Positions 1 through 64,000 of a DNA stretch of 64,000 bases are shown piece after piece. The position numbers were made by a program, and so were the translations under genes. Below the pieces are notes generated by a model. It saw only the letters and a program-made list of their open reading frames with translations, searched no databases and was not told the origin of the DNA. Source of the stretch: a virus; the IMG/VR virus record IMGVR_UViG_3300017783_000006, positions 1-64,000 of that record. One strand, 5' to 3'. Positions within the stretch are counted from its first letter, which is position 1. Each line of letters starts with the position of its first letter.

Positions 1-12
1 TCATTAGAAAAT

Positions 13-489
13 TTAGACATAACAATACTCTTTCCATTCAGGATTATTAGTTTTATCAAGTGATAAAGTTATTTTATTCAATGGTGTTGTTGGTTTCTTT
101 CTCAGAACCATATTAGTTTCCTTAAGAAGTTTTCCTCCCTTTTTACTATTACAACTAGAACATGCAGTAACTAAATTTTCCCAAGTATCTTGTCCACCTA
201 AAGAACGTGGATGTATATGGTCAATAGTCAAATTTTTTGTTGCTCCACAATACTGACACTTATTACCATCACGTTTATAAATCATAGACCTTGATGGTTT
301 ATGTGACATCATAAGTCGATATGGAATTTTAATATAATTTACTAGTCTAATAACAGTTCCTGATAGTAACTGTGCTTTTTCCTTCATCAACAATACAACT
401 GCTCTTCTCCAATTACAAAAGTTAATTGGTTCATAAGTTGCATTTAGAACTAAAATTGTATTATTTGGTTGAATCCGATAATAGTCCAT
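13..489 (-). CDS. HNH endonuclease
   Basis: The 158-residue product has a complete HNH module in its C-terminal half: CQYC (zinc knuckle 1), then IDHIHPRS with the catalytic histidine, then the asparagine of WENLVTAC and the second knuckle CSSC. The N-terminal half (VLNATYEPINFCNWRRAV) is the usual companion region of this family in cyanobacteria and their phages. Such enzymes nick or cut DNA and are either free-standing homing-type nucleases or help degrade or process DNA. It opens the array of minus-strand genes; no neighbouring intron is seen, so it is free-standing. Family sure, role unsure. Confidence 0.88.
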   Translation of the reverse strand: MDYYRIQPNNTILVLNATYEPINFCNWRRAVVLLMKEKAQLLSGTVIRLVNYIKIPYRLMMSHKPSRSMIYKRDGNKCQYCGATKNLTIDHIHPRSLGGQDTWENLVTACSSCNSKKGGKLLKETNMVLRKKPTTPLNKITLSLDKTNNPEWKEYCYV

Positions 490-529
490 AGAAGGTTTTT
501 TATGAGTTTACCTCATAAGTATCTAGGTG

Positions 530-1111
530 TCAAAGAAATAATAATTGTCTTGGATTGAGTGAACCATCATCAATATTCTTTTGTAGATTTTTAGAATCTT
601 TATAAAAAAATGCTACAGTTGTTCTTAATAAATCTGTAGTTTGATTTGGTGATTGACCATAGTGTTCCCAATATGATGGTATTAAAGCACCACCATTAGG
701 AATATATGTAAAATACTCATAAGTATCTGTTATAGGATTTTTACAGATAAACTCTCCACCCCATTGAACATCCCAATGAGATTCTGTGAATAATATAAAT
801 GACCATTCATCTATCATATTATCACTATCTACATGAAAGGAACTATATTGTCCTCTCGTTTGTCCATTCACATGAATTCTAGTTAATTGAATTGGTTTTC
901 TGATATATTTTTGACATTTTAATTTAATAATGGTTGCTGCTTTGAACCAAGATAAATTATCATTTCTATTATTTTTAGAAAGTCCCCAACATAAACTATC
1001 ACCCTCATATGATTTATTTTCTAATTGCCATCCACAATAATTCCAATTATCCTGAAGGGTAAAAAATAATTCAGTTGGTAAGACGTTAGTTATTAGTTGC
1101 CCTTTATCCAT
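530..1111 (-). CDS. 2OG-Fe(II) oxygenase family protein
   Basis: This 193-residue protein keeps the double-stranded beta-helix core of Fe(II)/2-oxoglutarate oxygenases: the HxD iron ligands in SSFHVDSD, the distal histidine in SYWEHYG and the 2OG-binding arginine in LLRTTVAFFY. The reaction would be hydroxylation of a protein, nucleotide or small molecule; the substrate cannot be read from the sequence. The start overlaps the upstream 76-residue gene by 8 nt, so the two are probably co-translated. One of nine 2OG genes in the window and among the most divergent. Confidence 0.75.
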   Translation of the reverse strand: MDKGQLITNVLPTELFFTLQDNWNYCGWQLENKSYEGDSLCWGLSKNNRNDNLSWFKAATIIKLKCQKYIRKPIQLTRIHVNGQTRGQYSSFHVDSDNMIDEWSFILFTESHWDVQWGGEFICKNPITDTYEYFTYIPNGGALIPSYWEHYGQSPNQTTDLLRTTVAFFYKDSKNLQKNIDDGSLNPRQLLFL

Positions 1112-1334
1112 GTGGTTTATGTTCTTTCATTCCATCATGATTACCATCACCAGGAAGTCTACCAAATTCAATATATTGAACAACTTGCATAGAACCTTCA
1201 AGACGTTTTAAGTCACCTTCTATTTTTACATATTCATCATAAGATTCTTGCAACTCTTCAAGTCTTGTTTGAAGTTGCTTGGTTCTCTTTACAAATCTAT
1301 CAATTAGTTGTTGATTTGATTCTACTGGTTTCAT
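1104..1334 (-). CDS. small coiled-coil hypothetical protein
   Basis: This 76-residue protein is not recognised. Residues 5-50 form a heptad-like, charged helix (QLIDRFVKRTKQLQTRLEEL), followed by a glycine- and histidine-rich tail. It lies downstream of the tRNA-Arg and overlaps the following 2OG oxygenase gene by 8 nt. Confidence 0.6.
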   Translation of the reverse strand: MKPVESNQQLIDRFVKRTKQLQTRLEELQESYDEYVKIEGDLKRLEGSMQVVQYIEFGRLPGDGNHDGMKEHKPHG

Positions 1335-1353
1335 TTTGATTATATGGTAAAAA

Positions 1354-1427
1354 CGTCTTGTGAAGGACTCGAACCTTCGACCGACTGCTTAGAAGGCAGT
1401 TGCTCTATCCATCTGAGCTAACAAGAC
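1354..1427 (-). tRNA. tRNA-Arg(TCT)
   Basis: Reverse-strand cloverleaf with a 7-bp acceptor stem (GTCTTGT/ACAAGAC), D arm AGCTCAGATGGATAGAGC, anticodon loop CTTCTAA giving TCT (decodes AGA), and T arm GAAGGTTCGAGTCCTTC. CCA is not encoded. It lies just downstream of the 48-residue gene and its sigma70 promoter and is probably transcribed from it. Confidence 0.95.
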
Positions 1428-1458
1428 AAATAAGGGGAGAAATACTCCCGTTTTAGAT

Positions 1459-1605
1459 TCAATAGTTTAGAGCATTGTCAAATTCAATTTCATAAGAATC
1501 ATCATTGAGACTATACTGCATGTTCACATAATCTTCATAATCAATACCAAGAAAACTTTTTGCGAAATTTTCGTAATCATCGTGTAAACGACAGGTGTCA
1601 ATCAT
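1459..1605 (-). CDS. small acidic hypothetical protein (48 aa)
   Basis: The ORF encodes a 48-residue acidic protein beginning MIDTCRLHDDYENF. The start is supported by a strong ribosome binding site (AAGGAG, 8 nt before ATG) and a well-placed sigma70 promoter about 30 bp upstream. Function unknown; probably an early gene. Confidence 0.7.
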   Translation of the reverse strand: MIDTCRLHDDYENFAKSFLGIDYEDYVNMQYSLNDDSYEIEFDNALNY

Positions 1606-1632
1606 TGGGGAACTCCTTGAATCACATTAGTA

Positions 1633-1660
1633 ATTATAACAGATTTATATTAGTTCGCAA
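1633..1660 (-). promoter_or_regulatory. sigma70-type promoter
   Basis: On the minus strand: TTGCGA, 16-bp spacer, TATAAT (perfect -10). It faces the 48-residue gene and the tRNA-Arg beyond it. Confidence 0.7.
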
Positions 1661-1674
1661 GTTATAAGTAAAAA

Positions 1675-1983
1675 TTATTCTTCTTTCATATTGACATTAA
1701 AACGGTCAAGAACGTATGGGAATTGCTCATAACACTCTTTAACAATCATATCCTCCTGATGATATTCAACTCTAGAGTTTAGACTATTCAAAAGGATTTT
1801 TGAATATGCTTTAGCAATATCTTTTGGACTCATAGAGTCGATGATTTCATCAACATACTCTTGTAAAAAGTCATTTCTTACATGAGTATTATCTACAATG
1901 CTATCGATAAAATCTTCAAGATTCATGTTTGGTTTCTCGTATTCTAGAATTTGACTGTAAAGATCGTAGTTAAATTCAACCAT
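1675..1983 (-). CDS. hypothetical protein
   Basis: About 102 residues, acidic and helix-rich (MVEFNYDLYSQILEY). The ATG at 1983 is chosen over an upstream TTG at 2001; it gives an 8-nt overlap with the preceding gene. No recognisable domain. It forms a two-gene unit with the coiled-coil gene upstream, behind a strong sigma70 promoter. Confidence 0.6.
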   Translation of the reverse strand: MVEFNYDLYSQILEYEKPNMNLEDFIDSIVDNTHVRNDFLQEYVDEIIDSMSPKDIAKAYSKILLNSLNSRVEYHQEDMIVKECYEQFPYVLDRFNVNMKEE

Positions 1984-2203
1984 TTTCGATAAGTTTAGCA
2001 AGTTTTTTCTCTTCCCTCATTTCCTTTACAAGAAGTTTGAGTTGAGAGATGTCTTCATTCAAAATTGACAAATCATCATACAGAAGTTCTGCTTGATAAT
2101 AACTGGTACACTTTCTATACTGTTTAGAAAGTTTATCGAATTTTTTCTTTGAATCCTTCAGTTCTTTTTCGTATTGTTGAAGGGTTTTGCTATCGTAAGT
2201 CAT
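1976..2203 (-). CDS. coiled-coil hypothetical protein
   Basis: About 75 residues from MTYDSKTLQQYEKEL, nearly all predicted helix with heptad spacing and many Lys/Glu/Gln. The start at 2203 is used because the promoter at 2248-2276 would put transcription initiation near 2240, which excludes the longer frame starting at 2317. Function unknown. Confidence 0.6.
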   Translation of the reverse strand: MTYDSKTLQQYEKELKDSKKKFDKLSKQYRKCTSYYQAELLYDDLSILNEDISQLKLLVKEMREEKKLAKLIENG

Positions 2204-2247
2204 TTGACAGTTTAGAATCCAGTCCGTTATTGATTGGTTACTTTGTA

Positions 2248-2276
2248 AGTATAACAGGGTTTTGGGGGTTTTGCAA
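2248..2276 (-). promoter_or_regulatory. sigma70-type promoter
   Basis: Minus strand TTGCAA, 17-bp spacer, TATACT. It follows a terminator-like hairpin (2284-2305), marking the start of a new transcription unit reading into the coiled-coil gene. Confidence 0.7.
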
Positions 2277-2283
2277 GTAGAAC

Positions 2284-2305
2284 GTGCCAGAAAAAATACT
2301 GGCAC
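2284..2305 (-). terminator. terminator-like hairpin
   Basis: A perfect 7-bp stem GTGCCAG/CTGGCAC encloses an AT-only loop and lies just after the stop of the 61-residue gene. No clear T-run follows on the minus strand, so it may be a processing or attenuating hairpin rather than an intrinsic terminator. Confidence 0.45.
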
Positions 2306-2328
2306 TTCACTCAACAATATGTAGTCAA

Positions 2329-2514
2329 TTAAGGTGTTGGGTCATAATAGACAATTTCCTCAATTCTTGGAATAATCTCATACTTAAGATCATCAAGATG
2401 AAAATGAATGAGACTCATATCCATCTGATGAAGTTTTTCTTCATGTTCTACAAGATCAATAAGTTGATTGTAGACATTCTCAATGATTTCGTATCCATTT
2501 TTTACCCTACCCAT
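2329..2514 (-). CDS. hypothetical protein (61 aa)
   Basis: Small acidic helical protein (MGRVKNGYEIIENVYNQLI) with no recognised domain. It overlaps the preceding 89-residue gene by 13 nt, implying coupled translation. The stop lies 24 nt before a hairpin at 2284-2305. Confidence 0.55.
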   Translation of the reverse strand: MGRVKNGYEIIENVYNQLIDLVEHEEKLHQMDMSLIHFHLDDLKYEIIPRIEEIVYYDPTP

Positions 2515-2771
2515 TGTCCTCTTTGCACAAGAATTTTACGCATTTCAAGATAGATAAATTCCCTCATACGAGGATTTTCTGTGGTGCCGTAAGCATCACG
2601 CAAACGTTGAAGATAATCATTTTGAGTAGTCATTTTCAAATTAGTTGCGTTAGTAACACCAATGTCCTTCATAGGAGAACCTGCATTTACTTTGTTTTTT
2701 CCAAAGTTACCAGAAACTCGACCATTAGTGCGAAATTTTGGTTTGATTTTAGAGAGATTGGAAAATTCCAT
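2502..2771 (-). CDS. hypothetical protein (89 aa)
   Basis: Basic N-terminus (MEFSNLSKIKPKFRTNGR) with a glycine/asparagine-rich stretch, then a helical C-terminus (LQRLRDAYGTTENPRMREF). A promoter (TTGATT-16-TATATT, 2794-2821) lies 23 bp upstream of the start. Function unknown. Confidence 0.6.
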   Translation of the reverse strand: MEFSNLSKIKPKFRTNGRVSGNFGKNKVNAGSPMKDIGVTNATNLKMTTQNDYLQRLRDAYGTTENPRMREFIYLEMRKILVQRGQWVG

Positions 2772-2793
2772 CAGTCATTTGCTCTACCCTTCT

Positions 2794-2821
2794 AATATAC
2801 ACGATTTTCACTCCCAATCAA
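2794..2821 (-). promoter_or_regulatory. sigma70-type promoter
   Basis: Minus strand TTGATT, 16-bp spacer, TATATT. It overlaps the 3' end of the upstream 66-residue gene and serves the 89-residue gene. Confidence 0.5.
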
Positions 2822-3008
2822 GTGCGTCTGTGCCACCTCTACGACCGTCCCTGAGGAGGATTTCGATTCTAGTGAGTCTATCTTCAATAAGGTCTAATCT
2901 GTGCTCTGTAATTGCCTCTCTCTTCACAGAATATGGGTCTATTGTTGCCATTGTTCCCTGAAGGGAATTAATTAGTGGTTCGTCAAACATCATAGTTAAA
3001 TCATCCAA
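2808..3008 (-). CDS. hypothetical protein (66 aa)
   Basis: Helical segment EHRLDLIEDRLTRIEILLRD looks like a short coiled coil, then a Gly/Arg-rich turn. Several in-frame methionines near the start (residues 1, 6, 7, 20) leave the start uncertain. It overlaps the end of the three-domain glycosyltransferase/oxygenase by 13 nt. Confidence 0.55.
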   Translation of the reverse strand: MDDLTMMFDEPLINSLQGTMATIDPYSVKREAITEHRLDLIEDRLTRIEILLRDGRRGGTDALDWE

Positions 3009-4783
3009 GTAATCATAGAGTATCTAGTTCCAGATGTAACTGGCATAATTTCATGAGGATACATGAAATTTGATGGAAATATAATACCATCACCCTTCTT
3101 TAATTTGTATATTTTTGTTCTTCCCCAGAAAGTAAGTTCTCCACCTTCATAATCATCGTTTAAATTAAAAATTATAGTTAAACTTCTTGGTCTGTCTTTG
3201 AAATGATCTGTGTGTTCTATGTACTTTCCACCAACAGAATATTTTAACAATGTATATCCTTCATCTTGAGCACAAGTTAATTGCATTTCAGGATATTTGG
3301 ATTCATAACGTTGATATATTTCTTTTACTTTTTGAAAAAACATGTCATCATATTCCTTTCTCTTTTCTTGATTTTTAGACATCACATCATCATATGAAAT
3401 ATCTATCGAGGAACAATTTCTAACGTCTATGTCAGGTTCTCCTGAAGAAATTTTAGATTGCTGCCATTCATCGAACCTATTATATTCTTCAATAACTTTA
3501 TCGCAAATTGAAGTATCAAGAAAATTATCAACATGATATATCATGTCACTATAATCTATTTTTTTCTTAGTTCTATCAAAATACCTATCCGCATACTCTC
3601 CATTTTTTCTTACATAATGAAGAAATATTTGTGTATAAGATTCTCCTTCATATGGTTCCCTCCAATGAGGTCTTTCAGTTCCTAAGTAAATAATTGCATC
3701 TCCAGATTCTAAAACTACTGATTTAGTTTCCTTATTTGGTGTTTCTACAAAAAATTCCCAAGGTTCATCACCTTCCAAATGAACTGTCAATGATATTTCA
3801 CATTCAGATCTATCTACATGCTTTGTTAATACAGATTGATTACAATAATTTCTTGAGTAGCAATAAGTTGGAAGTACATCCTCCTCGATAATTTTAGAAA
3901 CCTCTTCGTTTTTATTAACAAGTAATTCTACACCAACAATAGGATTGTACATAGCAGGAGCATTTGATACCTGAGTATCTTTAATACAATCCCCCAAACT
4001 TATTTGTTTTTTTAACTTATTACTGATAGATACTGCATCATCAATTTCAATAAAATTACGGATAACAGCATATCCATTTTCTAACAATTCATTATTCATT
4101 GTAAATCTTTTTTCTAAGAAATAATTTGTTTTAATAGTGTCTATTCCATCAGGAATATCAGTTTGAAGTATATCCCTATCCCATGAACTTAAAAATCTAT
4201 TTTCCTTATTATATCCGCAAACATTAAACTTATGCAAGTGGTTTGTTATATATTCATCTACTGGAATAATACTGTTCTTATCACCAATCAATTCTCTTGC
4301 TGCTAATGGTGTAATTAAGTAACCATGAGTGCAATATGGATATACTGGAAGTGATAGATAATCATTTATTTTTACCACATTAAATTGCTCCCTCCAGTCA
4401 AAATATATCAAGTCATAATCATTAATAAGATTATCAAGTTGATTGAATGGTATTTTATGTTTAAGTATTGCATCATCTTCAAGAATTATTATTGGTTTGT
4501 CTTCATCTAAGCATTTTTTCCAAAGATAATAATGTGATAAAAAGCAACCAACTTCACCTTTCAAAATAGGTGTTTTGAATTCAGGATCTCTCCAATTTTT
4601 ATCAATATCAAATCCTCTTTCCAAAATCCAATCATAATCTATTTCGTATCCATTTATTGCATCAAAGAAATTATATTCAATAAATTTACTATTAGTTTCT
4701 TCAAATAATTTTTTCCTATCTTGTCTACTTTTTAATGATATTACAAAAATATTTTTACTCAGGAATATGTCTTTCATCTTCAC
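2996..4783 (-). CDS. GT25 glycosyltransferase fused to two 2OG-Fe(II) oxygenase domains
   Basis: A 595-residue, three-domain enzyme. Residues 8-215 are a family-25 glycosyltransferase (the LPS/collagen-galactosyltransferase type): FVISLKSRQDRK, GEVGCFLSHYYLW at 76-88 and the metal-binding LEDD at 101-104. Residues 226-400 are a 2OG oxygenase with H322xD324 (TKHVDRSE) and distal H373 (RPHWREPY). Residues 410-595 are a second, prolyl-4-hydroxylase-type oxygenase with H524xD526 (YIEHTDHF), distal H577 and 2OG-binding R587 (SGTRYSM). The order resembles lysyl hydroxylase/glucosyltransferase (PLOD) proteins of animals and giant viruses, which hydroxylate collagen lysines and then glycosylate them. 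The gene overlaps the next 2OG gene by 29 nt. That it modifies a virion protein is inference. Confidence 0.85.
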   Translation of the reverse strand: MKMKDIFLSKNIFVISLKSRQDRKKLFEETNSKFIEYNFFDAINGYEIDYDWILERGFDIDKNWRDPEFKTPILKGEVGCFLSHYYLWKKCLDEDKPIIILEDDAILKHKIPFNQLDNLINDYDLIYFDWREQFNVVKINDYLSLPVYPYCTHGYLITPLAARELIGDKNSIIPVDEYITNHLHKFNVCGYNKENRFLSSWDRDILQTDIPDGIDTIKTNYFLEKRFTMNNELLENGYAVIRNFIEIDDAVSISNKLKKQISLGDCIKDTQVSNAPAMYNPIVGVELLVNKNEEVSKIIEEDVLPTYCYSRNYCNQSVLTKHVDRSECEISLTVHLEGDEPWEFFVETPNKETKSVVLESGDAIIYLGTERPHWREPYEGESYTQIFLHYVRKNGEYADRYFDRTKKKIDYSDMIYHVDNFLDTSICDKVIEEYNRFDEWQQSKISSGEPDIDVRNCSSIDISYDDVMSKNQEKRKEYDDMFFQKVKEIYQRYESKYPEMQLTCAQDEGYTLLKYSVGGKYIEHTDHFKDRPRSLTIIFNLNDDYEGGELTFWGRTKIYKLKKGDGIIFPSNFMYPHEIMPVTSGTRYSMITWMI

Positions 4784-5387
4784 TAATAGATATTTGTTTT
4801 TCTTGTTTCCATATCCATCCCGTGCATATGTATTTGACTTCTCTTTTAGGTGGATACCCTCTATGTTGATATGTCCAAGTTGCTGGGAATAACATCAACT
4901 TCCCGCACTCTGGTTGAACCCTTGTACCTCCAACAAACTCTGTATATCCATTTTCTTTAACATCATTCAAATACCACAGAAAAGTTACTATTCTATTTGT
5001 TGTTGTTGTCTCATCTACATTCCCAGAACAAAAATCATGATGCCATGTATAAAATTCATATGGTTTTGTTTCTTGAAGTTGGTATCCAGTATCATATACT
5101 CCATCACTACAGAGAGCACTACCCATACCTGGCAGTATACAATTTAAATATTCTGAATACCTTTTTATTGCTCCAAATAATACTTCACTTAATATTTTAT
5201 CTTCCTCTCCCCAATTATTAGCATCTGAAAGTGACATGTCTATGGATAACTTAGTATCTGGAGTATATCCCCCACCAGTTATTCCTTTTCTTCTATGTTC
5301 AGAAGTTTTAAATTTATCAATTACATGATTACAAAACTCTCTCGTAAGAGAGTTTTGTTCAAAATAAATTAACTCATCAATGTCCAT
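4755..5387 (-). CDS. prolyl-4-hydroxylase-like 2OG-Fe(II) oxygenase
   Basis: A 210-residue single-domain oxygenase with the iron ligands HHD (YTWHHDFCSG) and QHRG (TWTYQHRGYPP), the beta-core stretch FLWYLNDVKENG and a lysine in the 2OG-binding region (REVKYICTGW). It reads like the phage P4H-type proteins that share YLND...G.TEF with the 198-residue protein at 39420-40016. Its 3' end overlaps the GT25-2OG-2OG gene by 29 nt in another frame, suggesting joint expression. Substrate unknown. Confidence 0.8.
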   Translation of the reverse strand: MDIDELIYFEQNSLTREFCNHVIDKFKTSEHRRKGITGGGYTPDTKLSIDMSLSDANNWGEEDKILSEVLFGAIKRYSEYLNCILPGMGSALCSDGVYDTGYQLQETKPYEFYTWHHDFCSGNVDETTTTNRIVTFLWYLNDVKENGYTEFVGGTRVQPECGKLMLFPATWTYQHRGYPPKREVKYICTGWIWKQEKQISISEDERHIPE

Positions 5388-5406
5388 ATTTTAGTTTTAT
5401 CTTAAG

Positions 5407-5607
5407 TTATTTAACAAGTTCCCAATTATCATCATTCTTCGCATTCATTCTAAACTTATATTTTTTATTGATAGACGTAAGAGAAAAAATTCCATTATTC
5501 TCATCATCAACGTAGCAACTATGAAGTTTGTCCATGTCTAATTCAAACCGAATGTTTGCAATGCTAGTTTTCGGTTGAACGCAAATCATTTTTCTTTTAG
5601 TCATCAA
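5407..5607 (-). CDS. hypothetical protein (66 aa)
   Basis: Basic, beta-rich small protein (IFSLTSINKKYKFRM). Overlaps the stop of the MGTRSRIG-family gene by 4 nt (ATGA), so translation is coupled. Function unknown. Confidence 0.6.
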   Translation of the reverse strand: MMTKRKMICVQPKTSIANIRFELDMDKLHSCYVDDENNGIFSLTSINKKYKFRMNAKNDDNWELVK

Positions 5608-6044
5608 ACGTGCAGGGGAGTGTTAGAGATTTCAACGATTTCAGGTTTTTTTCTATGATCAAACTGATTCATATCATAGCATACCCATTCACCAGTTGGT
5701 GTAAAAATATAAGCATACTCTTCACCATCACTTAGATATTCTGCCACATTGTTATCGAGATGAGGAGGACAATCATCACCACGTTGTGCATAATATTGTG
5801 GACCATATTCTTCTTCTTCTTTAATCTCTTTTACATAAGGAGCAAGTTCTTTACCAGTCCAACGTTCTTTTGTCCATGCACAAGACATATCACCACCATC
5901 AATCAGTTCGGATACTTTCTCCTTCGTATTGTAGTGCGTCTTAAGAATCCGACCCAACCAAGTAGGATAACCATCCCAGTGATGATAAACAGAAAGAATA
6001 GAGTCATCTGAAAGTTGAATACCGATGCGTGAACGTGTTCCCAT
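5604..6044 (-). CDS. conserved phage protein, MGTRSRIGI family
   Basis: A 146-residue protein with the N-terminal signature MGTRSRIGIQL...SVYHHWDGYP, seen in many cyanophages and other phages and bacteria, and an acidic, aromatic C-terminal half. The family has no established function that I know of. The start is clear from the conserved N-terminus. Confidence 0.75.
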   Translation of the reverse strand: MGTRSRIGIQLSDDSILSVYHHWDGYPTWLGRILKTHYNTKEKVSELIDGGDMSCAWTKERWTGKELAPYVKEIKEEEEYGPQYYAQRGDDCPPHLDNNVAEYLSDGEEYAYIFTPTGEWVCYDMNQFDHRKKPEIVEISNTPLHV

Positions 6045-6075
6045 TATGTAGAAAAATTAGAGAGTTGAATAAAAA

Positions 6076-6237
6076 TCAGAGGTTGATGAGAATGTCATCT
6101 TGATTGCCGAACCAGTCTTCTTGCTCAGTTTCAATCATTGATTCCATATCTTTATATGCAATCTCATCAAAAATTTCATGTAAGTCAAAGTCATTGATCT
6201 CTTCAATCTGCTCCTTTTCAATAAAAATCCGAGTCAT
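6076..6237 (-). CDS. small acidic hypothetical protein (53 aa)
   Basis: Acidic helical protein MTRIFIEKEQIEEINDF with a C-terminal WFGNQDD. It lies directly downstream of a palindrome-containing promoter (6248-6304) shared in form with those of the 76-residue gene at 12842 and cobS. Function unknown. Confidence 0.65.
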   Translation of the reverse strand: MTRIFIEKEQIEEINDFDLHEIFDEIAYKDMESMIETEQEDWFGNQDDILINL

Positions 6238-6247
6238 GCTTCTGTTT

Positions 6248-6304
6248 TGATTACTTCGTAATCATAGCATGTCTCGGACTGTATGGTGGGTTTAGTGGAC
6301 AGTT
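6248..6304 (-). promoter_or_regulatory. promoter with GGACAGTT box and TGATTAC palindrome
   Basis: Minus strand: AACTGTCC (6297-6304), exactly 30 bp, then a TATGAT -10 (6261-6266) that overlaps the perfect inverted repeat TGATTAC-TTC-GTAATCA (6248-6264). No TTGACA-like -35 is present. The same arrangement, with the same 30-bp spacing, is at 13091-13147. Confidence 0.6.
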
Positions 6305-6316
6305 AAACTACTGGTC

Positions 6317-6502
6317 TCACTCTTCCTCTGGTGCGGAAACTTCTGCTTCTTCAGCAACAGTTTCTGGTGCAAATACTTCTTCTTGTGCTGGTGCTTCTTC
6401 GGCAACAGGTGGAGCAACTTCCTCAACAATAGGTGCTGCTGCTGGTGCAGTCAGTCCATCGTTTTGTGCTTTTCCTTGAAATAAGTCTCTAAATCTTCCC
6501 AT
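6317..6502 (-). CDS. Ala/Glu/Pro-rich acidic protein (61 aa)
   Basis: Short basic start (MGRFRDLFQGKAQ) followed by a low-complexity, strongly acidic tail of Ala, Glu, Pro and Val. A small protein of this shape recurs in T4-like cyanophages. The acidic tail could mimic DNA or bind a basic partner; that is inference. Confidence 0.65.
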   Translation of the reverse strand: MGRFRDLFQGKAQNDGLTAPAAAPIVEEVAPPVAEEAPAQEEVFAPETVAEEAEVSAPEEE

Positions 6503-6506
6503 GGTT

Positions 6507-6626
6507 TTAATTAATTGAAACTACTTGTTGTGATTGGTCATCAATTTCATATACAATGTGCATCCATTCCCATGTAATAATACTGACACAAGATGCAATC
6601 AAAGAAATAATAATAGTTTTTTTCAT
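6507..6626 (-). CDS. single-span membrane peptide (39 aa)
   Basis: MKKTIIISLIASCVSIITWEW gives a short basic start and one hydrophobic helix, followed by an acidic tail. It begins 1 nt after the stop of the His/Cys-rich membrane peptide, and the two look co-translated. Confidence 0.55.
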   Translation of the reverse strand: MKKTIIISLIASCVSIITWEWMHIVYEIDDQSQQVVSIN

Positions 6627-6627
6627 A

Positions 6628-6795
6628 TTAATGGTTATGACAAATGCCTTCAGTATGACAATGACTTGAATTTCCATTCATGTGAAATACCCCATGATAG
6701 AAACCAAATCCAATAATAGCACTAAAAACTGCTACTGTTGCTGCTGCTACAAATGGTGCAGAATTGGATGCACCCCTAAGTATTAAAGTTTTCAT
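6628..6795 (-). CDS. membrane peptide with His/Cys-rich tail (55 aa)
   Basis: Residues 13-34 form one hydrophobic helix (FVAAATVAVFSAIIGFGF); the tail is packed with metal ligands (SSHCHTEGICHNH plus two more His). A membrane-anchored metal-binding peptide is the simplest reading. It sits next to the 39-residue membrane peptide, just downstream of the tmRNA gene. Not recognised as a named family. Confidence 0.6.
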   Translation of the reverse strand: MKTLILRGASNSAPFVAAATVAVFSAIIGFGFYHGVFHMNGNSSHCHTEGICHNH

Positions 6796-6841
6796 AAATT
6801 TATAAACTATATATTAACTTCGATTATTTATGAAAATAGAG

Positions 6842-7099
6842 GGCATTACACCCCCCAAGGGTTATTGGATTAGAAGGATAACCTATCCCCCATCTCCCAT
6901 TTAGGCAGTCGCAAGTGTGCGAGTGCGGGAGAATGCAACGATATTATTCGCTGCGGAATCAGATGTGTTTGCATCTATGGTTTTGTTCCGTCAACAATTA
7001 CAACCTTTTTGCCCTGTCGAAACCATGGCACCCCCATGAATGGAGGTGAGGAGAATCGAACTCCTGTCCAGAACAACAGACTTTGCAACCTCTTGAACA
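6842..7099 (-). ncRNA. ssrA: circularly permuted (two-piece) tmRNA
   Basis: On the minus strand the acceptor piece comes first: TGTTCTGGACAGGAGTTCGA (T arm AGGAG-TTCGATT-CTCCT) and the 3' acceptor strand CACCTCC plus A (7041-7048). After five nucleotides (7036-7040) comes the coding piece, which begins GGGGGTGCCATGGTTTCGAC at 7035. GGGGGTG pairs with CACCTCC over 7 bp (one G-U), and helix P2 forms between CAGGGCAA (7009-7016) and TTGTTCTG (7069-7076). The tag frame follows at 6951-6901, then pseudoknot-like stems down to about 6842. Two-piece tmRNA is the form used by marine unicellular cyanobacteria. The ends are approximate. Confidence 0.9.
6901..6951 (-). other. tmRNA tag-peptide reading frame
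   Basis: Starting at GCG the frame reads ANNIVAFSRTRTLATA and stops at TAA. The first half matches the cyanobacterial tag pattern AN(N/K)IV-FSR as I remember it, which confirms the frame. The end, LATA, differs from the usual -AA (such as VAA or LAA) that ClpX recognises. Confidence 0.85.
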
Positions 7100-7105
7100 C
7101 TGTAT

Positions 7106-7133
7106 ATATTAGCATATTTTTTCCTCAAGGCAA
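7106..7133 (-). promoter_or_regulatory. likely tmRNA promoter
   Basis: Minus strand TTGCCT, 16-bp spacer, TAATAT, placing the transcript start near 7099, about 50 nt before the tmRNA T arm. It lies inside the 3' end of the upstream 2OG gene. Confidence 0.5.
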
Positions 7134-7705
7134 GTCCAAATTATTTTCTTCGTACCAGATGTTACTTTTGTCCCTTTATGTATTGTTCTCATATCACAGG
7201 GAAATACCAAAACACTTCCCTTTTTGGGTTTAACTTTTACTTTATCATTCAAAAATAGTGTTGCACCACCATCAAAATCATCATTTAAATATATGATTAT
7301 AGAAAGTACGAAATTTCCATTTTTTGATGAGTCTATATGCCAATTATAATAATCATTTTCATCATAAAATCTATAGATTAATTTCATATTATAATCTTTA
7401 GATTTACTAGAAAACATATTTGAATACTTATTTACTAATATATTATCATCATAATAGTTGGTTATAGATTTGGAAATTAATGCACTTGCTTCCATATCTA
7501 CTATTTTTACAAATTTATATTCATTAGATAACTCTGTTATATTAAATGCAATATTATTTCTAACTTTATTTTTACCACTAGACTTGTTATTAGAAATAAT
7601 ACTATTTTTTTCCTTCTCAATCAGTTCTATGAATTGATCGCAGATTTCATCATCAACAAAATTTTCATATTCGTAAATGAAATTATTATGTTTAATTAAT
7701 TTCAT
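7109..7705 (-). CDS. prolyl-4-hydroxylase-like 2OG-Fe(II) oxygenase
   Basis: About 198 residues with HxD in YYNWHIDSS, the core strand SIIIYLNDDFDGG, and distal histidine IHKG followed by a lysine (TSGTKKIIW) in the 2OG-binding position, as in P4H relatives. The start at 7705 (MKLIKHNNF) is chosen because the longer open frame to 7753 runs back through tRNA-Ala. Its 3' end contains the tmRNA promoter. Substrate unknown. Confidence 0.8.
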   Translation of the reverse strand: MKLIKHNNFIYEYENFVDDEICDQFIELIEKEKNSIISNNKSSGKNKVRNNIAFNITELSNEYKFVKIVDMEASALISKSITNYYDDNILVNKYSNMFSSKSKDYNMKLIYRFYDENDYYNWHIDSSKNGNFVLSIIIYLNDDFDGGATLFLNDKVKVKPKKGSVLVFPCDMRTIHKGTKVTSGTKKIIWTCLEEKIC

Positions 7706-7720
7706 GTGTTTAGAGCAAAA

Positions 7721-7793
7721 TGGAGAATAGGAGACTCGAACTCCTGACTTCAACCTTGCAAAGGTTGCACTCTACCAACTGAGTTAATTCCCC
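7721..7793 (-). tRNA. tRNA-Ala(TGC)
   Basis: Acceptor GGGGAAT/ATTCTCC carries the G3-U70 pair that defines alanine tRNAs; the anticodon loop TTTGCAA gives TGC; T arm AGGAGTTCGAGTCTCCT. The 3' end of the preceding 64-residue gene overlaps its 5' end by 10 nt. Confidence 0.95.
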
Positions 7794-7978
7794 TCTTTTT
7801 TAAGTTTAAAGTATAACTTATAATATGGTTTTTTCATTTCATCAAGGATTTTCATATCCTCTTCAAAACCCATATACTTACAAAGTTGATAAGAACCCTC
7901 TAACTCACTAATCAATCTTAGTATGTTAGCAGGATGCCTTTCAAGTCCTCCAAAATCATACTTATTATTCGGATACAT
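7784..7978 (-). CDS. hypothetical protein (64 aa)
   Basis: Starts MYPNNKYDFGGLERH (ATG at 7978 preferred over 7987) and is basic and helical at the C-terminus. Its last codons overlap the tRNA-Ala by 10 nt and its start overlaps the preceding 55-residue gene by 14 nt. Unknown function. Confidence 0.6.
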   Translation of the reverse strand: MYPNNKYDFGGLERHPANILRLISELEGSYQLCKYMGFEEDMKILDEMKKPYYKLYFKLKKEGN

Positions 7979-8132
7979 AATCTTCAAAAGTATTTACGTA
8001 ATTATAATGATTAGTCATAAGTTTTGCAAAAGCAATTGCAGTTGCATGATCATCAAAACATCTAATATCTTCTGGACCAACTTGACCAACAATGTGATTA
8101 GTCCATGTAACTACATAGATTTTTTTATTCAT
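7965..8132 (-). CDS. hypothetical protein (55 aa)
   Basis: MNKKIYVVTWTNHIVGQVGP suggests a small beta-alpha fold. It lies between tRNA-Leu(TAG) and the 64-residue gene, which it overlaps. No recognised family. Confidence 0.6.
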   Translation of the reverse strand: MNKKIYVVTWTNHIVGQVGPEDIRCFDDHATAIAFAKLMTNHYNYVNTFEDYVSE

Positions 8133-8156
8133 AATTTGTAGTAGTTAGAACTACAA

Positions 8157-8238
8157 TGTCGATGAAAGGACTTGAACCTTCACGTCTTGCGACACAAGAA
8201 CCTAAACCTTGCGTGTCTACCAATTCCACCACATCGAC
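8157..8238 (-). tRNA. tRNA-Leu(TAG)
   Basis: Class II tRNA with acceptor GTCGATG/CATCGAC, leucine-type D arm (GGTGGAATTGGTAGACAC), anticodon loop TTTAGGT giving TAG, a long variable arm (TGTCGCAAGACG) and T arm GAAGGTTCAAGTCCTTT. Confidence 0.93.
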
Positions 8239-8241
8239 AAA

Positions 8242-8313
8242 CTCCCCTTCCTGGGATCGAACCAGGGACCAAACGATTAACAGTCGTTCGCTCTACCGCT
8301 GAGCTAAAGAGGA
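8242..8313 (-). tRNA. tRNA-Asn(GTT)
   Basis: Acceptor TCCTCTT/AAGGGGA, D arm AGCTCAGCGGTAGAGC, anticodon loop CTGTTAA giving GTT, T arm CCTGGTTCGATCCCAGG. It is 3 nt from tRNA-Leu(TAG), so the two are processed from one transcript. Confidence 0.95.
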
Positions 8314-8320
8314 TTGCTGC

Positions 8321-8932
8321 TTAATACTTTGTTCCAATATTAAATTGGCAAGTAATTTTTTTCCCCGATTCAGGTAGAACAAAGTGTTCTAAATGACATG
8401 GAAATATTACCACAGAACCTTCACCAATACTTTTTTCTTCTCTTGTATCGTATAACTGTTGACCAAATACTGGACCACATGTTAAAGGACTTCTTTTCCT
8501 GAAAACTGTAGTATTTTCTTGACCATCAGTATCAACTATGTATACAAAAGAAAAGGATGGTGTATATCCATCACGACCATCTGCAAGATGATCATGTAAT
8601 CCAATGTAATCACCTTTATCATATCTATTATACCAACAATTAAGTATAATAGATGACTCTGGATTTAACCAGGGAAACTCAAATTTTTCTTTCAATTCAC
8701 TAAGCATTTGCTCTAGTGGTTTCCAGACAACATTGTTTAAAATTTCTTTATCAAATAAAAAACTATTGTATTCATTTCCATTATAGTAACTTTGAAATAC
8801 ATGGTCAATAGAGACACATCCCTTCTCATTGTCTACTCTGGACTGAATTTCATTTAATATTTTATTCTTTATATTATTATGATTTTTTACTTTGTTGGAA
8901 TAAACAAAATCAATAGGAAAAAAATAAAACAT
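8321..8932 (-). CDS. 2OG-Fe(II) oxygenase family protein
   Basis: 203 residues. The iron site is HDH (IGLHDHLADG), the core is FSFVYIVDTDGQ, and the distal histidine sits in FPCHLEHFVLP, followed by a lysine (GKKITCQFN) as the likely 2OG ligand. The HxH variant of the HxD motif suggests the putative phage-type 2OG family rather than classical P4H. It begins 2 nt after the preceding 55-residue gene ends and runs to within 8 nt of tRNA-Asn. Confidence 0.7.
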   Translation of the reverse strand: MFYFFPIDFVYSNKVKNHNNIKNKILNEIQSRVDNEKGCVSIDHVFQSYYNGNEYNSFLFDKEILNNVVWKPLEQMLSELKEKFEFPWLNPESSIILNCWYNRYDKGDYIGLHDHLADGRDGYTPSFSFVYIVDTDGQENTTVFRKRSPLTCGPVFGQQLYDTREEKSIGEGSVVIFPCHLEHFVLPESGKKITCQFNIGTKY

Positions 8933-8934
8933 TA

Positions 8935-9102
8935 TTACTTTTTATCTAAAAGATACTCAACAGTGTTGGCAACATCATTCATGGCATCTTTAAGAAAAGG
9001 TCTTTGACCTGATTCCATTTTTACTGGACTACTTTCTTCATCAGTAGTAAGAGTCCATCTCCACTGACCCATATCAGTGCAATACCATAAATTTATTTTC
9101 AT
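8935..9102 (-). CDS. hypothetical protein (55 aa)
   Basis: MKINLWYCTDMGQWRWTLTT is aromatic and beta-prone; the C-terminus is helical. Immediately followed (2 nt) by the 203-residue 2OG gene. Unknown function. Confidence 0.6.
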   Translation of the reverse strand: MKINLWYCTDMGQWRWTLTTDEESSPVKMESGQRPFLKDAMNDVANTVEYLLDKK

Positions 9103-9141
9103 AACATCATGTATTTTATTTGTTCCTCTATATAGAGGAAG

Positions 9142-9215
9142 TCGGAATGATAGGATTTGAACCTACGGCATCTCGCTCCCAAAGCGAGTGCTCTACCAAA
9201 CTGAGCTACATTCCG
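9142..9215 (-). tRNA. tRNA-Pro(TGG)
   Basis: Acceptor CGGAATG/CATTCCG with the C1-G72 pair typical of bacterial tRNA-Pro; anticodon loop TTTGGGA giving TGG; T arm GTAGGTTCAAATCCTAT. Confidence 0.95.
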
Positions 9216-9248
9216 AATTGGATAATATGAAAACCTGTCGATTTCCAA

Positions 9249-9320
9249 TGGGTGAAGAGGGATTTGAACCCCCGACTGCCTCCGTGTAAAAGAGGAACTC
9301 TACCACTGAGTTATTCACCC
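9249..9320 (-). tRNA. tRNA-Val(TAC)
   Basis: Acceptor GGGTGAA/TTCACCC, anticodon loop TTTACAC giving TAC, T arm GGGGGTTCAAATCCCTC. It is directly served by a consensus sigma70 promoter at 9330-9357. Confidence 0.92.
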
Positions 9321-9325
9321 AATAA

Positions 9326-9357
9326 GACAATTATACAACATACAATATAATTGTCAA
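9326..9357 (-). promoter_or_regulatory. consensus sigma70 promoter within an inverted repeat
   Basis: TTGACA (9352-9357), 16-bp spacer, TATAAT (9330-9335): both hexamers are perfect. The two elements are the arms of a 10-bp perfect inverted repeat, GACAATTATA/TATAATTGTC (9326-9355). It reads into tRNA-Val. Confidence 0.8.
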
Positions 9358-9442
9358 CGGAGAGGGTGGGATTTGAACCCACGGATGCTTTCACATCGCT
9401 GGTTTTCAAGACCAGTGCCATAAACCACTCGACCACCTCTCC
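9358..9442 (-). tRNA. tRNA-Ser(TGA)
   Basis: Class II tRNA: acceptor GGAGAGG/CCTCTCC, anticodon loop CTTGAAA giving TGA, long variable arm, T arm GTGGGTTCAAATCCCAC. Confidence 0.95.
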
Positions 9443-9446
9443 AGCA

Positions 9447-9528
9447 TGGGTAGAGTTGGATTTGAACCAACGTAAGCATAGCTAACGGATTTACAGTCCG
9501 TCTCCTTTAACCACTCGGACACCTACCC
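9447..9528 (-). tRNA. tRNA-Tyr(GTA)
   Basis: Class II-length tRNA with acceptor GGGTAGG/TCTACCC, anticodon loop CTGTAAA giving GTA, a long variable arm (TAGCTATGCTTACG) and T arm TTGGTTCAAATCCAA. Confidence 0.93.
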
Positions 9529-9543
9529 ATATCCGATTCATTT

Positions 9544-9572
9544 ATCATACCAAAAAACATCTATCGTGTCAA
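9544..9572 (-). promoter_or_regulatory. sigma70 promoter of the Tyr-Ser tRNA pair
   Basis: TTGACA (9567-9572), 17-bp spacer, TATGAT (9544-9549), about 16 bp upstream of tRNA-Tyr. Overlaps the stop codon of the upstream 2OG gene. Confidence 0.75.
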
Positions 9573-10267
9573 GAAAATGGTGTAGAAATCCATGTTGATG
9601 GGTCTGTGCAAACATTCTCAACGTTACCAATTTCAGATTTTGCAGTTATCATAATATCAGCACTAACCGAATACCTCATAGAATCTCCTTCGTATTTTAA
9701 AACTTCATGTTCTATTGAAGAAGGAAAAATTATTATACTGTTACTACCCAAGTTATAATCAATATGATTGCGACTAAGTGACGTTTCACTAAACATACCA
9801 TGTCCACGAATAGGGAGTCTTCTCAAAAAATCGTCTCCTCTATGAAATCTTAACTTCCCAGTTTCACTATCTGTTTCTTTTTGAATGTAATAAACAGCAC
9901 TTAAATGTGAACCAATGTGGTTATGTGGTTTTATATACGAACCCTTTTCACAACAAACTGGCCAAGATTTTATAATATTTAAATCTACTTTTTCAGTATC
10001 AACTCCAAGTTCCCTTAAGTAACTAACAGTATGAAAACCAATAGCATGTGCTAAGTAATAAAAATCACCTGATGTTTTACAAACATTAGGTGCGGTTCCA
10101 TGTGTATCACCCGTTAAAGCACCATTACTTGTCTTTAGATGCTTATTAGTTTCATAATATTTTTCACAATATTTAAGCATTCTATCCTGAAAAACAGGAA
10201 AATAATCTATTTCTGATTCATAAATTGGCAATCCAAACCAACTGTAAATTTCTGCCTCTTTTACCAT
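9569..10267 (-). CDS. putative 2OG-Fe(II) oxygenase (PF13759-like)
   Basis: 232 residues in the style of the putative 2OG-Fe(II) oxygenase family common in cyanophages: the N-terminal FGLPIYESEI, an iron-site histidine pair in KPHNHIGSHLSAVYYI (HxH in place of HxD), and distal histidine with arginine in PSSIEHEVLKYEGDSMRYSVSAD. Substrate unknown. It shares layout with the 227-residue protein at 48893-49576, so the two are likely paralogues. Confidence 0.75.
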   Translation of the reverse strand: MVKEAEIYSWFGLPIYESEIDYFPVFQDRMLKYCEKYYETNKHLKTSNGALTGDTHGTAPNVCKTSGDFYYLAHAIGFHTVSYLRELGVDTEKVDLNIIKSWPVCCEKGSYIKPHNHIGSHLSAVYYIQKETDSETGKLRFHRGDDFLRRLPIRGHGMFSETSLSRNHIDYNLGSNSIIIFPSSIEHEVLKYEGDSMRYSVSADIMITAKSEIGNVENVCTDPSTWISTPFS

Positions 10268-10302
10268 AATAAAGAATAATTTTTATATAGATTAATTAGT
10301 TT

Positions 10303-10839
10303 TCAGGGTGCAGCAACAAATTCAATAATTTCATTTTTTTGCTCTTCAGTCATGATTGCCATCATTTCAAGTGACTCTTTCTCAGAATAACCTTCAGAAA
10401 CTAAGAAGTCGGATAGAAGATCAAACAAGTCTACTGAGTTATTAAGGTCTCTTCCCATATGCTGAACTTGTCCACCTCTCTTAACAGCACTTTGAGCACT
10501 AGGACGAGGAGTAGATGGTCCCTTGGTCATATTTGGAGGAATATTTTTCCTGGTTCTTTCTCTTGCACTATCAAAAGTACTCTTAACATTCTTAACTTTT
10601 TGCTTTAAGTATGCAGGTCCTGTTTGTATTGCTCTCTCAGCACCACCAACAACTCTTCCTGCGGTTCTTGCAACCCCATCAGCAAATTCTCCTACTGGTC
10701 CCTCAACAAGATCACTTTCTTCAGTTAGATAAGGTGCAGTATAGGGCCAACTATTCATGAAACTTTCTTGTCCTTGAGTAGACTCAGAAAGGATTCCGTT
10801 AGTTAGTTCTCTTAAATTTCTTAAATCTTGAGATTTCAT
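10303..10839 (-). CDS. late hypothetical protein, possible virion component
   Basis: 178 residues: N-terminal helix MKSQDLRNLRELTNGILSE, a Gly/Ala/Arg middle, a basic Pro/Ser stretch, and a C-terminal helical motif LSDFLVSEGYSEKESLEMM found at the ends of several T4-like cyanophage proteins. An exact T4 late promoter (TATAAATA) lies about 28 bp upstream, so expression is late. Function unknown. Confidence 0.6.
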   Translation of the reverse strand: MKSQDLRNLRELTNGILSESTQGQESFMNSWPYTAPYLTEESDLVEGPVGEFADGVARTAGRVVGGAERAIQTGPAYLKQKVKNVKSTFDSARERTRKNIPPNMTKGPSTPRPSAQSAVKRGGQVQHMGRDLNNSVDLFDLLSDFLVSEGYSEKESLEMMAIMTEEQKNEIIEFVAAP

Positions 10840-10866
10840 GTCTATTTAAAACTGCCTGAATATTTT

Positions 10867-10874
10867 TATTTATA
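10867..10874 (-). promoter_or_regulatory. T4-type late promoter TATAAATA
   Basis: Exact match to the T4 late promoter, 28 bp upstream of the 178-residue gene; it overlaps the dam stop codon. Confidence 0.65.
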
Positions 10875-11712
10875 ATGTCAGGTCTTGAAGATTATAGTTG
10901 GTAACTAATAACTCAGTCTTTACATTATCATTAGTTCCCTTCTGACCTCTATGAACCATGGAATAACGAAGTTTCCACTCATTCAAATTATACTCTTTAT
11001 ATCTATTCAACAACCACTCATTTACATTGTAAGTAATCATGAATCGATGTGGACATGAATCAACATCATCAGCAAACCTCTCATGACTAAAAGAAGAATG
11101 AAGTTTGCGACCAGTACCATATAGGAAATCTTTAATATCGTATGGAGGGTCAAGAAAAATAAATGCATTTTCCCCAGGAGCATTCATCACTTCTGCATAA
11201 TCAATATTAGTTATTTTCCAATCTCTGATAATATAAGAATACTTTGGAAGTTTATCAATACCAACCAAAGAAAAGTTAGAACGTGATGCTTGAACAGAAA
11301 ACGTGGAGTTTTCAGTCAAACCAGAATAAGAACACTTATTCATCACGAAGAAAGCAACTGCTTGTTCAAATGGTTCTAGAGTTTCAATATCACTCTGATA
11401 TTGTTTGAACAACTCTTTATGTGCTTCATCGTCACCATTTACTTCTTCTTTAATATTCCTCAACTTTTCAGATAATGCCAATCCATTATCACGAAGTTGA
11501 ATCCAGAAGTTATACAAATAAAAATATTTGTCATTCACCCAAATAGGTGTCTTGGTATAATTTTGACTGATGAGCAATGAGATACTACCACCACCCAAGA
11601 ATGGTTCTCTAAACTCTTTGAAGTCAGTAGGAAACCAAGGTGCAAGAGTTTTTAGTGCTTTACTTTTACCACCTGGATACCTCAAACATGTTTTAAGTGG
11701 AAATTGATTCAT
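10870..11712 (-). CDS. dam: DNA adenine methyltransferase (Dam family)
   Basis: A 280-residue class D12 N6-adenine methyltransferase. Seen: SAM-binding motif I RYPGGKSKAL with REPFLGGGS, and catalytic motif IV DPPY in FIFLDPPYDIK. T4-like Dam enzymes usually methylate GATC to protect phage DNA from restriction. It is preceded, with an ATGA overlap, by a 53-residue ORF and then a nuclease-like gene, giving a compact restriction-modification-like trio. Its target cannot be read from the sequence. Confidence 0.92.
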   Translation of the reverse strand: MNQFPLKTCLRYPGGKSKALKTLAPWFPTDFKEFREPFLGGGSISLLISQNYTKTPIWVNDKYFYLYNFWIQLRDNGLALSEKLRNIKEEVNGDDEAHKELFKQYQSDIETLEPFEQAVAFFVMNKCSYSGLTENSTFSVQASRSNFSLVGIDKLPKYSYIIRDWKITNIDYAEVMNAPGENAFIFLDPPYDIKDFLYGTGRKLHSSFSHERFADDVDSCPHRFMITYNVNEWLLNRYKEYNLNEWKLRYSMVHRGQKGTNDNVKTELLVTNYNLQDLTL

Positions 11713-11870
11713 TCTAAAGTATTACAACTCCATAGAGATAATCTTGTACTTCTAATATAACATGCACCCATTACTTTGCCAAATGGTGATTTACAAATTA
11801 ATTCCATATCTTCAATAGTTAATTTACCCCAACGTGTGTAAGCAATACTTAGTTTTAATAAATTCAACAT
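11709..11870 (-). CDS. small ORF between nuclease and dam (53 aa)
   Basis: A 53-residue ORF starting MLNLLKLSIAYTRWGKLTIE. Its ATG directly abuts the stop of the nuclease-like gene and its stop overlaps the dam start (ATGA), so all three are translationally linked. WGKLTIEDMELICKSPFGKV resembles a small helix-turn-helix-type arrangement, but no family is recognised. Confidence 0.6.
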   Translation of the reverse strand: MLNLLKLSIAYTRWGKLTIEDMELICKSPFGKVMGACYIRSTRLSLWSCNTLE

Positions 11871-12452
11871 TTACCTATTCCTAATCCAATTTACAATTGT
11901 GCTGTTGACTGTTTCGGACAATCGAACATTTGAAGATGGTAATGAGAAATAATCCAAATCAATGTTCAAAGTTGTCATATCTTTTGGAGTGAAAATAGAG
12001 AAAACACCATCACCCTTGCTTATGTAGCAACTCTGTGCAACTTCACGGGAAGCAACAGCAACCTTATAATTCTTGTAATCAATAATCATAACGAAGTCAA
12101 ACTTATTCTCTGTCTTATACCGATTAAATGTTGATTCACTTGTATCTCCTCGGTAATTCTTCATCTTCACTTGTTTACACTTACCATTTCCGTAAAAGAA
12201 ACCCTTTAGTGCTTTTTGCTCGATACGAATAGTTTCCCCATTGCAATCCATGTGGAAGTCTACACCATCTTCATCAACATACTTAAATGGTGAAAAACAA
12301 GATACTGCAAGTTCAAATGCCTTTGAACGAAAGAAGTTGTCAGAATTACTCTTCAAACCAGGGTCTTCAGAAACATCTCGAAATGTTCCAAATACTTTGT
12401 TCCAATCAATCTGAGTCTCACAGATTTCTTTGAACTGTTCTGTAGTAATCAT
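11871..12452 (-). CDS. PD-(D/E)xK-like nuclease candidate
   Basis: 193 residues from MITTEQFKEIC; the longer frame to 12509 runs back through tRNA-Leu(TAA) and is rejected. Residues around VDFHMDCNGETIRIEQKALKG fit the D-x(n)-ExK core of PD-(D/E)xK nucleases (D of VDFHMD, E and K of IEQK), followed by beta strands FDFVMIIDY and YKVAVAS. Such folds include type II restriction enzymes. Adjacent to dam, it could be the cutting half of a phage restriction-modification pair or a nuclease for host DNA. No family match can be confirmed. Confidence 0.55.
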   Translation of the reverse strand: MITTEQFKEICETQIDWNKVFGTFRDVSEDPGLKSNSDNFFRSKAFELAVSCFSPFKYVDEDGVDFHMDCNGETIRIEQKALKGFFYGNGKCKQVKMKNYRGDTSESTFNRYKTENKFDFVMIIDYKNYKVAVASREVAQSCYISKGDGVFSIFTPKDMTTLNIDLDYFSLPSSNVRLSETVNSTIVNWIRNR

Positions 12453-12468
12453 AATAAGATGAACAAAG

Positions 12469-12552
12469 TGCGAGTAGGGAGACTTGAACTCCCACGAGAT
12501 TGCTCTCAACAGATTTTAAGTCTGGTGCGTCTACCGATTCCGCCATACTCGC
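12469..12552 (-). tRNA. tRNA-Leu(TAA)
   Basis: Class II tRNA: acceptor GCGAGTA/TACTCGC, leucine D arm GGCGGAATCGGTAGACGC, anticodon loop CTTAAAA giving TAA, long variable arm, T arm GGGAGTTCAAGTCTCCC. A TATAAT lies 8 bp upstream. Confidence 0.94.
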
Positions 12553-12576
12553 AAGGCATTATACTTATCCGTATGC

Positions 12577-12724
12577 TATGTGGGCATTACACCCAACATA
12601 CTGACAGTTTATAATGGAGTAAGACACAATTTCCGTTGTGAATATCCAAGGGGGTTTACCCTCACCTACAGGGTTTCGGTATATCCGAACCGATGAGCAC
12701 CTTGGTTGGAACGTCTCAAGTTCC
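12577..12724 (-). ncRNA. structured RNA element of unknown type between tRNA-Ile and tRNA-Leu
   Basis: A 176-nt gap without an ORF is filled with stems: GGAAC/GTTCC (12708-12724); CCAAGG/CCTTGG (12646-12651 with 12700-12705) closing a junction that holds GGTTTCGG-TATAT-CCGAACC (12672-12691) and GGGTTTACCC (12652-12661); CACAA/TTGTG (12625-12640); and TATGT-GGG/CCC-ACATA (12577-12600). The strand is inferred from the flanking tRNAs. It is not a tRNA and I recognise no known riboswitch; it could be a processing scaffold, a small RNA or a decayed gene. Confidence 0.5.
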
Positions 12725-12728
12725 TAAG

Positions 12729-12800
12729 TAGGACTACCGGGAATTGAACCCGGTTCACACCGTTATAAGCAGTGGGCATTAACCAATATGCGATAGTCCC
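12729..12800 (-). tRNA. tRNA-Ile(TAT)
   Basis: Acceptor GGGACTA/TAGTCCT (G1-U72), anticodon stem CACTG/CGGTG with loop CTTATAA giving TAT, T arm CCGGGTTCAATTCCCGG. It decodes AUA directly, whereas most bacteria read AUA with a CAU tRNA modified to lysidine. Served by the promoter at 12809-12837. Confidence 0.88.
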
Positions 12801-12808
12801 ATAAGAAC

Positions 12809-12837
12809 ATCCTAGAGGATAACCCCTAGAATGTCAA
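12809..12837 (-). promoter_or_regulatory. sigma70 promoter of tRNA-Ile
   Basis: TTGACA (perfect), 17-bp spacer, TAGGAT, 9 bp upstream of tRNA-Ile and just after the stop of the 76-residue gene. The spacer also contains an inverted repeat (CCTAGAGG..CCCCTAG). Confidence 0.7.
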
Positions 12838-12841
12838 GTGT

Positions 12842-13072
12842 TCAGACAGCAGTCAAAGTACCTTCTTTACGCAGTTGAGAAATAAACTTCCCAACACTCT
12901 CCTCTTCGGAGACAGTCTTATTCAGACTCTCAACAAATCCATCAACATTATCACATTGAAACATATAGTATTTTTCGGGATTAGACGTAAAAGCAACACC
13001 AACTTGAGACTCTCCTTGGTCGATACCAACTTTAGCAACGGCAGAAGAATTGGTGAACTCGATGACGTTCAT
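12842..13072 (-). CDS. hypothetical protein (76 aa)
   Basis: Beta-rich N-terminus (VIEFTNSSAVAKVGIDQGES) and helical C-terminus (VGKFISQLRKEGTLTAV); it looks like the small KTSC/beta-strand-type proteins of cyanophages but no family is certain. It is controlled by the palindrome promoter at 13091-13147. Confidence 0.65.
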   Translation of the reverse strand: MNVIEFTNSSAVAKVGIDQGESQVGVAFTSNPEKYYMFQCDNVDGFVESLNKTVSEEESVGKFISQLRKEGTLTAV

Positions 13073-13090
13073 TAGGTGCGACCCCTTTGT

Positions 13091-13147
13091 TGATTACTCT
13101 GTAATCATAGCACCCATCAGGGGTCTTGGCAGGGATTAGGGACAGTT
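13091..13147 (-). promoter_or_regulatory. promoter with GGACAGTT box and TGATTAC palindrome
   Basis: AACTGTCC (13140-13147), exactly 30 bp, then TATGAT (13104-13109) overlapping the perfect palindrome TGATTAC-TCT-GTAATCA (13091-13107). Same layout and spacing as 6248-6304. Confidence 0.6.
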
Positions 13148-13159
13148 CCCAGACTGTCC

Positions 13160-13318
13160 TCAGTCGTTGATAATGAGATTAAACCACATATCACTCATAC
13201 CCTCAATAACTCTATCAGCACCCTCTTTATCCGTAGAATATCCTTCTTTAATAAGATGTTCTACTACAACTTCATAGTGCTCATGAATTTTCTTTGCTTC
13301 TTTTGGAGTTGGTTTCAT
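13160..13318 (-). CDS. small helical hypothetical protein (52 aa)
   Basis: MKPTPKEAKKIHEHYEVVVE begins a two-helix protein ending WFNLIIND. The ILKEGYST-type helix (HLIKEGYSTDKEGADRVIEG) recalls the C-terminal helices of other late cyanophage proteins. A late promoter (AATAAATA) lies 16 bp upstream. Confidence 0.6.
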   Translation of the reverse strand: MKPTPKEAKKIHEHYEVVVEHLIKEGYSTDKEGADRVIEGMSDMWFNLIIND

Positions 13319-13333
13319 CTTACTTTTTACTTT

Positions 13334-13341
13334 TATTTATT
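13334..13341 (-). promoter_or_regulatory. late-type promoter AATAAATA
   Basis: T4-late-like octamer 16 bp upstream of the 52-residue gene, overlapping the end of the 491-residue gene. Confidence 0.4.
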
Positions 13342-14809
13342 TACTTTTCTTCTTAACACAGTTTGGATACCTTTTCCCAAACATAGTTTTCATACCTTTT
13401 TTCGTATAACCTGGCCAACACTTTTCACCAAGCATGTCACTACCAATACCTTTTGATGGTGTTAGAGGTTCTGCTTTGATAATATCAAAACTTTCAACTT
13501 CCAATGCAGAGAAATCATCTCTCCAATTAGAATGATTGTAATTTTCATCTACATTAGTCTCTTGCTTTTTCTTAGCAATCATCTTTCTATACTTTTCCAA
13601 TGCATCTTTACTATCAGGTGCATCCATATCTTTAGCACTAGCACCATATTTTTTAGATGGGGAATTATCAGAACCGGAATTATTAGTAATCTTATTAAGA
13701 GCATTAGATGCTACATTACCAAGAACATTTCTCTTTACTCCAGTTATTTTTTTTGCTTTATTTGCATTTTTGCCAGTTCTTGCTGCCTTAGATACTGAAT
13801 TTACTCTTCCTGCATTTCTTGCTGCTCTTGCTCCCTTTGCTACTTTTGCTCCTTTGCCAAATATACCAACACCAGGAATAGCACCAAGAGCATCTAAAGC
13901 AGCAGCACCATAATTTCCTTTTTGCAAATTCTTTCCCGCACTATAAGCAGAATATCCTGCCAATCCCGCACCAATACCTTTTAATGCCAAACCACCAAGA
14001 GCAAGTGGTGCAATTTCTTGAAGATTGCTTTCACCCAGTCCTCCACCATCACCACCGTCACCATCTCCCATATCGTTAACTTCGATATCATCATCATCTT
14101 CCCTTGAAAGATACCCACCACGTCCTACTGAATACCCTTTTGGAATCTTTTTGCACTTTTCATCATCAAAACACCAGTACTTCCCATCAGGGCAAGATTT
14201 TGCTTCACTACCCTCAGTTAACTTTTTTTTTTCTCTCATCTTCTTTGCTTTTGCAAGAAGTCGTGCTTTTGCTGAATCCTGCTCATCTTTAGGAACATTA
14301 AACATATCCCTATCAGTCTTCAGTTTCTCATCGGGTTTATCATAACCCTCATACATTCTTCTAGATCCTCCACCATAATAAGACCTATTCGTTTTATCTG
14401 CTGCATCTCTTTTAGCCTTAACTTTCTGTGCAGGAGTTGGTGCATCATTCCATGCTCTTTCCTTCTTCTCACCTTTTACTTTTTTCTTTCCTCTTGCGAG
14501 ACCTTCTTCTCTTGCACCAGATCCACCACCACCATGAAGATGTCTATGGGTTCCAGGAATCCTCTCAGTACCACGGGAATATGGATTGGTAGGATTATCC
14601 ATAGCCTGTTTCATTCTCCCCATTGCTGCTTTCATGGAGAGTGCTTTCTTCTCAGACTTCTTTACTTTCCACTTTCCTTCATCATCTTTAGTAATATGCT
14701 TTTTACTTAAAGTTTGATAAAGAGGTGTCCTTTTCTCACCTTTTACCTTATCTTCCTTACGCATCTCTGAGAGATATGACTTATCCAAAAATTGATTAAA
14801 AGTCTTCAT
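13337..14809 (-). CDS. putative packaged head protein with capsid-targeting N-terminus
   Basis: About 490 residues starting MKTFNQFLDKSYLSEM (ATG at 14809; the upstream codon at 14818 is GTG). This matches the form of the T4 capsid-targeting sequence (MKTYQEFIAE), which sends internal proteins into the prohead and is then cut after a Glu by the gp21 protease. The body is basic and low-complexity (Lys/Arg, Gly), with a cysteine-bearing segment CPDGKYWCFDDEKCKKIPKG, an acidic glycine patch, a hydrophobic Gly/Ala stretch (about 265-330) and a second WPGYTKKGMKTMFGKRYPNC motif. Late promoter GATAAATA upstream. Packaging is inference. Confidence 0.6.
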   Translation of the reverse strand: MKTFNQFLDKSYLSEMRKEDKVKGEKRTPLYQTLSKKHITKDDEGKWKVKKSEKKALSMKAAMGRMKQAMDNPTNPYSRGTERIPGTHRHLHGGGGSGAREEGLARGKKKVKGEKKERAWNDAPTPAQKVKAKRDAADKTNRSYYGGGSRRMYEGYDKPDEKLKTDRDMFNVPKDEQDSAKARLLAKAKKMREKKKLTEGSEAKSCPDGKYWCFDDEKCKKIPKGYSVGRGGYLSREDDDDIEVNDMGDGDGGDGGGLGESNLQEIAPLALGGLALKGIGAGLAGYSAYSAGKNLQKGNYGAAALDALGAIPGVGIFGKGAKVAKGARAARNAGRVNSVSKAARTGKNANKAKKITGVKRNVLGNVASNALNKITNNSGSDNSPSKKYGASAKDMDAPDSKDALEKYRKMIAKKKQETNVDENYNHSNWRDDFSALEVESFDIIKAEPLTPSKGIGSDMLGEKCWPGYTKKGMKTMFGKRYPNCVKKKSK

Positions 14810-14826
14810 TTCTCGCACTTTTATTT

Positions 14827-15642
14827 TTATTTATCTTGGTTCTGTTTTCTTTGCTTTCTGAGTGCAGCATTAAGTAAATCTCTATGGGAAATAGCACTTT
14901 CTTTACTTCCCTTTCCAGAAACAAGATCTTTTACTTTACCTTCAATTTCATGTGCTCCACCCTTTCTATGATAGACACCTTTCTTTTCTTTAGGGTCAGT
15001 AGACTTCTTTGTTGCCATTAAATTTCTAGGTTGATGTCCATGATAGACACCAATCTTCTCATCTCTGTTTACTCTTTCTTTCCATTCAGAATCACTCATT
15101 GATGATTTCAACTTAGCAGAATGGTGTGTTGGAGTTATATGATGTGCTTCATATCCTCTTTTCTTTATCTTTGCTGTCTTTCTATCTGCCTTATCTCTTT
15201 GCTCAGATGAACTAAGACCTTGTATTCTCTCCTTTCTAGCAGCACGCTCTTTTGCACCACCAGACTTTGGTTTTAGTCTCCATTTAGGACTTTCAGTACT
15301 TCCTGCATTATTTGCATACATTCCATCAGGAATACCACTATGATACTTCTCTAGTTCTTCTCTAGATGAAAAATGCTTTTGTGCTTCAATTACAAATGCA
15401 TTAAATGTTTTTTGTTCTTTCTTTACCTTTCTATTTCTTGATCCTTTAGAGACTCTTTCATTATCAAGATTTCTATCTGCTTCCTTTCTTTTTCGCATCA
15501 TTCTAGACATGAGTTGATACCCAGGTGCCTCAACATGACCAGAACGTAACATTGCTTCCGGTGAAGATGCAGCATTAGCAGCAAATGCTAATCCTAGAAC
15601 AGCATTTGCTGCTTTATCTCTCTTTCTTCCTTCTTCAAGCAT
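14827..15642 (-). CDS. HNH-like nuclease-domain protein, possible injected head protein
   Basis: 271 residues. Residues about 77-92 (KKEQKTFNAFVIEA) resemble an internal capsid-targeting sequence. The C-terminal part holds GYEAHHITPTHHSAKL and GVYHGHQPRNLMATK, the His-His/His/Asn layout of HNH-type nucleases of the toxin kind. The protein is very basic. With the neighbouring MKTFNQFL protein it may be packaged with the DNA and delivered into the host. A late promoter lies upstream. Nuclease motif fairly clear; role inferred. Confidence 0.55.
   Translation of the reverse strand: MLEEGRKRDKAANAVLGLAFAANAASSPEAMLRSGHVEAPGYQLMSRMMRKRKEADRNLDNERVSKGSRNRKVKKEQKTFNAFVIEAQKHFSSREELEKYHSGIPDGMYANNAGSTESPKWRLKPKSGGAKERAARKERIQGLSSSEQRDKADRKTAKIKKRGYEAHHITPTHHSAKLKSSMSDSEWKERVNRDEKIGVYHGHQPRNLMATKKSTDPKEKKGVYHRKGGAHEIEGKVKDLVSGKGSKESAISHRDLLNAALRKQRKQNQDK
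14828..14835 (-). promoter_or_regulatory. late-type promoter GATAAATA
   Basis: T4-late-like octamer 19 bp before the ATG at 14809; overlaps the stop of the upstream gene. Confidence 0.45.
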
Positions 15643-15665
15643 ATGAATACAAAAAGTCCTCTGAC

Positions 15666-15673
15666 TATTTATC
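15666..15673 (-). promoter_or_regulatory. late-type promoter GATAAATA
   Basis: T4-late-like octamer 24 bp upstream of the HNH-like protein gene. Confidence 0.45.
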
Positions 15674-15683
15674 TAAGGACATT

Positions 15684-15998
15684 TTAATCATCAGCAGGAG
15701 TAATAGATTGAATCATTGTTCTTATTCTTTCACGATGTTCTATGACTTTATTTTCAAGATCAATTTTTGCCCAGTTTTTAATCATATCAATCGTTACATT
15801 GTCGAATGAAATAAATTCCTCCTCTGGTGGTCTTTCAAAGGTTACCGTATGAAACATATAAAGTGTTGGTTCTGGATGTTCTTCAATTTCAGCAGGGAAG
15901 GAAATATCCATACTCACACTTAAAATGAATCCATCAGAACCACCGAATCTAATATCCGAAATTTCACCTTCATATGGTGATGTAACTGCTTCAGTCAT
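15684..15998 (-). CDS. hypothetical protein (104 aa)
   Basis: Acidic protein with beta-rich N-terminus (ISDIRFGGSDGFILSVSM) and helical C-terminus. Late promoter GATAAATA 35 bp upstream. Unknown function, probably late or structural. Confidence 0.6.
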   Translation of the reverse strand: MTEAVTSPYEGEISDIRFGGSDGFILSVSMDISFPAEIEEHPEPTLYMFHTVTFERPPEEEFISFDNVTIDMIKNWAKIDLENKVIEHRERIRTMIQSITPADD

Positions 15999-16032
15999 TA
16001 TTTTTTCTTTTTAAAATTTATAAGTTTAATTT

Positions 16033-16040
16033 TATTTATC
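16033..16040 (-). promoter_or_regulatory. late-type promoter GATAAATA
   Basis: T4-late-like octamer between the 321-residue and 104-residue genes, overlapping the stop of the former. Confidence 0.45.
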
Positions 16041-17001
16041 GCATACCTAAATAAAATCCAGCACCACAAAATGGGCTTGTACCTTGACCCGTTGGATGAA
16101 GATTTGAAATTGTGGGTGCATGTGTTCCGTTAGTATTATCTTGAGAATAACTGATTAGTCTTGATATTGGAGCATTACCACCAGAATTCATTAAGCTATT
16201 AAAACTAGTAGTTCCTTCACCACTGTAATCTACACCAGTAGGAGATGTTGCAGTAGTCATTGTTGAAGCAAAATAAATTGCTGCCCATGCCCAATCATAT
16301 CCATAAGTATTACCAGGATGGGAAATTACGTTACCAGTTGGACTACTTGCCCCTGCTGTCTGTGATGCAGTCGTACTTGTAATTACCCATTCATGTATTC
16401 CCTTCTGATTACCATCAAACTGAAGTTCAACAAGTACATTCATTAAAGTAAACCCAGTATTTGTTCCATTAAAATGAATGTATAGTGGGTTTGTACTACC
16501 GTTCGCAGGACCGCATAGTGCATAAACATAACAAGAAGGACGTGCGGGACTATAATTACTTGTTGTTGAATTAACTACCGGTGTCCAAGTACTTGCAGTA
16601 GTTCTACTAACGGAAGTAAAATGTGATTGGGTAGTAGGAACATTAGTAGAACAAAAGACAAGTTGTAATTGATTACTAGTTTGGTTGTATAGTCCAGCAC
16701 CTACTCCTGTATTATTACTACTTAGTTCATAATCATAGTTATTAGCATTATACAATCTCCATCCCCAATAACTATTTCCTCTACATGACCCAAGGTCAGA
16801 TGTTCGAGAAGTTGTGTATGCTCCAGTAGAAGGATTCCGAAAACCAGAATGATTTGCAAGTCTCACACCTCTGGCGCTGAAATTCCTACTACTTGTCCCC
16901 GTCCAGTTTTCTAAAGTAGAAACACTAAATGGTGTATAACCAGCAGTAGAAATATCAACCTGACCATATGAGGGACCCTGACTTATAGCATTTACACCCA
17001 T
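16036..17001 (-). CDS. Ser/Thr/Asn-rich, fibre-like structural protein
   Basis: 321 residues rich in Ser, Thr, Asn, Gly and Tyr with almost no charge, as in beta-structured adhesins and fibre tips. The C-terminal SPFCGAGFYLGMR closes the chain. It carries four Cys and several aromatic clusters (YWGWRLYNANNYDY). It lies among late genes, away from the main fibre cluster, with AATAAATA upstream. No family recognised; a virion surface or receptor-binding role is inference. Confidence 0.5.
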   Translation of the reverse strand: MGVNAISQGPSYGQVDISTAGYTPFSVSTLENWTGTSSRNFSARGVRLANHSGFRNPSTGAYTTSRTSDLGSCRGNSYWGWRLYNANNYDYELSSNNTGVGAGLYNQTSNQLQLVFCSTNVPTTQSHFTSVSRTTASTWTPVVNSTTSNYSPARPSCYVYALCGPANGSTNPLYIHFNGTNTGFTLMNVLVELQFDGNQKGIHEWVITSTTASQTAGASSPTGNVISHPGNTYGYDWAWAAIYFASTMTTATSPTGVDYSGEGTTSFNSLMNSGGNAPISRLISYSQDNTNGTHAPTISNLHPTGQGTSPFCGAGFYLGMR

Positions 17002-17025
17002 ATTTTTTGATACTTAAGTTATAAA

Positions 17026-17187
17026 TTATTTATTGGTACGATTATTTTTTAATTTTTCTACAAGATACTCAGCAAATGCCTCCATCTTTTCAGGATGAAC
17101 AGCACTAATACCCGAATCTTCTACTGCACTTTCAATACTTTTAATTTCGTTTTTATTTAATTTTTGTTGCTTAGAAGGAAGTGTCAT
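17026..17187 (-). CDS. small hypothetical protein (53 aa)
   Basis: MTLPSKQQKLNKNEIKSIES is basic at the start, then acidic-helical (HPEKMEAFAEYLVEKL). Its 3' end contains the late promoter of the next gene. Confidence 0.55.
   Translation of the reverse strand: MTLPSKQQKLNKNEIKSIESAVEDSGISAVHPEKMEAFAEYLVEKLKNNRTNK
17027..17034 (-). promoter_or_regulatory. late-type promoter AATAAATA
   Basis: Octamer 26 bp before the 321-residue gene. Confidence 0.4.
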
Positions 17188-17273
17188 AACATCTTTACTG
17201 GTTCTCTAAACAGTCTAGCATAGATTTTGTTGAAACCCTGACTTATTTAGATTATCTTCAGATTTATATAATC

Positions 17274-17495
17274 TTACTCACTAATTGGACCCCAGGTTCC
17301 ACTATCACCTTCTGTTCTAGATTCAAGTTTATCTAGGATAACATCAAATGATTGGATATTCTCAAGTTTTTGAATAATTTCTGCAATGCTAGAACATACA
17401 AGTGGACGTTCTTGTCTAGCAGCAAATGCAAGTGCATTTCTAAGGTGAGATTCTGCTTCTTGGAGTGATGCTTCAACGGATTTGCTAAGTGCCAT
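17274..17495 (-). CDS. helical hypothetical protein (73 aa)
   Basis: MALSKSVEASLQEAESHLRN begins a helical hairpin-type protein; the end DSGTWGPISE is acidic. It follows the 140-residue gene by 8 nt. Unknown function. Confidence 0.6.
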   Translation of the reverse strand: MALSKSVEASLQEAESHLRNALAFAARQERPLVCSSIAEIIQKLENIQSFDVILDKLESRTEGDSGTWGPISE

Positions 17496-17503
17496 AATAA
17501 AAT

Positions 17504-17926
17504 TTATTTAACTGGATATTTTTGAGTTTCACCAACCCGACGTTTTGTTACTGTTTTGCCATTATCAGGTGATTCATAAACCCACCCTCTTTCATAAGCA
17601 AGTCTTACGGGATCATTTCTATCAATGGTCTCATCCTTTGATGTTGCAGGAGTCCATTCATAACCACCTTGTGCTTTAATTTCATCAGATGTCAAATCAT
17701 CTAAATCCTTTTCAAAGTTTAATCTTCCACCACTTCTAAGATATGCTAGTAGGTCAGCAGCATATCCCATTTTTTGTTCAGACAAATTGCGTTCATCTTT
17801 TACAATATTAAAGATAGTATCAAATACTTCTCTTGCAGTTGCTCCAGATTGCATTGCATCAAAAATACTGTCTTCTAACCTAGAAAGAGAGTAATTTTTG
17901 TATCCTGTACTATTCTTCGTATCCAT
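17504..17926 (-). CDS. hypothetical protein (140 aa)
   Basis: Starts MDTKNSTGYKNYSLSRLED (ATG at 17926 preferred to 17947, reducing the overlap with the preceding gene to 17 nt). Helical N-terminal two thirds, then EWTPATSKDET and a basic end. No recognised domain. Confidence 0.6.
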   Translation of the reverse strand: MDTKNSTGYKNYSLSRLEDSIFDAMQSGATAREVFDTIFNIVKDERNLSEQKMGYAADLLAYLRSGGRLNFEKDLDDLTSDEIKAQGGYEWTPATSKDETIDRNDPVRLAYERGWVYESPDNGKTVTKRRVGETQKYPVK

Positions 17927-18095
17927 TTTCTTTGATGTAGTCATCAAGTGCTTCCTCTATCATAATCTTGATTTCTTCAGATGTCAACTCATTTAACCAA
18001 GTCCAATTAGGATCTTTAGAGTCCCACTTGAGACTAAAAGACCCATCATCATTTCTTTGAATATCCAGAGTATCTAATTGTAACTTATTTTCCAT
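17910..18095 (-). CDS. hypothetical protein (61 aa)
   Basis: Acidic protein with beta strands LQLDTLDIQRNDDGSFSLKW and a helix (LTSEEIKIMIEEALDDYI). It follows the zinc-ribbon gene by 2 nt. Unknown. Confidence 0.6.
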   Translation of the reverse strand: MENKLQLDTLDIQRNDDGSFSLKWDSKDPNWTWLNELTSEEIKIMIEEALDDYIKENGYEE

Positions 18096-18097
18096 AA

Positions 18098-18301
18098 TTA
18101 TTCTTTGAATAAAGGACTATTTTCTCTATTAAATTTATCTATTTCATCAACCTTATCTTGAATTTCTTCCATACATGGTTTACAAAATGCCTGAAACTGA
18201 TTTTTATTTATTCTAGTAAAATTCTCCTCAGTTAAATCTTTTACTGTTTGGCACTGGGCACATAATAACTTTATGCACTTACTGCTTTCTTGATTTTCCA
18301 T
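18098..18301 (-). CDS. small zinc-ribbon protein (67 aa)
   Basis: Two CxxC pairs, CAQCQTVKDLTEENF and CKPCMEE, spaced about 24 residues apart, form a zinc ribbon; the C-terminus is an acidic helix. Such small phage proteins usually bind nucleic acid or RNA polymerase, but no partner is indicated. Confidence 0.65.
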   Translation of the reverse strand: MENQESSKCIKLLCAQCQTVKDLTEENFTRINKNQFQAFCKPCMEEIQDKVDEIDKFNRENSPLFKE

Positions 18302-18326
18302 TTTTATAGAGATATTTCTTTATATA

Positions 18327-18506
18327 TCAACAGTCATCTTTTTTAAATAGTTTACGACATTTTTTTACCTCTTTGAGTTCATCTTTAATCATTTGGTATG
18401 CATCTTCAGCAGTTAATTTCTTTGCCATTTCCATAGCAGTAATAATTTCTACTCTAGTACCAAAGTGTTTGAGTGCTTCTTCAAAACAGTTTAGTTCTTC
18501 ATACAT
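18327..18506 (-). CDS. helical hypothetical protein (59 aa)
   Basis: MYEELNCFEEALKHFGTRVE starts inside the end of talC (8-nt overlap), so it is translated with it. Helical, with a Lys/Cys-rich tail. Unknown; possibly a talC partner by position only. Confidence 0.6.
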   Translation of the reverse strand: MYEELNCFEEALKHFGTRVEIITAMEMAKKLTAEDAYQMIKDELKEVKKCRKLFKKDDC

Positions 18507-19155
18507 GATTTACACTATCCCAATCTTTTTGAAATTGCTCTAAACCTTTATCAGTCATCACATTATTATACATTTTCCAAAAAACTTTTGGTGGCATAGT
18601 ACAAATATCAGCACCAACACCAGCACATTCTTCTACCTGATAAACCTCACGAACAGATGCTGCAAGGATATTACACATAGTGAATCTACCATCACCAGTA
18701 AATACATTACGAATCTTTTTAATTAGTTCAATTCCATCTACTGAATTATCAAACCATCTCCCCACAAAAGGAGAGATAAACGATGCTCCTGCATTTTCTG
18801 CAAGAATTGCTTGTGCAACTGAGAATACGAGAGTTACATTTACTTTAAATCCTTCTTCAGCAAGTTTTCTACATGCCTTAAGACCCTCCACAGTGCATGG
18901 AACCTTGATGGTAACATTCCATAGACCTTTGAATGCCTGTGCCTGCTCTACCATCTCCTCTGCGGTATCTGCAACGACCTCAGCAGAGATAGACTCCAGA
19001 GTAGTGAACTCAGCAGAAATTTCTTTAATGACTTCTACTGGGTCACGTCCACTCATTTTAATAAGAGTTGGATTGGTTGTTACACCAGCAAGGAGTTTTG
19101 TTTCATATGCAGACCTAATTTCATCAATTTCGGCAGTATCTAGAAAAATTTTCAT
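18499..19155 (-). CDS. talC: transaldolase (TalC type)
   Basis: 218 residues, the length of the short TalC/fructose-6-phosphate aldolase-like class. Seen: MKIFLDTAEIDEIR, GVTTNPTL, the Schiff-base lysine K84 in VTIKVPCT, and ASFISPFVGRW. It moves a dihydroxyacetone unit between sugars in the pentose phosphate pathway. Cyanophage TalC is a well-known auxiliary enzyme thought to shift host carbon from the Calvin cycle to NADPH and ribose for phage DNA synthesis. It overlaps a 59-residue gene at its end. Confidence 0.95.
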   Translation of the reverse strand: MKIFLDTAEIDEIRSAYETKLLAGVTTNPTLIKMSGRDPVEVIKEISAEFTTLESISAEVVADTAEEMVEQAQAFKGLWNVTIKVPCTVEGLKACRKLAEEGFKVNVTLVFSVAQAILAENAGASFISPFVGRWFDNSVDGIELIKKIRNVFTGDGRFTMCNILAASVREVYQVEECAGVGADICTMPPKVFWKMYNNVMTDKGLEQFQKDWDSVNHV

Positions 19156-19207
19156 AATTAATTGTTTTTGTTGCTCAAATTATATATTACTGGATGGATA
19201 ATGTAAA

Positions 19208-19966
19208 TTATGCATAATTATTTACTATCTTATCATGAACAGCATTTAGTTCATTCATCCGTCCATATTTTTTAACATGTATAACTGCATCTTTACCAGT
19301 AAACTCCTCATATAAGTTTATGAACATTCCAAAGTAATGCCAATGCTGTGGTGGTATGTATTGAGGTGATAAACAAACAAAAATATGATCGTAATTTACT
19401 TTTTGAAGATTATCTTTTATTTCACTCCTTGAATGCATATAGAATTCTTTATCCATACTATCATATATAAACTTAACTTTTTCATGATTTAAGTCAAATT
19501 TAATATTAGGATTATGTATCCAAAGAAAACTTTTTAATTTATTCTGTATTTTTAACCATGATCCCCAATTACCCTCATCTAGATAATTTTGATGCTCCGT
19601 AAAATAATATTCTTTTTCATAACCTTCATATCCATCTTTATGATATCTTCCGTTGATATAATCGTCATGGTGATCAATATGGTATAAATCCATATTTTTA
19701 TATTTTTCTTTTTCTAGTTCATATAAAATAGCATCATGCTCATACCCAAATGATACAGAGTGACAAGTTTTAATTGCCTTTAGGAAGGTATTAAAAACAA
19801 ACATCAAATTTCCTTGATCTATATTATATGTTCTGGTATCTGCCAGATTTCCAGAATCTTCCATTTTTTTCCACCTTCCAGTTGGATTTGGATCATATAA
19901 CATATTGTTATAGAAAGAAATATCTGGATACATTATGTAATCAAGATCGATACTTAATACATTCAT
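19208..19966 (-). CDS. UPF0489/arginase-like-fold protein
   Basis: 252 residues. MNVLSIDLDYIM, LYHIDHHDDYI and FVCLSPQYIPPQHW fit the ureohydrolase/UPF0489-type layout, with a central strand ending in clustered His/Asp metal ligands (DLD, HIDHHDD). Activity unknown; a metal-dependent hydrolase is plausible. It stands alone upstream of talC with a 52-nt gap. Confidence 0.45.
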   Translation of the reverse strand: MNVLSIDLDYIMYPDISFYNNMLYDPNPTGRWKKMEDSGNLADTRTYNIDQGNLMFVFNTFLKAIKTCHSVSFGYEHDAILYELEKEKYKNMDLYHIDHHDDYINGRYHKDGYEGYEKEYYFTEHQNYLDEGNWGSWLKIQNKLKSFLWIHNPNIKFDLNHEKVKFIYDSMDKEFYMHSRSEIKDNLQKVNYDHIFVCLSPQYIPPQHWHYFGMFINLYEEFTGKDAVIHVKKYGRMNELNAVHDKIVNNYA

Positions 19967-19981
19967 AATTAATTGCTTTTT

Positions 19982-20149
19982 TTAATATTTAACATCATAA
20001 TCAATAATAAATTTGTCTTTCAAGTGCCAATGAATGTCGTCATGCACTTGTTGCATTGCATTGTGTTTGATTGCCCAGTAATCATCATCATCATTGATGA
20101 GGACAGTGACTTGGGTTTTCACATCAACTCTAATTGCTTTCATTGTCAT
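19982..20149 (-). CDS. small hypothetical protein (55 aa)
   Basis: MTMKAIRVDVKTQVTVLIND with an acidic turn DDDDYW and a histidine-rich helix. The start overlaps the stop of the 175-residue gene by 4 nt (ATGA). Confidence 0.6.
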   Translation of the reverse strand: MTMKAIRVDVKTQVTVLINDDDDYWAIKHNAMQQVHDDIHWHLKDKFIIDYDVKY

Positions 20150-20673
20150 ACCCAATTTGGTTTTCTGGATTGGTCACGAAGATAATTAGATGCAACCCAA
20201 GGTTTGCTGCTAATGTACATTTTGTAAGCAGTAAAAGTGTCGATGCTTGTGTCATGTTTAAACTCATCTGGCATCGCACGGGTAAAGTTTTCAGCAAGGG
20301 TATGGCAACTTATTGCTTTATCAGCATGTTTATGAAAAATTTTCTTTGCTTCAAACAGAGTTTTAGAACAAGAATGAATCTTACCATATCTATGATGATA
20401 CTCGGAAGAAAGAGCACATCCATGTTGAATCAACCATGCAAGATTGTAATGGTTTTTTGCTGCCCAAACAGTACATGGATGATTGCGGAAAGCACCTTTT
20501 TTAGTGCTATATGGGTCACCATCTTTCTTGTGAATTTCACCCCAATTTAGATACCACTTAGAGTAAATGATAGAAATCATTTGACAGCACTCTAAGGGCA
20601 TTTTCACAATATGTTTATCAGGAAGAACTCTTGCAGATTGCATAGGGTTATCTGAAGTAACAAAAATGTTCAT
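20146..20673 (-). CDS. conserved viral protein of the MNIFV..P..SA family
   Basis: 175 residues with the hallmark start MNIFVTSDNPMQSARVLPDKHIVKMPLECCQM, met in parts in many phages and large viruses, and the second block NHPCTVWAA...NLAWLIQHG...EYHHRYGK. It is sometimes related to the pyrimidine-dimer glycosylase superfamily, but catalytic residues are not clear to me. Flanking genes overlap by 4 nt on both sides, so it is part of an operon. Confidence 0.6.
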   Translation of the reverse strand: MNIFVTSDNPMQSARVLPDKHIVKMPLECCQMISIIYSKWYLNWGEIHKKDGDPYSTKKGAFRNHPCTVWAAKNHYNLAWLIQHGCALSSEYHHRYGKIHSCSKTLFEAKKIFHKHADKAISCHTLAENFTRAMPDEFKHDTSIDTFTAYKMYISSKPWVASNYLRDQSRKPNWV

Positions 20674-20888
20674 AATGTAAGTTGAATGATTTTAGATAAA
20701 TCGATACATGCGAAAAATGTTTGTATTCCTACAACATCCCACACTTTGATTTTAATAGCAAAGGGAAGCATTAACACTCCCCCAACAAGTCTAAAGCAAC
20801 ATCCTAGTAATACGTCAACATATAACAAAATGAAATATCCTGTTAATAGAAGAGCACTACCAGTAATTCTAAGTTTTGCTGGTGTCAT
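20670..20888 (-). CDS. two-helix membrane protein (72 aa)
   Basis: Hydrophobic segments at about 8-30 (GSALLLTGYFILLYVDVLLG) and 32-62 make two or three membrane spans. It overlaps both neighbours. Function unknown. Confidence 0.6.
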   Translation of the reverse strand: MTPAKLRITGSALLLTGYFILLYVDVLLGCCFRLVGGVLMLPFAIKIKVWDVVGIQTFFACIDLSKIIQLTL

Positions 20889-21225
20889 CCTTTAAATGAT
20901 GAGGTTCGTGTGGTCTATCCATGGGTTGAGACTTGGTGTCATCATTCCTAGATAGATTTTTGATTACGATGAAGGCATCCTTATTATATTTGCGAGTACC
21001 GTAAGGGGTTGCCCACTTTTTATTATACTCTTCACCTTGGTGGATACCAGAGACTACTGTGCCACCAATTTCAACTACAACATCATCATAGCAATCCCAC
21101 CCCAGTGTAGCAATTACTTCACGAAGTTTTTCATTTACACCTTGATTGCAAAGTGCAGTTGCTTTGCGTGTAGAGAAAATACTCTCATCTAGAACTCTTT
21201 CTTCTGGGTCAAGTTTACCTGTCAT
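20869..21225 (-). CDS. hypothetical protein (118 aa)
   Basis: Begins MTGKLDPEERVLDESIF; central motif GWDCYDDVVVEIGGTVVSG; basic, His-rich, polar end (DRPHEPHHLKDD). It overlaps neighbours by 20 and 4 nt. Unknown. Confidence 0.6.
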   Translation of the reverse strand: MTGKLDPEERVLDESIFSTRKATALCNQGVNEKLREVIATLGWDCYDDVVVEIGGTVVSGIHQGEEYNKKWATPYGTRKYNKDAFIVIKNLSRNDDTKSQPMDRPHEPHHLKDDTSKT

Positions 21226-21377
21226 TTACCAACTCCATAATCTGGTGCTTTAAGTTCTAGTTCTGCAATAGTTTTATGCAGTTTTCTAATTGCTTCTTTT
21301 GCTTCTGGAGTTTCATCCCACTCCCAGATTTCTTCACGACCTTTACTATCAGTTTTTTTAGATTGTTTTTTGGTCAT
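21222..21377 (-). CDS. hypothetical protein (51 aa)
   Basis: Starts at MTKKQSKKTDSKGREEIW (ATG 21377, giving a 4-nt overlap with the preceding gene; the longer frame to 21446 would lie within it). Basic start, then a helix (EAIRKLHKTIAELEL). Confidence 0.55.
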   Translation of the reverse strand: MTKKQSKKTDSKGREEIWEWDETPEAKEAIRKLHKTIAELELKAPDYGVGK

Positions 21378-21643
21378 AATTTTCCTGATACTACTCCAGA
21401 GTTTACCACACGGGTATATAGATGTAAAGTGCCATCTTGTTCGCACTTAAGATGCCAACGTGTCATTGTAATGACATTATCTTTATGCATACCAGTTAAC
21501 ATCTTTCTTCCCTGTTTTGTCATTGTAGAGAACAAACCAAAACGAGTCTCCCAGACATAAAATACATCATCAATAAGTTCAGCATTATCAGGTAATCCCT
21601 GTTCTTTACATACGGAAAGTTGATCTTTTTCTTGTTCGGTCAT
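21374..21643 (-). CDS. hypothetical protein (89 aa)
   Basis: MTEQEKDQLSVCKEQGLPDN; beta-rich centre (FYVWETRFGLFSTMTKQG) and end (HLKCEQDGTLHLYTRVV). No recognised family; part of the same overlapping series. Confidence 0.6.
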   Translation of the reverse strand: MTEQEKDQLSVCKEQGLPDNAELIDDVFYVWETRFGLFSTMTKQGRKMLTGMHKDNVITMTRWHLKCEQDGTLHLYTRVVNSGVVSGKL

Positions 21644-21649
21644 AGTTCT

Positions 21650-21880
21650 TTAGTTAAATTTAGTACACCAATAACCCCCACGGGGTTTGTCAGCACAAAT
21701 ATAGATATTTGATGCTTTATCATTCCAATGCCTTATGACATTTGCCACAATGGCAACATTAGTAACCATGTAAGCAACAACAACAAGGGTGCGTATGCCA
21801 GCAATAATATCTGCTTCTCTGTTATCTCGTCCATCTTTCCGTCCTAATGCTTTTGCCCAAATTCTCCAATAACTTTTCAT
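21650..21880 (-). CDS. single-span membrane protein (76 aa)
   Basis: Basic N-terminus (MKSYWRIWAKALGRKDGRDN), one hydrophobic segment IIAGIRTLVVVAYMVTNVAI, and a Cys-containing tail (YICADKPRGGYWC). Overlaps the Lys-rich protein gene by 4 nt. Confidence 0.6.
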   Translation of the reverse strand: MKSYWRIWAKALGRKDGRDNREADIIAGIRTLVVVAYMVTNVAIVANVIRHWNDKASNIYICADKPRGGYWCTKFN

Positions 21881-22305
21881 TTCCTCTTCACCATTTTATA
21901 TTCAGACTTTTTTAACCCCAATCTCTCGATATACTTTAAGGCATAACACTCATCGGTAAAGGAGCAAACTTTTAAATCAGCAAAGTCTTTTCCTTCCATA
22001 TGAAACAACCTTACTGGAAACATTTCGTATGGAAACATTTTTAATTTCTCCTTCGGAATTTTTAACTGATTTGCCCTAGTTGGTTTTCTTACCCTTGTTG
22101 ATTTTTTCTTTCTAGTAGTTGTCGGTTTAGCAGAAGTTTTTTTAGGTTCTGCTGCTTTTCTAGTACTACTTGTTGTTTTCTTAGCAGTTGAAGATTTGTT
22201 AGTGGTGGGAGTTGGTTTAGCACTAGTAGTTTTCTTTGGAGTTGCTGGTTTCTTAGCAACAGGTTTCTTTGGAGTAGTTTTTGGTTTCTTCTTTGGTTCA
22301 GTCAT
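21877..22305 (-). CDS. histone H1-like Lys/Thr/Pro/Ala-rich protein (142 aa)
   Basis: Residues 1-78 are almost only Lys, Thr, Pro, Ala, Ser and Arg, with repeated KKP, KKT and AKPT units as in histone H1 tails and bacterial H1-like proteins. Residues 80-142 form a compact, conserved-looking domain (MFPYEMFPVRLFHMEGKDFADL...YALKYIERLGLKK). Likely DNA binding: it could compact phage DNA, act on the host nucleoid or bind RNA. Overlaps both neighbours by 4 nt. Confidence 0.6.
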   Translation of the reverse strand: MTEPKKKPKTTPKKPVAKKPATPKKTTSAKPTPTTNKSSTAKKTTSSTRKAAEPKKTSAKPTTTRKKKSTRVRKPTRANQLKIPKEKLKMFPYEMFPVRLFHMEGKDFADLKVCSFTDECYALKYIERLGLKKSEYKMVKRK

Positions 22306-22610
22306 TCTTCATCCACCAAATTTTTTACTTTATCAAACACTTCATCTATTGAATAAGTTTTTACTTTACCAGTATCAATATCATCTACCATTTGCATTAG
22401 ATGTTCGAGAAATGCTTTAGGATAAACATCGTCCTCACCAAGAGTTTGCCAAAACCATTCTCTACATTCTGTATATGGGTCATCATAATCAAGCACAGTA
22501 TATCCATCATAGTTTGATGTCATAAGATCTACCCAGATGTTGAAGGCATGTCTAATATTTCTCCATCCAGTCACCCAACAATGACCTATCCAATACTCAT
22601 ACCAGTTCAT
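22302..22610 (-). CDS. hypothetical protein (102 aa)
   Basis: Trp/Tyr/Asp-rich protein (MNWYEYWIGHCWVTGWRNIR; DYDDPYTECREWFW) with an acidic C-terminus. First gene of the unit behind the GGACAGTT promoter at 22641-22685. Unknown. Confidence 0.6.
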   Translation of the reverse strand: MNWYEYWIGHCWVTGWRNIRHAFNIWVDLMTSNYDGYTVLDYDDPYTECREWFWQTLGEDDVYPKAFLEHLMQMVDDIDTGKVKTYSIDEVFDKVKNLVDEE

Positions 22611-22640
22611 AAGTAGCGGTCAGTTTGTTTTCCTATAGTC

Positions 22641-22685
22641 ATTATACAACAAAAATCCACTCTCATGGTGGAGAAGTGGACAGTT
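22641..22685 (-). promoter_or_regulatory. promoter with GGACAGTT box
   Basis: AACTGTCC (22678-22685), 31 bp, TATAAT (22641-22646). The box matches the two palindrome promoters at 6297 and 13140; the palindrome itself is absent here. Confidence 0.5.
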
Positions 22686-22743
22686 TACTGGGTGGTCTAA
22701 ATGGACAGTCACGACATCCAGCACCGCAACATCCTCTACTCAT
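22663..22743 (-). CDS. 26-residue Cys-rich peptide
   Basis: Starts MSRGCCGAGCRDCPFRPP: four cysteines in the CCG-GC-DCP(F/Y) pattern known as a small metal-binding module in bacteria. It is linked to the upstream 71-residue gene by an ATGA overlap. Its 3' half coincides with the GGACAGTT promoter element, so translation here is only moderately certain. Confidence 0.45.
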   Translation of the reverse strand: MSRGCCGAGCRDCPFRPPSKLSTSPP

Positions 22744-22955
22744 ACAAATGTCTCCTTTACTAGGGAAAAGCATACTGAATTAAATTTACCACATATACCT
22801 TTTAAAGATACTTTTGTGTGCTGAGAATGTACTTCTATTTTTTCAATAATATATTCTTTATCTACTATGCAGGGTGGAAAATCATTATTACCCCACCGTT
22901 TTTGCTCCATGGAGCAACCAAGATATCTTACAGTATCACCTACCTCAAATTTCAC
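22740..22955 (-). CDS. small beta-barrel hypothetical protein (71 aa)
   Basis: MKFEVGDTVRYLGCSMEQKR is the start of an SH3-like small barrel (GDTVRYLG...YIIEKIEVHSQHTKVSLKG). Such proteins often bind nucleic acid or a protein partner. Overlaps its neighbours by 4 nt. Confidence 0.6.
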   Translation of the reverse strand: MKFEVGDTVRYLGCSMEQKRWGNNDFPPCIVDKEYIIEKIEVHSQHTKVSLKGICGKFNSVCFSLVKETFV

Positions 22956-23152
22956 GACTCTTTGGTGACTTCAACTTTCCTTTCTTCAGTAAATAGATGT
23001 TTGATATCATCAAAATGAGGAAGATCTTCACGTACAAACAAATCCATAGCACCAAGAATTGCTTTTACGTCATCAATAGTCTCAATTTTGCTCGCATCAA
23101 GACCCCAAAAAGTTTGTACTTCAGTTTCGTTTGTCATGGATTTTAATTTCAT
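22952..23152 (-). CDS. hypothetical protein (66 aa)
   Basis: Begins MKLKSMTNETEVQTFWGL (start may be residue 6); acidic and helical (IETIDDVKAILGAMDLFV). Unknown. Confidence 0.55.
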   Translation of the reverse strand: MKLKSMTNETEVQTFWGLDASKIETIDDVKAILGAMDLFVREDLPHFDDIKHLFTEERKVEVTKES

Positions 23153-23203
23153 CTTTAGTTATTTTAAGTAATTTATAATTCTTTGTCAAGTCGGTTTTCC
23201 ACA

Positions 23204-23437
23204 CTAAAACATTCCAGATTCATTCATATAATGAAGTGTATCATGCATGTTACCAAGATGTTTGGCACCAATAGCAACCTGAGGATATGTTGCCTCAGGT
23301 CCAAACTCTGCTTCAAATGCCCTTTGAGTAAAGTGTTCGTTGAGATTATACTCATGAAACTCTCCACCCATTGACTTAAGTAGTGCTGCGATACGATCAC
23401 ACTCTTGACTACCGTTAGAATAGATTACTGCTTGCAT
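23204..23437 (-). CDS. glutaredoxin-like protein
   Basis: 77 residues: beta1 MQAVIYSNG, active site SQEC (only the second cysteine, C13, is kept), cis-proline region TYPQVAIG and helix LGNMHDTLHYM. The first cysteine of CxxC is Ser, so it would be monothiol with the resolving-position Cys, or inactive as a disulfide reductase. Cyanophages and T4 (nrdC) carry glutaredoxins to feed ribonucleotide reductase. It overlaps the gene at 23425 by 13 nt. Confidence 0.75.
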   Translation of the reverse strand: MQAVIYSNGSQECDRIAALLKSMGGEFHEYNLNEHFTQRAFEAEFGPEATYPQVAIGAKHLGNMHDTLHYMNESGMF

Positions 23438-23628
23438 GTGTCTTCTTTGTAGGTAATGGTTATTTGTTTGTATACTTCATCTCGATTATCACTATTATAT
23501 ACGTTACAACGTTCGATCTTAGCATCTAAGATCTTCACTACATTATCTATCTGTAAATTAACTACGAACTCTTTGAATACAGGAGTGAGTCCTATCTTAT
23601 TAGATCCTGGTGTGTTAAAATCATCCAT
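23425..23628 (-). CDS. hypothetical protein (67 aa)
   Basis: MDDFNTPGSNKIGLTPVFKE, then alternating beta strands (FVVNLQIDNVVKILDAKI; QITITYKED). Shares its start base with the stop of the preceding gene and runs 13 nt into the glutaredoxin gene. Confidence 0.55.
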   Translation of the reverse strand: MDDFNTPGSNKIGLTPVFKEFVVNLQIDNVVKILDAKIERCNVYNSDNRDEVYKQITITYKEDTCKQ

Positions 23629-23903
23629 TATTCAATACCTTTAGGAAATTCTTCAATCTCAGTCAATTCATAGTCCCAGTCTTCCATGACTGTATTGGCA
23701 TAGAAACGATCAGAAAGCATTTCGATTTCTTTCTCTGCATACTCTCTAGTCTCTGCTTCCAACCAAATATCAATCACCTTACCAAGTCTAAGTTTCTTGA
23801 TATCCAACTCAGACAATCGTCTACTACCATCTCTCACAGCATTACCAGGAGAGTCATCAACTTGTGATCGTAGTCGGATGAATACTAATGCTTTAAACTT
23901 CAT
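23628..23903 (-). CDS. hypothetical protein (91 aa)
   Basis: MKFKALVFIRLRSQVDDSPG with strand-helix-strand layout (VIDIWLEAETREYAEKEIEM) like a small ferredoxin-type or ACT-like fold. Unknown. Confidence 0.6.
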   Translation of the reverse strand: MKFKALVFIRLRSQVDDSPGNAVRDGSRRLSELDIKKLRLGKVIDIWLEAETREYAEKEIEMLSDRFYANTVMEDWDYELTEIEEFPKGIE

Positions 23904-24199
23904 AATGTTCTCTCAAGTCTATTTGTTGCTTGGTCTGGAAAATCTCTTGGTCTACTATCAGTAGCATTATCAGTTTTAGGTGAACCTTCATTCGCCTTCA
24001 TAGTATGCTGATAATTAGGTCTTGGATATCTAATACAGAATGGATCAGGCATCCAGTATGTTACCTGCCATTCTTGTTCAGGATTTAACTCTAGATGCTT
24101 CTCTACACTATGAGAGAAAATACCAATTTGAATGTATCCATCGTGACTAAGACATCTACCATTACCAATGTCAACTAGGAATAGCATCTTACTACTCAT
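23900..24199 (-). CDS. hypothetical protein (99 aa)
   Basis: Start taken at ATG 24199 (MSSKMLFLVDIGNGRCLSHD), which overlaps the preceding stop by 4 nt; the longer frame to 24301 lies over another gene. Beta-rich first half, basic and polar end. Confidence 0.6.
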   Translation of the reverse strand: MSSKMLFLVDIGNGRCLSHDGYIQIGIFSHSVEKHLELNPEQEWQVTYWMPDPFCIRYPRPNYQHTMKANEGSPKTDNATDSRPRDFPDQATNRLERTL

Positions 24200-24327
24200 A
24201 GCACTTCTTGCTCTGGGTTGAGATTTTTCACGAATTGCACAGGATCCTTTTCTGACTTGTGTACCCAATGATAACGCATCATCTCGAAAATAGGATCCCA
24301 TGTGGGGATACAGACATAATCAGTCAC
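24196..24327 (-). CDS. small protein with GTG start (43 aa)
   Basis: GTG at 24327 overlaps the stop of the 104-residue gene by 8 nt; the product begins with TDYVCIPTWDPIFEMMRYHW after the start residue and ends NLNPEQEVL. The ATGA junction at its end supports it. Unknown function. Confidence 0.5.
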   Translation of the reverse strand: MTDYVCIPTWDPIFEMMRYHWVHKSEKDPVQFVKNLNPEQEVL

Positions 24328-24634
24328 GTTGCCTCCAATCTTCAGGTTTGTCCTGATGGAACCAATTCTTAATGTCGTCGGCACCATTAAACCCCGTTCT
24401 ATGATTAGATGGGTCGGGGTCTCCTAGTCCCATCTTATTCATAAAATCGTCAATACTGCCCTCCTGGATGTCCTGTGCTGCCTGACGACGTGCTTTGTTT
24501 AACCAGTCTCTGGCAGTTGTATGGGACTTGGCAAGTTTCTCAACCCATATCATATCGTCTAATTGCACTTCCTCCTTATTTGCAATCTTCTTACAGATAA
24601 ATTCCAGTCGTAGTCTGTATTTGGTAGAAAGCAT
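24320..24634 (-). CDS. hypothetical protein (104 aa)
   Basis: Helical and charged throughout (MLSTKYRLRLEFICKKIANK...ARDWLNKARRQAAQDIQ); the end GADDIKNWFHQDKPEDW is also found at the ends of other cyanophage proteins of unknown role. Confidence 0.6.
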   Translation of the reverse strand: MLSTKYRLRLEFICKKIANKEEVQLDDMIWVEKLAKSHTTARDWLNKARRQAAQDIQEGSIDDFMNKMGLGDPDPSNHRTGFNGADDIKNWFHQDKPEDWRQRD

Positions 24635-24639
24635 ACGGT

Positions 24640-24840
24640 TTAGTCTCTAAAATCTAGTTTAAGTTCTAGGTCTTCTAATCTATGATATTCAGCATGTGCT
24701 TTCTCTTGACGATCACACACAATACTAAGAATATCATTCATTATTGTATCATTATCAATATAATCATCCAGATACTTGTCAATTGCTTCTTTTAAGTATC
24801 TGTATCTATGCCATTCTTGTGAATAGGGTTTATAGTTCAT
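24640..24840 (-). CDS. hypothetical protein (66 aa)
   Basis: MNYKPYSQEWHRYRYLKEAI: Tyr-rich, helical protein seen in similar form in other cyanophages. A CTAAATA late-like element is 22 bp upstream. It lies 5 nt before the 104-residue gene. Confidence 0.6.
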   Translation of the reverse strand: MNYKPYSQEWHRYRYLKEAIDKYLDDYIDNDTIMNDILSIVCDRQEKAHAEYHRLEDLELKLDFRD

Positions 24841-24859
24841 AATAAAGATGAATCTTTTT

Positions 24860-25108
24860 TTATTTAGTTTTATTATTTAAAGCTTTTCTTATTCTTTTTG
24901 CTGTTTCCATAGACCTTCTCCAAATAAAATATTTTACTATTGGATTTGAAGGGTCATTTAGTAACCACCATTTCCACTTGTTAAATTTAGTTTCGGATAA
25001 TTTTGAAACATATCCGATTGCTTTCATTACGTTCGGATCCATGATTGAAACATACAACACGAATCCAATTATAATTAACCAAAAATACTGAGAACTCATT
25101 AGTTCCAC
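24860..25108 (-). CDS. membrane-anchored hypothetical protein (82 aa)
   Basis: One N-terminal hydrophobic helix (YFWLIIIGFVLYVSIM) and a basic C-terminus (SMETAKRIRKALNNKTK). Overlaps the upstream gene by 10 nt. Unknown. Confidence 0.6.
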   Translation of the reverse strand: MELMSSQYFWLIIIGFVLYVSIMDPNVMKAIGYVSKLSETKFNKWKWWLLNDPSNPIVKYFIWRRSMETAKRIRKALNNKTK

Positions 25109-25296
25109 CTTAGAGTTTGCAAATAATTAAGAACATCTTTCCTAACATCCATCAACTCATTATAGCACTCCTGATTGTGAGCACATTGCCTCAATTTTGG
25201 GTCTGGTTTAATTACAGATTCGATAAAAATATCGAGTCCACGATTCCATTTATCTTGTTTAGATTCGGGATCATCAATATTATTTTGATCGTGCAT
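25099..25296 (-). CDS. hypothetical protein (65 aa)
   Basis: MHDQNNIDDPESKQDKWNRG; helical, with two cysteines (CAHNQECYNEL) in a CxxxxxC spacing. Unknown. Confidence 0.55.
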   Translation of the reverse strand: MHDQNNIDDPESKQDKWNRGLDIFIESVIKPDPKLRQCAHNQECYNELMDVRKDVLNYLQTLRWN

Positions 25297-25314
25297 AGTA
25301 CTTCTCAGTAGGTT

Positions 25315-25578
25315 TTAATATTCAGAAAGATAGTCCTCATAGATTTCCCAATCTAGGTCTTGCTCACTAACATAATCAATGAGTTCATCTTCAGATAATG
25401 GGATTTCATCATCTTCACCAACATAAAATCCTGCTTTACATACTCCAGGACCATACTCTGGTGGGTCAAGTCTAGTTGCATTATGAATGATGCGAACATC
25501 TTCAACTACTGCTACAACTGTAGCATAACCTTCATCATCAATATCAAAATTGTAAATTAATGTTACATCGTTTGACAT
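25315..25578 (-). CDS. acidic hypothetical protein (87 aa)
   Basis: MSNDVTLIYNFDIDDEGYAT; beta-rich first half and very acidic end (EDELIDYVSEQDLDWEIYED). A possible DNA mimic or inhibitor by charge only. It follows the 49-residue gene by 3 nt. Confidence 0.6.
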   Translation of the reverse strand: MSNDVTLIYNFDIDDEGYATVVAVVEDVRIIHNATRLDPPEYGPGVCKAGFYVGEDDEIPLSEDELIDYVSEQDLDWEIYEDYLSEY

Positions 25579-25581
25579 AAT

Positions 25582-25731
25582 TCAATAACCGTGCCTAGAA
25601 ATCATTTGTTCCATTTTATCTTCTCTATATTCCTGTTCATCTTCTTCTTCCGTAGTATCATAGATACCAGTGACATATTCATAAATGGCATCAGCATCTA
25701 CATCTAAGTAAAAATTAGAAAAATAAGGCAT
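25582..25731 (-). CDS. acidic hypothetical protein (49 aa)
   Basis: MPYFSNFYLDVDADAIYEYV, then an acidic helix (TTEEEDEQEYREDKMEQM). First gene after the cobS terminator. Unknown. Confidence 0.6.
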   Translation of the reverse strand: MPYFSNFYLDVDADAIYEYVTGIYDTTEEEDEQEYREDKMEQMISRHGY

Positions 25732-25771
25732 TAGAGTAGTTGAAGGGGAGAGGACTTTACTATATATTCAC

Positions 25772-25800
25772 AAAAACCAAGAGTACATCATCCCTCTTGG
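25772..25800 (-). terminator. intrinsic terminator of cobS
   Basis: 7-bp stem CCAAGAG/CTCTTGG with a 10-nt loop, followed on the minus strand by TTTTT. It overlaps the last codons and stop of cobS. Confidence 0.75.
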
Positions 25801-26882
25801 TTTATTTGTGTTTGCTCAAATTCAGCATCAATTTTGTCATAAAGTTCAACAAAGGTTGATTTAGTTTCATCGTCGAAACGATTTAGACAAACTCTGATTG
25901 CTTTATCTTTTTTACCAAAGATAGAATATGCTTTGATAATATGAACAAGGCGACGAGTACTGATTACTTCATCAATACCACCATCATTAAAAGTCTTGCG
26001 AATAATATCAGACCAATTACATAGATGTGCAATGAAGTCAGTATGCTCACTAACCATAGGAATTTTAAGAGACTCTGCAATTTTAGTCAAGATTTTAGTC
26101 TCAGTAGCAACAGTTGGATATTGTTGCTCAAAAGTTACAGGAAACCTTTCTAGAAATGCTTCATTCAACACATTGGTGCCAATAAAACGACCATCATCAG
26201 AACCTTTACCCTTAGTGTTGGCAGTGGCAAATACATTGAAACCAGGAGAAGGAGTGATATGCTTACCAATCTTTTTCAGGAATGTACCTTTGCCTTCAAG
26301 AATACTTTGAAGACAGAGAATCTTATTAGATGCAAGGTCAATCTCATCGAGGAGGAGGATAGCACCTCGTTCAAGAGCCTCAATGACAGGACCATTGTGC
26401 CAGACAGTATTACCGTCAAGCAAACGGAAACCACCAATAAGATCATCTTCATCAGTCTCAATAGTAATATTCACACGGATGAGTTCTCTACCAAGTTGAG
26501 CACATGCTTGCTCCACACCGAACGTCTTGCCATTACCAGAGAGACCAGTAATGAACGTCGGATAGAACATATGTGACTGAATAACCTTTTTAATATCCGG
26601 GAAGTTTCCGAATGGTACAAAAGTACCATCTTTCTGAGGGATAAGGTTTTGAACAACAGTATTCATCGTAGAAACACCTGCAGAAGTGGAGTTATAATTT
26701 TCTTCTAGATCTTGAACAGTTTCTTCAAGATTCCACTTACCACGTCCAACTTTATATTGTTGAAGATATTTAGAAAGAGTTGCGTAAGATGTATTCAATT
26801 CCGATGCAACCATCTTCACAGCATCAGCACCAAATTCAGTACCATATTTTTGCTTGAGGATAGTCAGTGCGTTTTCGGTCAT
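25788..26882 (-). CDS. cobS: CobS-like AAA+ ATPase (MoxR class)
   Basis: 364 residues. N-terminal helical region (1-60) resembles a small helix-turn-helix module (ALTILKQKYGTEFGADAVKM; TSYATLSKYLQQYKVG). The AAA+ core has Walker A GLSGNGKT (113-120), Walker B LLLDEID (about 176-182) and the sensor region FNVFATANTKGKG. CobS works with CobT and CobN to insert cobalt during cobalamin synthesis; cobS is a common cyanophage auxiliary gene. Here the partner gene lies directly upstream, fitting a MoxR-VWA pair. The promoter carries the TGATTAC palindrome. Confidence 0.9.
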   Translation of the reverse strand: MTENALTILKQKYGTEFGADAVKMVASELNTSYATLSKYLQQYKVGRGKWNLEETVQDLEENYNSTSAGVSTMNTVVQNLIPQKDGTFVPFGNFPDIKKVIQSHMFYPTFITGLSGNGKTFGVEQACAQLGRELIRVNITIETDEDDLIGGFRLLDGNTVWHNGPVIEALERGAILLLDEIDLASNKILCLQSILEGKGTFLKKIGKHITPSPGFNVFATANTKGKGSDDGRFIGTNVLNEAFLERFPVTFEQQYPTVATETKILTKIAESLKIPMVSEHTDFIAHLCNWSDIIRKTFNDGGIDEVISTRRLVHIIKAYSIFGKKDKAIRVCLNRFDDETKSTFVELYDKIDAEFEQTQINQEG

Positions 26883-26892
26883 GGGGTTTGAT

Positions 26893-26911
26893 TGATTACC
26901 TTGTAATTATA
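26893..26911 (-). promoter_or_regulatory. cobS promoter with TGATTAC palindrome
   Basis: TATAAT (26906-26911) overlaps TGATTAC-CTT-GTAATTA (26893-26909), one base from the perfect palindrome found at 6248 and 13091. It is 11 bp before the cobS start, with no -35-like box. Confidence 0.55.
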
Positions 26912-26942
26912 GGGCAGAGTGGGGCAGAGTGGGGGGCAGAGT
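26912..26942. repeat. three direct GGGCAGAGTGG repeats
   Basis: GGGCAGAGTGG occurs three times in 31 bp directly upstream of the cobS -10. With the cobT 3' end it also forms a GGGGGG/CCCCCC stem (26930-26953). It may be a regulator site, a weak terminator, or both. Confidence 0.6.
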
Positions 26943-26960
26943 GGTCACCCCCCAAACTGG

Positions 26961-29132
26961 TCAGGAAATGAGTTCAACAAAAGAACCAAGCATTTTTTTG
27001 TTAGTCTTTTTCCTCTTAAGCATTTTAGTAAATGCAGACTTAATTTGTGCCTTAGTTGCATCTTCAGGAACATTGAATTCTTCATCCTGAGCAAGAGAAG
27101 ATGCAGCAACCACATTAAACTGGTCAAATCCAGTGTCTTTAAATTGAACACAACTCTGCTTTCTGTAGATAGCAGAAACCTCATCATAAGAAGAATTTCC
27201 AGATCCATACCAGCTCCAGCAAGTACGGAAATCCCGAGAAGGAGTGATACGGAAGTTGATGAAATTTACTGTAGAAAACTTATCCTTAAGAGTTTGTAAA
27301 AGAATTTTTGCATACTTAGGGAAATTATCATACTCAAATGGTGCATAAACACGACCAGTCTTCCTATCACGAATCGTTGTACGATTCCTTCTAGTAAAAC
27401 CAACATACTTGTGGTCAGGGTCACGATATGAAGTACGTTCAACAGTAATTGCATTCTGATAACCTTCACCATCAGTGAGAAGAACAACATTTACTTTTTG
27501 AAGTTTGTTCTTCTTTTGAAACATCGGAATAACTTCATGCATTACCATTAAAGTTTCACCCAAAGGAGTTCCCGAAAGTTCCAAATGTGGAGGAGCATAT
27601 CCACGATGATACTGATAAGAGTATGCAACAGCCCAGATATTTTTAAGTTGCTCTTCAAGAACACGGTTGTTAGTAGTGCTAGTAAAGTAATTCATCAAAC
27701 GAAAGGATTCTTCTGGGGCAATAATTCCAGCAACCTTTTCATAAGTAGGGAGATGATCTTTCTGATGATTAATGTAAGAAGAAGGGTCCATAGTGAATGC
27801 GTAAACCTCAAATGGAATGTTCACTTTACGGCAGAACCAAACTAGGTTCAGAAGTTGCTTGTAAGCATCTAGAAGGAAGTTACCCATAGAACCAGACCAA
27901 TCCATAATAAAAATTAGTCCATGGTTTTTGCCGTCAGGAATGACAGAAACTTTCTTGAATAGATCTTCATTGTACTTGTAACTATGAAGTTTAGATGTAT
28001 CAATAACACCAGTACGAGCAACAGAAGAACGAGCATATTGATCAGCAGACTTTTTACACTCAAACTCCTTTACAAGATAAGAAACTTCTTTCTCTGCACT
28101 TTTCTTGTACTTAGTATACTCCTGACAAGCAAATTCAAAATACTCCTTGATGTATTGATTATCAATATTGTAATAAGCAGTTGCTGCCTGATGAATATAG
28201 TCGTTAGGAATAATTGTATTGTCAAGATTCCACTTAGGAAGTTCAACATAGGTTGTATCAGAAGCATTTCTATTCACCAATTCTTGTGCTTTTTCATCAA
28301 AAGAACGAGAAGTAGTTGACTTCAGTTCGTCATTTCCATCTCTTGAATGGGATGTTCCACCACCACCAGAAGATTCCTTAGAAGTAGTATCAGAAGACTC
28401 ATTTTCCGAGTCAGAATTATCAGATTTACCTTGACGTTGAGAAGAATTATCACTTTGCTTCTGAGTATTTTCGGAAGAATCATTTTCTTCACTATCACCT
28501 TCAGTCTCTCCATTATCATCGGAGTTGGATTCATCACTGGTTCCAGAAGGGAAAGGAATATCAGCAATTTGTTGTTCTTCTTTCTTATACTTTACATATT
28601 CTACAATTTCCCTAGAAAGATTCAAAACATCTACAAAAGATTCAGTCTGAATTGCACGGGTCAAAAACTCGTTCTCTTCGTCAGAAAAAGCAATGTTATG
28701 AAATGCACCAATTTTATAATAAAGATTGATACGATCAATGAAAGAAAGTTCATCAAGGTTTTCCTCATTAGTAGAAAAGAAATCCTCAGTATTTAATTCA
28801 TTATAACCGTTGTAAAAAGTTCTAGAAAGACCAGGATACTTATGTTTCATAAGACGTTCAACACGAACGTCTTCTAGGACGTTTACGAAATCCATGGGAA
28901 CTTCAGGATAATCGATAGTCCAATCGATATTATCAGTAAAAAGAGCATGACCAACTTCATGACCAACGAGGAGGTCATAAACAATTGGAGATGCTTTATC
29001 CCAAGTAGGGAGAACCAACACACGACGGTCAACATCAAAGGATGCAGTTGGAACTTGCTTATGCTCAATGATGAGATTTTCAGTTGCCAGACATTTGGCA
29101 AGAGAACCTTTGACTTCTAGGTTGACGGACAT
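26961..29132 (-). CDS. cobT: CobT-like protein: HExxH metal site plus VWA domain
   Basis: 723 residues. Residues 50-95 hold HEVGH (58-62) in LLVGHEVGHALFT and, after 25 residues, NVLEDVRVERLM, a gluzincin-like zinc site. Residues 195-285 are a very acidic Ser/Asp/Glu/Asn linker. The VWA domain follows with MIDAS DWSGS at 411-415 (FIMDWSGSMG) and TDGEGYQN. CobT/ChlD-type proteins pair with AAA+ subunits in metal chelatases; MoxR-VWA pairs also remodel proteins and load cofactors. The metalloprotease-like site is the odd part and suggests more than a chelatase scaffold. It ends 78 bp before the cobS start. Confidence 0.85.
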   Translation of the reverse strand: MSVNLEVKGSLAKCLATENLIIEHKQVPTASFDVDRRVLVLPTWDKASPIVYDLLVGHEVGHALFTDNIDWTIDYPEVPMDFVNVLEDVRVERLMKHKYPGLSRTFYNGYNELNTEDFFSTNEENLDELSFIDRINLYYKIGAFHNIAFSDEENEFLTRAIQTESFVDVLNLSREIVEYVKYKKEEQQIADIPFPSGTSDESNSDDNGETEGDSEENDSSENTQKQSDNSSQRQGKSDNSDSENESSDTTSKESSGGGGTSHSRDGNDELKSTTSRSFDEKAQELVNRNASDTTYVELPKWNLDNTIIPNDYIHQAATAYYNIDNQYIKEYFEFACQEYTKYKKSAEKEVSYLVKEFECKKSADQYARSSVARTGVIDTSKLHSYKYNEDLFKKVSVIPDGKNHGLIFIMDWSGSMGNFLLDAYKQLLNLVWFCRKVNIPFEVYAFTMDPSSYINHQKDHLPTYEKVAGIIAPEESFRLMNYFTSTTNNRVLEEQLKNIWAVAYSYQYHRGYAPPHLELSGTPLGETLMVMHEVIPMFQKKNKLQKVNVVLLTDGEGYQNAITVERTSYRDPDHKYVGFTRRNRTTIRDRKTGRVYAPFEYDNFPKYAKILLQTLKDKFSTVNFINFRITPSRDFRTCWSWYGSGNSSYDEVSAIYRKQSCVQFKDTGFDQFNVVAASSLAQDEEFNVPEDATKAQIKSAFTKMLKRKKTNKKMLGSFVELIS

Positions 29133-29166
29133 CTGGTGTGGTTCTGAACTCCCTGTATTATGGCAT

Positions 29167-29191
29167 AAAAAAGGGGGGTCATCACTCCCCC
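29167..29191 (-). terminator. intrinsic terminator upstream of cobT
   Basis: Minus strand GGGGGAGTGATGACCCCCC followed by TTTTTT. It ends the structural-gene transcript before the cobT/cobS unit. Confidence 0.8.
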
Positions 29192-29252
29192 TCAGACACT
29201 AATAAAACCGTCTACCACCAAAGACGGATCTTGGTTCTCAAAGATACAAAGA

Positions 29253-29293
29253 AACCTCAAGACAAAGATATAGTATCACTTAATCTTGAGGTT
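29253..29293. repeat. 10-bp inverted repeat
   Basis: AACCTCAAGA/TCTTGAGGTT, perfect, separated by 21 nt. With a smaller hairpin CCGTC/GACGG next to it and the terminator beyond, it fills most of the 197-bp non-coding stretch between cobT and the 56-residue gene. No ORF is seen here. Confidence 0.55.
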
Positions 29294-29329
29294 GTCAATG
29301 TTGACAAATATAGTGGTTTTTCAGTAAAA

Positions 29330-29500
29330 TCACTCTGTTGGGTTTGAAGGTTCATCTAGTTCATTAAGAGCTTCTAATGCACCTTGTACTTTTAAAAATT
29401 GTTCTTTCTTTGAATTAAATTCAGTTTCAAGTTCAACAAGTCTGTCACGGAGTTCTTCTGCACTTTTTTTCAGAGTCTCCTTCATTTGTGTGGCATCCAT
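29330..29500 (-). CDS. small coiled-coil protein next to the tail fibre (56 aa)
   Basis: MDATQMKETLKKSAEELRDR begins a single long helix with heptads to ALEALNELDEP. A small protein of this kind follows fibre genes in T4-like cyanophages. An exact TATAAATA late promoter lies 30 bp upstream. It could be a fibre chaperone or trimerisation aid; that is inference. Confidence 0.7.
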   Translation of the reverse strand: MDATQMKETLKKSAEELRDRLVELETEFNSKKEQFLKVQGALEALNELDEPSNPTE

Positions 29501-29530
29501 AGTGTTATTATTATAAAATTACTACGAATT

Positions 29531-29538
29531 TATTTATA
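29531..29538 (-). promoter_or_regulatory. T4-type late promoter TATAAATA
   Basis: Exact late octamer directly after the giant fibre stop, serving the 56-residue coiled-coil gene. Confidence 0.65.
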
Positions 29539-32500
29539 TCACCAATTTTTAGTGGTTTTTGGACCAACATAATATGCTTTAATAACAGGAAGAAGTGCAA
29601 GCCATGGAGTATGTAAAGGAATTTTAGTTTGACCTGCTCCAGCACCACCATAAGTTCCAACTGTGTGATTATGATTTGCTACTGGTCCAGTTTGTACTGT
29701 ATGATTGTGTTTACCACTATCACCAACATCATGATTATGATTTCCAGTTGGAGCAACATCAACATTATGACTGTGAGAACCACCAGTATTTACACTCAAT
29801 GGGTGAACATGTCCACCATCAGCAATAATATTATGCGAGTGATTTGCTATTGGTGTTAATGCTAATGGGTGTCTGTGTGAACCATCACCATCCACTTCAA
29901 CCTGGTGAGCATGATAACCATTTTCATTTAAAGTGATTCTTAATGGGTGTCCATGTCTACCATTCAGTTCAGCAGATGCATTATGACCATGATATCCGTT
30001 TTGTTGAACTTGTATTTGGTGAGAATGTTTACCATTTTCTTGCACAGAAAGATTATGTCTGTGGCTACCATTCGATTCGACGGATACACTTGGTCTATTG
30101 TCTGAGGTATTGTAAGTTGGATCATTGTCATCTCCAGCAGCCTCATCACCATCACCACCTTTACCTCTCTCATATCTATATTGGTGACTATGGTCACCAA
30201 CTCTTGTACCATGTCCATGATATCCTTCAGTATTAGTCTCTCCACCATGAGCATGTTTACCATTTTGAGTAGTGGATCCTTGGTGAGCATGTTTACCATT
30301 TTGTACTACTCTTACATTATGAGTGTGACCAGCATCTGGACCTAACTCTTTAGTTGCAGTGCCATGATTATGTTTACCATTCTGCTTAGTTCCTGAACCA
30401 GGGTGTCTGTGATTTCCTATTGGACCCATATTATATTCATGAGTATGCCCACCTTGTGCTCCTGTTTCTCCATTATGGGAATGACTACCTTGAGTTCCTA
30501 TATTATGTTGGTGAGCATGTCCATCATGTTGTGAAACACTAGTTGGGTGTTCGTGAGTACCATTACTAGATAATGGGTGTTCGTGACCATTGTGGGTTGA
30601 GACAGCAGTTGGGTGGTTATGAGTACCATTTTGTGATAATGGGTGGGCATGTGATGGAACATCATTAGCATTAATTTTATGCTCATTCTTACCACCAGTT
30701 TGTCCAACATTATGTCCACCACCACTAATAGGACCATTTCCACTACCCATAACATCCTTTTCTCTTAGATCAGGAAGTTTTCCGTTTGCACCAAATGTAT
30801 TTCCTAGAATTGAAAATAAATGCGAGTAATCAGCAGTTCTTCCTTGAACATTTCCTGTTCCATTTGGAACTATAGAACCATCGCATATTAAGTATCCTTC
30901 AGGAGCTTGTGCTGCAGCAAAATAATGAACAGATCCAATTGGTGGTTGCTGTTGCATCCACATCCACTTAACACCAAGAGTTTGACTGCTATTTGCAACT
31001 AATACTTGGTCATTAGAACCAACATTAAGCATTTCTGCTCTATTTTGTTGCTTACCAACAGCAATTTGTCCCTTTGCAGTCCATCCTTCATCATCAAGGA
31101 CCATACCTTGACCACCAAGAGCAATAATATGACAAGATTTGCCTGCTGATGGAGCAACAATAAATTGAATCTGTGGATTATAATTGAAATTGGGTGAAGT
31201 CCCAGAGAATGGAATGATATAATCAGCACCAGGTTCTAATAAAGTATCACCATCTAAGTATACGAGTAAGTTTGCTGGACCTTCTGGTTCAAATGCAGCA
31301 CCATCTGGAGCAAATAAGTTAAATGTTCTTTTAGATCCATTAAACTGATTTGCAATAGAATTCAATCTTACAGAGTTACCCTTAGGGTAACCATTCATTG
31401 TAATAGGTGGTTGTGGAACGTATGTAAGAGTATTAATGAAGTCTTGCTGTTGGAGAATGGTATCAGTACCATTTGCTCTCAAGAAGTGGGATTGTCCATT
31501 AGTCGAACCACCACCCTGTTTGATGAATGACGCAGCAGTAATATTCCCTTTAAATGTTGAATTATTTTGAACACATAGTCCTTGACCAATTGAAACGTTT
31601 TTAGCAATACCAACACCACCATCAAATTGAACAGAACCAGTATTAACATTACATAATGTATTGTTAGTAGTTTTAGTGAAAGTAGTAGTACCGTCAATAG
31701 TGACGTTATCCTCTAAGGTTAGTGTACCTTCAATTGTTACAGTACTATTAAATACTGCTGGTCCAATTTTTCCACAAACATAAAGGTTCTTAGCAATACC
31801 AACACCACCCGCAACTCTTAAAGAACCAGTTGTGCAAGAGGTTGCTTGTGTAGTTCCTCTAATAGATACGAATGATGATGCACTATTATTACCCATGGTA
31901 ATAGAGGAAGCAGTCTTAGCAAAATTAAGTGTGCTAATATTCGTATTAACTAAATTAAATGTTGTTGTGGTAGGTGTTGAAATTGTATTACCACCAACAT
32001 CCAAAGTTCCTAGGATATTAGTATTACCACTTGTGTCAATCTTTAATTTTGTTTCACTTGCTCTATCAAAATCTTCATTTCCAGCAGCAGTTGTTGTTGC
32101 TGGATTTGCAAGTTTCCAAGAATTTCCATCACTAGCATCGATACCCGAATACCAACGAACATTTGCATTATTTTTTGACCTATGCCAAGAGAGAACAGCA
32201 TCACCGTTTCCTTTCTGGTCTATTTTTAAGTGATTTCCCTCAAGTTCTTTACCAGAATTGCTTTGTTCAAAGTGGAAATGTCCAAGTGGTGTGATGTGGA
32301 AGTTTTGATTAGTGCCGACAGTAAATATCATGTCAGCACTTGGATCTGGTGCTTCAATTTTTAATGTACCACTAGATCCTCTCTTAGTGATTGTAGCATC
32401 ACCATTTGCCAGGTCATTGATGATGAATGTTCCATCAGGATATCCAGTATCATTAGTATGTAATGCTAGTTTTGCAGATCCAGAATTATTTCCGATACCT

Positions 32501-35500
32501 AGGTCTAATGAAACAATATCTTCAGCAACATTAATTGTATTGATTTCTAATGCAGCAGTGACAGCAGTACCAATTCCCAATCCATCTCTAGTTGACCAAG
32601 TTTGATAAACATTGGCATCAGTATTGGAAAGAACTTGAAAATTATCTTCAATTCTTACAATACCATTTCTATCATTAGGATCACTATCTAATACTAGAGC
32701 ACCAGTTCCAGAAACTTTAGTAATTGCATTATCGTTGAAGATACCAACATTAATATTACCAAATCTACCACCAATTCCATAAACATTAGATAAGAAGTCA
32801 ACCCTACCAGTGAATGTAGTGAAACCGACAACTTCTATATTAAAGAATTCCTGAGTTCCACCTTCACAAAGAATAGTTCTATATGGTGGTAAACCAGTAA
32901 TAGGATCAATCTTGGAATTGGTAAAGTATCCAGTTCCTCTTACTGTAATATCTTGGAAGATAACATCACCAAGTTCCTGTCCTTGGTCTAGTGTTAAAAC
33001 ACCAGTTACCTGTAAGTTTTCAACAATTGTTTGGTCACTTACTCTTAATTTTATTAAGTTCTGAGGAACAGGAACATTGCCGATTCCCAGATGGTCTATC
33101 ATTAGAGTCTTTTCATCGGCAACTGCACTAATGAATCCCCACTGTCTCCATTCACCTTCGGTATAAACGTGACCAATGTAACCATCAATTGGGTTAGAGA
33201 TAAATTTGATGTCACCAGGAGTTTTTGCACTAGAAGTTGGAGTAGAAATACCAACTGTTAGTAGTTTTGCTTGCTGTGCATTTCCTTTTAAGAATAAATT
33301 CTTAGTCTCAATACCTAATTCTGAAGTATTGGTTACTTTGTTTGTAAAGTTTACTGGACCATAGAATTGTGATGTCTGGTTGGTATTCTCACCACCCTCA
33401 ACAGTAATTCTTCTTCTTACTAGAAGTTCGTCAAAAATTCCACTTGAAAGGTTTGTATTTTCACCCTCAGCATCATCACCAGTGTATGTGATAACAGGTG
33501 CATCAACTACACTTTCCTCACCAGTTGCAGAACTTAGTTTCTTACTTCCAGAGAAAAATTCACCAAGGTCATTCATACCAGTGTAAACAACTGAACCACC
33601 TCGTTGTTCTTTAGACTGAGACTTAAGAACTTCCTGCTCAGATAGAATTCTATTCTGCTTTTGAGGCATACCAGTTGAATAGTTACCTGGACCAAATCCA
33701 AGATATTCAAATGTATGTCCAGATGCTCTCATGAATGATGGTCTTCTCAATTCTGAAGGAATTGGGAAGATTTTTCTTGCTAAAGTATTTACTAATGCCG
33801 TAGTTTTTATAGTTCCAAACTTACCACGTAATACACTAAATGGATTTGATGAACCTGAGATTCTTACAATTTCATTATTAATCTGATAATACTCACCTCT
33901 AATTACTGAATCTGGATCAGAGAAATTAATTGTTGTAGATGTATTGTCAAATGCCGAGTTTACATAATTTATTTTTTTATCATAAAGTGTAGTTGCTCTA
34001 GAAGCAATATTTTCCTCACCTCTACCAAGAGTTTTTGCATTAGATGAGAAAACTCTTTTTATAACTTTTCCTGTTGAACCAAGTGCTGTTGAACCAACAC
34101 CTAAAATCTCAACAGTAAATGTAGTTAGACCAACAACACCCTTAACTAATACACTTGCATCAAATGCTGTAATACCCGTGCTTACGATATTGATATTGTT
34201 ACCTGCAAATAATCCATGACTATTTGATGTAGTAAATGTTGCAATACCAGTTTCGGTATCCGACATTTCAAAAGCAGAAATAGATACAACATTTCCAGAT
34301 GGAATTACATATCCAAGTTCACCACTACTATTAGGATCATTTGTACTAATACCTAAAGGTGCATTTAGTACAATTGATTTTGCTGATGGAATACTATTAA
34401 TTTCAAATGCATCATTTAAGTCATCAACATAATATCCATTGAGTTCGATAGCATCAGTAGTATTGTCATTAATTCCAGTAATTGATATAGTGGCATTTAC
34501 TGTTCCACCAGGAATACTTAAATCATCACCAACTGCATATGCAGAACCAGGGTCAAGAAGTTCAACATTAGAAATACCACCAGTAGCATCTGTGGTTACT
34601 TTTGCCGTAGCACCTTCACCATTTGATGAAATTGCGGTTAATTGTACTGAAAATAAAGTAGAAGATGGTGTATAACCAGAACCAGCAGTATTTGTGAAGG
34701 TTTTAATTGAATTTAAATTATGTTCAACATCAGTGAATACAGTAATTGTTGAGTTATTAGTTCCAGATAAGTCTAGTTGAGTTACTGCATAACCAACTTT
34801 AGTTCCTTTAATGAAATAATCTAGACCTTCTCTAGTGATAGAGTGACGTTTATCATTAGTAATGACATCACCAATAACTTTTAAGTCGGAGTAACTTACT
34901 GATGATTTTGGATTAGTATTTAAGTTATCTCTATCTTGTTGAGGGTAAAGGTTTCTTACGTCCTGTGAGAATTGTTTTGTATATAATCCATATCCCACAT
35001 TGGAATCAGGTGATACCGATGAGTTTAAACAAACTAGATGATAAATTCCGTCTTGTCCATCATCACCAGGTACATGCTTTTTAATTTGATTGACACGATA
35101 GATGAAATATGATTCTTTATATTCATCTCTTGAAACTACTGGTAGTGCTTCTCTCTGTTGTCGTGTATTCCTTAAATTGATATCATTGGTAAATGTTCCG
35201 GGTTCTACTTTTACACCATCAGTAATATATTGGAATTGCTTACTATTAAGGATATTTGTAATAGTATAAATTCCATTATAAGTTGAAACAATTCCAACAG
35301 ATAGTGGATTATTTGTACTTCTAATTTTTTGTACCTTTACTTCATCACCTTCGATAAATCCGTGAGGTAACTCGGTCGTTAAAGTAATAACTTGTGAATC
35401 AGCAATTACTGGTGCTGCAACTGCATTAACAATAACTCTTTCGTTTCTTAAATCTTTTGTATTCGTTAGTACATCATTCGTATATGAAACACTAGTTACA

Positions 35501-37977
35501 CCAACAGTTTTTGATTCTTGAACTACATATCCTGCTTCAGGTGGTTTAGCATTATCGTATTCCTTGGGGATTACATAACGTAATCTATATACTTTATCAT
35601 CAATGGAACGATTATCTGACTTTCTTCTGAAGAAAGCTGCAGATGTTTCTTCACCTAAGGTTGCAAGACCAGTAGTAACGATTGCTGTGTAAATTTTGTT
35701 TACACTACCATCATTGTCACTAATTAAATACCAGTTATTTTCTACTGGGTCCCATTGTATTGGGTGCCCAAGTTGACCAGGAACTTTATCTGATACTCTA
35801 CTTACAATTTTTAGAATACCACCATTATTATTGATTCCTAAAACAGGGGTATCTGATATCGCATCATTTAGGGATTGAGCAATCTTTAACTGATTTGAGC
35901 TAAGTCCACCACCAGTAATAGCATAATAAATTCCCTCATTATCCAAACCATCGGGAGTTTGTCCAGTGTCACTAAAGACTCTAATTCTCTCACCATTAAG
36001 GAACTGGTGAGTTTGTGTTAGATTGATAGTATTATTACTAATAAGGTTTTGACCATTATTTCTACTTACTTCATATTCTTTTCTTGCGGATACCCTGTCT
36101 CCAAATGGTACAGGCATTAAAATAGGTGCAGTATATGTTGTCTGTGCCGTACCTACTGTAACTGTTAAACTTAAAGTATCACCATCTCTAGCACCAATTC
36201 TAAATCCATCAATTTGATAAGGTGGGATAGTATCTTCGTTAGTTTGGTCGAAAATATAAAGTCTTGATGGATCTGATGAGTTGATTGTCTTCTCTACATC
36301 AAGAGACAACCAGTTTACTTCGTTCTCATCACCGAGTAGACCTCTAGGTGGAACAACGTGTGTAATATAACCAACATCATCTCTGTCAAATGATTCTGGT
36401 TTGAAACTAACTGCTTCTAATGATGTATTACCGAAGTTGGAGTTGGAGTTAGTAATTGATTGGTCTCCACCAGTCTCTGCCACAAAGTGTTTTGCAAAAC
36501 CGATAGCAAAGATAGAAACACACTGAATAAATGCATTATTTGAACACTTGATGTGGAAGTTTTCCCAATCTGGTTTAAATATTGCCCTTGAATTAGTGTG
36601 TAGGGGTTTCGATAAACTATTTGCTGGAAGAGTATTCTCTTCATAGAAGGTGCCATTATCATATAGAATGAATGCATTATTATCTTTCTGAAGGCTAACG
36701 CCAGTGAACTGAGCGGTCACCATTGACTTGAATCCAGTGGCTTTGCTACCATCAGCGTGCATACCATTCATACCAAAAACTGATCTCAGTGAACAGTTAA
36801 AGATATATGGTGATGCAGAACTTACAGTATCAGAACCAACTGTAACTGTTGCAGTATCGAAGAATGATACGTCAGGTAAGAAGTCGAGTGGTGTTTGGTT
36901 AGCTGTATATTTGAATGTATTGATACCAACAACATCACTTACTGTGTATGAACCATTATATGATTCACCATCTATTGTTACTCCACTAATTAAGAATGGA
37001 CTATCAACATATAGATTGTGGGGTGCAGTATCTCCCGTAAGTTTGTTTGAAGTTGTTACTGTAATCTCATTTAAATCACCAGTTCCATTACCGTTACCTG
37101 CTTTAATGCTAGTAATTCCTAATGGGTTTGCATCAAGTGAACCAACAATTCTAAATTCATCGACAGATGGTTCAAAGTCCTCTGTTACTGGGAAGTCACC
37201 AAGACCTCTACCAGTAATATCACCATATGCCTTTGCGACCTTGTAGTAATACATATCAAGGTCAGATAGGTATGTCTGGTAATCTGCCAGAGCAACCATA
37301 TTTACACCGTCACCATACTCAAAGCAGGTTACTTTATGGTGTGAGTAGTTAGGAACTACTTGTGTTCCAGAATAGTCTTTATATACACTCTTTGTTGGGT
37401 CTGCGTCAAATATACTAAAAGCAGTAAAATAACAAGTACCTGTTACGTTTAAAATACTTGTGGTCTCAATATTATCGTCTTCTGGATCGGGAACATATAA
37501 TGGACGAATTTTGGTTTTTCTTAGGTCCAAACCAATAATTGAAGTACCTCTAGGCAGTATAGCACCACCACTTACAGAGTTGTACTTGTATAAGTCGTTT
37601 GATGGACTTAGAATATCAAAATTGGTAAGTTCATTAAATTCTGTTAGTGTTGTTTGTTCCCAAATGTCTGGAGCAGTTCTTCTTTTATATACTGCAACTC
37701 CACCAATCTCTTCGATAGAATAACCAGGTCTGTTATCAATATAGTGAGTTCCAGGATAAACTAGAATAGTCGTTCTATCTATTCTATCATTATTCTCACC
37801 TGTTTGATATGAGAATCTAGCTGCTTCTATTAATGCTCTCTGAATTGTTTTGAATGGTCTCGTCAGTGAATTACCTTGATTCTCAAAACTATCGGTAGCA
37901 TCAAAATCCGATGGATTCACATAAAGAATATTACCTTCAGCATTCTTAAGAAAATTCTCTAGTCTTGATAATGGCAT
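29539..37977 (-). CDS. giant tail fibre with collar domain and HxH-motif tip
   Basis: 2812 residues. The N-terminus (MPLSRLENFLKNAEGNILYV) and TRPFKTIQRALIEAARF are typical of long cyanophage virion fibres, with pectin-lyase-like beta-helix stretches (residues 30-700) and many short GSVQFDGGVGIAKN-type shaft repeats around 2050-2180. Residues about 2330-2430 are a phage tail collar domain (EGYLICDGSIVP, LPDLREKDVMGSG). Residues about 2440-2773 hold 26 HxH motifs about every 12 residues, broken once by an acidic insert (GDGDEAAGDDNDP). In T4 gp37 seven such motifs bind iron ions along the needle. The C-terminus is WLALLPVIKAYYVG. It should be trimeric. Confidence 0.85.
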   Translation of the reverse strand: MPLSRLENFLKNAEGNILYVNPSDFDATDSFENQGNSLTRPFKTIQRALIEAARFSYQTGENNDRIDRTTILVYPGTHYIDNRPGYSIEEIGGVAVYKRRTAPDIWEQTTLTEFNELTNFDILSPSNDLYKYNSVSGGAILPRGTSIIGLDLRKTKIRPLYVPDPEDDNIETTSILNVTGTCYFTAFSIFDADPTKSVYKDYSGTQVVPNYSHHKVTCFEYGDGVNMVALADYQTYLSDLDMYYYKVAKAYGDITGRGLGDFPVTEDFEPSVDEFRIVGSLDANPLGITSIKAGNGNGTGDLNEITVTTSNKLTGDTAPHNLYVDSPFLISGVTIDGESYNGSYTVSDVVGINTFKYTANQTPLDFLPDVSFFDTATVTVGSDTVSSASPYIFNCSLRSVFGMNGMHADGSKATGFKSMVTAQFTGVSLQKDNNAFILYDNGTFYEENTLPANSLSKPLHTNSRAIFKPDWENFHIKCSNNAFIQCVSIFAIGFAKHFVAETGGDQSITNSNSNFGNTSLEAVSFKPESFDRDDVGYITHVVPPRGLLGDENEVNWLSLDVEKTINSSDPSRLYIFDQTNEDTIPPYQIDGFRIGARDGDTLSLTVTVGTAQTTYTAPILMPVPFGDRVSARKEYEVSRNNGQNLISNNTINLTQTHQFLNGERIRVFSDTGQTPDGLDNEGIYYAITGGGLSSNQLKIAQSLNDAISDTPVLGINNNGGILKIVSRVSDKVPGQLGHPIQWDPVENNWYLISDNDGSVNKIYTAIVTTGLATLGEETSAAFFRRKSDNRSIDDKVYRLRYVIPKEYDNAKPPEAGYVVQESKTVGVTSVSYTNDVLTNTKDLRNERVIVNAVAAPVIADSQVITLTTELPHGFIEGDEVKVQKIRSTNNPLSVGIVSTYNGIYTITNILNSKQFQYITDGVKVEPGTFTNDINLRNTRQQREALPVVSRDEYKESYFIYRVNQIKKHVPGDDGQDGIYHLVCLNSSVSPDSNVGYGLYTKQFSQDVRNLYPQQDRDNLNTNPKSSVSYSDLKVIGDVITNDKRHSITREGLDYFIKGTKVGYAVTQLDLSGTNNSTITVFTDVEHNLNSIKTFTNTAGSGYTPSSTLFSVQLTAISSNGEGATAKVTTDATGGISNVELLDPGSAYAVGDDLSIPGGTVNATISITGINDNTTDAIELNGYYVDDLNDAFEINSIPSAKSIVLNAPLGISTNDPNSSGELGYVIPSGNVVSISAFEMSDTETGIATFTTSNSHGLFAGNNINIVSTGITAFDASVLVKGVVGLTTFTVEILGVGSTALGSTGKVIKRVFSSNAKTLGRGEENIASRATTLYDKKINYVNSAFDNTSTTINFSDPDSVIRGEYYQINNEIVRISGSSNPFSVLRGKFGTIKTTALVNTLARKIFPIPSELRRPSFMRASGHTFEYLGFGPGNYSTGMPQKQNRILSEQEVLKSQSKEQRGGSVVYTGMNDLGEFFSGSKKLSSATGEESVVDAPVITYTGDDAEGENTNLSSGIFDELLVRRRITVEGGENTNQTSQFYGPVNFTNKVTNTSELGIETKNLFLKGNAQQAKLLTVGISTPTSSAKTPGDIKFISNPIDGYIGHVYTEGEWRQWGFISAVADEKTLMIDHLGIGNVPVPQNLIKLRVSDQTIVENLQVTGVLTLDQGQELGDVIFQDITVRGTGYFTNSKIDPITGLPPYRTILCEGGTQEFFNIEVVGFTTFTGRVDFLSNVYGIGGRFGNINVGIFNDNAITKVSGTGALVLDSDPNDRNGIVRIEDNFQVLSNTDANVYQTWSTRDGLGIGTAVTAALEINTINVAEDIVSLDLGIGNNSGSAKLALHTNDTGYPDGTFIINDLANGDATITKRGSSGTLKIEAPDPSADMIFTVGTNQNFHITPLGHFHFEQSNSGKELEGNHLKIDQKGNGDAVLSWHRSKNNANVRWYSGIDASDGNSWKLANPATTTAAGNEDFDRASETKLKIDTSGNTNILGTLDVGGNTISTPTTTTFNLVNTNISTLNFAKTASSITMGNNSASSFVSIRGTTQATSCTTGSLRVAGGVGIAKNLYVCGKIGPAVFNSTVTIEGTLTLEDNVTIDGTTTFTKTTNNTLCNVNTGSVQFDGGVGIAKNVSIGQGLCVQNNSTFKGNITAASFIKQGGGSTNGQSHFLRANGTDTILQQQDFINTLTYVPQPPITMNGYPKGNSVRLNSIANQFNGSKRTFNLFAPDGAAFEPEGPANLLVYLDGDTLLEPGADYIIPFSGTSPNFNYNPQIQFIVAPSAGKSCHIIALGGQGMVLDDEGWTAKGQIAVGKQQNRAEMLNVGSNDQVLVANSSQTLGVKWMWMQQQPPIGSVHYFAAAQAPEGYLICDGSIVPNGTGNVQGRTADYSHLFSILGNTFGANGKLPDLREKDVMGSGNGPISGGGHNVGQTGGKNEHKINANDVPSHAHPLSQNGTHNHPTAVSTHNGHEHPLSSNGTHEHPTSVSQHDGHAHQHNIGTQGSHSHNGETGAQGGHTHEYNMGPIGNHRHPGSGTKQNGKHNHGTATKELGPDAGHTHNVRVVQNGKHAHQGSTTQNGKHAHGGETNTEGYHGHGTRVGDHSHQYRYERGKGGDGDEAAGDDNDPTYNTSDNRPSVSVESNGSHRHNLSVQENGKHSHQIQVQQNGYHGHNASAELNGRHGHPLRITLNENGYHAHQVEVDGDGSHRHPLALTPIANHSHNIIADGGHVHPLSVNTGGSHSHNVDVAPTGNHNHDVGDSGKHNHTVQTGPVANHNHTVGTYGGAGAGQTKIPLHTPWLALLPVIKAYYVGPKTTKNW
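29655..30655 (-). repeat. 26-unit HxH repeat tract of the fibre tip
   Basis: About 1 kb of degenerate repeat coding for units such as NGTHNHP, NGKHAHQ, GSHRHN and NGYHGHN. Adjacent DNA units (for example two ATTTTG..GTGAGCATGTTTACC copies near 30260 and 30290) are nearly identical, so the tract has grown by duplication. Confidence 0.85.
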
Positions 37978-38007
37978 TTTATTACAACAATAATACTTTA
38001 TCTAACT

Positions 38008-38015
38008 TATTTATC
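38008..38015 (-). promoter_or_regulatory. late-type promoter GATAAATA
   Basis: T4-late-like octamer 31 bp upstream of the giant fibre gene. Confidence 0.5.
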
Positions 38016-38031
38016 AAGACTCACAATAGAC

Positions 38032-38592
38032 TTATTTAAATTCTGGACCAGTTGCCCAAACAACCAAAACATCACGAATTCCAGATGACACTGAATGTGC
38101 CTTATGGGGTGTTTTTGAGTTGAATATTACTGTATCACCATATTCTTTTCCTAAAAATATATGTTGCCCATATTGATTTATTAGTTCCAATTCACCATCC
38201 CCATAATCTGAGGAATGACTAAATTGAACACTTAAACTCAATTTTCTTACAGAACCTTCAATATGACTTGAACCGTAATCACAATGCCATTTATAATTTC
38301 CATTCGGATAATATTTAAGCAATTGGATATCCAAATGACCATCTAAATCATAGTTAAAATATATATCATTATATTTTTGTAGATATTTCTGAATTATTCC
38401 ACTTACTTTTGAGTAATTTTCAGCATCTAAATGATTCGGATAAGCAATGCTAGTTAAACGATATTGTTTATCATCCTCATAAGATATCTTTTGCTCAGTA
38501 TAAGGTAAATGTAAGCAAGAATTTTTTATATTTTTTATATCTTCTTCTTCAAATTTTAAGAAATAGTTTGACTTTACTACTTTATGTATCAT
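38032..38592 (-). CDS. 2OG-Fe(II) oxygenase family protein
   Basis: About 186 residues from MIHKVVKSNYFLKFEEED (ATG 38592; the longer frame enters tRNA-Thr). Iron ligands HCD (YKWHCDYGSS) and PHKAH, core strand KLSLSVQFS, and arginine of SGIRDVLVVW for 2OG. Directly upstream of the giant fibre, which makes virion protein modification an obvious possibility. Substrate unknown. Confidence 0.78.
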   Translation of the reverse strand: MIHKVVKSNYFLKFEEEDIKNIKNSCLHLPYTEQKISYEDDKQYRLTSIAYPNHLDAENYSKVSGIIQKYLQKYNDIYFNYDLDGHLDIQLLKYYPNGNYKWHCDYGSSHIEGSVRKLSLSVQFSHSSDYGDGELELINQYGQHIFLGKEYGDTVIFNSKTPHKAHSVSSGIRDVLVVWATGPEFK

Positions 38593-38607
38593 AATAACAA
38601 AATAAAA

Positions 38608-38679
38608 AGCCTTCGACAAGATTTGAACTTGCGACCTGAGCTTTACAAAAGCCCTGCTCTACCACTGAGCTACAAAGGC
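38608..38679 (-). tRNA. tRNA-Thr(TGT)
   Basis: Acceptor GCCTTTG/CGAAGGC, anticodon loop TTTGTAA giving TGT, T arm GCAAGTTCAAATCTTGT. It begins 1 nt after the stop of the 87-residue gene, so it must be cut from that mRNA; it lies alone among structural genes, far from the other tRNAs. Confidence 0.92.
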
Positions 38680-38680
38680 A

Positions 38681-38944
38681 TTAATCTTTAGGCATTTCCT
38701 CTGGATTTTCTAATTCTAATTCATAAATGAGTGGATGACACTCTTCCATAATTAAATAATTTGACCAGTTGTACATGTCTTTGGATTCATAAGAAACGTT
38801 GTCTTTTGCTTCCATTATAACATAAGGGTCATCTTCCATTATTGTAGTTATAGAATCAAATGTAAAAGGTATTCCGTTTATGAAATACATATCTACTATA
38901 GTGCTATTGTGAAAGCAATAATTTGAAGTGATTTTGTATGTCAT
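38681..38944 (-). CDS. hypothetical protein (87 aa)
   Basis: MTYKITSNYCFHNSTIVDMY; beta-rich and acidic, ending ELENPEEMPKD. Preceded by a late-type AATAAATA and followed by tRNA-Thr after 1 nt. Unknown. Confidence 0.6.
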   Translation of the reverse strand: MTYKITSNYCFHNSTIVDMYFINGIPFTFDSITTIMEDDPYVIMEAKDNVSYESKDMYNWSNYLIMEECHPLIYELELENPEEMPKD

Positions 38945-38965
38945 AATACAATACCATGTTATTTT

Positions 38966-38973
38966 TATTTATT
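38966..38973 (-). promoter_or_regulatory. late-type promoter AATAAATA
   Basis: Octamer 22 bp before the 87-residue gene, overlapping the stop of the 69-residue gene. Confidence 0.4.
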
Positions 38974-39178
38974 TTAAAATATTACTTTCATAACTAGGAG
39001 GATTATACTTTAGGTATTCCCAAAAAGTCAACTTCATTTCCTTTAAAGTCATTCCACAATGCCTTGCTGCTGCTGGGAGATTCATTGTAGCATGAAACAG
39101 TGCTGTATTTGCTTCCTTAACATTTGTTGGGGTAGTTTTTACTCTTTTTTCGATTTCTACTTTATTTGCTTTATTCAA
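38969..39178 (-). CDS. hypothetical protein with TTG start (69 aa)
   Basis: Initiates at TTG (39176-39178), sharing bases with the TGA of the upstream gene. Basic start, helical (TNVKEANTALFHATMNLPAA), ending YESNILK. PAAARHCGMTLKEMKLTFWEY looks like a helix-turn-helix, so a small regulator is possible. Confidence 0.55.
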   Translation of the reverse strand: MNKANKVEIEKRVKTTPTNVKEANTALFHATMNLPAAARHCGMTLKEMKLTFWEYLKYNPPSYESNILK

Positions 39179-39342
39179 ACTAAAAGTTCTCCCTTAAGTT
39201 CTGCAAGTTTTGCTTCTGCCAATGCTTGAATACATGTCCAATAAAGTTCCCCACTAACTGGAAAATTTTCATGACAAAAATATTCAGCTGTATCCTCATG
39301 CAACTCAGTCAGTTGACCAAGTGTGCTTCTAGAAATGTTCAT
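39175..39342 (-). CDS. hypothetical protein (55 aa)
   Basis: MNISRSTLGQLTELHEDTAE; helical protein directly behind a consensus sigma70 promoter and coupled to the TTG-started gene. Unknown; probably early. Confidence 0.65.
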   Translation of the reverse strand: MNISRSTLGQLTELHEDTAEYFCHENFPVSGELYWTCIQALAEAKLAELKGELLV

Positions 39343-39364
39343 GGTAAATTTTTCTTACCAACGT

Positions 39365-39393
39365 ATTATAGCATAGACTTTTCGGCATGTCAA
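39365..39393 (-). promoter_or_regulatory. consensus sigma70 promoter
   Basis: TTGACA, 17-bp spacer, TATAAT: a perfect host promoter inside the otherwise late structural region, reading into two small genes. Confidence 0.85.
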
Positions 39394-39419
39394 GAGTCTT
39401 GTGCCAGACTTTGAACTGG

Positions 39420-40016
39420 TTACACGTAACTATTGCACTCCCCCTCTATGAAACTCGTCAAACAATATTTTACTCCACTAATTGGTTTTTGTCCTCTATG
39501 TGTAAATATAGGACCTGTAGGAAATATTAATACACTTCCCTCTTTTGGAGATACTTTGCGCCCAAATTTAAATTCTGTACAACCACCTTCATCCACATCA
39601 TTTAAATATATTATTATTGCCAAAATTCTACGTGTATTTCTGGTTAATATTGTGTCATCAGAATGCCAACCGAACCATGAATCATTTTGAACATATTTTT
39701 TGAACATATATCCAGTATCAGATAAATTATCGGGAAGTATTTGATAATTACCAAATTTTTCATACATTAAATTAATATATTTTGTGCATGATAGTTTTAG
39801 TTTTGAGTAAACAAGATCTTCTATGTCACCTAAATTTTTACAATGCTTAACTGGAACCTCTAAAGTCTTTTTCGCATTATTATATTCTGCACCATTTAGA
39901 CCAGAACACATCCCTGGTCTTAAAAACTCTGAATTTTCACACCTGTCTATTATTCTTTTACAATCTTGTTTAGTATACGTGTTGTCAAAAACACATATGA
40001 AGTCATTTAAGTCCAT
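39420..40016 (-). CDS. prolyl-4-hydroxylase-like 2OG-Fe(II) oxygenase
   Basis: 198 residues with HSD iron ligands (FGWHSDDTI), P4H core IIIYLNDVDEGGCTEF, distal histidine FTHRG and lysine GVKYCLTSF as 2OG ligand. Closely similar in plan to the 210-residue enzyme at 4755-5387. It lies between fibre genes and a strong early promoter. Confidence 0.82.
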   Translation of the reverse strand: MDLNDFICVFDNTYTKQDCKRIIDRCENSEFLRPGMCSGLNGAEYNNAKKTLEVPVKHCKNLGDIEDLVYSKLKLSCTKYINLMYEKFGNYQILPDNLSDTGYMFKKYVQNDSWFGWHSDDTILTRNTRRILAIIIYLNDVDEGGCTEFKFGRKVSPKEGSVLIFPTGPIFTHRGQKPISGVKYCLTSFIEGECNSYV

Positions 40017-40030
40017 GAATATAAAAATAA

Positions 40031-40594
40031 CTATGTTTGGAAATATGAAACCGTTTCCGTATCAAAGTCTATAATTGACCTTGCAATTCTTTGACCTTGT
40101 GTTTGTGCGTTCTGGGTCTGAAAAGAAATAGTATTAGTAAATGAACGTGCAGCAGGGAATGTATTTGTTGCAGTGGGATTTTCCCAAGAGACACCAGACT
40201 CTACCATACTACCACCCTGATAAGCATCCATGTTTACGACAATAGGGTTTACACCTATAGTGTAATACCAGAAACCACGTAAATCAACTTCTATCTCAGT
40301 AATTGTTGGATATACACTAAAAAGTGCTGACCTATCAATATAAACCATTTCTGTTCCTGTTCCCGTGTTATCACCTGCCCAGAATGCAACGTCAACACCA
40401 TTGACTGTGAGTCTATCTTGAGCACCCCATCCCAAATATCCAGAGACATTGGGATTTAAGAAACCAAATCTAATATCTAAATCATTTCCATCACTAATTT
40501 TGTAGTTGAATACAAAGTAATCACCATAGATAACTCCAGGGTCACGGAAATCAGCAGTCTTGAAGTTTTTATATAAACCAAATGAAACGGGCAT
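40031..40594 (-). CDS. virion structural/fibre-associated protein (187 aa)
   Basis: MPVSFGLYKNFKTADFRDPG; mainly beta, low charge, with a jelly-roll-like feel (FRDPGVIYGDYFVFNYKISDG, DLDIRFGFLNP). It follows the 772-residue fibre protein by 9 nt and ends before the 2OG gene. A receptor-binding or tip role is plausible by position only. Confidence 0.6.
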   Translation of the reverse strand: MPVSFGLYKNFKTADFRDPGVIYGDYFVFNYKISDGNDLDIRFGFLNPNVSGYLGWGAQDRLTVNGVDVAFWAGDNTGTGTEMVYIDRSALFSVYPTITEIEVDLRGFWYYTIGVNPIVVNMDAYQGGSMVESGVSWENPTATNTFPAARSFTNTISFQTQNAQTQGQRIARSIIDFDTETVSYFQT

Positions 40595-40603
40595 AATTTA
40601 ATA

Positions 40604-42922
40604 TTAACTGAAGTTGAGTGATGATGTACCGTAAACTCTAATTGCTCCTGTTGAATCTTTGAGAAGAGCAAAACTTAGAATATCTTCATTATTTGTTGGG
40701 TTTGGTGCAATACCACCTGGCCAACGTACTCCACCTGAAACACTAGTTCCATTGATACTGCACTGCTCACCATAAGTAATTAATGAGTCTGAATCAATGA
40801 TAAGAGTGATTGTAGTTGATTTAGATGTTTCTGTATTGATGCCAGTAAATGCCCACTCCGAAACTGTTGTTGTTAGGAATCCAACTGCAATAGTTGACGT
40901 AGAAACATCAATAGTTAGTTTACCAGAACCATTAGGAACAAATTCATCAGCAAAATCACCAATGATGTTCTCTGTTACTGCACCCTCAAAGTGTGCATAT
41001 CCAGCAAGTCTAGCATCACCCAATAAGTCCAATGATGACCTAGGTGTTGTTGAACCGATACCAACTTTATAGTTGCTATCTACAATAACATCACCTTCAA
41101 ATTCACTTCTACCTTGTACTAATAGTTGTGCCGCATAATCACTTGTTACGGTTGTACCAATGCCAACCTTACCATCAGTCTTCCAAATATTTTCATTGCC
41201 ATCCTTCTCCCAGTTTGATGCAATATAAATTTCACCATTTTCGTATAATGTTCCAGTGAAATTAATATTACCATTAACATCCACATTAAACTGAGGAACT
41301 GTATTACCAACTCCCAAGTAATTTGAGGAGGGGTTATAAACTAAGTTGCCATCATCAACTTGTGGAGTTCCTGTATCATCTACAGTCTCCGTAAACATCA
41401 AATTGAATAGTTGATCTGTGGAGTTATCTAAAATACTAACAGATGCAGCAGCACCAACAGTAACATTTTGTGCTGGAGACCACCTTGCTGGATTTGGACC
41501 TTGTGAGGTTAAGACTTCACCAGAAACACCTCTTCCATTAGTTGTATAAATTAAACCGTTGAATTGAACATCACCATTAACATCTAATTCATATGCAGCA
41601 TCAGTTTTAATTCCTATTCTATTTGTAACTGAAATATCAGTTGCTGCTATGCTTGCAACACTTAATGTATTTGCAATTGAAATATTTCCTGTTCCACCAC
41701 CTTCTAGATTGACATTAATTGCAGTGAGATTTGCAATAGTTGCTACTCCAATATAACCATAAGTTACAGTTGAAACCCCAACAGTTGCAATTCCTACATT
41801 AGAGAATTCAACATCTTCACTTGTAATATCTGCATTTGATATAGTTGCTAATCCAATATTTGCATCTACTGCATGGACATACTGAATAGTTGCTACACCA
41901 ATATTTGCATTGGTTGTAGTTGTGTATCCAATAGTTGCAAAGTCTATATCTGCTTCAAAAATACTGGTAATGCCAGAAAAACTTTGATTGGTTGATTTCA
42001 ACTCAGTGATAGTTGCTAAACCTACACTTGAGTATGTACCAACCTGACGATAGACGGTAGATATACCAGTTACATTCTCATTTTCCGTTTCAAATACTGT
42101 TGACTCTAATGTTGATGATGTAGTTACTCCAGAATTAATGTAATCAGCATTAAATCTTGTACTAACTAGGGAATCAATAAGTGATGTGTTAACACCAGTA
42201 GCATCAGGGGCACTTATTGTATTTGCGTTAATATATCCTGCTCTTAATTTTCCTATCTTACTGAAAGTTGCTTCATCATCACCTGGACGAAGAGTTGTTG
42301 CGCCGGTAATTGCTTCTGGATTTCCAATAAAAGCATTTGCTCTTACTTTCCCTTCTGTTCCTACTCCAGAAACGTGTAATCTTTCTGTTGGTACGGTTGT
42401 GCCAAATCCAACGTTACTTACATCTGCATAATAAAAGAGTTCGGGGATTTCTTCTAAGAATCCATCTGCCCCTTTCATTTGGAACTGCCCAAGGTCACCT
42501 TCGGCAGCACTGTCTACAATAATTGTTGCAATACCTGTTTGTTCAGATGATGACGTACCAACATATGCTACTGATACACCAGCACCAACAAAGTCCAAAG
42601 TAAAGAAACTACTTGCTGAACCAACAAGAATTCCTTCATCTCTAATAGTAACAGCACCAGGAACAGCACCTAAACCAAGACCCGAAAGTGCATTAGTTGG
42701 AACCCAGTATCTACTAGGTCCAAATGATGTTCCACCATACGATGCAAGGATATATGCATCACCTTGAGGAAATGGTTTTGCCCCAATTGATGATGGTCCT
42801 ATTATTGGATCACCAAGGTCTGGTTCTGCCTCTGGTAAACTTAGATACTGATACCGACTAGTCGATAATGCATCTTGAGCAAGTTTTATAACTCTTTTAC
42901 TTTGAAAATCAGGTACGCTCAT
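40604..42922 (-). CDS. tail fibre protein (772 aa)
   Basis: MSVPDFQSKRVIKLAQDAL, then a shaft of repeats of the type VGIATI-N--A-IGLATI (residues 230-430) and several VGIGTT-P--LDV-G-A blocks typical of phage beta-helical fibres. The C-terminal 120 residues form a globular domain (TSTIAVGFLTTTVSEWAFTG). Second gene of the fibre cluster. Confidence 0.75.
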   Translation of the reverse strand: MSVPDFQSKRVIKLAQDALSTSRYQYLSLPEAEPDLGDPIIGPSSIGAKPFPQGDAYILASYGGTSFGPSRYWVPTNALSGLGLGAVPGAVTIRDEGILVGSASSFFTLDFVGAGVSVAYVGTSSSEQTGIATIIVDSAAEGDLGQFQMKGADGFLEEIPELFYYADVSNVGFGTTVPTERLHVSGVGTEGKVRANAFIGNPEAITGATTLRPGDDEATFSKIGKLRAGYINANTISAPDATGVNTSLIDSLVSTRFNADYINSGVTTSSTLESTVFETENENVTGISTVYRQVGTYSSVGLATITELKSTNQSFSGITSIFEADIDFATIGYTTTTNANIGVATIQYVHAVDANIGLATISNADITSEDVEFSNVGIATVGVSTVTYGYIGVATIANLTAINVNLEGGGTGNISIANTLSVASIAATDISVTNRIGIKTDAAYELDVNGDVQFNGLIYTTNGRGVSGEVLTSQGPNPARWSPAQNVTVGAAASVSILDNSTDQLFNLMFTETVDDTGTPQVDDGNLVYNPSSNYLGVGNTVPQFNVDVNGNINFTGTLYENGEIYIASNWEKDGNENIWKTDGKVGIGTTVTSDYAAQLLVQGRSEFEGDVIVDSNYKVGIGSTTPRSSLDLLGDARLAGYAHFEGAVTENIIGDFADEFVPNGSGKLTIDVSTSTIAVGFLTTTVSEWAFTGINTETSKSTTITLIIDSDSLITYGEQCSINGTSVSGGVRWPGGIAPNPTNNEDILSFALLKDSTGAIRVYGTSSLNFS

Positions 42923-42927
42923 TTTAA

Positions 42928-43284
42928 TTATTGATTAAATGTTTCTAGGATACTAGTTACAAATTTTAAATTACCAGCACTACTTGCACTAATAGAAATA
43001 GTATCGGATGTTTCTAATACCAATTTACCTGCAAGAACGTTAGCAGTATCATTAGGCAGAATTGTAAAGTCTTTTAGTAATTCTGTAGTTACTGTTCCAA
43101 TTCCAGCAACGTTTCTATTATGGTAAAAACTGAAAGTATGTGGTGTTGAATCTATATTAGCAACCTGTGCTAAAAGAGTAACACCAACAAATCCAACTGG
43201 TGCTTCATATACAACTTCAGTTGAAATACCAGCTACTTTAGTAACTGTCCTAAAATTATTAACCGCAGCGTTTGCAATAGCCAT
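42928..43284 (-). CDS. small structural protein (118 aa)
   Basis: MAIANAAVNNFRTVTKVAGI, a beta-rich protein with a stretch resembling a single Ig-like or tail-adaptor fold (GVTLLAQVANIDSTPHTFSF). It lies between two fibre genes and probably links or caps fibres. Confidence 0.65.
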   Translation of the reverse strand: MAIANAAVNNFRTVTKVAGISTEVVYEAPVGFVGVTLLAQVANIDSTPHTFSFYHNRNVAGIGTVTTELLKDFTILPNDTANVLAGKLVLETSDTISISASSAGNLKFVTSILETFNQ

Positions 43285-43303
43285 TTTCTTTTAAATACTC
43301 CTA

Positions 43304-46300
43304 TTAGTCTGTTAGTGCTAGGATGAATGGTGTCATCGTTGTGAATAGTGCTTTAGTGAAGTCTCTACCAGAAATAGAACCAGTTGACTGATTAATAATA
43401 ATTCCATCACCGATTCTAAAATTACCTGCTTGGTCTGTGCTTGTGAATACAACAGAACCACCATTATTTTGAACAACTTCATTTTCTTGTATAGTTACAC
43501 CACCTTGTGCAGGTCGTGCTCCATTAATGTCGTTGCCAGCACCAATAAATTCAAAAGCATGAGATGAAGTAAGTTGTAAACTCAATCTCGACAAGAATGC
43601 TGTACTACCAGCACTTACGGTATTATTTAGGTTCTGTGCTAAGGATACAGTAGATAAACCAGAAACTGGTTTTGTTGCTTCAAGAATTGTATAATAAATT
43701 GGTTCCATAGCAGTTGCGGAAGCAGTTGCAGTCGTTCCTGCACCTGTAGGTCCAGCAATTGTTATATTTGGTGCTCCAACATATTGTGTTCCATTGGTAA
43801 CAACATTAATTTCAATAACAGAACCATTCTCTATAGTTGCAACTGCCTGTGCGGTAATGCCATTTGGACCTGTTGGTGCATCAATCGTTATTCTTGGTGG
43901 AACATCATAACCAGAACCACCATCAGTTACTCCAATAGTCTCAACAATTTCATATAAAGTATCGAAGTAAAGTGCTTGACCATCATATGGTCTTTGTGTT
44001 CCTACACCAGAGATTTCAATAACATTCTGTCCTCTTGATGCTTCTGCATTTACTTCACCGGTATATCTGTATATTGACTTAGATAATGGACCACCAACAC
44101 CTTCAGAAACAAGACCAAAAGTACCAAATGATGAGTTGGAGTTGGTTAAATCGCATTGACCACCAGACTCAGTATAAATTGCAATGTCGGTACAGATAGT
44201 GAAGATAGAAACTAACTGAGCATATGCACCATTAGTAACAGAAACTCCGATACCACCTTGATTGTATTGAGTATAAGAGTCAACTGACATTGAACCAGTG
44301 ACACCAATATCATCTTTATCACCAAGTTCTGCATCAAAACCGTTAATTCTCATTCCAATACTCTTTGGAATGAAGTTTGTGCAGTTTCTAATATATGGAC
44401 CTTGTGTGATTGGACCAACCCCAGGTGAGAATGAAGGATCATTTGGATTATTACTTCCAGCACCATTATTGCCAGGATATGTGGTATTGATACCAACACC
44501 TAGAATTGAGGGACCATTATCAATAATTAGATTGATTCCACCAATGCAAGAATAAATTGCCGAAACCACATTAGTACATCCACTTGGATGATTGTTCATC
44601 CCCGTGGATGAATCTGCTTGAATTGATAAATCTCTAACTTGAGTATATTCTGACTGATAATTAATTCGTTTTTGTACTTCTCCACCAGATGAATATGTAT
44701 GTGGAATTGTTGAAAGTCCAGTATTTACTTCAAATTGATTTGTATTTCCTACACCTAAGACTTCAAATGTATATCCATAATTTCCACTTGGATAGTAATA
44801 AGTTCCAACTCCAGTTGAGCAAGTAAATCCTAAACCACTTAGGGTTACAATATCACCAGTTTGCAATCCATGACCAACAGAAGTAATCGTTGTTATTCCA
44901 GTTCCACCATCATAATATGCTTGGATAACTGGGGTTGCAGCACCATCGGTTTTTCCTGCCCAATGTGAATTATTAACAATGGAACGACATACACTTGCTG
45001 CATATGTTAATGCATCCATAGTTTCTGTCTTAACTCCAACAATATGCTGAAGTGCATCACCACTATAATAACTCAATCCAGCACCAACACACTTAGAGTT
45101 TCCTCCTCTAGTGATATCATGCATTACTGCCTTCAGAACATCCTTTACATCGTCTCTGCAATTTTGAGAATCATCTGGATTTCCCTGTGCATCAAGAACT
45201 TGGAATGGTGGGTCTTGATAATCTGTGCTAGTTAAATATCCTACAGTTTCATGTGCAATAAAATCAATGTTATTGCGAATCAATCTTGCCCCATCAAAAA
45301 ATGCATTACCAGCAACTCCTAGTAATGGTTGGAATGCAATAACAGCAGCACCATCTTGTGCTTCTTGTCCTTGGAAACTTAAATCTGTAATATGACAAGC
45401 ATTATTTACATAGAATAAATCGTTGGCAGGATTTTGTGGACTAATTATACAGTTACGTAATTCTGCACCTTCTACAGCAACATTACGTCCTAAAATAATT
45501 GGATTATCTTCTACATAAATTCCAGGGAAAACTTTAATCGTATCACCTTCTTCTGCAATCAATGATGCTGATTTTACTGTTCTCTTAGTATCACTTTCAC
45601 TTAAACCAGAGTTTGTATCATCACCACCCTGTGAAACATAAATTGTTTTTCCAACTGGTTTAAATGCGGAAATAGTTACTTGTCCCTTTCCATTAGATGG
45701 ACTTAGAGTAATACCAATACCAGCAACAATTGTTGTAACAATACCACTTAAGAATTCACCACCACCAACAAATTGTGCTGCTGTTACAACACCAGTCACA
45801 TTCAGGTCATTAAAAGTTGCACCCTCAAGAGCAGAAAAGTCAATATTCGAGAATGTAGCAACACCTGCAACTCTTAAGTCTTGAACGGTAGAACCAGCAG
45901 AAACGTTAATACCATTAGTAACGTCTACTCTACCGACTAATGTGCCAATACCATTTGTCTCTAAGTTTTCAAAGAAATCAATTCCTAATGCTTCTTGGAA
46001 TGCATCTTTGGTGAAATCATCAATACCACCAATATTTCTTAATTCTGCAACACCAGTTGTACCGACACCAATAACTCTCTCTGAACCAACACCAATTGCT
46101 GCGAATGTACCAAATCCAGTTACATTTAGAAATTCGGTTTCAATACTTGGAGCAATAATTGAACCAGCACTGTCTTGGAAAATAACAGTATTAAAAATAG
46201 CAGTTCCAGCAACTGCTACATTAGTGAAATCTGCTTGACCAGAAGAATATATGTCTGAAAATGTAGAAAATCCACTTACATTAAGTGCATTTAAATTTGA

Positions 46301-47077
46301 AATATCCAAAGATGATAGTAATGTATCTCTTGTATTACTATCAATACCTCCTAAGTTACTAATCAATGTTGGTGTAATATCACCAACTGTTATAGAACTA
46401 ATCCCCAAGTTACCAGAAATATAAGCATTTCCTTCAACATGTAAATTCCATTGGGGTGATGCTGTACCTATACCAAAACTAATAGTATCAGGAATATAAG
46501 TCAGTTCAAGTGAATCTGTAAAGACACTTGTATCTGTATCTGTAAACTTAACAAAAGTTAAATATTGTACATCGACATCATCTGGATTATTTTGAGCACT
46601 GATTGAAACCGCAGCACCAACAGATGCAAATGCAGTTCCAGTAATATCAATATCATAAGCACCAGTTAATCTTTCTGATGGGATAATACCATCAGTAATT
46701 CTAGAAGCATCACTTAAAGAATTTGCAGTCTCTGCAATACCAGTGATATTGGCATCATACGTTCCATCAAGTCTTCCTCTAGGAACAGTTCCTCCAGTTA
46801 TTTCATCTGCATTTGTTAGTGCATTAGCAGATGCAACAGAAACATTATAGAAACCCGACAGTCTATCTGCAGGAACTGTCCCTGAAACAATATTGCTTGC
46901 ACTTGCTAGTATTGTTGCAGTCGTAGCAGTACCAACTAAATCACCTTTAAATTGATTTGCCGTAACCGTAGTTGCTCCAACAATTCCATTATCTGTCAGA
47001 TTTAAATTATCACCAGGTTGTATTTCCTGTATCTGACCAGATTGGGAATTTGCTATTAATGGATATCTATCTGCCAT
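43304..47077 (-). CDS. tail fibre/virion protein with beta-helix domain (1257 aa)
   Basis: The N-terminus has repeated SG(T/I)-P--RL-G-YD--ITG-A shaft units (residues 50-150) and VSGFSTF-type repeats (200-440). Residues about 480-800 form a pectate-lyase-like helix (TIYVSQGGDDTNSGLS, GDTIKVFPGIYVEDNP). C-terminal IGDGIIINQSTGSISGRDF and GGVTIQENEVVQN are seen in the matching part of other cyanophage fibres. Probably a long trimeric fibre or baseplate whisker. Confidence 0.75.
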   Translation of the reverse strand: MADRYPLIANSQSGQIQEIQPGDNLNLTDNGIVGATTVTANQFKGDLVGTATTATILASASNIVSGTVPADRLSGFYNVSVASANALTNADEITGGTVPRGRLDGTYDANITGIAETANSLSDASRITDGIIPSERLTGAYDIDITGTAFASVGAAVSISAQNNPDDVDVQYLTFVKFTDTDTSVFTDSLELTYIPDTISFGIGTASPQWNLHVEGNAYISGNLGISSITVGDITPTLISNLGGIDSNTRDTLLSSLDISNLNALNVSGFSTFSDIYSSGQADFTNVAVAGTAIFNTVIFQDSAGSIIAPSIETEFLNVTGFGTFAAIGVGSERVIGVGTTGVAELRNIGGIDDFTKDAFQEALGIDFFENLETNGIGTLVGRVDVTNGINVSAGSTVQDLRVAGVATFSNIDFSALEGATFNDLNVTGVVTAAQFVGGGEFLSGIVTTIVAGIGITLSPSNGKGQVTISAFKPVGKTIYVSQGGDDTNSGLSESDTKRTVKSASLIAEEGDTIKVFPGIYVEDNPIILGRNVAVEGAELRNCIISPQNPANDLFYVNNACHITDLSFQGQEAQDGAAVIAFQPLLGVAGNAFFDGARLIRNNIDFIAHETVGYLTSTDYQDPPFQVLDAQGNPDDSQNCRDDVKDVLKAVMHDITRGGNSKCVGAGLSYYSGDALQHIVGVKTETMDALTYAASVCRSIVNNSHWAGKTDGAATPVIQAYYDGGTGITTITSVGHGLQTGDIVTLSGLGFTCSTGVGTYYYPSGNYGYTFEVLGVGNTNQFEVNTGLSTIPHTYSSGGEVQKRINYQSEYTQVRDLSIQADSSTGMNNHPSGCTNVVSAIYSCIGGINLIIDNGPSILGVGINTTYPGNNGAGSNNPNDPSFSPGVGPITQGPYIRNCTNFIPKSIGMRINGFDAELGDKDDIGVTGSMSVDSYTQYNQGGIGVSVTNGAYAQLVSIFTICTDIAIYTESGGQCDLTNSNSSFGTFGLVSEGVGGPLSKSIYRYTGEVNAEASRGQNVIEISGVGTQRPYDGQALYFDTLYEIVETIGVTDGGSGYDVPPRITIDAPTGPNGITAQAVATIENGSVIEINVVTNGTQYVGAPNITIAGPTGAGTTATASATAMEPIYYTILEATKPVSGLSTVSLAQNLNNTVSAGSTAFLSRLSLQLTSSHAFEFIGAGNDINGARPAQGGVTIQENEVVQNNGGSVVFTSTDQAGNFRIGDGIIINQSTGSISGRDFTKALFTTMTPFILALTD

Positions 47078-47127
47078 TAGATGTCTGATTACTTTTTTCC
47101 ATATAATATATAGGTTCCCAACAAGAA

Positions 47128-48849
47128 TCAGTTTTCATATTCAGAATAATCACTATTTTTTAAAGTACTTAATCTATCTTTAATATCTTTGATGTCATCT
47201 CTAATAGATGCTGCTGCTTGAAGTAAAGACCAAGCAAATAATTGAAGTCTATCCTTTTCTTCTTTTAATGCTCTAGACTCGTCAATTATCCTTAGTGTTG
47301 GTTGTTTATATTTAGAGATAGCATTAGATAAATCATCCAAAGCATCATCAATATCATTGTCATAACCACTACATCCAGATCCTCCACCTGGTGGTGATGA
47401 AGTATATCCATATGTTGCTGTACTTTGTGTTCCCCCAATGGTTACTTTTGTTCCGAGTGATGCATATACTGCAGAACCAGGGATAACTTGGTTAAACTGA
47501 CCATAAGTATTAGATGTTACTGTTGGCCATTGTTGATTACCAATCCAATAATCTGCTCTTCCAGCACCAACTCTAGGTTCTTCAACGGCATCAATTATAA
47601 AGTCATCACCTGGACGACTAATTCTTATTTCTTCAGATGCAGTAAATGGATTCCATGACGCAGAGGATTGACATCCGTTATCTGTATATTCAACACTATG
47701 CCCTGCACCTAGATTTCCATCACCTCGTCCTTTAATTGCTTCAATTCTTTCGGGGACATATGGATTTCCAATAGGATTAAAATTTCCTATACGATCATCA
47801 TCATTTTCAACATCAATTACATAAAATCTTTCACTTGTCGCAAAACCACTTGAAACAGTTGAAAGATAAAAACCAACTGTTTCTGTAATAACACCTACCC
47901 TAAAAGCACCTTCTTGGAAAGCATTAATAGCAGGTTTATCTATTGTTAGTGTCGGTACAGTAATTGTTGAAACACTTAAAACACCATCTGAATTGTAATA
48001 GTATAGTTCATAGTTGTCTGTGCCAAAACCAGTGATAGCAGTATATCCATCAGCAGACAAATATTCACCAAATCCAGCAGTGGCACCAGAACCAATTGGT
48101 TCTAACAAAATCATTCCAGTAGTTAAATTGCTACTATCACCTCCTCCAAAATGGTAAAAAGTATTACTACCTGTCGTAATACCACCAATAATTGAAGTAC
48201 TAATTCCTATTACTTGTGTTGTTCCAATGCTTACAATTTCTGGTAAATTTCCAGGTTGAAAAACTTGAGGATTACTTAAGTCATCAGTAATAATATTTCC
48301 AACTTTAATTTCTCCTGGAGCATTTGGGGTTTCATCACCAAATTGACCTAAGTCCATTCCTACTGCTAAATCACCAGAATTTATGAATCCAATAAAATCA
48401 CTTATTAATTCTGAACCATAATCTCTATCCATTGGTCTTTGCCAATACTTTATTCCATGATAATTAGTATGTCCATGTACACCATCATCTCCATTGCATC
48501 CATCTGGACCACCATTTATTACAACTTCATAAACTTGAAAACTCTCTGAACTTTGTACTCCACCTTGACCGGAGTTAGTTACAGTGTAGGAATCCACCAG
48601 TTCCCATATCAAATTAGTTCTACAACCAGCATTAAATCTATCAGTATATGCCTTTTTAACTTTATTTACGGCATCATTAATCCTTTCTACATTATGAGCT
48701 CCATCTCTGTCCATATTGACTACGACATCATAAACTTCATCAATTTGAACATCGATTAAAGTTAATTGATCTAATACCCCCACTTTTTGTTTTTCTTTAC
48801 TTTCTAACTCCTCTTCTAATCTCTCAATAATACGTTGAACTACAGACAT
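47128..48849 (-). CDS. virion structural protein (573 aa)
   Basis: Coiled-coil at both ends (2-80: RIIERLEEELESKEKQK; 505-565: LRIIDESRALKEEKDRL) flanking a beta-rich centre. Such a dumbbell could attach a fibre to the baseplate. Late-type AATAAATA 34 bp upstream. This protein type is common in cyanomyovirus structural clusters. Confidence 0.65.
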   Translation of the reverse strand: MSVVQRIIERLEEELESKEKQKVGVLDQLTLIDVQIDEVYDVVVNMDRDGAHNVERINDAVNKVKKAYTDRFNAGCRTNLIWELVDSYTVTNSGQGGVQSSESFQVYEVVINGGPDGCNGDDGVHGHTNYHGIKYWQRPMDRDYGSELISDFIGFINSGDLAVGMDLGQFGDETPNAPGEIKVGNIITDDLSNPQVFQPGNLPEIVSIGTTQVIGISTSIIGGITTGSNTFYHFGGGDSSNLTTGMILLEPIGSGATAGFGEYLSADGYTAITGFGTDNYELYYYNSDGVLSVSTITVPTLTIDKPAINAFQEGAFRVGVITETVGFYLSTVSSGFATSERFYVIDVENDDDRIGNFNPIGNPYVPERIEAIKGRGDGNLGAGHSVEYTDNGCQSSASWNPFTASEEIRISRPGDDFIIDAVEEPRVGAGRADYWIGNQQWPTVTSNTYGQFNQVIPGSAVYASLGTKVTIGGTQSTATYGYTSSPPGGGSGCSGYDNDIDDALDDLSNAISKYKQPTLRIIDESRALKEEKDRLQLFAWSLLQAAASIRDDIKDIKDRLSTLKNSDYSEYEN

Positions 48850-48882
48850 AATATTATTTTCTAAAAAATCTTTTTATAATGG

Positions 48883-48890
48883 TATTTATT
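48883..48890 (-). promoter_or_regulatory. late-type promoter AATAAATA
   Basis: Octamer 34 bp before the 573-residue gene. Confidence 0.4.
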
Positions 48891-48892
48891 TC

Positions 48893-49576
48893 TTATAACT
48901 GCTTCCATTGAGATGGGTGAGTGCATCCTTGGTGATGCTTATAATATTCTGGTTTAAGTGTGACTCTTAAATCACCAGCAATTGCACATCTTTCATTTAC
49001 TCTTGGAATTGTCTTTTTTGTATGATGATAAGTTCCTGTTGGCATCAATAACACTGTTCCCTCATGTGGGGTTATGGTATAATGGTTGCAATTAAATTTA
49101 TTAAAACCAGTCATAACATTATGCTTATCCGCAACATCAAACCAACCTTCGCATACTTGGTTATGATTATCATCTGGCATTCTACTTACAACGAATTTAT
49201 CGGAACTGTCGTCAGTATTTAAGTAATATACAAAACTTATATTTGCTTCGTTATGTTTATGAAATGCTAATGAGGGGGTAGTATCATCACGATGATATAC
49301 TACCCAAGATTTTACAATATGATAATCCATCAAATTATAATTAATTCCAAGAACTTCTAGATATTCATTTAATGCTTCTTTTAGTGAAACAAAGAAATCA
49401 GAATATTCTTCTTTTAGATGTACAAAGATTCTAGAAGATGCTTCTGGAGATTCGTATTCATATCCATTAAACCAATATTGTTTCAAACTTTCAAAATGTT
49501 TTTCCTTGAATTCAGAATGACATTTTATTTCAGTCTGATGAACTGCTAAGGGAAAAACCTCATGCGTTTTGCTCAT
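48893..49576 (-). CDS. putative 2OG-Fe(II) oxygenase (PF13759-like)
   Basis: 227 residues: N-terminal VFPLAVHQTEI, iron site HKH (LAFHKHNEANISFVYYL, an HxH variant), and distal YHHTKKTIPRVNERCAIAGDLRVTL with arginine ligands. Layout as in 9569-10267. It sits inside the virion operon between two structural genes, 6 nt from one of them, so it is surely made with late proteins. Confidence 0.72.
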   Translation of the reverse strand: MSKTHEVFPLAVHQTEIKCHSEFKEKHFESLKQYWFNGYEYESPEASSRIFVHLKEEYSDFFVSLKEALNEYLEVLGINYNLMDYHIVKSWVVYHRDDTTPSLAFHKHNEANISFVYYLNTDDSSDKFVVSRMPDDNHNQVCEGWFDVADKHNVMTGFNKFNCNHYTITPHEGTVLLMPTGTYHHTKKTIPRVNERCAIAGDLRVTLKPEYYKHHQGCTHPSQWKQL

Positions 49577-49582
49577 ATTATA

Positions 49583-50476
49583 TCATAACTTATATTCACT
49601 ATTATCTCCTGGATAATCTTCTGCTGTCAACCCCTTGTATTCTGGAATATTTTTAGCAACATCTTTTCTTTCAGCAGTTATTGTGTAGTAACAATCAATC
49701 TTTGAACCATTATTGTTTTTTATAATTATAGTTTGACCCCACTCTATCCTGTCAAAGTATAATTCCTGATGCATTTTAATCGGAGTCAATTGAACTCCTA
49801 GAGTTTCCATATCAACCAATCCCTTCCAATAATCTGGTATTTCTATTTTATTATTATTTGTTAGTCTTCCCCTAAAATAAACCTCTGCTGCTGGTCCTTC
49901 AAGACAGACGTAACGTAATCTATGATCTTTTTTAGTGGGATGTAAAATATCAAATGGTTTTTTAGAAACTGCAATCGTAAACGCCTTCGTTGCAACCTTA
50001 AAGGTTGCATTTAATGAAGCAGCAGAAGAAAGAACGTCAGCAGCCGATACAATTCCTCCAACAGTTAATTTACCTGCAACAAATGCACCTGCATTATCAA
50101 CAGATGTTCCATTTCCTATATTAATAGCATTTTTTAAGTCAACACCATTCTTCAAACTCAATGCATTCTTAATTGTGGTTCCCAACTTTGTTGTTAATCC
50201 AGTAAATGTACTAATAGCAAATACATTTAATGTTCCGACGATGTTTGTAATTCCAGTTACTTCCAATGATGCGGGAGCTGATAGACCAGGGAGAGGTGGT
50301 CCAATCATTACTGTTGCTCTAGCAAGACCAACTTGTAGTGTTGCACCACAGTAAACTGGTCCATTTAAAACTGCTGTTCCAGGACTAACTCTACCAGTAC
50401 CAGATAAAAATGAAGTATCTACTTGTCCAACTATAAGTTTATCTCCTACAGTGGAAATAGATGAAAGTGCTGGCAT
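49583..50476 (-). CDS. virion structural protein with C-terminal assembly domain (297 aa)
   Basis: N-terminal beta repeats (ASLEVTGITNIVGTLNVF; LTVGGIVSAADVL), then KPFDILHPTKKDHRLRYVCL and GPAAEVYFRGRL, a C-terminal domain found at the ends of many phage fibre or spike proteins, ending in EYKL. Probably a fibre or baseplate spike component. Confidence 0.65.
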   Translation of the reverse strand: MPALSSISTVGDKLIVGQVDTSFLSGTGRVSPGTAVLNGPVYCGATLQVGLARATVMIGPPLPGLSAPASLEVTGITNIVGTLNVFAISTFTGLTTKLGTTIKNALSLKNGVDLKNAINIGNGTSVDNAGAFVAGKLTVGGIVSAADVLSSAASLNATFKVATKAFTIAVSKKPFDILHPTKKDHRLRYVCLEGPAAEVYFRGRLTNNNKIEIPDYWKGLVDMETLGVQLTPIKMHQELYFDRIEWGQTIIIKNNNGSKIDCYYTITAERKDVAKNIPEYKGLTAEDYPGDNSEYKL

Positions 50477-50478
50477 AA

Positions 50479-51036
50479 TTAACCACCTATAATTTTCAAG
50501 AATTTTTTAAGATTTCCTAAACTATTCAGAAGTTGTCCAATAAATGAACCTTGGAATATATCAACCAAAGAAGCACTAGACTGCTGAACACCAGCTGCTG
50601 ATTCTACATAGTTACCCAATAATGATGTAGAACTAGTTGCAGCAATATCAATATTTGTTCCTCTTACTCTACTTGCAGGAGCATCCATTTCAACGATTTT
50701 TCCTGCTTGAATGGTTACTTCACCATCACCTGCCTCACCCATTATACGAATACTCTTTGCTTTTAATGTAATTTGACCATTTGGTGCTTCAAGAACAATA
50801 TCACCATTTTTTGCTTGTATTACTTTTGCTGGTTCACCTTCTTGTGAATTGAGACCACAAACTTCTGTTGAATTTTTTAGAGCAATATCTGATTTATCAC
50901 CATCTTGATAATAAGTAAATCCAGTGGCCTCATCAGTAATGACAGAATAAGAACATTTTTTACCACCAATTACTGTTCCAGCCTGAACTCTGTATCCATA
51001 ACCTTGTTGCCACCATTCCTTTTCCTGTTCTGCCAT
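50479..51036 (-). CDS. gp5-type C-terminal spike protein (185 aa)
   Basis: Residues 60-150 show the beta-helix repeat of the T4 gp5 needle or VgrG (IVLEAPNGQITLKAKSIRIM, VTIQAGKIVEMDAPASRVRG). It lacks the OB and lysozyme parts, which are carried or replaced by the 1225-residue gene just upstream. So the gp5 function looks split into two adjacent genes. Confidence 0.7.
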   Translation of the reverse strand: MAEQEKEWWQQGYGYRVQAGTVIGGKKCSYSVITDEATGFTYYQDGDKSDIALKNSTEVCGLNSQEGEPAKVIQAKNGDIVLEAPNGQITLKAKSIRIMGEAGDGEVTIQAGKIVEMDAPASRVRGTNIDIAATSSTSLLGNYVESAAGVQQSSASLVDIFQGSFIGQLLNSLGNLKKFLKIIGG

Positions 51037-51059
51037 TTAATACACAAACTGGTTTTCTT

Positions 51060-51067
51060 TATTTATT
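51060..51067 (-). promoter_or_regulatory. late-type promoter AATAAATA
   Basis: Octamer 24 bp before the spike gene, overlapping the gp5 stop. Confidence 0.4.
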
Positions 51068-54000
51068 ATACACAATCGACGAAAGAAACAATACCAACTT
51101 GGTTGACCGTTCTGATCTTTGTATATAGTGGAGTATATTTAAGGATTGGGTATATAGATGCACCATCACCAGTATTGGTAATTATTTCTATAGTAGGATA
51201 TTCTGAAAATCTAGAATTACAAGTAAGAGAAGTTACTCCAATTATAGAACCATTAGGTGCAAGTAATGGAATATATGAACATGGACCTATCACAACTCTA
51301 TCACCAGAAGTATATCCAATACCTGGAGTTACTGGAACGACAGAGGTAATTATACCAACACTGGTAGTTCCAACACCTACTGGTCTATCAATTAATGGAA
51401 TATTGACTAAACCTTTTCCGTTATTCAACGATAAAGATAAAATATTATTTTCATTTGGGAAGTTATCTTCAATTGTTTGAATTTGTAGTGTACTTATGTT
51501 GGATTGTACAATAAACTCTCCTTGTAATTTAGTACCTGAAGCCAAATCATCTGGAGTTACACCACTGATAGTATATCCAACTTTTTCACCATCATCTATG
51601 TTTTTCGTAGACAATGTAACAACAAATGATTCCCCTTCACTAACTCTAGGTTTATTACTAGACAATTTATAAGTAGCACCAGGAACTACAGGTTCTCTTT
51701 TATTAATTAATGGAACCTGAATTGAACTCCTTCCATTATTCAGTGTTAATCGAATAACTTTATCTTCTTCAGAATTATTTCTTAAAGTTTTAATTAAAAC
51801 TTGACTTTTATTTGAATTAACAACAAAATTTCCAGTTAAAGAACTTCCAGCAAATAAGTCATCAGAAGTTACACCACTAATTGTGTATGAAACTCTTTGT
51901 CCATCATCAAGGTTAGTTGTTGATAGAGTAATTAATACATTTTCACCTTTAAGAACTGTTGGTTTATCACTAACCAGTTTATACCGAACACCAGTATCAG
52001 GATCTGGTCCTGGTGTAGGTCCAGGAGGAGTAGGGGGTCCAGGTGGTTGTGGTGTAGGAGTAGGACCAGGAGGTTGTGGAGTAGGTCCAGGAGGAGTAGG
52101 GGGTCCAGGTGGAGTAGGGGATGTATCCGTAATACTAACTGATGCAAATGCTCTCCCATTATTTAAAGTCATCTTCATGACTTCAAATACTTCATTTAAG
52201 GAATCTAAAGCAGTTTCAATCGTGACAGTTGCTTGTCCATTATTTCCGATAGTAAACACACCAGTAGTATTTCCACCTACAACATCACCACCAGATATTC
52301 CAGATAGTGAATATCCAACTGAAGTATTACTGGGGACATTAGTTGTTGTTAAAGTAAATGTTACAGAATCTCCCTCATTTATAGAAGTTTCAGATGCACT
52401 AAGAGCATATGTAGCATTTACTGGTGGGGTTGGCTCTGGAGGTTGTGGTGGAAGAATAGGGGGAGGAACAGGAGTAGGTGGTGTAGGTCCAGGAGTAGGT
52501 GGAGTAGGAGGAGGAGTAGGACCAGGAGTAGGTGGAGTAGGAGTGGGTGGAGTAGGACCAGTATTTCCACCACCAGGAGGAGGTGGTGCAATACCAGGAG
52601 GTGACTCACTAGGATCTGTTGGTTCTGGTACTAGTAAAGGAGTAGCCAAATCATTTACAAACACTAAAGTATTTGCAACTAATGTTCCATCTTTATCAAA
52701 AAGATTAAAGAACATTGTTTCAACTGCTTCTGGTTCACTATCTTGTTCTACTTTGATAGTCAACGATGCAGTATTATTATTAATTTTTATTTTTTTATTT
52801 AACTGTTTCAAATTAACATCACTTAAATTGATGTCACCACTAATCTCATATTCTAATTTTGTACCATCAGGAATATTTGTCGTGTTAATAGTAAACTGTA
52901 CGGTATCACCTTCAAATACTGTATATTTGTTTGCTGTAACAAGATATGTTGGAGGTGATACTAGATTTGTATAATCACCTTTACAAAATCCACTTCCTGC
53001 ATTAACAACATATATTCCACTAATACTTCCGTTTTCTATATTTACACCAAGTTCTGCTCCAGTACCATGATTTGTATTATCAATAATTACTGCTGTTGGT
53101 GCTTTCTTATATCCTTTACCCGCATTAAGAACTTCAACAGTTAAAATTGAACCATTATCAGCAACAATAGGAACTGCCGATGCCTGTATTCCATCACCGT
53201 ATATTCTAATTTCTGGTGGTATACATATTGCTGCTTTTATTCCTGGTGGTAGTGGTGTTATGCTGTCTTGTCTTGATGGATTAATTGATTCTTTAGAACA
53301 ACTCTTAAATGGTGAATTTCCAGTATAACCAAATAATGAAGTAAAACCCATTGCTTGGTCAATGTCATCATTGACACCTTTAAGAAGATCCAATTTACTT
53401 AATGTTCTTGCCCAACTATCTTTATAATTTCTAAGTGGTCCAGTCAAAGGACTCCATGTTGATGCGGGTTGACACTTTAATTGATCGCAACCTATGAAAT
53501 TTAAAATCTGCTGTGCAACAGCAGATACTTGACTTAATACACTACTAATCTGAGATAATCCACCCAATAACCAGTCAAGTCCAGACATGATTGGTTCTAG
53601 TAAATCATCAAGAAATTCCATCATTTTTCCAAGAATACCAGCAGTAAACTCCTCAGCAGCACAAAGAGGTGCATTGATAACTCTGCCAACCATATTGGTT
53701 AGTAGATTTTCAATAAATTGTAAGAGTTTTGGTAATAAATTTTCAAATAAACAAAAGATAATATTGATGATATTTTTTGTTGCTTCTGCTACTGGAGCAT
53801 GTTGTGGTAATGGTAAAACTTTTGCAATAAAATCCCTAAACAGTGATGTTACAAGATTTATAATTGCACTTCTCATATTATTGACAATGAATTTCACAAT
53901 GCCAGCAATTCTGTTTGCAAAACCCTTTATTGATTGTGTAATATCAACAAATGTATTTGCAATTGGGTCAATGTAACTTCCTTGGAATTCTTGTATAACA

Positions 54001-54743
54001 GAAATGAATCCAATAAAGTCGTTCAATACACTAGAAATTTTTCCAATTAAATTATCATTACATCCATTTTCTCTAACTATCGTGACCGTAGATAAAATTG
54101 CTGCATGTTTAGCAGATGCTTTGTCTTCTCTTGTTAGTTTATCTGCACCAGAAGGTTTAGATTCTGTTTGAGCAGGTGGTATTTTACCAGGAGTTGCACT
54201 AGAACCTGCGTTTGGCAATGGGTTTGGTGATGTATCTGCACTTCCCTGTGTAGCAGTACTTAATGCTTTTTGTTGTGTTGGTCCTTGAACTAATTTTCCT
54301 CTACTAGCACTAAATGGTTTTAGTTCATCTTTTATTGATTCTAATGGAAAACTACCAACACTTTCATTTCTATGGATACAACCAACAACTACTGGTTGTT
54401 GTGCTTCTTCCCCATCAATGAAAAATCCGAAAGCAGTTTCACCACCAGTTAAACGTAATGTTTGTCCAACACCACCCTGAGCAGCACCATCAGCACCAGT
54501 TGTCATTACATGTGCCCAAGGTAAGTCGTTATCAGGCAATACATCCCTATCAAAAGGATGATACCCAATTACCCTTACCTTGCATCTATATGCCCAAGCA
54601 GTTCCTAATGGATTTTCAACAGTTGTGGTATCTGGATCGGTCATTTCGGTTCTCCAGACACTTGCTGGAGCAATTTGACCTATCCACCAAACAAATCCGT
54701 CTTTTCCAATAAAATTTGATTTTAGTAAAGAACCTTCAATCAT
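51066..54743 (-). CDS. gp5: gp5-like baseplate hub protein with Calx-beta-like repeats and proline-rich linkers
   Basis: 1225 residues. 1-130: gp5-type OB fold (WIGQIAPASVW, YRCKVRVIGYHPFDRDVL, VVVGCIHRNES). 205-420: amphipathic helices. No T4 lysozyme domain. 598-700, 778-873, 919-1014 and 1023-1120: four related beta-sandwich repeats with the Calx-beta-like pattern (S---V-EGD-V-FTL-T-N-P--T---Y-ISG). Two linkers, 703-776 and 875-916, are almost only Pro, Thr and Gly. Such flexible arms on a hub are unexpected. The C-terminus is again beta-rich. Followed by a separate spike gene. Confidence 0.8.
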   Translation of the reverse strand: MIEGSLLKSNFIGKDGFVWWIGQIAPASVWRTEMTDPDTTTVENPLGTAWAYRCKVRVIGYHPFDRDVLPDNDLPWAHVMTTGADGAAQGGVGQTLRLTGGETAFGFFIDGEEAQQPVVVGCIHRNESVGSFPLESIKDELKPFSASRGKLVQGPTQQKALSTATQGSADTSPNPLPNAGSSATPGKIPPAQTESKPSGADKLTREDKASAKHAAILSTVTIVRENGCNDNLIGKISSVLNDFIGFISVIQEFQGSYIDPIANTFVDITQSIKGFANRIAGIVKFIVNNMRSAIINLVTSLFRDFIAKVLPLPQHAPVAEATKNIINIIFCLFENLLPKLLQFIENLLTNMVGRVINAPLCAAEEFTAGILGKMMEFLDDLLEPIMSGLDWLLGGLSQISSVLSQVSAVAQQILNFIGCDQLKCQPASTWSPLTGPLRNYKDSWARTLSKLDLLKGVNDDIDQAMGFTSLFGYTGNSPFKSCSKESINPSRQDSITPLPPGIKAAICIPPEIRIYGDGIQASAVPIVADNGSILTVEVLNAGKGYKKAPTAVIIDNTNHGTGAELGVNIENGSISGIYVVNAGSGFCKGDYTNLVSPPTYLVTANKYTVFEGDTVQFTINTTNIPDGTKLEYEISGDINLSDVNLKQLNKKIKINNNTASLTIKVEQDSEPEAVETMFFNLFDKDGTLVANTLVFVNDLATPLLVPEPTDPSESPPGIAPPPPGGGNTGPTPPTPTPPTPGPTPPPTPPTPGPTPPTPVPPPILPPQPPEPTPPVNATYALSASETSINEGDSVTFTLTTTNVPSNTSVGYSLSGISGGDVVGGNTTGVFTIGNNGQATVTIETALDSLNEVFEVMKMTLNNGRAFASVSITDTSPTPPGPPTPPGPTPQPPGPTPTPQPPGPPTPPGPTPGPDPDTGVRYKLVSDKPTVLKGENVLITLSTTNLDDGQRVSYTISGVTSDDLFAGSSLTGNFVVNSNKSQVLIKTLRNNSEEDKVIRLTLNNGRSSIQVPLINKREPVVPGATYKLSSNKPRVSEGESFVVTLSTKNIDDGEKVGYTISGVTPDDLASGTKLQGEFIVQSNISTLQIQTIEDNFPNENNILSLSLNNGKGLVNIPLIDRPVGVGTTSVGIITSVVPVTPGIGYTSGDRVVIGPCSYIPLLAPNGSIIGVTSLTCNSRFSEYPTIEIITNTGDGASIYPILKYTPLYTKIRTVNQVGIVSFVDCV

Positions 54744-54749
54744 TGTTTA

Positions 54750-54977
54750 TCAATCTTCGTAAACTAAACACTCTGGCTCTGATGGGTTAGCATCACAATA
54801 CAGTTCTAAAGGAGTAGGGTCATGATGATCACCTGCTTCAATCTCTTTTTTATGATTCTCTGCATAATCCTCTAAGTCATGCAGTTCACCCTCAATGTGA
54901 CGACGTTGTTGTGGAGATATAGTTGAGTTATCTAAAATCTCTTTATCAACTTTTATATGCTTTTCGATACTTTCCAT
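54750..54977 (-). CDS. conserved cyanophage small protein (75 aa)
   Basis: Acidic helical protein (MESIEKHIKVDKEILDN) ending LELYCDANPSEPECLVYED, a tail I associate with T4-like cyanophages. It sits between gp27 and gp5 with 6-9 nt gaps; a hub chaperone is possible. Confidence 0.7.
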   Translation of the reverse strand: MESIEKHIKVDKEILDNSTISPQQRRHIEGELHDLEDYAENHKKEIEAGDHHDPTPLELYCDANPSEPECLVYED

Positions 54978-54986
54978 ATTTACCTT

Positions 54987-56303
54987 TTAAGTAGATGTGC
55001 CATATACACCGTAACTATCTCTAATAAGTTTTAAAGAAGTTACCATTTGAGAACCTTCTATGTGGTGCCTTAATTGACTTATCAAATAATTTCCACTTTG
55101 TTGTTCATCAATTTTGTCAGAACCACCTTTAATTTCTGGAAATTCGCAATAAACGATATCACCAGCTTTTAAATTAACATTACATGGTACTGTCATATTT
55201 AGGGACTGAGTAAAGAGTAAATTATATCTTGCTGCTGCTTTTGCCATATCTGCAGCATCTCTTCCTGATGGGTTTGAAATGTCCTCAGTATTATCTAGAA
55301 CACCAGTGTCGGCAATTCTTACCATCTGTCGAGTCCATCCTTCACCCAATTCTTCTGATAATGCAATATCATTATCAGTACCTAAAGTTAACTGAATTTG
55401 TTCTTTTAATTTATAAATATATGTTTTGCAAATTCCACTATAGTAATCATAGAAGTATGTTTTATTTACATACATGCCCACTCTTAGTGCTTTTAACAAA
55501 TCAATATTTTTTTCAATCTTATAATTTAAGATTCTAAATTCAGCTCTAGTATCATCATATGATGTTGCTCCTGTATAAGTATAACCCGGAATCTCCGTAT
55601 TGTCAGCTGACCCAGAACCAATTTGTGTGTTTGAAACCAAACTTTCTATACTTTTAAAGTTAAATCCATCTTTATTCTCCCAGAAAAAGAATCCAGCAGT
55701 TCCTTTTGCTTCACCTTCTGTACTTCCATCACCAGTATTTCCCCCACTACCATTTACTACTGGTAACCCCTTTGTTCCTAACCAAGTAAGAACTCTAAAT
55801 GGTTTTCTTATGTTTCCTATAAAACTATATGAATTGGAAGTTTGTTCAATATTTTCTTCTTCATATTTTGTCGTCCCTAAATCTTCTTCCAATATCTTCT
55901 CTACGGTAGTCTTTAGATTACCTGTATATTTTCTTAAACACCTTGATTTTTCATTATTTACTCCTTCAAATGAAGTAAAATGAATGGTGAAGTATTCATT
56001 AGTATCTCTAGGATTAATATTACTAACTTTAAATACATACATTGAGTATTCCTCATCCAATGTAAATTCACCACTAGGAGTATTAACACTAAATACAAAT
56101 TTTTCACCACCCCTAATGGGTAGAAAATTATATAATGATGTTGTGTTAACAACAGTTACTGACATAGTTACGCATGGAGACAAAATATCCTCATAGTAAT
56201 CAGAATGAATAATTATATTGGATATATCCACTTCATTCTCACCATCTAGAGAAGTTATGACGGCATAATTAAATTGTAAACCACTTACTGCTTCGTTTGA
56301 CAT
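54987..56303 (-). CDS. gp27: gp27-like baseplate hub protein
   Basis: 438 residues. Beta-rich tail-tube-like domains (DISNIIIHSDYYEDILSPC; YMNVFKVSNI-type strands) and the C-terminal block LKAGDIVYCEFPEIKGG...SGNYLISQLRHHIEG...LKLIRDSYG are typical of gp27-type hub proteins. In T4, gp27 forms the trimeric socket between the tail tube and gp5. Adjacent gp5 and spike genes agree. Confidence 0.78.
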   Translation of the reverse strand: MSNEAVSGLQFNYAVITSLDGENEVDISNIIIHSDYYEDILSPCVTMSVTVVNTTSLYNFLPIRGGEKFVFSVNTPSGEFTLDEEYSMYVFKVSNINPRDTNEYFTIHFTSFEGVNNEKSRCLRKYTGNLKTTVEKILEEDLGTTKYEEENIEQTSNSYSFIGNIRKPFRVLTWLGTKGLPVVNGSGGNTGDGSTEGEAKGTAGFFFWENKDGFNFKSIESLVSNTQIGSGSADNTEIPGYTYTGATSYDDTRAEFRILNYKIEKNIDLLKALRVGMYVNKTYFYDYYSGICKTYIYKLKEQIQLTLGTDNDIALSEELGEGWTRQMVRIADTGVLDNTEDISNPSGRDAADMAKAAARYNLLFTQSLNMTVPCNVNLKAGDIVYCEFPEIKGGSDKIDEQQSGNYLISQLRHHIEGSQMVTSLKLIRDSYGVYGTST

Positions 56304-58501
56304 TAGGTATCGTTTAGATTAGTTAAGAATATCTTTTTCATTAAACTATTTACCAAAGCACTGTCGGAGATTCCACCAGGAATTATTTGCGAAGGAGATC
56401 CTCCCCCACCAATTGATGGTGCTCCACCCACCCCTCCAGGAGAAGATGTGCTTGGTAATATTACAGGTACAATTGTAGTTGAAGAACCTGGTTTATCATA
56501 AGATGGGTATTGTCTAATACTTTCTGGTGACCTTTGTAGTCCTCTTGAATCTAATTCAAATCCACCTTTAGCATTGGGGTCTATTTGTCCTTTTGGTGCT
56601 ACTGTTCCGATGGCAGTAGATAGACTTTGAATAAACTCATCAAATTTTTTGGTTTGTGTAAAATTCTTCCCATAATGCTTTTCCCAATCAACCATAACAC
56701 CAAGTTCAACTAATGCTGTGGGTGATGCAGCACCAGCATTTACTGTTGCATTTCCCTGAGTGCTTGTTCTAAAACTTCCAAGTTCGGGATTAGAAGATGA
56801 AAATTCACTCAACGCAGTATTGATAGGTGCGGCAAGATTTGAATCTTCATCATCTCCGGGTCTTGTTATGGTCATAAATCCAGTGCTTCCTTTGGCATCA
56901 AAATGAAGTGGTAGAACTCGAACACCCTTTTTAGATTGTGATTTAATATACTTATCATATGCTTGATATGAAGAAAATGACTCTGGTTTTACAATAGCAA
57001 CATTATATCCCTGTGCTTCTAACTTTGCTTTTAATTTTTCTGCAGCAGGATCTTGATGCTCACGCTCTCGGCCATCAGCACCAGTATATGTTGATTGTTT
57101 AAATGATGTTTTGGCATCAGTATCTGGAAATTTTCCAGATAAAGAAGATGGAACATGGTCTAAAGGAATAATAATATCATGTGATCCTGTAGGAGAAATA
57201 CCTGCGATTTTCTCTTTTTTAACCACATTTGGTGATGATTTTGAACCATGTGCTCCATGACCTACAAATGCTTGTGTTCCTGAAATTTTTCCTTGAATCC
57301 CAAACCCATTAGGAATCTCTTTCACATCTTTAATACCAGGAATTGCCGTTCCTTTTGGTGCTGCAATATCAAGTCCACCATGAGAACTACCAGAAGATCT
57401 AGTCATATGAGCATTCTGTTCTTGCTCGATATATTGCTTTAATGTTGCATCATCTGGGGGATTTTCAGCATCCACATTAATTTGTGCATTTGTAAATGTA
57501 AAAGGTATCTTTCTTGACAACAAATTCTTAGCAATTTTATATGCACCTTTTCTCGCAGCAGGTAAACCCTCTGGTTTACCATAAACTTCATGATCTGGTC
57601 CAATATGAAAATGGTCACCACGAGAATTTCCAGTATTACCTTGTATAAAAGTATTTTCTCCTTCTAATCCTTTATGTAGATTATCAAGCATTGATGATGA
57701 GGATTCATCTGAAACTGGTGCTTTAGGTAATAATCCAAAACCAGTTAAGAATTTAGTGAACTGGTTGGAAAATCCTTGGAATGATCTTAAAAATCCGTCA
57801 TAAGAACTCTTATCTTTTGTATTTTGTTTTTGTTCCTTTATTAATTCTTTTACTGCAGTGTCTTGTTTATTTTGAACAGTTGATTCATATGCCCTGTCAC
57901 CACCGTAACCACCCAAGAAACTACCTGCTGTACTACCCAAGACAAATCCAACACCAGGAATAGGTATGAGAGCTTGACCAATCATACCTCCAAGAATTCC
58001 CCCAGCAAGAGAACCACCAGCACCTGCTGCTGCTTTTCCTACACTCTCACCTTCCTGCAATCCAGTAGCAAAATCAAGTCCCGCAAATATTGAATTTAAG
58101 ATACCAATAGATCTTAATGGGCCAAACTTTATTTTTGTGCCAGATACTTTAGGTGCTTTTGGTTTTCCACTGGGTTTCTGTGGTTTTCCTGGTGTTCCTT
58201 TCTGTGGATACATTCCCCCAAGTAAACCAGCGGTATCTACAGCACCAGATGCGAAATTACTCAGTAAACTACCGGGATTACCAAATAAACCACCGACATT
58301 TAAATTTTGTAATTCCTTTATCTTTCTCTTCTTTGGAAGATTTATTGCATCCAAAGCATTTTTTTCCTTATCAATTAATAGAGAAAATGATTCATAATCT
58401 TGCTGCATTTTTGGCAGTTCTCTTTTAGTTCTGCTATTGAATGCGGCAATATTATTAAATGCCGATACTAATGGTGATGATACTGCTTTTGTTTTTGCCA
58501 T
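56303..58501 (-). CDS. hub-associated peptidoglycan hydrolase: permuted M23 plus amidase_3
   Basis: 732 residues. 140-200 is a Gly/Ala-rich hydrophobic segment. 288-301 (GNTGNSRGDHFHIG) matches the C-terminal M23 motif G-TG-S-G-HxH, yet it precedes the N-terminal M23 motif HGGLD (374-378) and GHGAH (414-418): a circularly permuted M23 peptidase with all ligands kept (H299, H374, D378). 440-632 is an N-acetylmuramoyl-L-alanine amidase_3-like domain: LDHVP (H449), E479/E481, LPLHFDA (H533), ALVELG (E599). 638-661 is a segment shared with the 708-residue neighbour. It should cut host wall peptides during DNA entry. Confidence 0.75.
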   Translation of the reverse strand: MAKTKAVSSPLVSAFNNIAAFNSRTKRELPKMQQDYESFSLLIDKEKNALDAINLPKKRKIKELQNLNVGGLFGNPGSLLSNFASGAVDTAGLLGGMYPQKGTPGKPQKPSGKPKAPKVSGTKIKFGPLRSIGILNSIFAGLDFATGLQEGESVGKAAAGAGGSLAGGILGGMIGQALIPIPGVGFVLGSTAGSFLGGYGGDRAYESTVQNKQDTAVKELIKEQKQNTKDKSSYDGFLRSFQGFSNQFTKFLTGFGLLPKAPVSDESSSSMLDNLHKGLEGENTFIQGNTGNSRGDHFHIGPDHEVYGKPEGLPAARKGAYKIAKNLLSRKIPFTFTNAQINVDAENPPDDATLKQYIEQEQNAHMTRSSGSSHGGLDIAAPKGTAIPGIKDVKEIPNGFGIQGKISGTQAFVGHGAHGSKSSPNVVKKEKIAGISPTGSHDIIIPLDHVPSSLSGKFPDTDAKTSFKQSTYTGADGREREHQDPAAEKLKAKLEAQGYNVAIVKPESFSSYQAYDKYIKSQSKKGVRVLPLHFDAKGSTGFMTITRPGDDEDSNLAAPINTALSEFSSSNPELGSFRTSTQGNATVNAGAASPTALVELGVMVDWEKHYGKNFTQTKKFDEFIQSLSTAIGTVAPKGQIDPNAKGGFELDSRGLQRSPESIRQYPSYDKPGSSTTIVPVILPSTSSPGGVGGAPSIGGGGSPSQIIPGGISDSALVNSLMKKIFLTNLNDT

Positions 58502-60627
58502 TATCCGTCAACAATATTGTAAGTTAGTTTTGAATACATGGTTAAAAAGTTTTCAGTATCACCAGATGCTAACTGTGGAACTGTCGGTCCTTCATTTTTA
58601 CCTGGAAGAATAGTAGGAGAACCCCCTCCAGATGCTTGCTGTTGTGGTGCCGCACCAGACAAATCTAATGGAACAACACTTGACGACCCACTACCAGAAC
58701 CTGATGGTATTGGTTGAGATATTGATTCTATTTGTTCTGGTGACCTTTGTAGTCCTCTTGGATCTAATTCAAACCCACCTTTGGCATTGGGGTCTATTTT
58801 TGCAACTGGAAGTTTTCCAATTTTACCACCAGAATCAAACAAATAATTTCCTCCAGGACCTCTTCTCTTACCCCGTCCAGCATAACCTCTAAATGAAATT
58901 AAATCACCAACAAAATCACGAGATTGTGCTGCTACTGCAGTATCATTTTTGAATTGCTTTAACACATTTGATGCCGGTGCTGCTAGCTCTGGTCTTCCGA
59001 TAAAATCAGCAAAGTTTTGTATACCATCAGTACCACTAGATAATTCTTTTATTTTTTTAATTCTTTCTTCTGGTGTTTTTCCAAGTTTTGCTTTTATTGG
59101 ACCATATACACGTTCTGCATCAGGGTCTTTACTTGGGATATCATATATCATTGATGATATTGGACTAAACTGTTCTCTCTCAGTCATCTGTCCAAATAAA
59201 TCACCATAAGGTGTGAGTGGATTATTAACACGATTTAACGCTACTTGCATAACATCTGCTTGATTTTGTAATCCAGTTGCTTCCAATGTTGATGTAACAG
59301 CAGCCAGATTCTCACCTGCTACTGTAGAACCAGTAGTATCCCCGGATGGTCTTGATACTGGTTGTGGTCCACTTGGTTTGGGGTCATCATCATTTTTATC
59401 TTTATTTAAAAATCCAAATATCGTTCCCGCAAATCCATCAACAATACCCTTTAATGAATCTAAAAAATTAAATTTGTTATCTTCTTTTTGTATTTGTGGT
59501 TTATTTTCCAAGGCATTTACTGTGGCTGCACCACCAACTGCAAGAGCACCCATACCAAGGGCTGGTAATGCCATTCTTCGCATAAGACCACCCACTCTTC
59601 CACCTCTTGGTTTTGCTGCATTTGGTCCTTTGCGTGGCATTCTAACATCAAGGTTAATTCCACTACCTCTACCAGGAGATGCTTTCGGTAGATTTGATAA
59701 TTGTCCAACTATTTTAAATAGTGTTTGCCTAACTAACTTAGCAACTTCAAAACTTTCAGTAAATGAAGTAACAAGATTCTTTAAATTTTTTCTTAATCCA
59801 TCAACATTCTTTTTATTTGCAAAGAACTGTAAGAAACCTAAAGCATTATTATATGTGTCTAAGAATTTATCTAAGATATTTGTTGGTTTAGCCGCATCAA
59901 TATCTTTAATTTTCTTTTGATAATCACCTGTTAATTTCTGTACAATATTATTTGTTTCTTGTCTTACATTTTGAAGACTATTCTGTACTTGAGTTACCTG
60001 AGAACCCTGTGATTGTCTAACTTGCTGTATCTGAGTACTTAATCCTGTACCTACATCTTTTATCTTTCTATCAACACTTCTATTTGTGATATTGGTTGAC
60101 TTATCAACCAATTGCTGCACTTCATTCATAACATTGTAAGAACCTAAGTCCCCACCCAAAGGAGTATTTGATTTGGATTCTTTTACCAAATCAATTTGCC
60201 TCTGTAAGTCACCAGTTACATTCTGAACTAGTTTATTATTTTCTTGAGTAATATTTCTAACAGAATTTTGTAAATTAGTTATTGAAGAATCTTTTCTTTC
60301 AACAATATTTCCAATTTGTCTAATTATTAATTTATTATTATCTTTGATTTTATCACTAACATTTCTATTAACAATATTCGTTACATTTTGTAGGGTACTA
60401 TTCAGTTCATTTTGAATATTGCTAGAAATTGTATTAACAATAGAGCTTATATCTGGATTTACTGCCTTAACAGATGCTCTTTGAAAACCAATATCTTGTT
60501 GTCCAGAAGCAGATACTGTAGATTGCCCTACTGATGATCCACCAGAAATAAAATTTTGAAATGATTCAAGACTTGCAGGTGGATTGCCCGTTATTGCTTC
60601 TGGATTTAGTGGTGATCTAACTGGCAT
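58501..60627 (-). CDS. tape-measure-like protein with SleB-type cell-wall hydrolase domain
   Basis: 708 residues. 50-260 is coiled coil with an internal duplication (114-152 repeats as 209-247: LQN-V-N-TQENN--VQ---GD-Q--I). 355-372 is a hydrophobic Gly/Ala helix. 438-600 is SleB/hydrolase_2-like (STLEATG with likely catalytic E449, VMQVALNRVNN, REQFSPI). A disordered tail with the shared segment (609-633) follows. Coiled coil, hydrophobic segment, muralytic domain and its place right after gp26/gp51-like genes suggest the tape measure (gp29 role), but homology to gp29 is not shown. Confidence 0.6.
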   Translation of the reverse strand: MPVRSPLNPEAITGNPPASLESFQNFISGGSSVGQSTVSASGQQDIGFQRASVKAVNPDISSIVNTISSNIQNELNSTLQNVTNIVNRNVSDKIKDNNKLIIRQIGNIVERKDSSITNLQNSVRNITQENNKLVQNVTGDLQRQIDLVKESKSNTPLGGDLGSYNVMNEVQQLVDKSTNITNRSVDRKIKDVGTGLSTQIQQVRQSQGSQVTQVQNSLQNVRQETNNIVQKLTGDYQKKIKDIDAAKPTNILDKFLDTYNNALGFLQFFANKKNVDGLRKNLKNLVTSFTESFEVAKLVRQTLFKIVGQLSNLPKASPGRGSGINLDVRMPRKGPNAAKPRGGRVGGLMRRMALPALGMGALAVGGAATVNALENKPQIQKEDNKFNFLDSLKGIVDGFAGTIFGFLNKDKNDDDPKPSGPQPVSRPSGDTTGSTVAGENLAAVTSTLEATGLQNQADVMQVALNRVNNPLTPYGDLFGQMTEREQFSPISSMIYDIPSKDPDAERVYGPIKAKLGKTPEERIKKIKELSSGTDGIQNFADFIGRPELAAPASNVLKQFKNDTAVAAQSRDFVGDLISFRGYAGRGKRRGPGGNYLFDSGGKIGKLPVAKIDPNAKGGFELDPRGLQRSPEQIESISQPIPSGSGSGSSSVVPLDLSGAAPQQQASGGGSPTILPGKNEGPTVPQLASGDTENFLTMYSKLTYNIVDG

Positions 60628-60799
60628 TTTTTTGCTGCTGTTGTTTTAACTGTTCCTCTTCAATATGCTGCTTCAAAAGTCCAACATAAACATCTCTTTC
60701 CCAAGGAATCATATTTTCTACCTCAGTCAAAGAATATTTATGAAACTGTAGCAAAGCAAAATTTATTCTATAGTATGCCTCAAGATCCATATGAGACAT
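60617..60799 (-). CDS. gp51: gp51-like baseplate hub assembly protein (60 aa)
   Basis: MSHMDLEAYYRINFALLQFH, WERDVYVGLLKQHIEEEQL; short helical protein directly after the gp26-like gene and overlapping the tape-measure-like gene, as tail assembly chaperones do. The call rests on size, position and the YYRINFALLQF...W-RDVYV pattern; moderately sure. Confidence 0.5.
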   Translation of the reverse strand: MSHMDLEAYYRINFALLQFHKYSLTEVENMIPWERDVYVGLLKQHIEEEQLKQQQQKNAS

Positions 60800-60801
60800 A
60801 A

Positions 60802-61533
60802 TCAGCCGAAAAAACTCGTTAATCCCTCCAACGTAACTGTATTTAAAACACCAGTTTTAGGATTCTTCACTGATATTGTGTGAGAAAGTTTTGGCATGGT
60901 CTGGAAAAACTTTTCAATTTCCTTGAATTGTTCTGATGTTAAACCTTCAACAAATTCTACAAGTTCTTGCTTCGTGCAATCAGCAGCAGCCCATGCCTCT
61001 TCTGCATTAAAAACAGTATCAATACACGATGCAATAATATTAAATGACTTTTCGATATTACTTTCATCCTGAACATCATTAAAATCAAAATTATTTTTAA
61101 TAAATTGATCCAATGATGGATACTTCATTCTCATGATTAAATCAGAACCTAAATTAATATCAGGATTGTGGTCTTTATTTTTCTGTACTTTTACTTCATC
61201 AACAAACACAGTTACAGGAACTTGTGTATTGCTATCATCATCATAACATGTAACCAAAAGATCAATTGATTCACCTACAGATTTTCCTCTAACATTTAGG
61301 AAAACATATTCAATATCAAATGTTGGCAATTCATCCACTTTAATGCCTTTTGTTAAAATGCACTCGGATAATACTTGTTTAATTGCACTTGTAATTTGCA
61401 TTGCATCTCTTGATTCTAATGCAATAATTAATACTTTTTCTTCTCTAACTAGAAATGGTCTATATTTAATCTTTTTCCCATTAGAAGGCAATTCCAACTC
61501 ATAAGTTGGGGTAGATATTTTTGGTAAAGGCAT
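60802..61533 (-). CDS. gp26: gp26-like T4 baseplate hub/assembly protein
   Basis: 243 residues of the T4 baseplate (gp26) family: MPLPKISTPTYELELPSNGK, KYRPFLVREEKVLIIALESR, VDELPTFDIEYVFLNVRGKS. The C-terminal ELVEFVEGLTSEQFKEIEKF is typical. In T4 it helps form the hub and tape measure complex; it lies 2 nt before the gp51-like gene. Confidence 0.75.
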   Translation of the reverse strand: MPLPKISTPTYELELPSNGKKIKYRPFLVREEKVLIIALESRDAMQITSAIKQVLSECILTKGIKVDELPTFDIEYVFLNVRGKSVGESIDLLVTCYDDDSNTQVPVTVFVDEVKVQKNKDHNPDINLGSDLIMRMKYPSLDQFIKNNFDFNDVQDESNIEKSFNIIASCIDTVFNAEEAWAAADCTKQELVEFVEGLTSEQFKEIEKFFQTMPKLSHTISVKNPKTGVLNTVTLEGLTSFFG

Positions 61534-61561
61534 AATGTTCAGTGAACCTCAGTAAAATTAT

Positions 61562-62419
61562 TTAGAATAGATTTCCAATCGTGTTAAATATTTCTTCAAA
61601 TGTCAAATTATTTGCGGATGGATTGGTTATTCCAAGTACTTGTCCAGCACCAGTTGGTATAGTTGTTACATTACCACCATGCTTTTCATAAACATATCTA
61701 GAGTATGAGAACTCTACACTAACTTTTGTTATTGTGGAACCTTCATATGATAATGGAATTGCTGATATATTTGTTGGAAAGGCATCAATAAGTCTGTAAG
61801 TTATTGTTGGAACACTTTGCAGATTATCACCACCTTGTGATGGATTTTCTCTGAAATTTCTTTCAAATTTAACTATTGAAATAATCCTCTTATAAGTATC
61901 AGGATATCTCATCCTGAAAAATTGATTTCTATCTTTTTGATTACCAAATCCTATTGCTGACGGTGCTACTGGTCCACCAGCAGATTGTAACGGGTTTATA
62001 TAATTCATCCATTCTTCAAATACTCTCATAATTTTATAGTCGTTATCGACATAAAATGTTAATTGAACAGGAGCAAAAATTCTTCTTGTTGGAATTCTTT
62101 CTATTATACCCTGACGAGAACCCATTTCCTCTGCAACATCAAAAGTTGCTCCTGGAATTATTGCTTCGGCACAGAAAAAATCATAATAAGTATTCATTGC
62201 TGCATCAATAGTTATACCACTTTTTTGCATCCAATCTAACAAATCATTACCTGCACTACCATTTCCCAGATGCAATGCAACTTTAAATTGACTACTGAAA
62301 GATACGTTACCTAGTATGTCCATCCCACTAGCAAGTGCGACACCCCCCTCATCTCTGGGAGTGGTCATCTTCATATATAATGGACCTACGTTTGGTTGTC
62401 CAGCATTTTGATCTGCCAT
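61562..62419 (-). CDS. tail-tube-fold baseplate protein (gp54/gp48-like)
   Basis: 285 residues with the tube-type core PGATFDVAEEMGSRQGIIER, RRIFAPVQLTFYVDNDYKIM and FEEWMNYINP, plus TYRLIDAFPTNISAIPLSY and VEFSYSRYVYE. In T4 these features belong to gp19, gp54 and gp48, which start and cap the tube on the baseplate. Position before gp26/gp51 favours gp48 or gp54. It opens the minus-strand late operon. Confidence 0.72.
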   Translation of the reverse strand: MADQNAGQPNVGPLYMKMTTPRDEGGVALASGMDILGNVSFSSQFKVALHLGNGSAGNDLLDWMQKSGITIDAAMNTYYDFFCAEAIIPGATFDVAEEMGSRQGIIERIPTRRIFAPVQLTFYVDNDYKIMRVFEEWMNYINPLQSAGGPVAPSAIGFGNQKDRNQFFRMRYPDTYKRIISIVKFERNFRENPSQGGDNLQSVPTITYRLIDAFPTNISAIPLSYEGSTITKVSVEFSYSRYVYEKHGGNVTTIPTGAGQVLGITNPSANNLTFEEIFNTIGNLF

Positions 62420-62420
62420 T

Positions 62421-62428
62421 TATAAATA
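62421..62428 (+). promoter_or_regulatory. T4-type late promoter TATAAATA
   Basis: Exact late octamer on the plus strand 28 bp before gp4. The 37-bp gap is also the divergence point; the minus strand reads CTATAAAATA here, a possible late promoter for the tube-fold gene. Confidence 0.7.
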
Positions 62429-62456
62429 TATTTTATAGAAGATTCCTATACTATGT

Positions 62457-62924
62457 ATGCCACATAAAGACGACTCTGGTTATAGACAAGGTAAATTTAA
62501 ACCACAAAAACCAGAAAAATATAAAGGTGACCCAACAAAGATCATTTATAGGTCATCATATGAATTGAAGTTTATGCGATATTGTGATTTGACTGAAAGT
62601 GTAAACGAATGGAGGTCTGAGGAGTTTTTTATACCATACCGTTCACCTTTAGATAACAAATTTCACAGGTATTTTCCAGATTTCTTTGTAAAATACAAAG
62701 ACAAAAATGGAATTATAAGAACTATGGTTGTAGAAATCAAACCACAAAAAGACTTAAAAATGCCTGAACAAAAACCTAAACGTAAAACAAAATCTTGGGC
62801 ATATAGTGTGAAAACCTGGGCAATTAATCAGGCAAAGTGGGAAGCAGCAAAAGAATGGTGTGCTGATAGAAAATATGAATTTAAGATACTTACCGAAAAA
62901 GAACTGGGAATAAAACTAAAATGA
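62457..62924 (+). CDS. gp4: head completion protein gp4
   Basis: 155 residues, the T4 gp4 length, with FKPQKPEKYKGDPTKIIYRS, SYELKFMRYCD, FRYPDFFVKYKD-like HRYFPDFFVKYKDKNG and TMVVEIKPQKD (the D...ExK-type nuclease-like core of gp4 family). gp4 closes filled heads before tail joining. First gene of the plus-strand late unit. Confidence 0.92.
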   Translation: MPHKDDSGYRQGKFKPQKPEKYKGDPTKIIYRSSYELKFMRYCDLTESVNEWRSEEFFIPYRSPLDNKFHRYFPDFFVKYKDKNGIIRTMVVEIKPQKDLKMPEQKPKRKTKSWAYSVKTWAINQAKWEAAKEWCADRKYEFKILTEKELGIKLK

Positions 62925-63121
62925 ATGATGAAGAAAATTATTACGATTATCAAGTAAGCTTGACAATAGAGGATATACGTCTCTTACATCATTGTGTGAT
63001 TAAAAGATTAGAAATGTGGGAAGGATATCCAGCACGACCAGCAGAAGAACAAGAGCACCTATGGGTAATGAGAGATTCTCTTTTCCGAATGATGTTAGAT
63101 TATAATTTTAATAAAGGATAA
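62921..63121 (+). CDS. hypothetical protein (66 aa)
   Basis: MNDEENYYDYQVSLTIEDIR; two helices, with WEGYPARPAEEQEHLW between them. Overlaps gp4 by 4 nt (ATGA) and ends 3 nt before gp53. Unknown. Confidence 0.65.
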   Translation: MNDEENYYDYQVSLTIEDIRLLHHCVIKRLEMWEGYPARPAEEQEHLWVMRDSLFRMMLDYNFNKG

Positions 63122-63124
63122 AAT

Positions 63125-63622
63125 ATGATTGCGGAAACTCTCAATAAATCTGCTGGTAAAAAATTTAGAAGTGGTAATTGGTGGACCAATGCACTTATGA
63201 ATGAACTTTTGAATTATCAAAAGAAAGATATTAGTCAGTCTGACACTGGATTTATTATTCCTGGGGATCTTGTGTTTTTTATGTATTCGGCAAAATATCC
63301 ACAAAAATACCCTTATTGGGATATGCATCCATTATCATTCATAGTAAATGTAAATCCTAGAGAGGGAAGTTTTACAGGTATTAATCTCCATTACTTAAAT
63401 CCACAGTATAGAAAAGGATTTGCTAAATCTCTCATAAATAAAACAGGAATAACTAATGCACCTAAAAAGACTATACATAAATATCTTTTCACTGGTGTAA
63501 TGAGTGATTTAATGAAAGTTCCCAAATCAGAATGGGGTGAAGTATCAATATTACCTACCGAATCTTTTGTAAACAAAGATGGTAGAAAAGTACCTAAGTA
63601 TAGAGTTTGGGACGCACCTTAA
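63125..63622 (+). CDS. gp53: baseplate wedge protein gp53
   Basis: 165 residues with the cyanophage gp53 pattern: GNWWTNALMNELLNYQKKDI, PGDLVFFMYSAKYPQKYPYW, HPLSFIVNVNPREGSFTGIN and HYLNPQYRK. gp53 joins wedges into the six-fold baseplate. It follows gp4 and abuts the next gene. Confidence 0.88.
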   Translation: MIAETLNKSAGKKFRSGNWWTNALMNELLNYQKKDISQSDTGFIIPGDLVFFMYSAKYPQKYPYWDMHPLSFIVNVNPREGSFTGINLHYLNPQYRKGFAKSLINKTGITNAPKKTIHKYLFTGVMSDLMKVPKSEWGEVSILPTESFVNKDGRKVPKYRVWDAP

Positions 63623-64000
63623 ATGGCATATCAAGTTGTAGAAGATAATTTACATACATGTCCAACTTGTGGACCTTTTGGTATTAATTTGGGATTAAGA
63701 TACGATCCAGTAACAGGAGAATATCAACTAAAAGAACAAGGATTATTAGGATACGATACTCCATTAACTGCTATATTTTATCAGGATGGCAGTTGGGCTA
63801 TGGACGCTATTCAAGACCCACAATTATTTGTAGATGGAGACCCAAATCAACCAACACCACTAACACAATCTTTAAGCATATTACTAAGACAAAAAACCCA
63901 ACAAGCACATGTAGCAATAGGTGGTAATGCTGGTGGTAATAATCTGCATCCAACTGCACAAGTATCTCAACATACTGCTGTACCAGGAGTTTTAAATCAA
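63623..64000 (+). CDS. partial structural protein, continues past the window
   Basis: The ATG follows the gp53 stop directly and the frame stays open to the end (126 residues). MAYQVVEDNLHTCPTCGPFG contains a CxxC pair; the rest is rich in Gln, Gly and Thr. In this gene order a baseplate or virion protein is expected; no family recognised. Confidence 0.6.
   Translation, partial: MAYQVVEDNLHTCPTCGPFGINLGLRYDPVTGEYQLKEQGLLGYDTPLTAIFYQDGSWAMDAIQDPQLFVDGDPNQPTPLTQSLSILLRQKTQQAHVAIGGNAGGNNLHPTAQVSQHTAVPGVLNQ

Follow-up and report, generated by a model that had tools for sequence, protein, structure and literature searches.

A cyanobacterial-type, circularly permuted tmRNA with a remodeled tag reading frame in a Kyanoviridae-like cyanophage

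Introduction

A survey published in 2022 reports tmRNAs in 402 of 18,146 phage genomes, 53 of them in the two-piece form (PMC9004378), which agrees with the rarity asserted in the original prediction for the locus studied here, a tmRNA gene in a 64-kb stretch of viral DNA (the window). The two-piece genes surveyed, e.g., those of Melnitz, Pelagibacter phage Mosig and the single-cell virus AG-345-P14, resemble the present one in being permuted tmRNAs of marine T4-like phages, and the AG-345-P14 gene is a homolog whose tag is extended in the same way. Control by a glutamine riboswitch is common among the surveyed phage tmRNAs without being a defining feature (PMC9004378). The Melnitz type combines an alphaproteobacterial tmRNA with such a riboswitch (PMC9004378), whereas a search of the window with Rfam found no riboswitch above the gathering threshold. 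Mycobacteriophage DS6A likewise carries a tmRNA-like gene, which lacks a tag reading frame, whereas that of the window is complete. A phage-borne two-piece tmRNA is already known in kind, and its occurrence as such is not new.

The cyanobacterial tmRNAs of Prochlorococcus and marine Synechococcus, described by the Rfam family RF01851, share with the window gene the permuted order, a short spacer, the G3.U70 pair, the T arm, P2, the ANNIVxFSR tag core and a terminal hairpin. They differ from it in that the phage tag starts with seven extra codons, two hairpins precede the tail of the tag in place of the single one of the hosts, and the tail reads TRTLATA instead of RQTAPVAA; moreover, the phage gene scores 123 bits against the family model, as opposed to about 297 for host copies. 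Nothing directly relevant to differences among phage tags was found in the open-access literature that we searched; the tag extension, the resume-codon hairpin and the phage tRNAs nested in the spacer (see below) were likewise not found there and may still have been published.

The virus record and the neighborhood of the gene

The window comes from a linear virus record of 78,804 bases, itself a fragment of a Kyanoviridae-like cyanophage. It shows short stretches of DNA similarity to Kyanoviridae, e.g., S-SKS1 and S-MbCM6, and codes for a baseplate hub and a tail protein, auxiliary genes of the kind found in cyanophages and 11 tRNA genes (ARAGORN); no psbA was found in the record. The structural, auxiliary and tRNA genes bear out the claim that the tmRNA is phage-encoded: it lies in a phage genome with no host context. 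Its immediate neighbors are:

7109..7753, minus strand: 2OG-Fe(II) oxygenase gene, the upstream neighbor of the tmRNA gene (PF13640, phrog_61)
7721..7793, minus strand: tRNA-Ala(TGC), the closest to the tmRNA among the 11 tRNA genes (ARAGORN and Rfam)

The oxygenase is one of five 2OG-Fe(II) oxygenase genes within 8 kb (2996-4783, 4755-5387, 7109-7753, 8321-8932 and 9569-10267), of which one is a fusion with a glycosyltransferase family 25 domain; the tRNA cluster of the window is interspersed with these five genes.

A complete permuted tmRNA

Covariance searches, which had been proposed as a check of the prediction, recovered the gene with two models. RF01851 (cyano_tmRNA) matches 7115..6839 on the minus strand with 123.3 bits against a cut-off of 70 (E 5.9e-33) and spans model positions 1-288 of 288, i.e., the full length, and RF04321 (tmRNA_permuted) matches with 85.5 bits against a threshold of 47. 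ARAGORN, used independently, reports a permuted tmRNA at 7130..6810 (minus strand) with the tag ANTSDSAANNIVAFSRTRTLATA. The element is a complete circularly permuted tmRNA of the cyanobacterial type and not a chance resemblance. The parts of its two pieces are:

6837..7115, minus strand: permuted two-piece tmRNA gene, entire precursor including the terminal hairpin (RF01851, RF04321, ARAGORN)
7041..7076, minus strand: acceptor piece, comprising the P2 3' strand TTGTTCTG, GAC, the T arm AGGAG-TTCGATT-CTCCT, the acceptor 3' strand CACCTCC and the discriminator A
7036..7040, minus strand: intervening spacer TTCAT, 5 nt
7009..7035, minus strand: 5' end of the coding piece, comprising the acceptor 5' strand GGGGGTG (with G3.U70), a D-like region and the P2 5' strand CAGGGCAA

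The 5' boundary of the gene lies at about 7115 (or near 7100, at a putative start), and the 3' boundary is the end of the terminator-like hairpin at 6837. The assignment of the gene to the RF01851 type is reflected in the gene order, with the coding piece preceded by the acceptor strand and T arm and separated from them by a spacer, in the presence of both determinants of alanine identity (G3.U70 and the discriminator A), and in an open frame of 23 residues from the Ala resume codon GCA to the stop TAA.

The anatomy laid out in the original prediction was located in full on the minus strand: the acceptor piece precedes the coding piece across a 5-nt gap, the acceptor stem is formed by seven pairs between GGGGGTG (7035-7029) and CACCTCC (7048-7042), and P2 by eight between CAGGGCAA (7016-7009) and TTGTTCTG (7076-7069). 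The proposal that CACCTCCA-TTCA-TGGGGGTG folds as a single acceptor hairpin before processing likewise holds in the minimum-energy fold of the precursor, which has a z-score of -3.4, with 1 of 200 shuffled sequences folding as well. Within the window the diagnostic junction is unique, and, with up to 3 mismatches allowed, it has 0 matches in 100 shuffles. The brevity of the spacer, which had been singled out as a notable feature, is not a phage peculiarity: 61 of 115 host genes called by ARAGORN also have a 5-nt spacer, and this possibility was dropped.

For comparison we assembled about 105 phage relatives and 114 host genes. Scans of viral contigs returned 41 hits with the acceptor junction and 112 with the tag core, the second scan demanding the core together with the last Ala of the extension, but neither the rest of the extension nor the tail. 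The rows with an extended tag number 107, with the window counted twice (as itself and as L001) and some isolates possibly duplicated by IMG/VR records. The G3.U70 pair is present in all 107 phage rows and in 114 of 114 hosts. Among the phages, compensatory changes affect 3 of the 7 acceptor pairs and 6 of the 8 P2 positions; pairing across unique phage P2 sequences stands at 73%, in part due to ARAGORN fixing the P2 length at 8.

Flanking elements and a putative pseudoknot

Three further elements flank or follow the tag frame:

7106..7114, minus strand: TGCTAATAT, an extended -10-like box just 5' of the acceptor piece (read from the sequence)
6860..6888, minus strand: putative H-type pseudoknot with the stems GGAT (6888-6885)/ATCC (6870-6867) and GGTTAT (6883-6878)/ATAACC (6865-6860) (read by eye)
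6837..6857, minus strand: terminal hairpin followed by a T-rich stretch, terminator-like (3 overlapping hits versus 0.3 expected)

The TGCTAATAT box shares bases with the stop codon of the oxygenase gene that lies directly 5' of the tmRNA gene. A similar TNCTANTATATA box lies 5' of the gene in S-CAM1, S-CAM3, AG-345-P14 and others, despite a different sequence farther upstream, and this conservation suggests that the box may be a promoter; it was absent from the hits of a scan with a consensus promoter. Both stems of the pseudoknot are retained, with altered bases, in the relatives L009 and L026, as judged by eye. No riboswitch was detected at the Rfam threshold upstream of the gene in eight related loci. 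In one group of phages (L006, L014, L178, L212 and L233), a hairpin motif of the form AGTCCTGATG-N-GACT recurs directly 5' of the tmRNA, and it matches no Rfam family at threshold.

A phage-specific tag reading frame

The proposed comparison with host ssrA genes and other cyanophages revealed a variant of the tag that is specific to the phages, the tag of the window being unlike any of the host tags sampled. Its frame and the RNA structures within it are, in the window:

6901..6972, minus strand: tag reading frame with resume codon GCA, coding for ANTSDSAANNIVAFSRTRTLATA followed by the stop (ARAGORN)
6960..6977, minus strand: resume-codon hairpin TAGATG/CATCTG, in the phage-specific seven-codon extension
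6935..6954, minus strand: second tag hairpin GCAGCGA/TCGTTGC, the counterpart of the single host tag hairpin GCTAAC/GTTAGT
6893..6933, minus strand: tail helix enclosing the stop codon and the variable tag end, with the inner hairpin TCGCA-CACT-TGCGA

The phage tags are typified by seven extra codons of the form A[NK]xxxxA, a core ANNIVAFSR (or VFSR) and a tail that varies in both sequence and length, from STVAA to ILTREFARTDELVTA. The C-terminus of the S-CAM1 tag, for instance, is NNIVAFSRSTVAA, as compared to the host ending QxAPVAA. Some cyanophage permuted tmRNAs lack the extension, i.e., L020, L027, L039 and L166 (S-CRM01), with tags such as ANNIVSFRRTAVAV and, in S-CRM01, ANNVVKFRRTAVTSLVAAL. 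The resume codon lies 36 nt from P2 in the window, mostly 36 or 43 nt in the phages and 45 nt in 108 of 114 hosts, and the sequence preceding it is similar in phages and hosts. Because the resume codon is found at this distance in the phages, close to that of the hosts, the seven-codon extension is likely to be translated; if the ribosome resumed only at the second Ala (GCG AAT), the extension would stay untranslated, and this option is disfavored, as that codon would be 57 or 64 nt from P2.

The tag frame of the phages is more structured at the RNA level than its peptide demands. Relative to synonymous recodings of their own peptides, the phage tag RNAs have a median stability z-score of -3.8, with 53 of 61 below -2, as against a median of -1.2 in the hosts. 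A stem of 4 bp or more supports the resume-codon hairpin in all 55 unique phage segments, as compared to about 3% of shuffled ones, and three alternative pairings are used in the different phages, namely AGATG/CATCT, ATCTG/CAGAT and GACG/CGTC; the host tag has a single hairpin in the corresponding region, which contains the host resume codon. In the second hairpin, codon 7 (GCA or GCT) alters together with codon 12 (GTT or GTA), such that the joint change between GCA..TTGC and GCT..TAGC is synonymous in the peptide. In relatives of the window phage, the inner tail hairpin reads TCGCG-AACT-CGCGA, a compensatory change that accounts for E rather than T in the tag. Thus, part of the variation of the phage peptides is a by-product of RNA pairing, as the difference between TRELATA and TRTLATA stems from a compensated pair.

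These observations bear on one of the alternatives to a plain rescue function, which is really a special case of it and compatible with it: the altered tag, with its extension and an ending such as LATA here versus PVAA in the hosts, might delay, redirect or retune proteolysis. The diversity of the tags favors this reading, with 44 distinct peptides among 61 distinct phage coding sequences, as against only 14 called peptides of the type AN[NK]IV[SRA]FSRQxAPVAA in 112 host genes, 73 of which are identical (a few host tags called with two extra leading residues, VT, were taken as having a misplaced start). Moreover, none of 400 genomes from the host family contains the core pattern of the phage tags, whereas the host pattern, used as a control, is present in 47 of 61 such genomes. 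However, much of the tail variation tracks changes in the RNA hairpins, as in the paired TRELATA and TRTLATA, rather than selection on the peptide, and certain phage tags terminate exactly as those of the host (QAAPVAA). All 44 distinct phage peptides have A or V at the last and third-last positions, and from what is generally known of ClpX and SsrA tags this [AV]-x-[AV] ending fits a retained protease signal. An altered fate of the tagged peptides strikes us as possible, if somewhat doubtful.

A probable ribosome-rescue RNA dependent on host factors

Building on the anatomy, covariation, conservation and separation from the hosts, we consider it likely that the gene specifies a functional, phage-borne, two-piece ribosome-rescue RNA of the cyanobacterial type that uses host factors; its processing, charging, rescue activity and tag fate might run as follows. 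The precursor would be transcribed from the minus strand, its folding would pair the acceptor and coding pieces, and host tRNA-processing enzymes would excise the 5-nt spacer. Because CCA is not encoded in the acceptor piece, the host CCA-adding enzyme would complete the 3' end, and the host AlaRS would charge the RNA via G3.U70. Lytic infection probably produces broken or stopless mRNAs in quantity, and host SmpB and EF-Tu would bring the RNA to the ribosomes stalled on them; the ribosome would resume on ANTSDSAANNIVAFSRTRTLATA and be released at TAA, and the C-terminus of the tagged peptide, being of the [AV]-x-[AV] type, would likely be read by host proteases. The role originally proposed, that of keeping ribosome rescue going while host mRNAs are being degraded, can sensibly be inferred, with the benefit of a second tmRNA copy in a host that has its own being assumed.

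No SmpB was found in the virus record or in 12 related records, and no ClpP in the virus record or the phage records searched, the absence from the record itself counting for little as it is a fragment. We therefore set aside a phage-encoded SmpB or ClpP, and the RNA would have to rely on the SmpB, AlaRS, EF-Tu, processing enzymes and proteases of the host.

Improbable, by comparison, is a decoy function, in which the RNA would titrate host SmpB or block host trans-translation; this has been proposed for the tag-less tmRNA-like RNA of mycobacteriophage DS6A. Such a role has a precedent in a DS6A-like molecule that strongly inhibits tmRNA (PMC4131195, PMC11915505), and a slower host quality control would profit the phage. 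However, RNAs of the DS6A type barely exceed the tRNA-like domain, whereas the present gene has a tag frame, stop codon, putative pseudoknot and tag hairpins, of which the frame and hairpins are retained throughout the phage lineage.

Relatives and the origin of the phage genes

Homologs of the tmRNA are found in S-CAM1, S-CAM3, Sf-FS3, S-SSM7/S-SSM6a, S-CRM01 and the single-cell virus AG-345-P14, and the gene is common to at least five isolate or single-cell phage lineages. The copies in S-CAM1 and S-CAM3 are 91-92% identical to the window gene over its length and share the same resume hairpin; they differ in the tail of the tag (STVAA versus TRTLATA) and in the neighboring genes. In GenBank the phage tmRNAs are unannotated or overlapped by a short "hypothetical protein". 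Such proteins run over or into the tmRNA in S-CAM3 (L168, 4002-4142, AOV58949.1), S-SSM7 (L165, 3986-4204, ADO98091.1) and Sf-FS3 (L164, 4231-4440); AOV58949.1 and ADO98091.1 look like false genes. Other types of permuted tmRNA also occur in viral contigs (L005, L015, L029, L035, L040, L041 and L012), with tags that are alphaproteobacterial-like or unassigned, e.g., ATNSDSMRKDNVLAFVPRIAVPMQMAA.

A tree built on both pieces, minus the spacer, extension and tail, places all hosts on one side of a branch with a support of 100/100 and a length of 0.27, with the bootstrap not yet settled and the long phage branches of S-CRM01 and L039 uncertain. Because the hosts are split off by this branch, the phage genes appear to form a separate, old lineage relative to the sampled hosts rather than recent captures. 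Within that lineage, the tag frame would have been remodeled by the seven-codon extension, giving rise to the resume hairpin, and by fast-changing tails encoded in hairpins. Although tmRNA genes are common integration sites and prophages contain fragments of them (PMC9004378), it is very unlikely that the gene was captured recently from a host in passing or is an attachment-site remnant with no selected function, as it is complete, shows compensatory changes, is shared by the above phage lineages and is separated from all sampled hosts in the tree, which, with the stated reservation as to its bootstrap, rules out recent capture.

tRNA genes nested in the tmRNA spacer

In 23 of the 107 extended-tag rows, which include neither the window nor any isolate, a whole tRNA gene lies inside the tmRNA spacer. 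It is tRNA-Tyr(GTA) in 15 rows (e.g., L172, L190, L226 and L259) and tRNA-Asn(GTT), of two sequence types, in 8 (e.g., L194, L230, L248, L250 and L260). The tmRNA model matches extend across the inserted tRNA, with 134.1 bits in L226 and 113 bits in L230. As such insertions are carried by several metagenomes and several tag lineages, misassembly is unlikely. Processing of the nested tRNA could release both tmRNA pieces. The spacer of a further relative (L243:5774-6336, minus strand) is 220 nt long and consists of repeated small hairpins (TTAGTATTC...TAATACTC) with no tRNA.

A comparable arrangement has been reported for a permuted tmRNA from a nominally archaeal genome, where a tRNA-Ala lies in the spacer and was called unique (PMC11915505). 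The 23 relatives resemble it in having a whole tRNA in the intervening sequence; that case concerns one genome and tRNA-Ala, whereas the phage relatives have tRNA-Tyr or tRNA-Asn in many contigs. No other published counterpart was found in the open-access literature searched.

Implications

We tentatively propose, as a minority reading, that in this cyanophage branch of split tmRNAs the tag has become a degradation signal unlike that of the host, such that the fate of the rescued peptides would differ, and that some members of the branch couple their maturation to the processing of a nested tRNA. The relatives with nested tRNAs suggest a simple route by which tRNA processing might mature a split gene. 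The phage genes also present an unusual contrast, with a tag that is almost frozen in the hosts being freely remodeled in the phages. More generally, they offer a testable case of a lytic phage that would bring its own ribosome-rescue RNA: S-CAM1, which has the gene, can be cultured on Synechococcus WH7803, and the expression of the tmRNA, its charging and the fate of its tag are therefore measurable.
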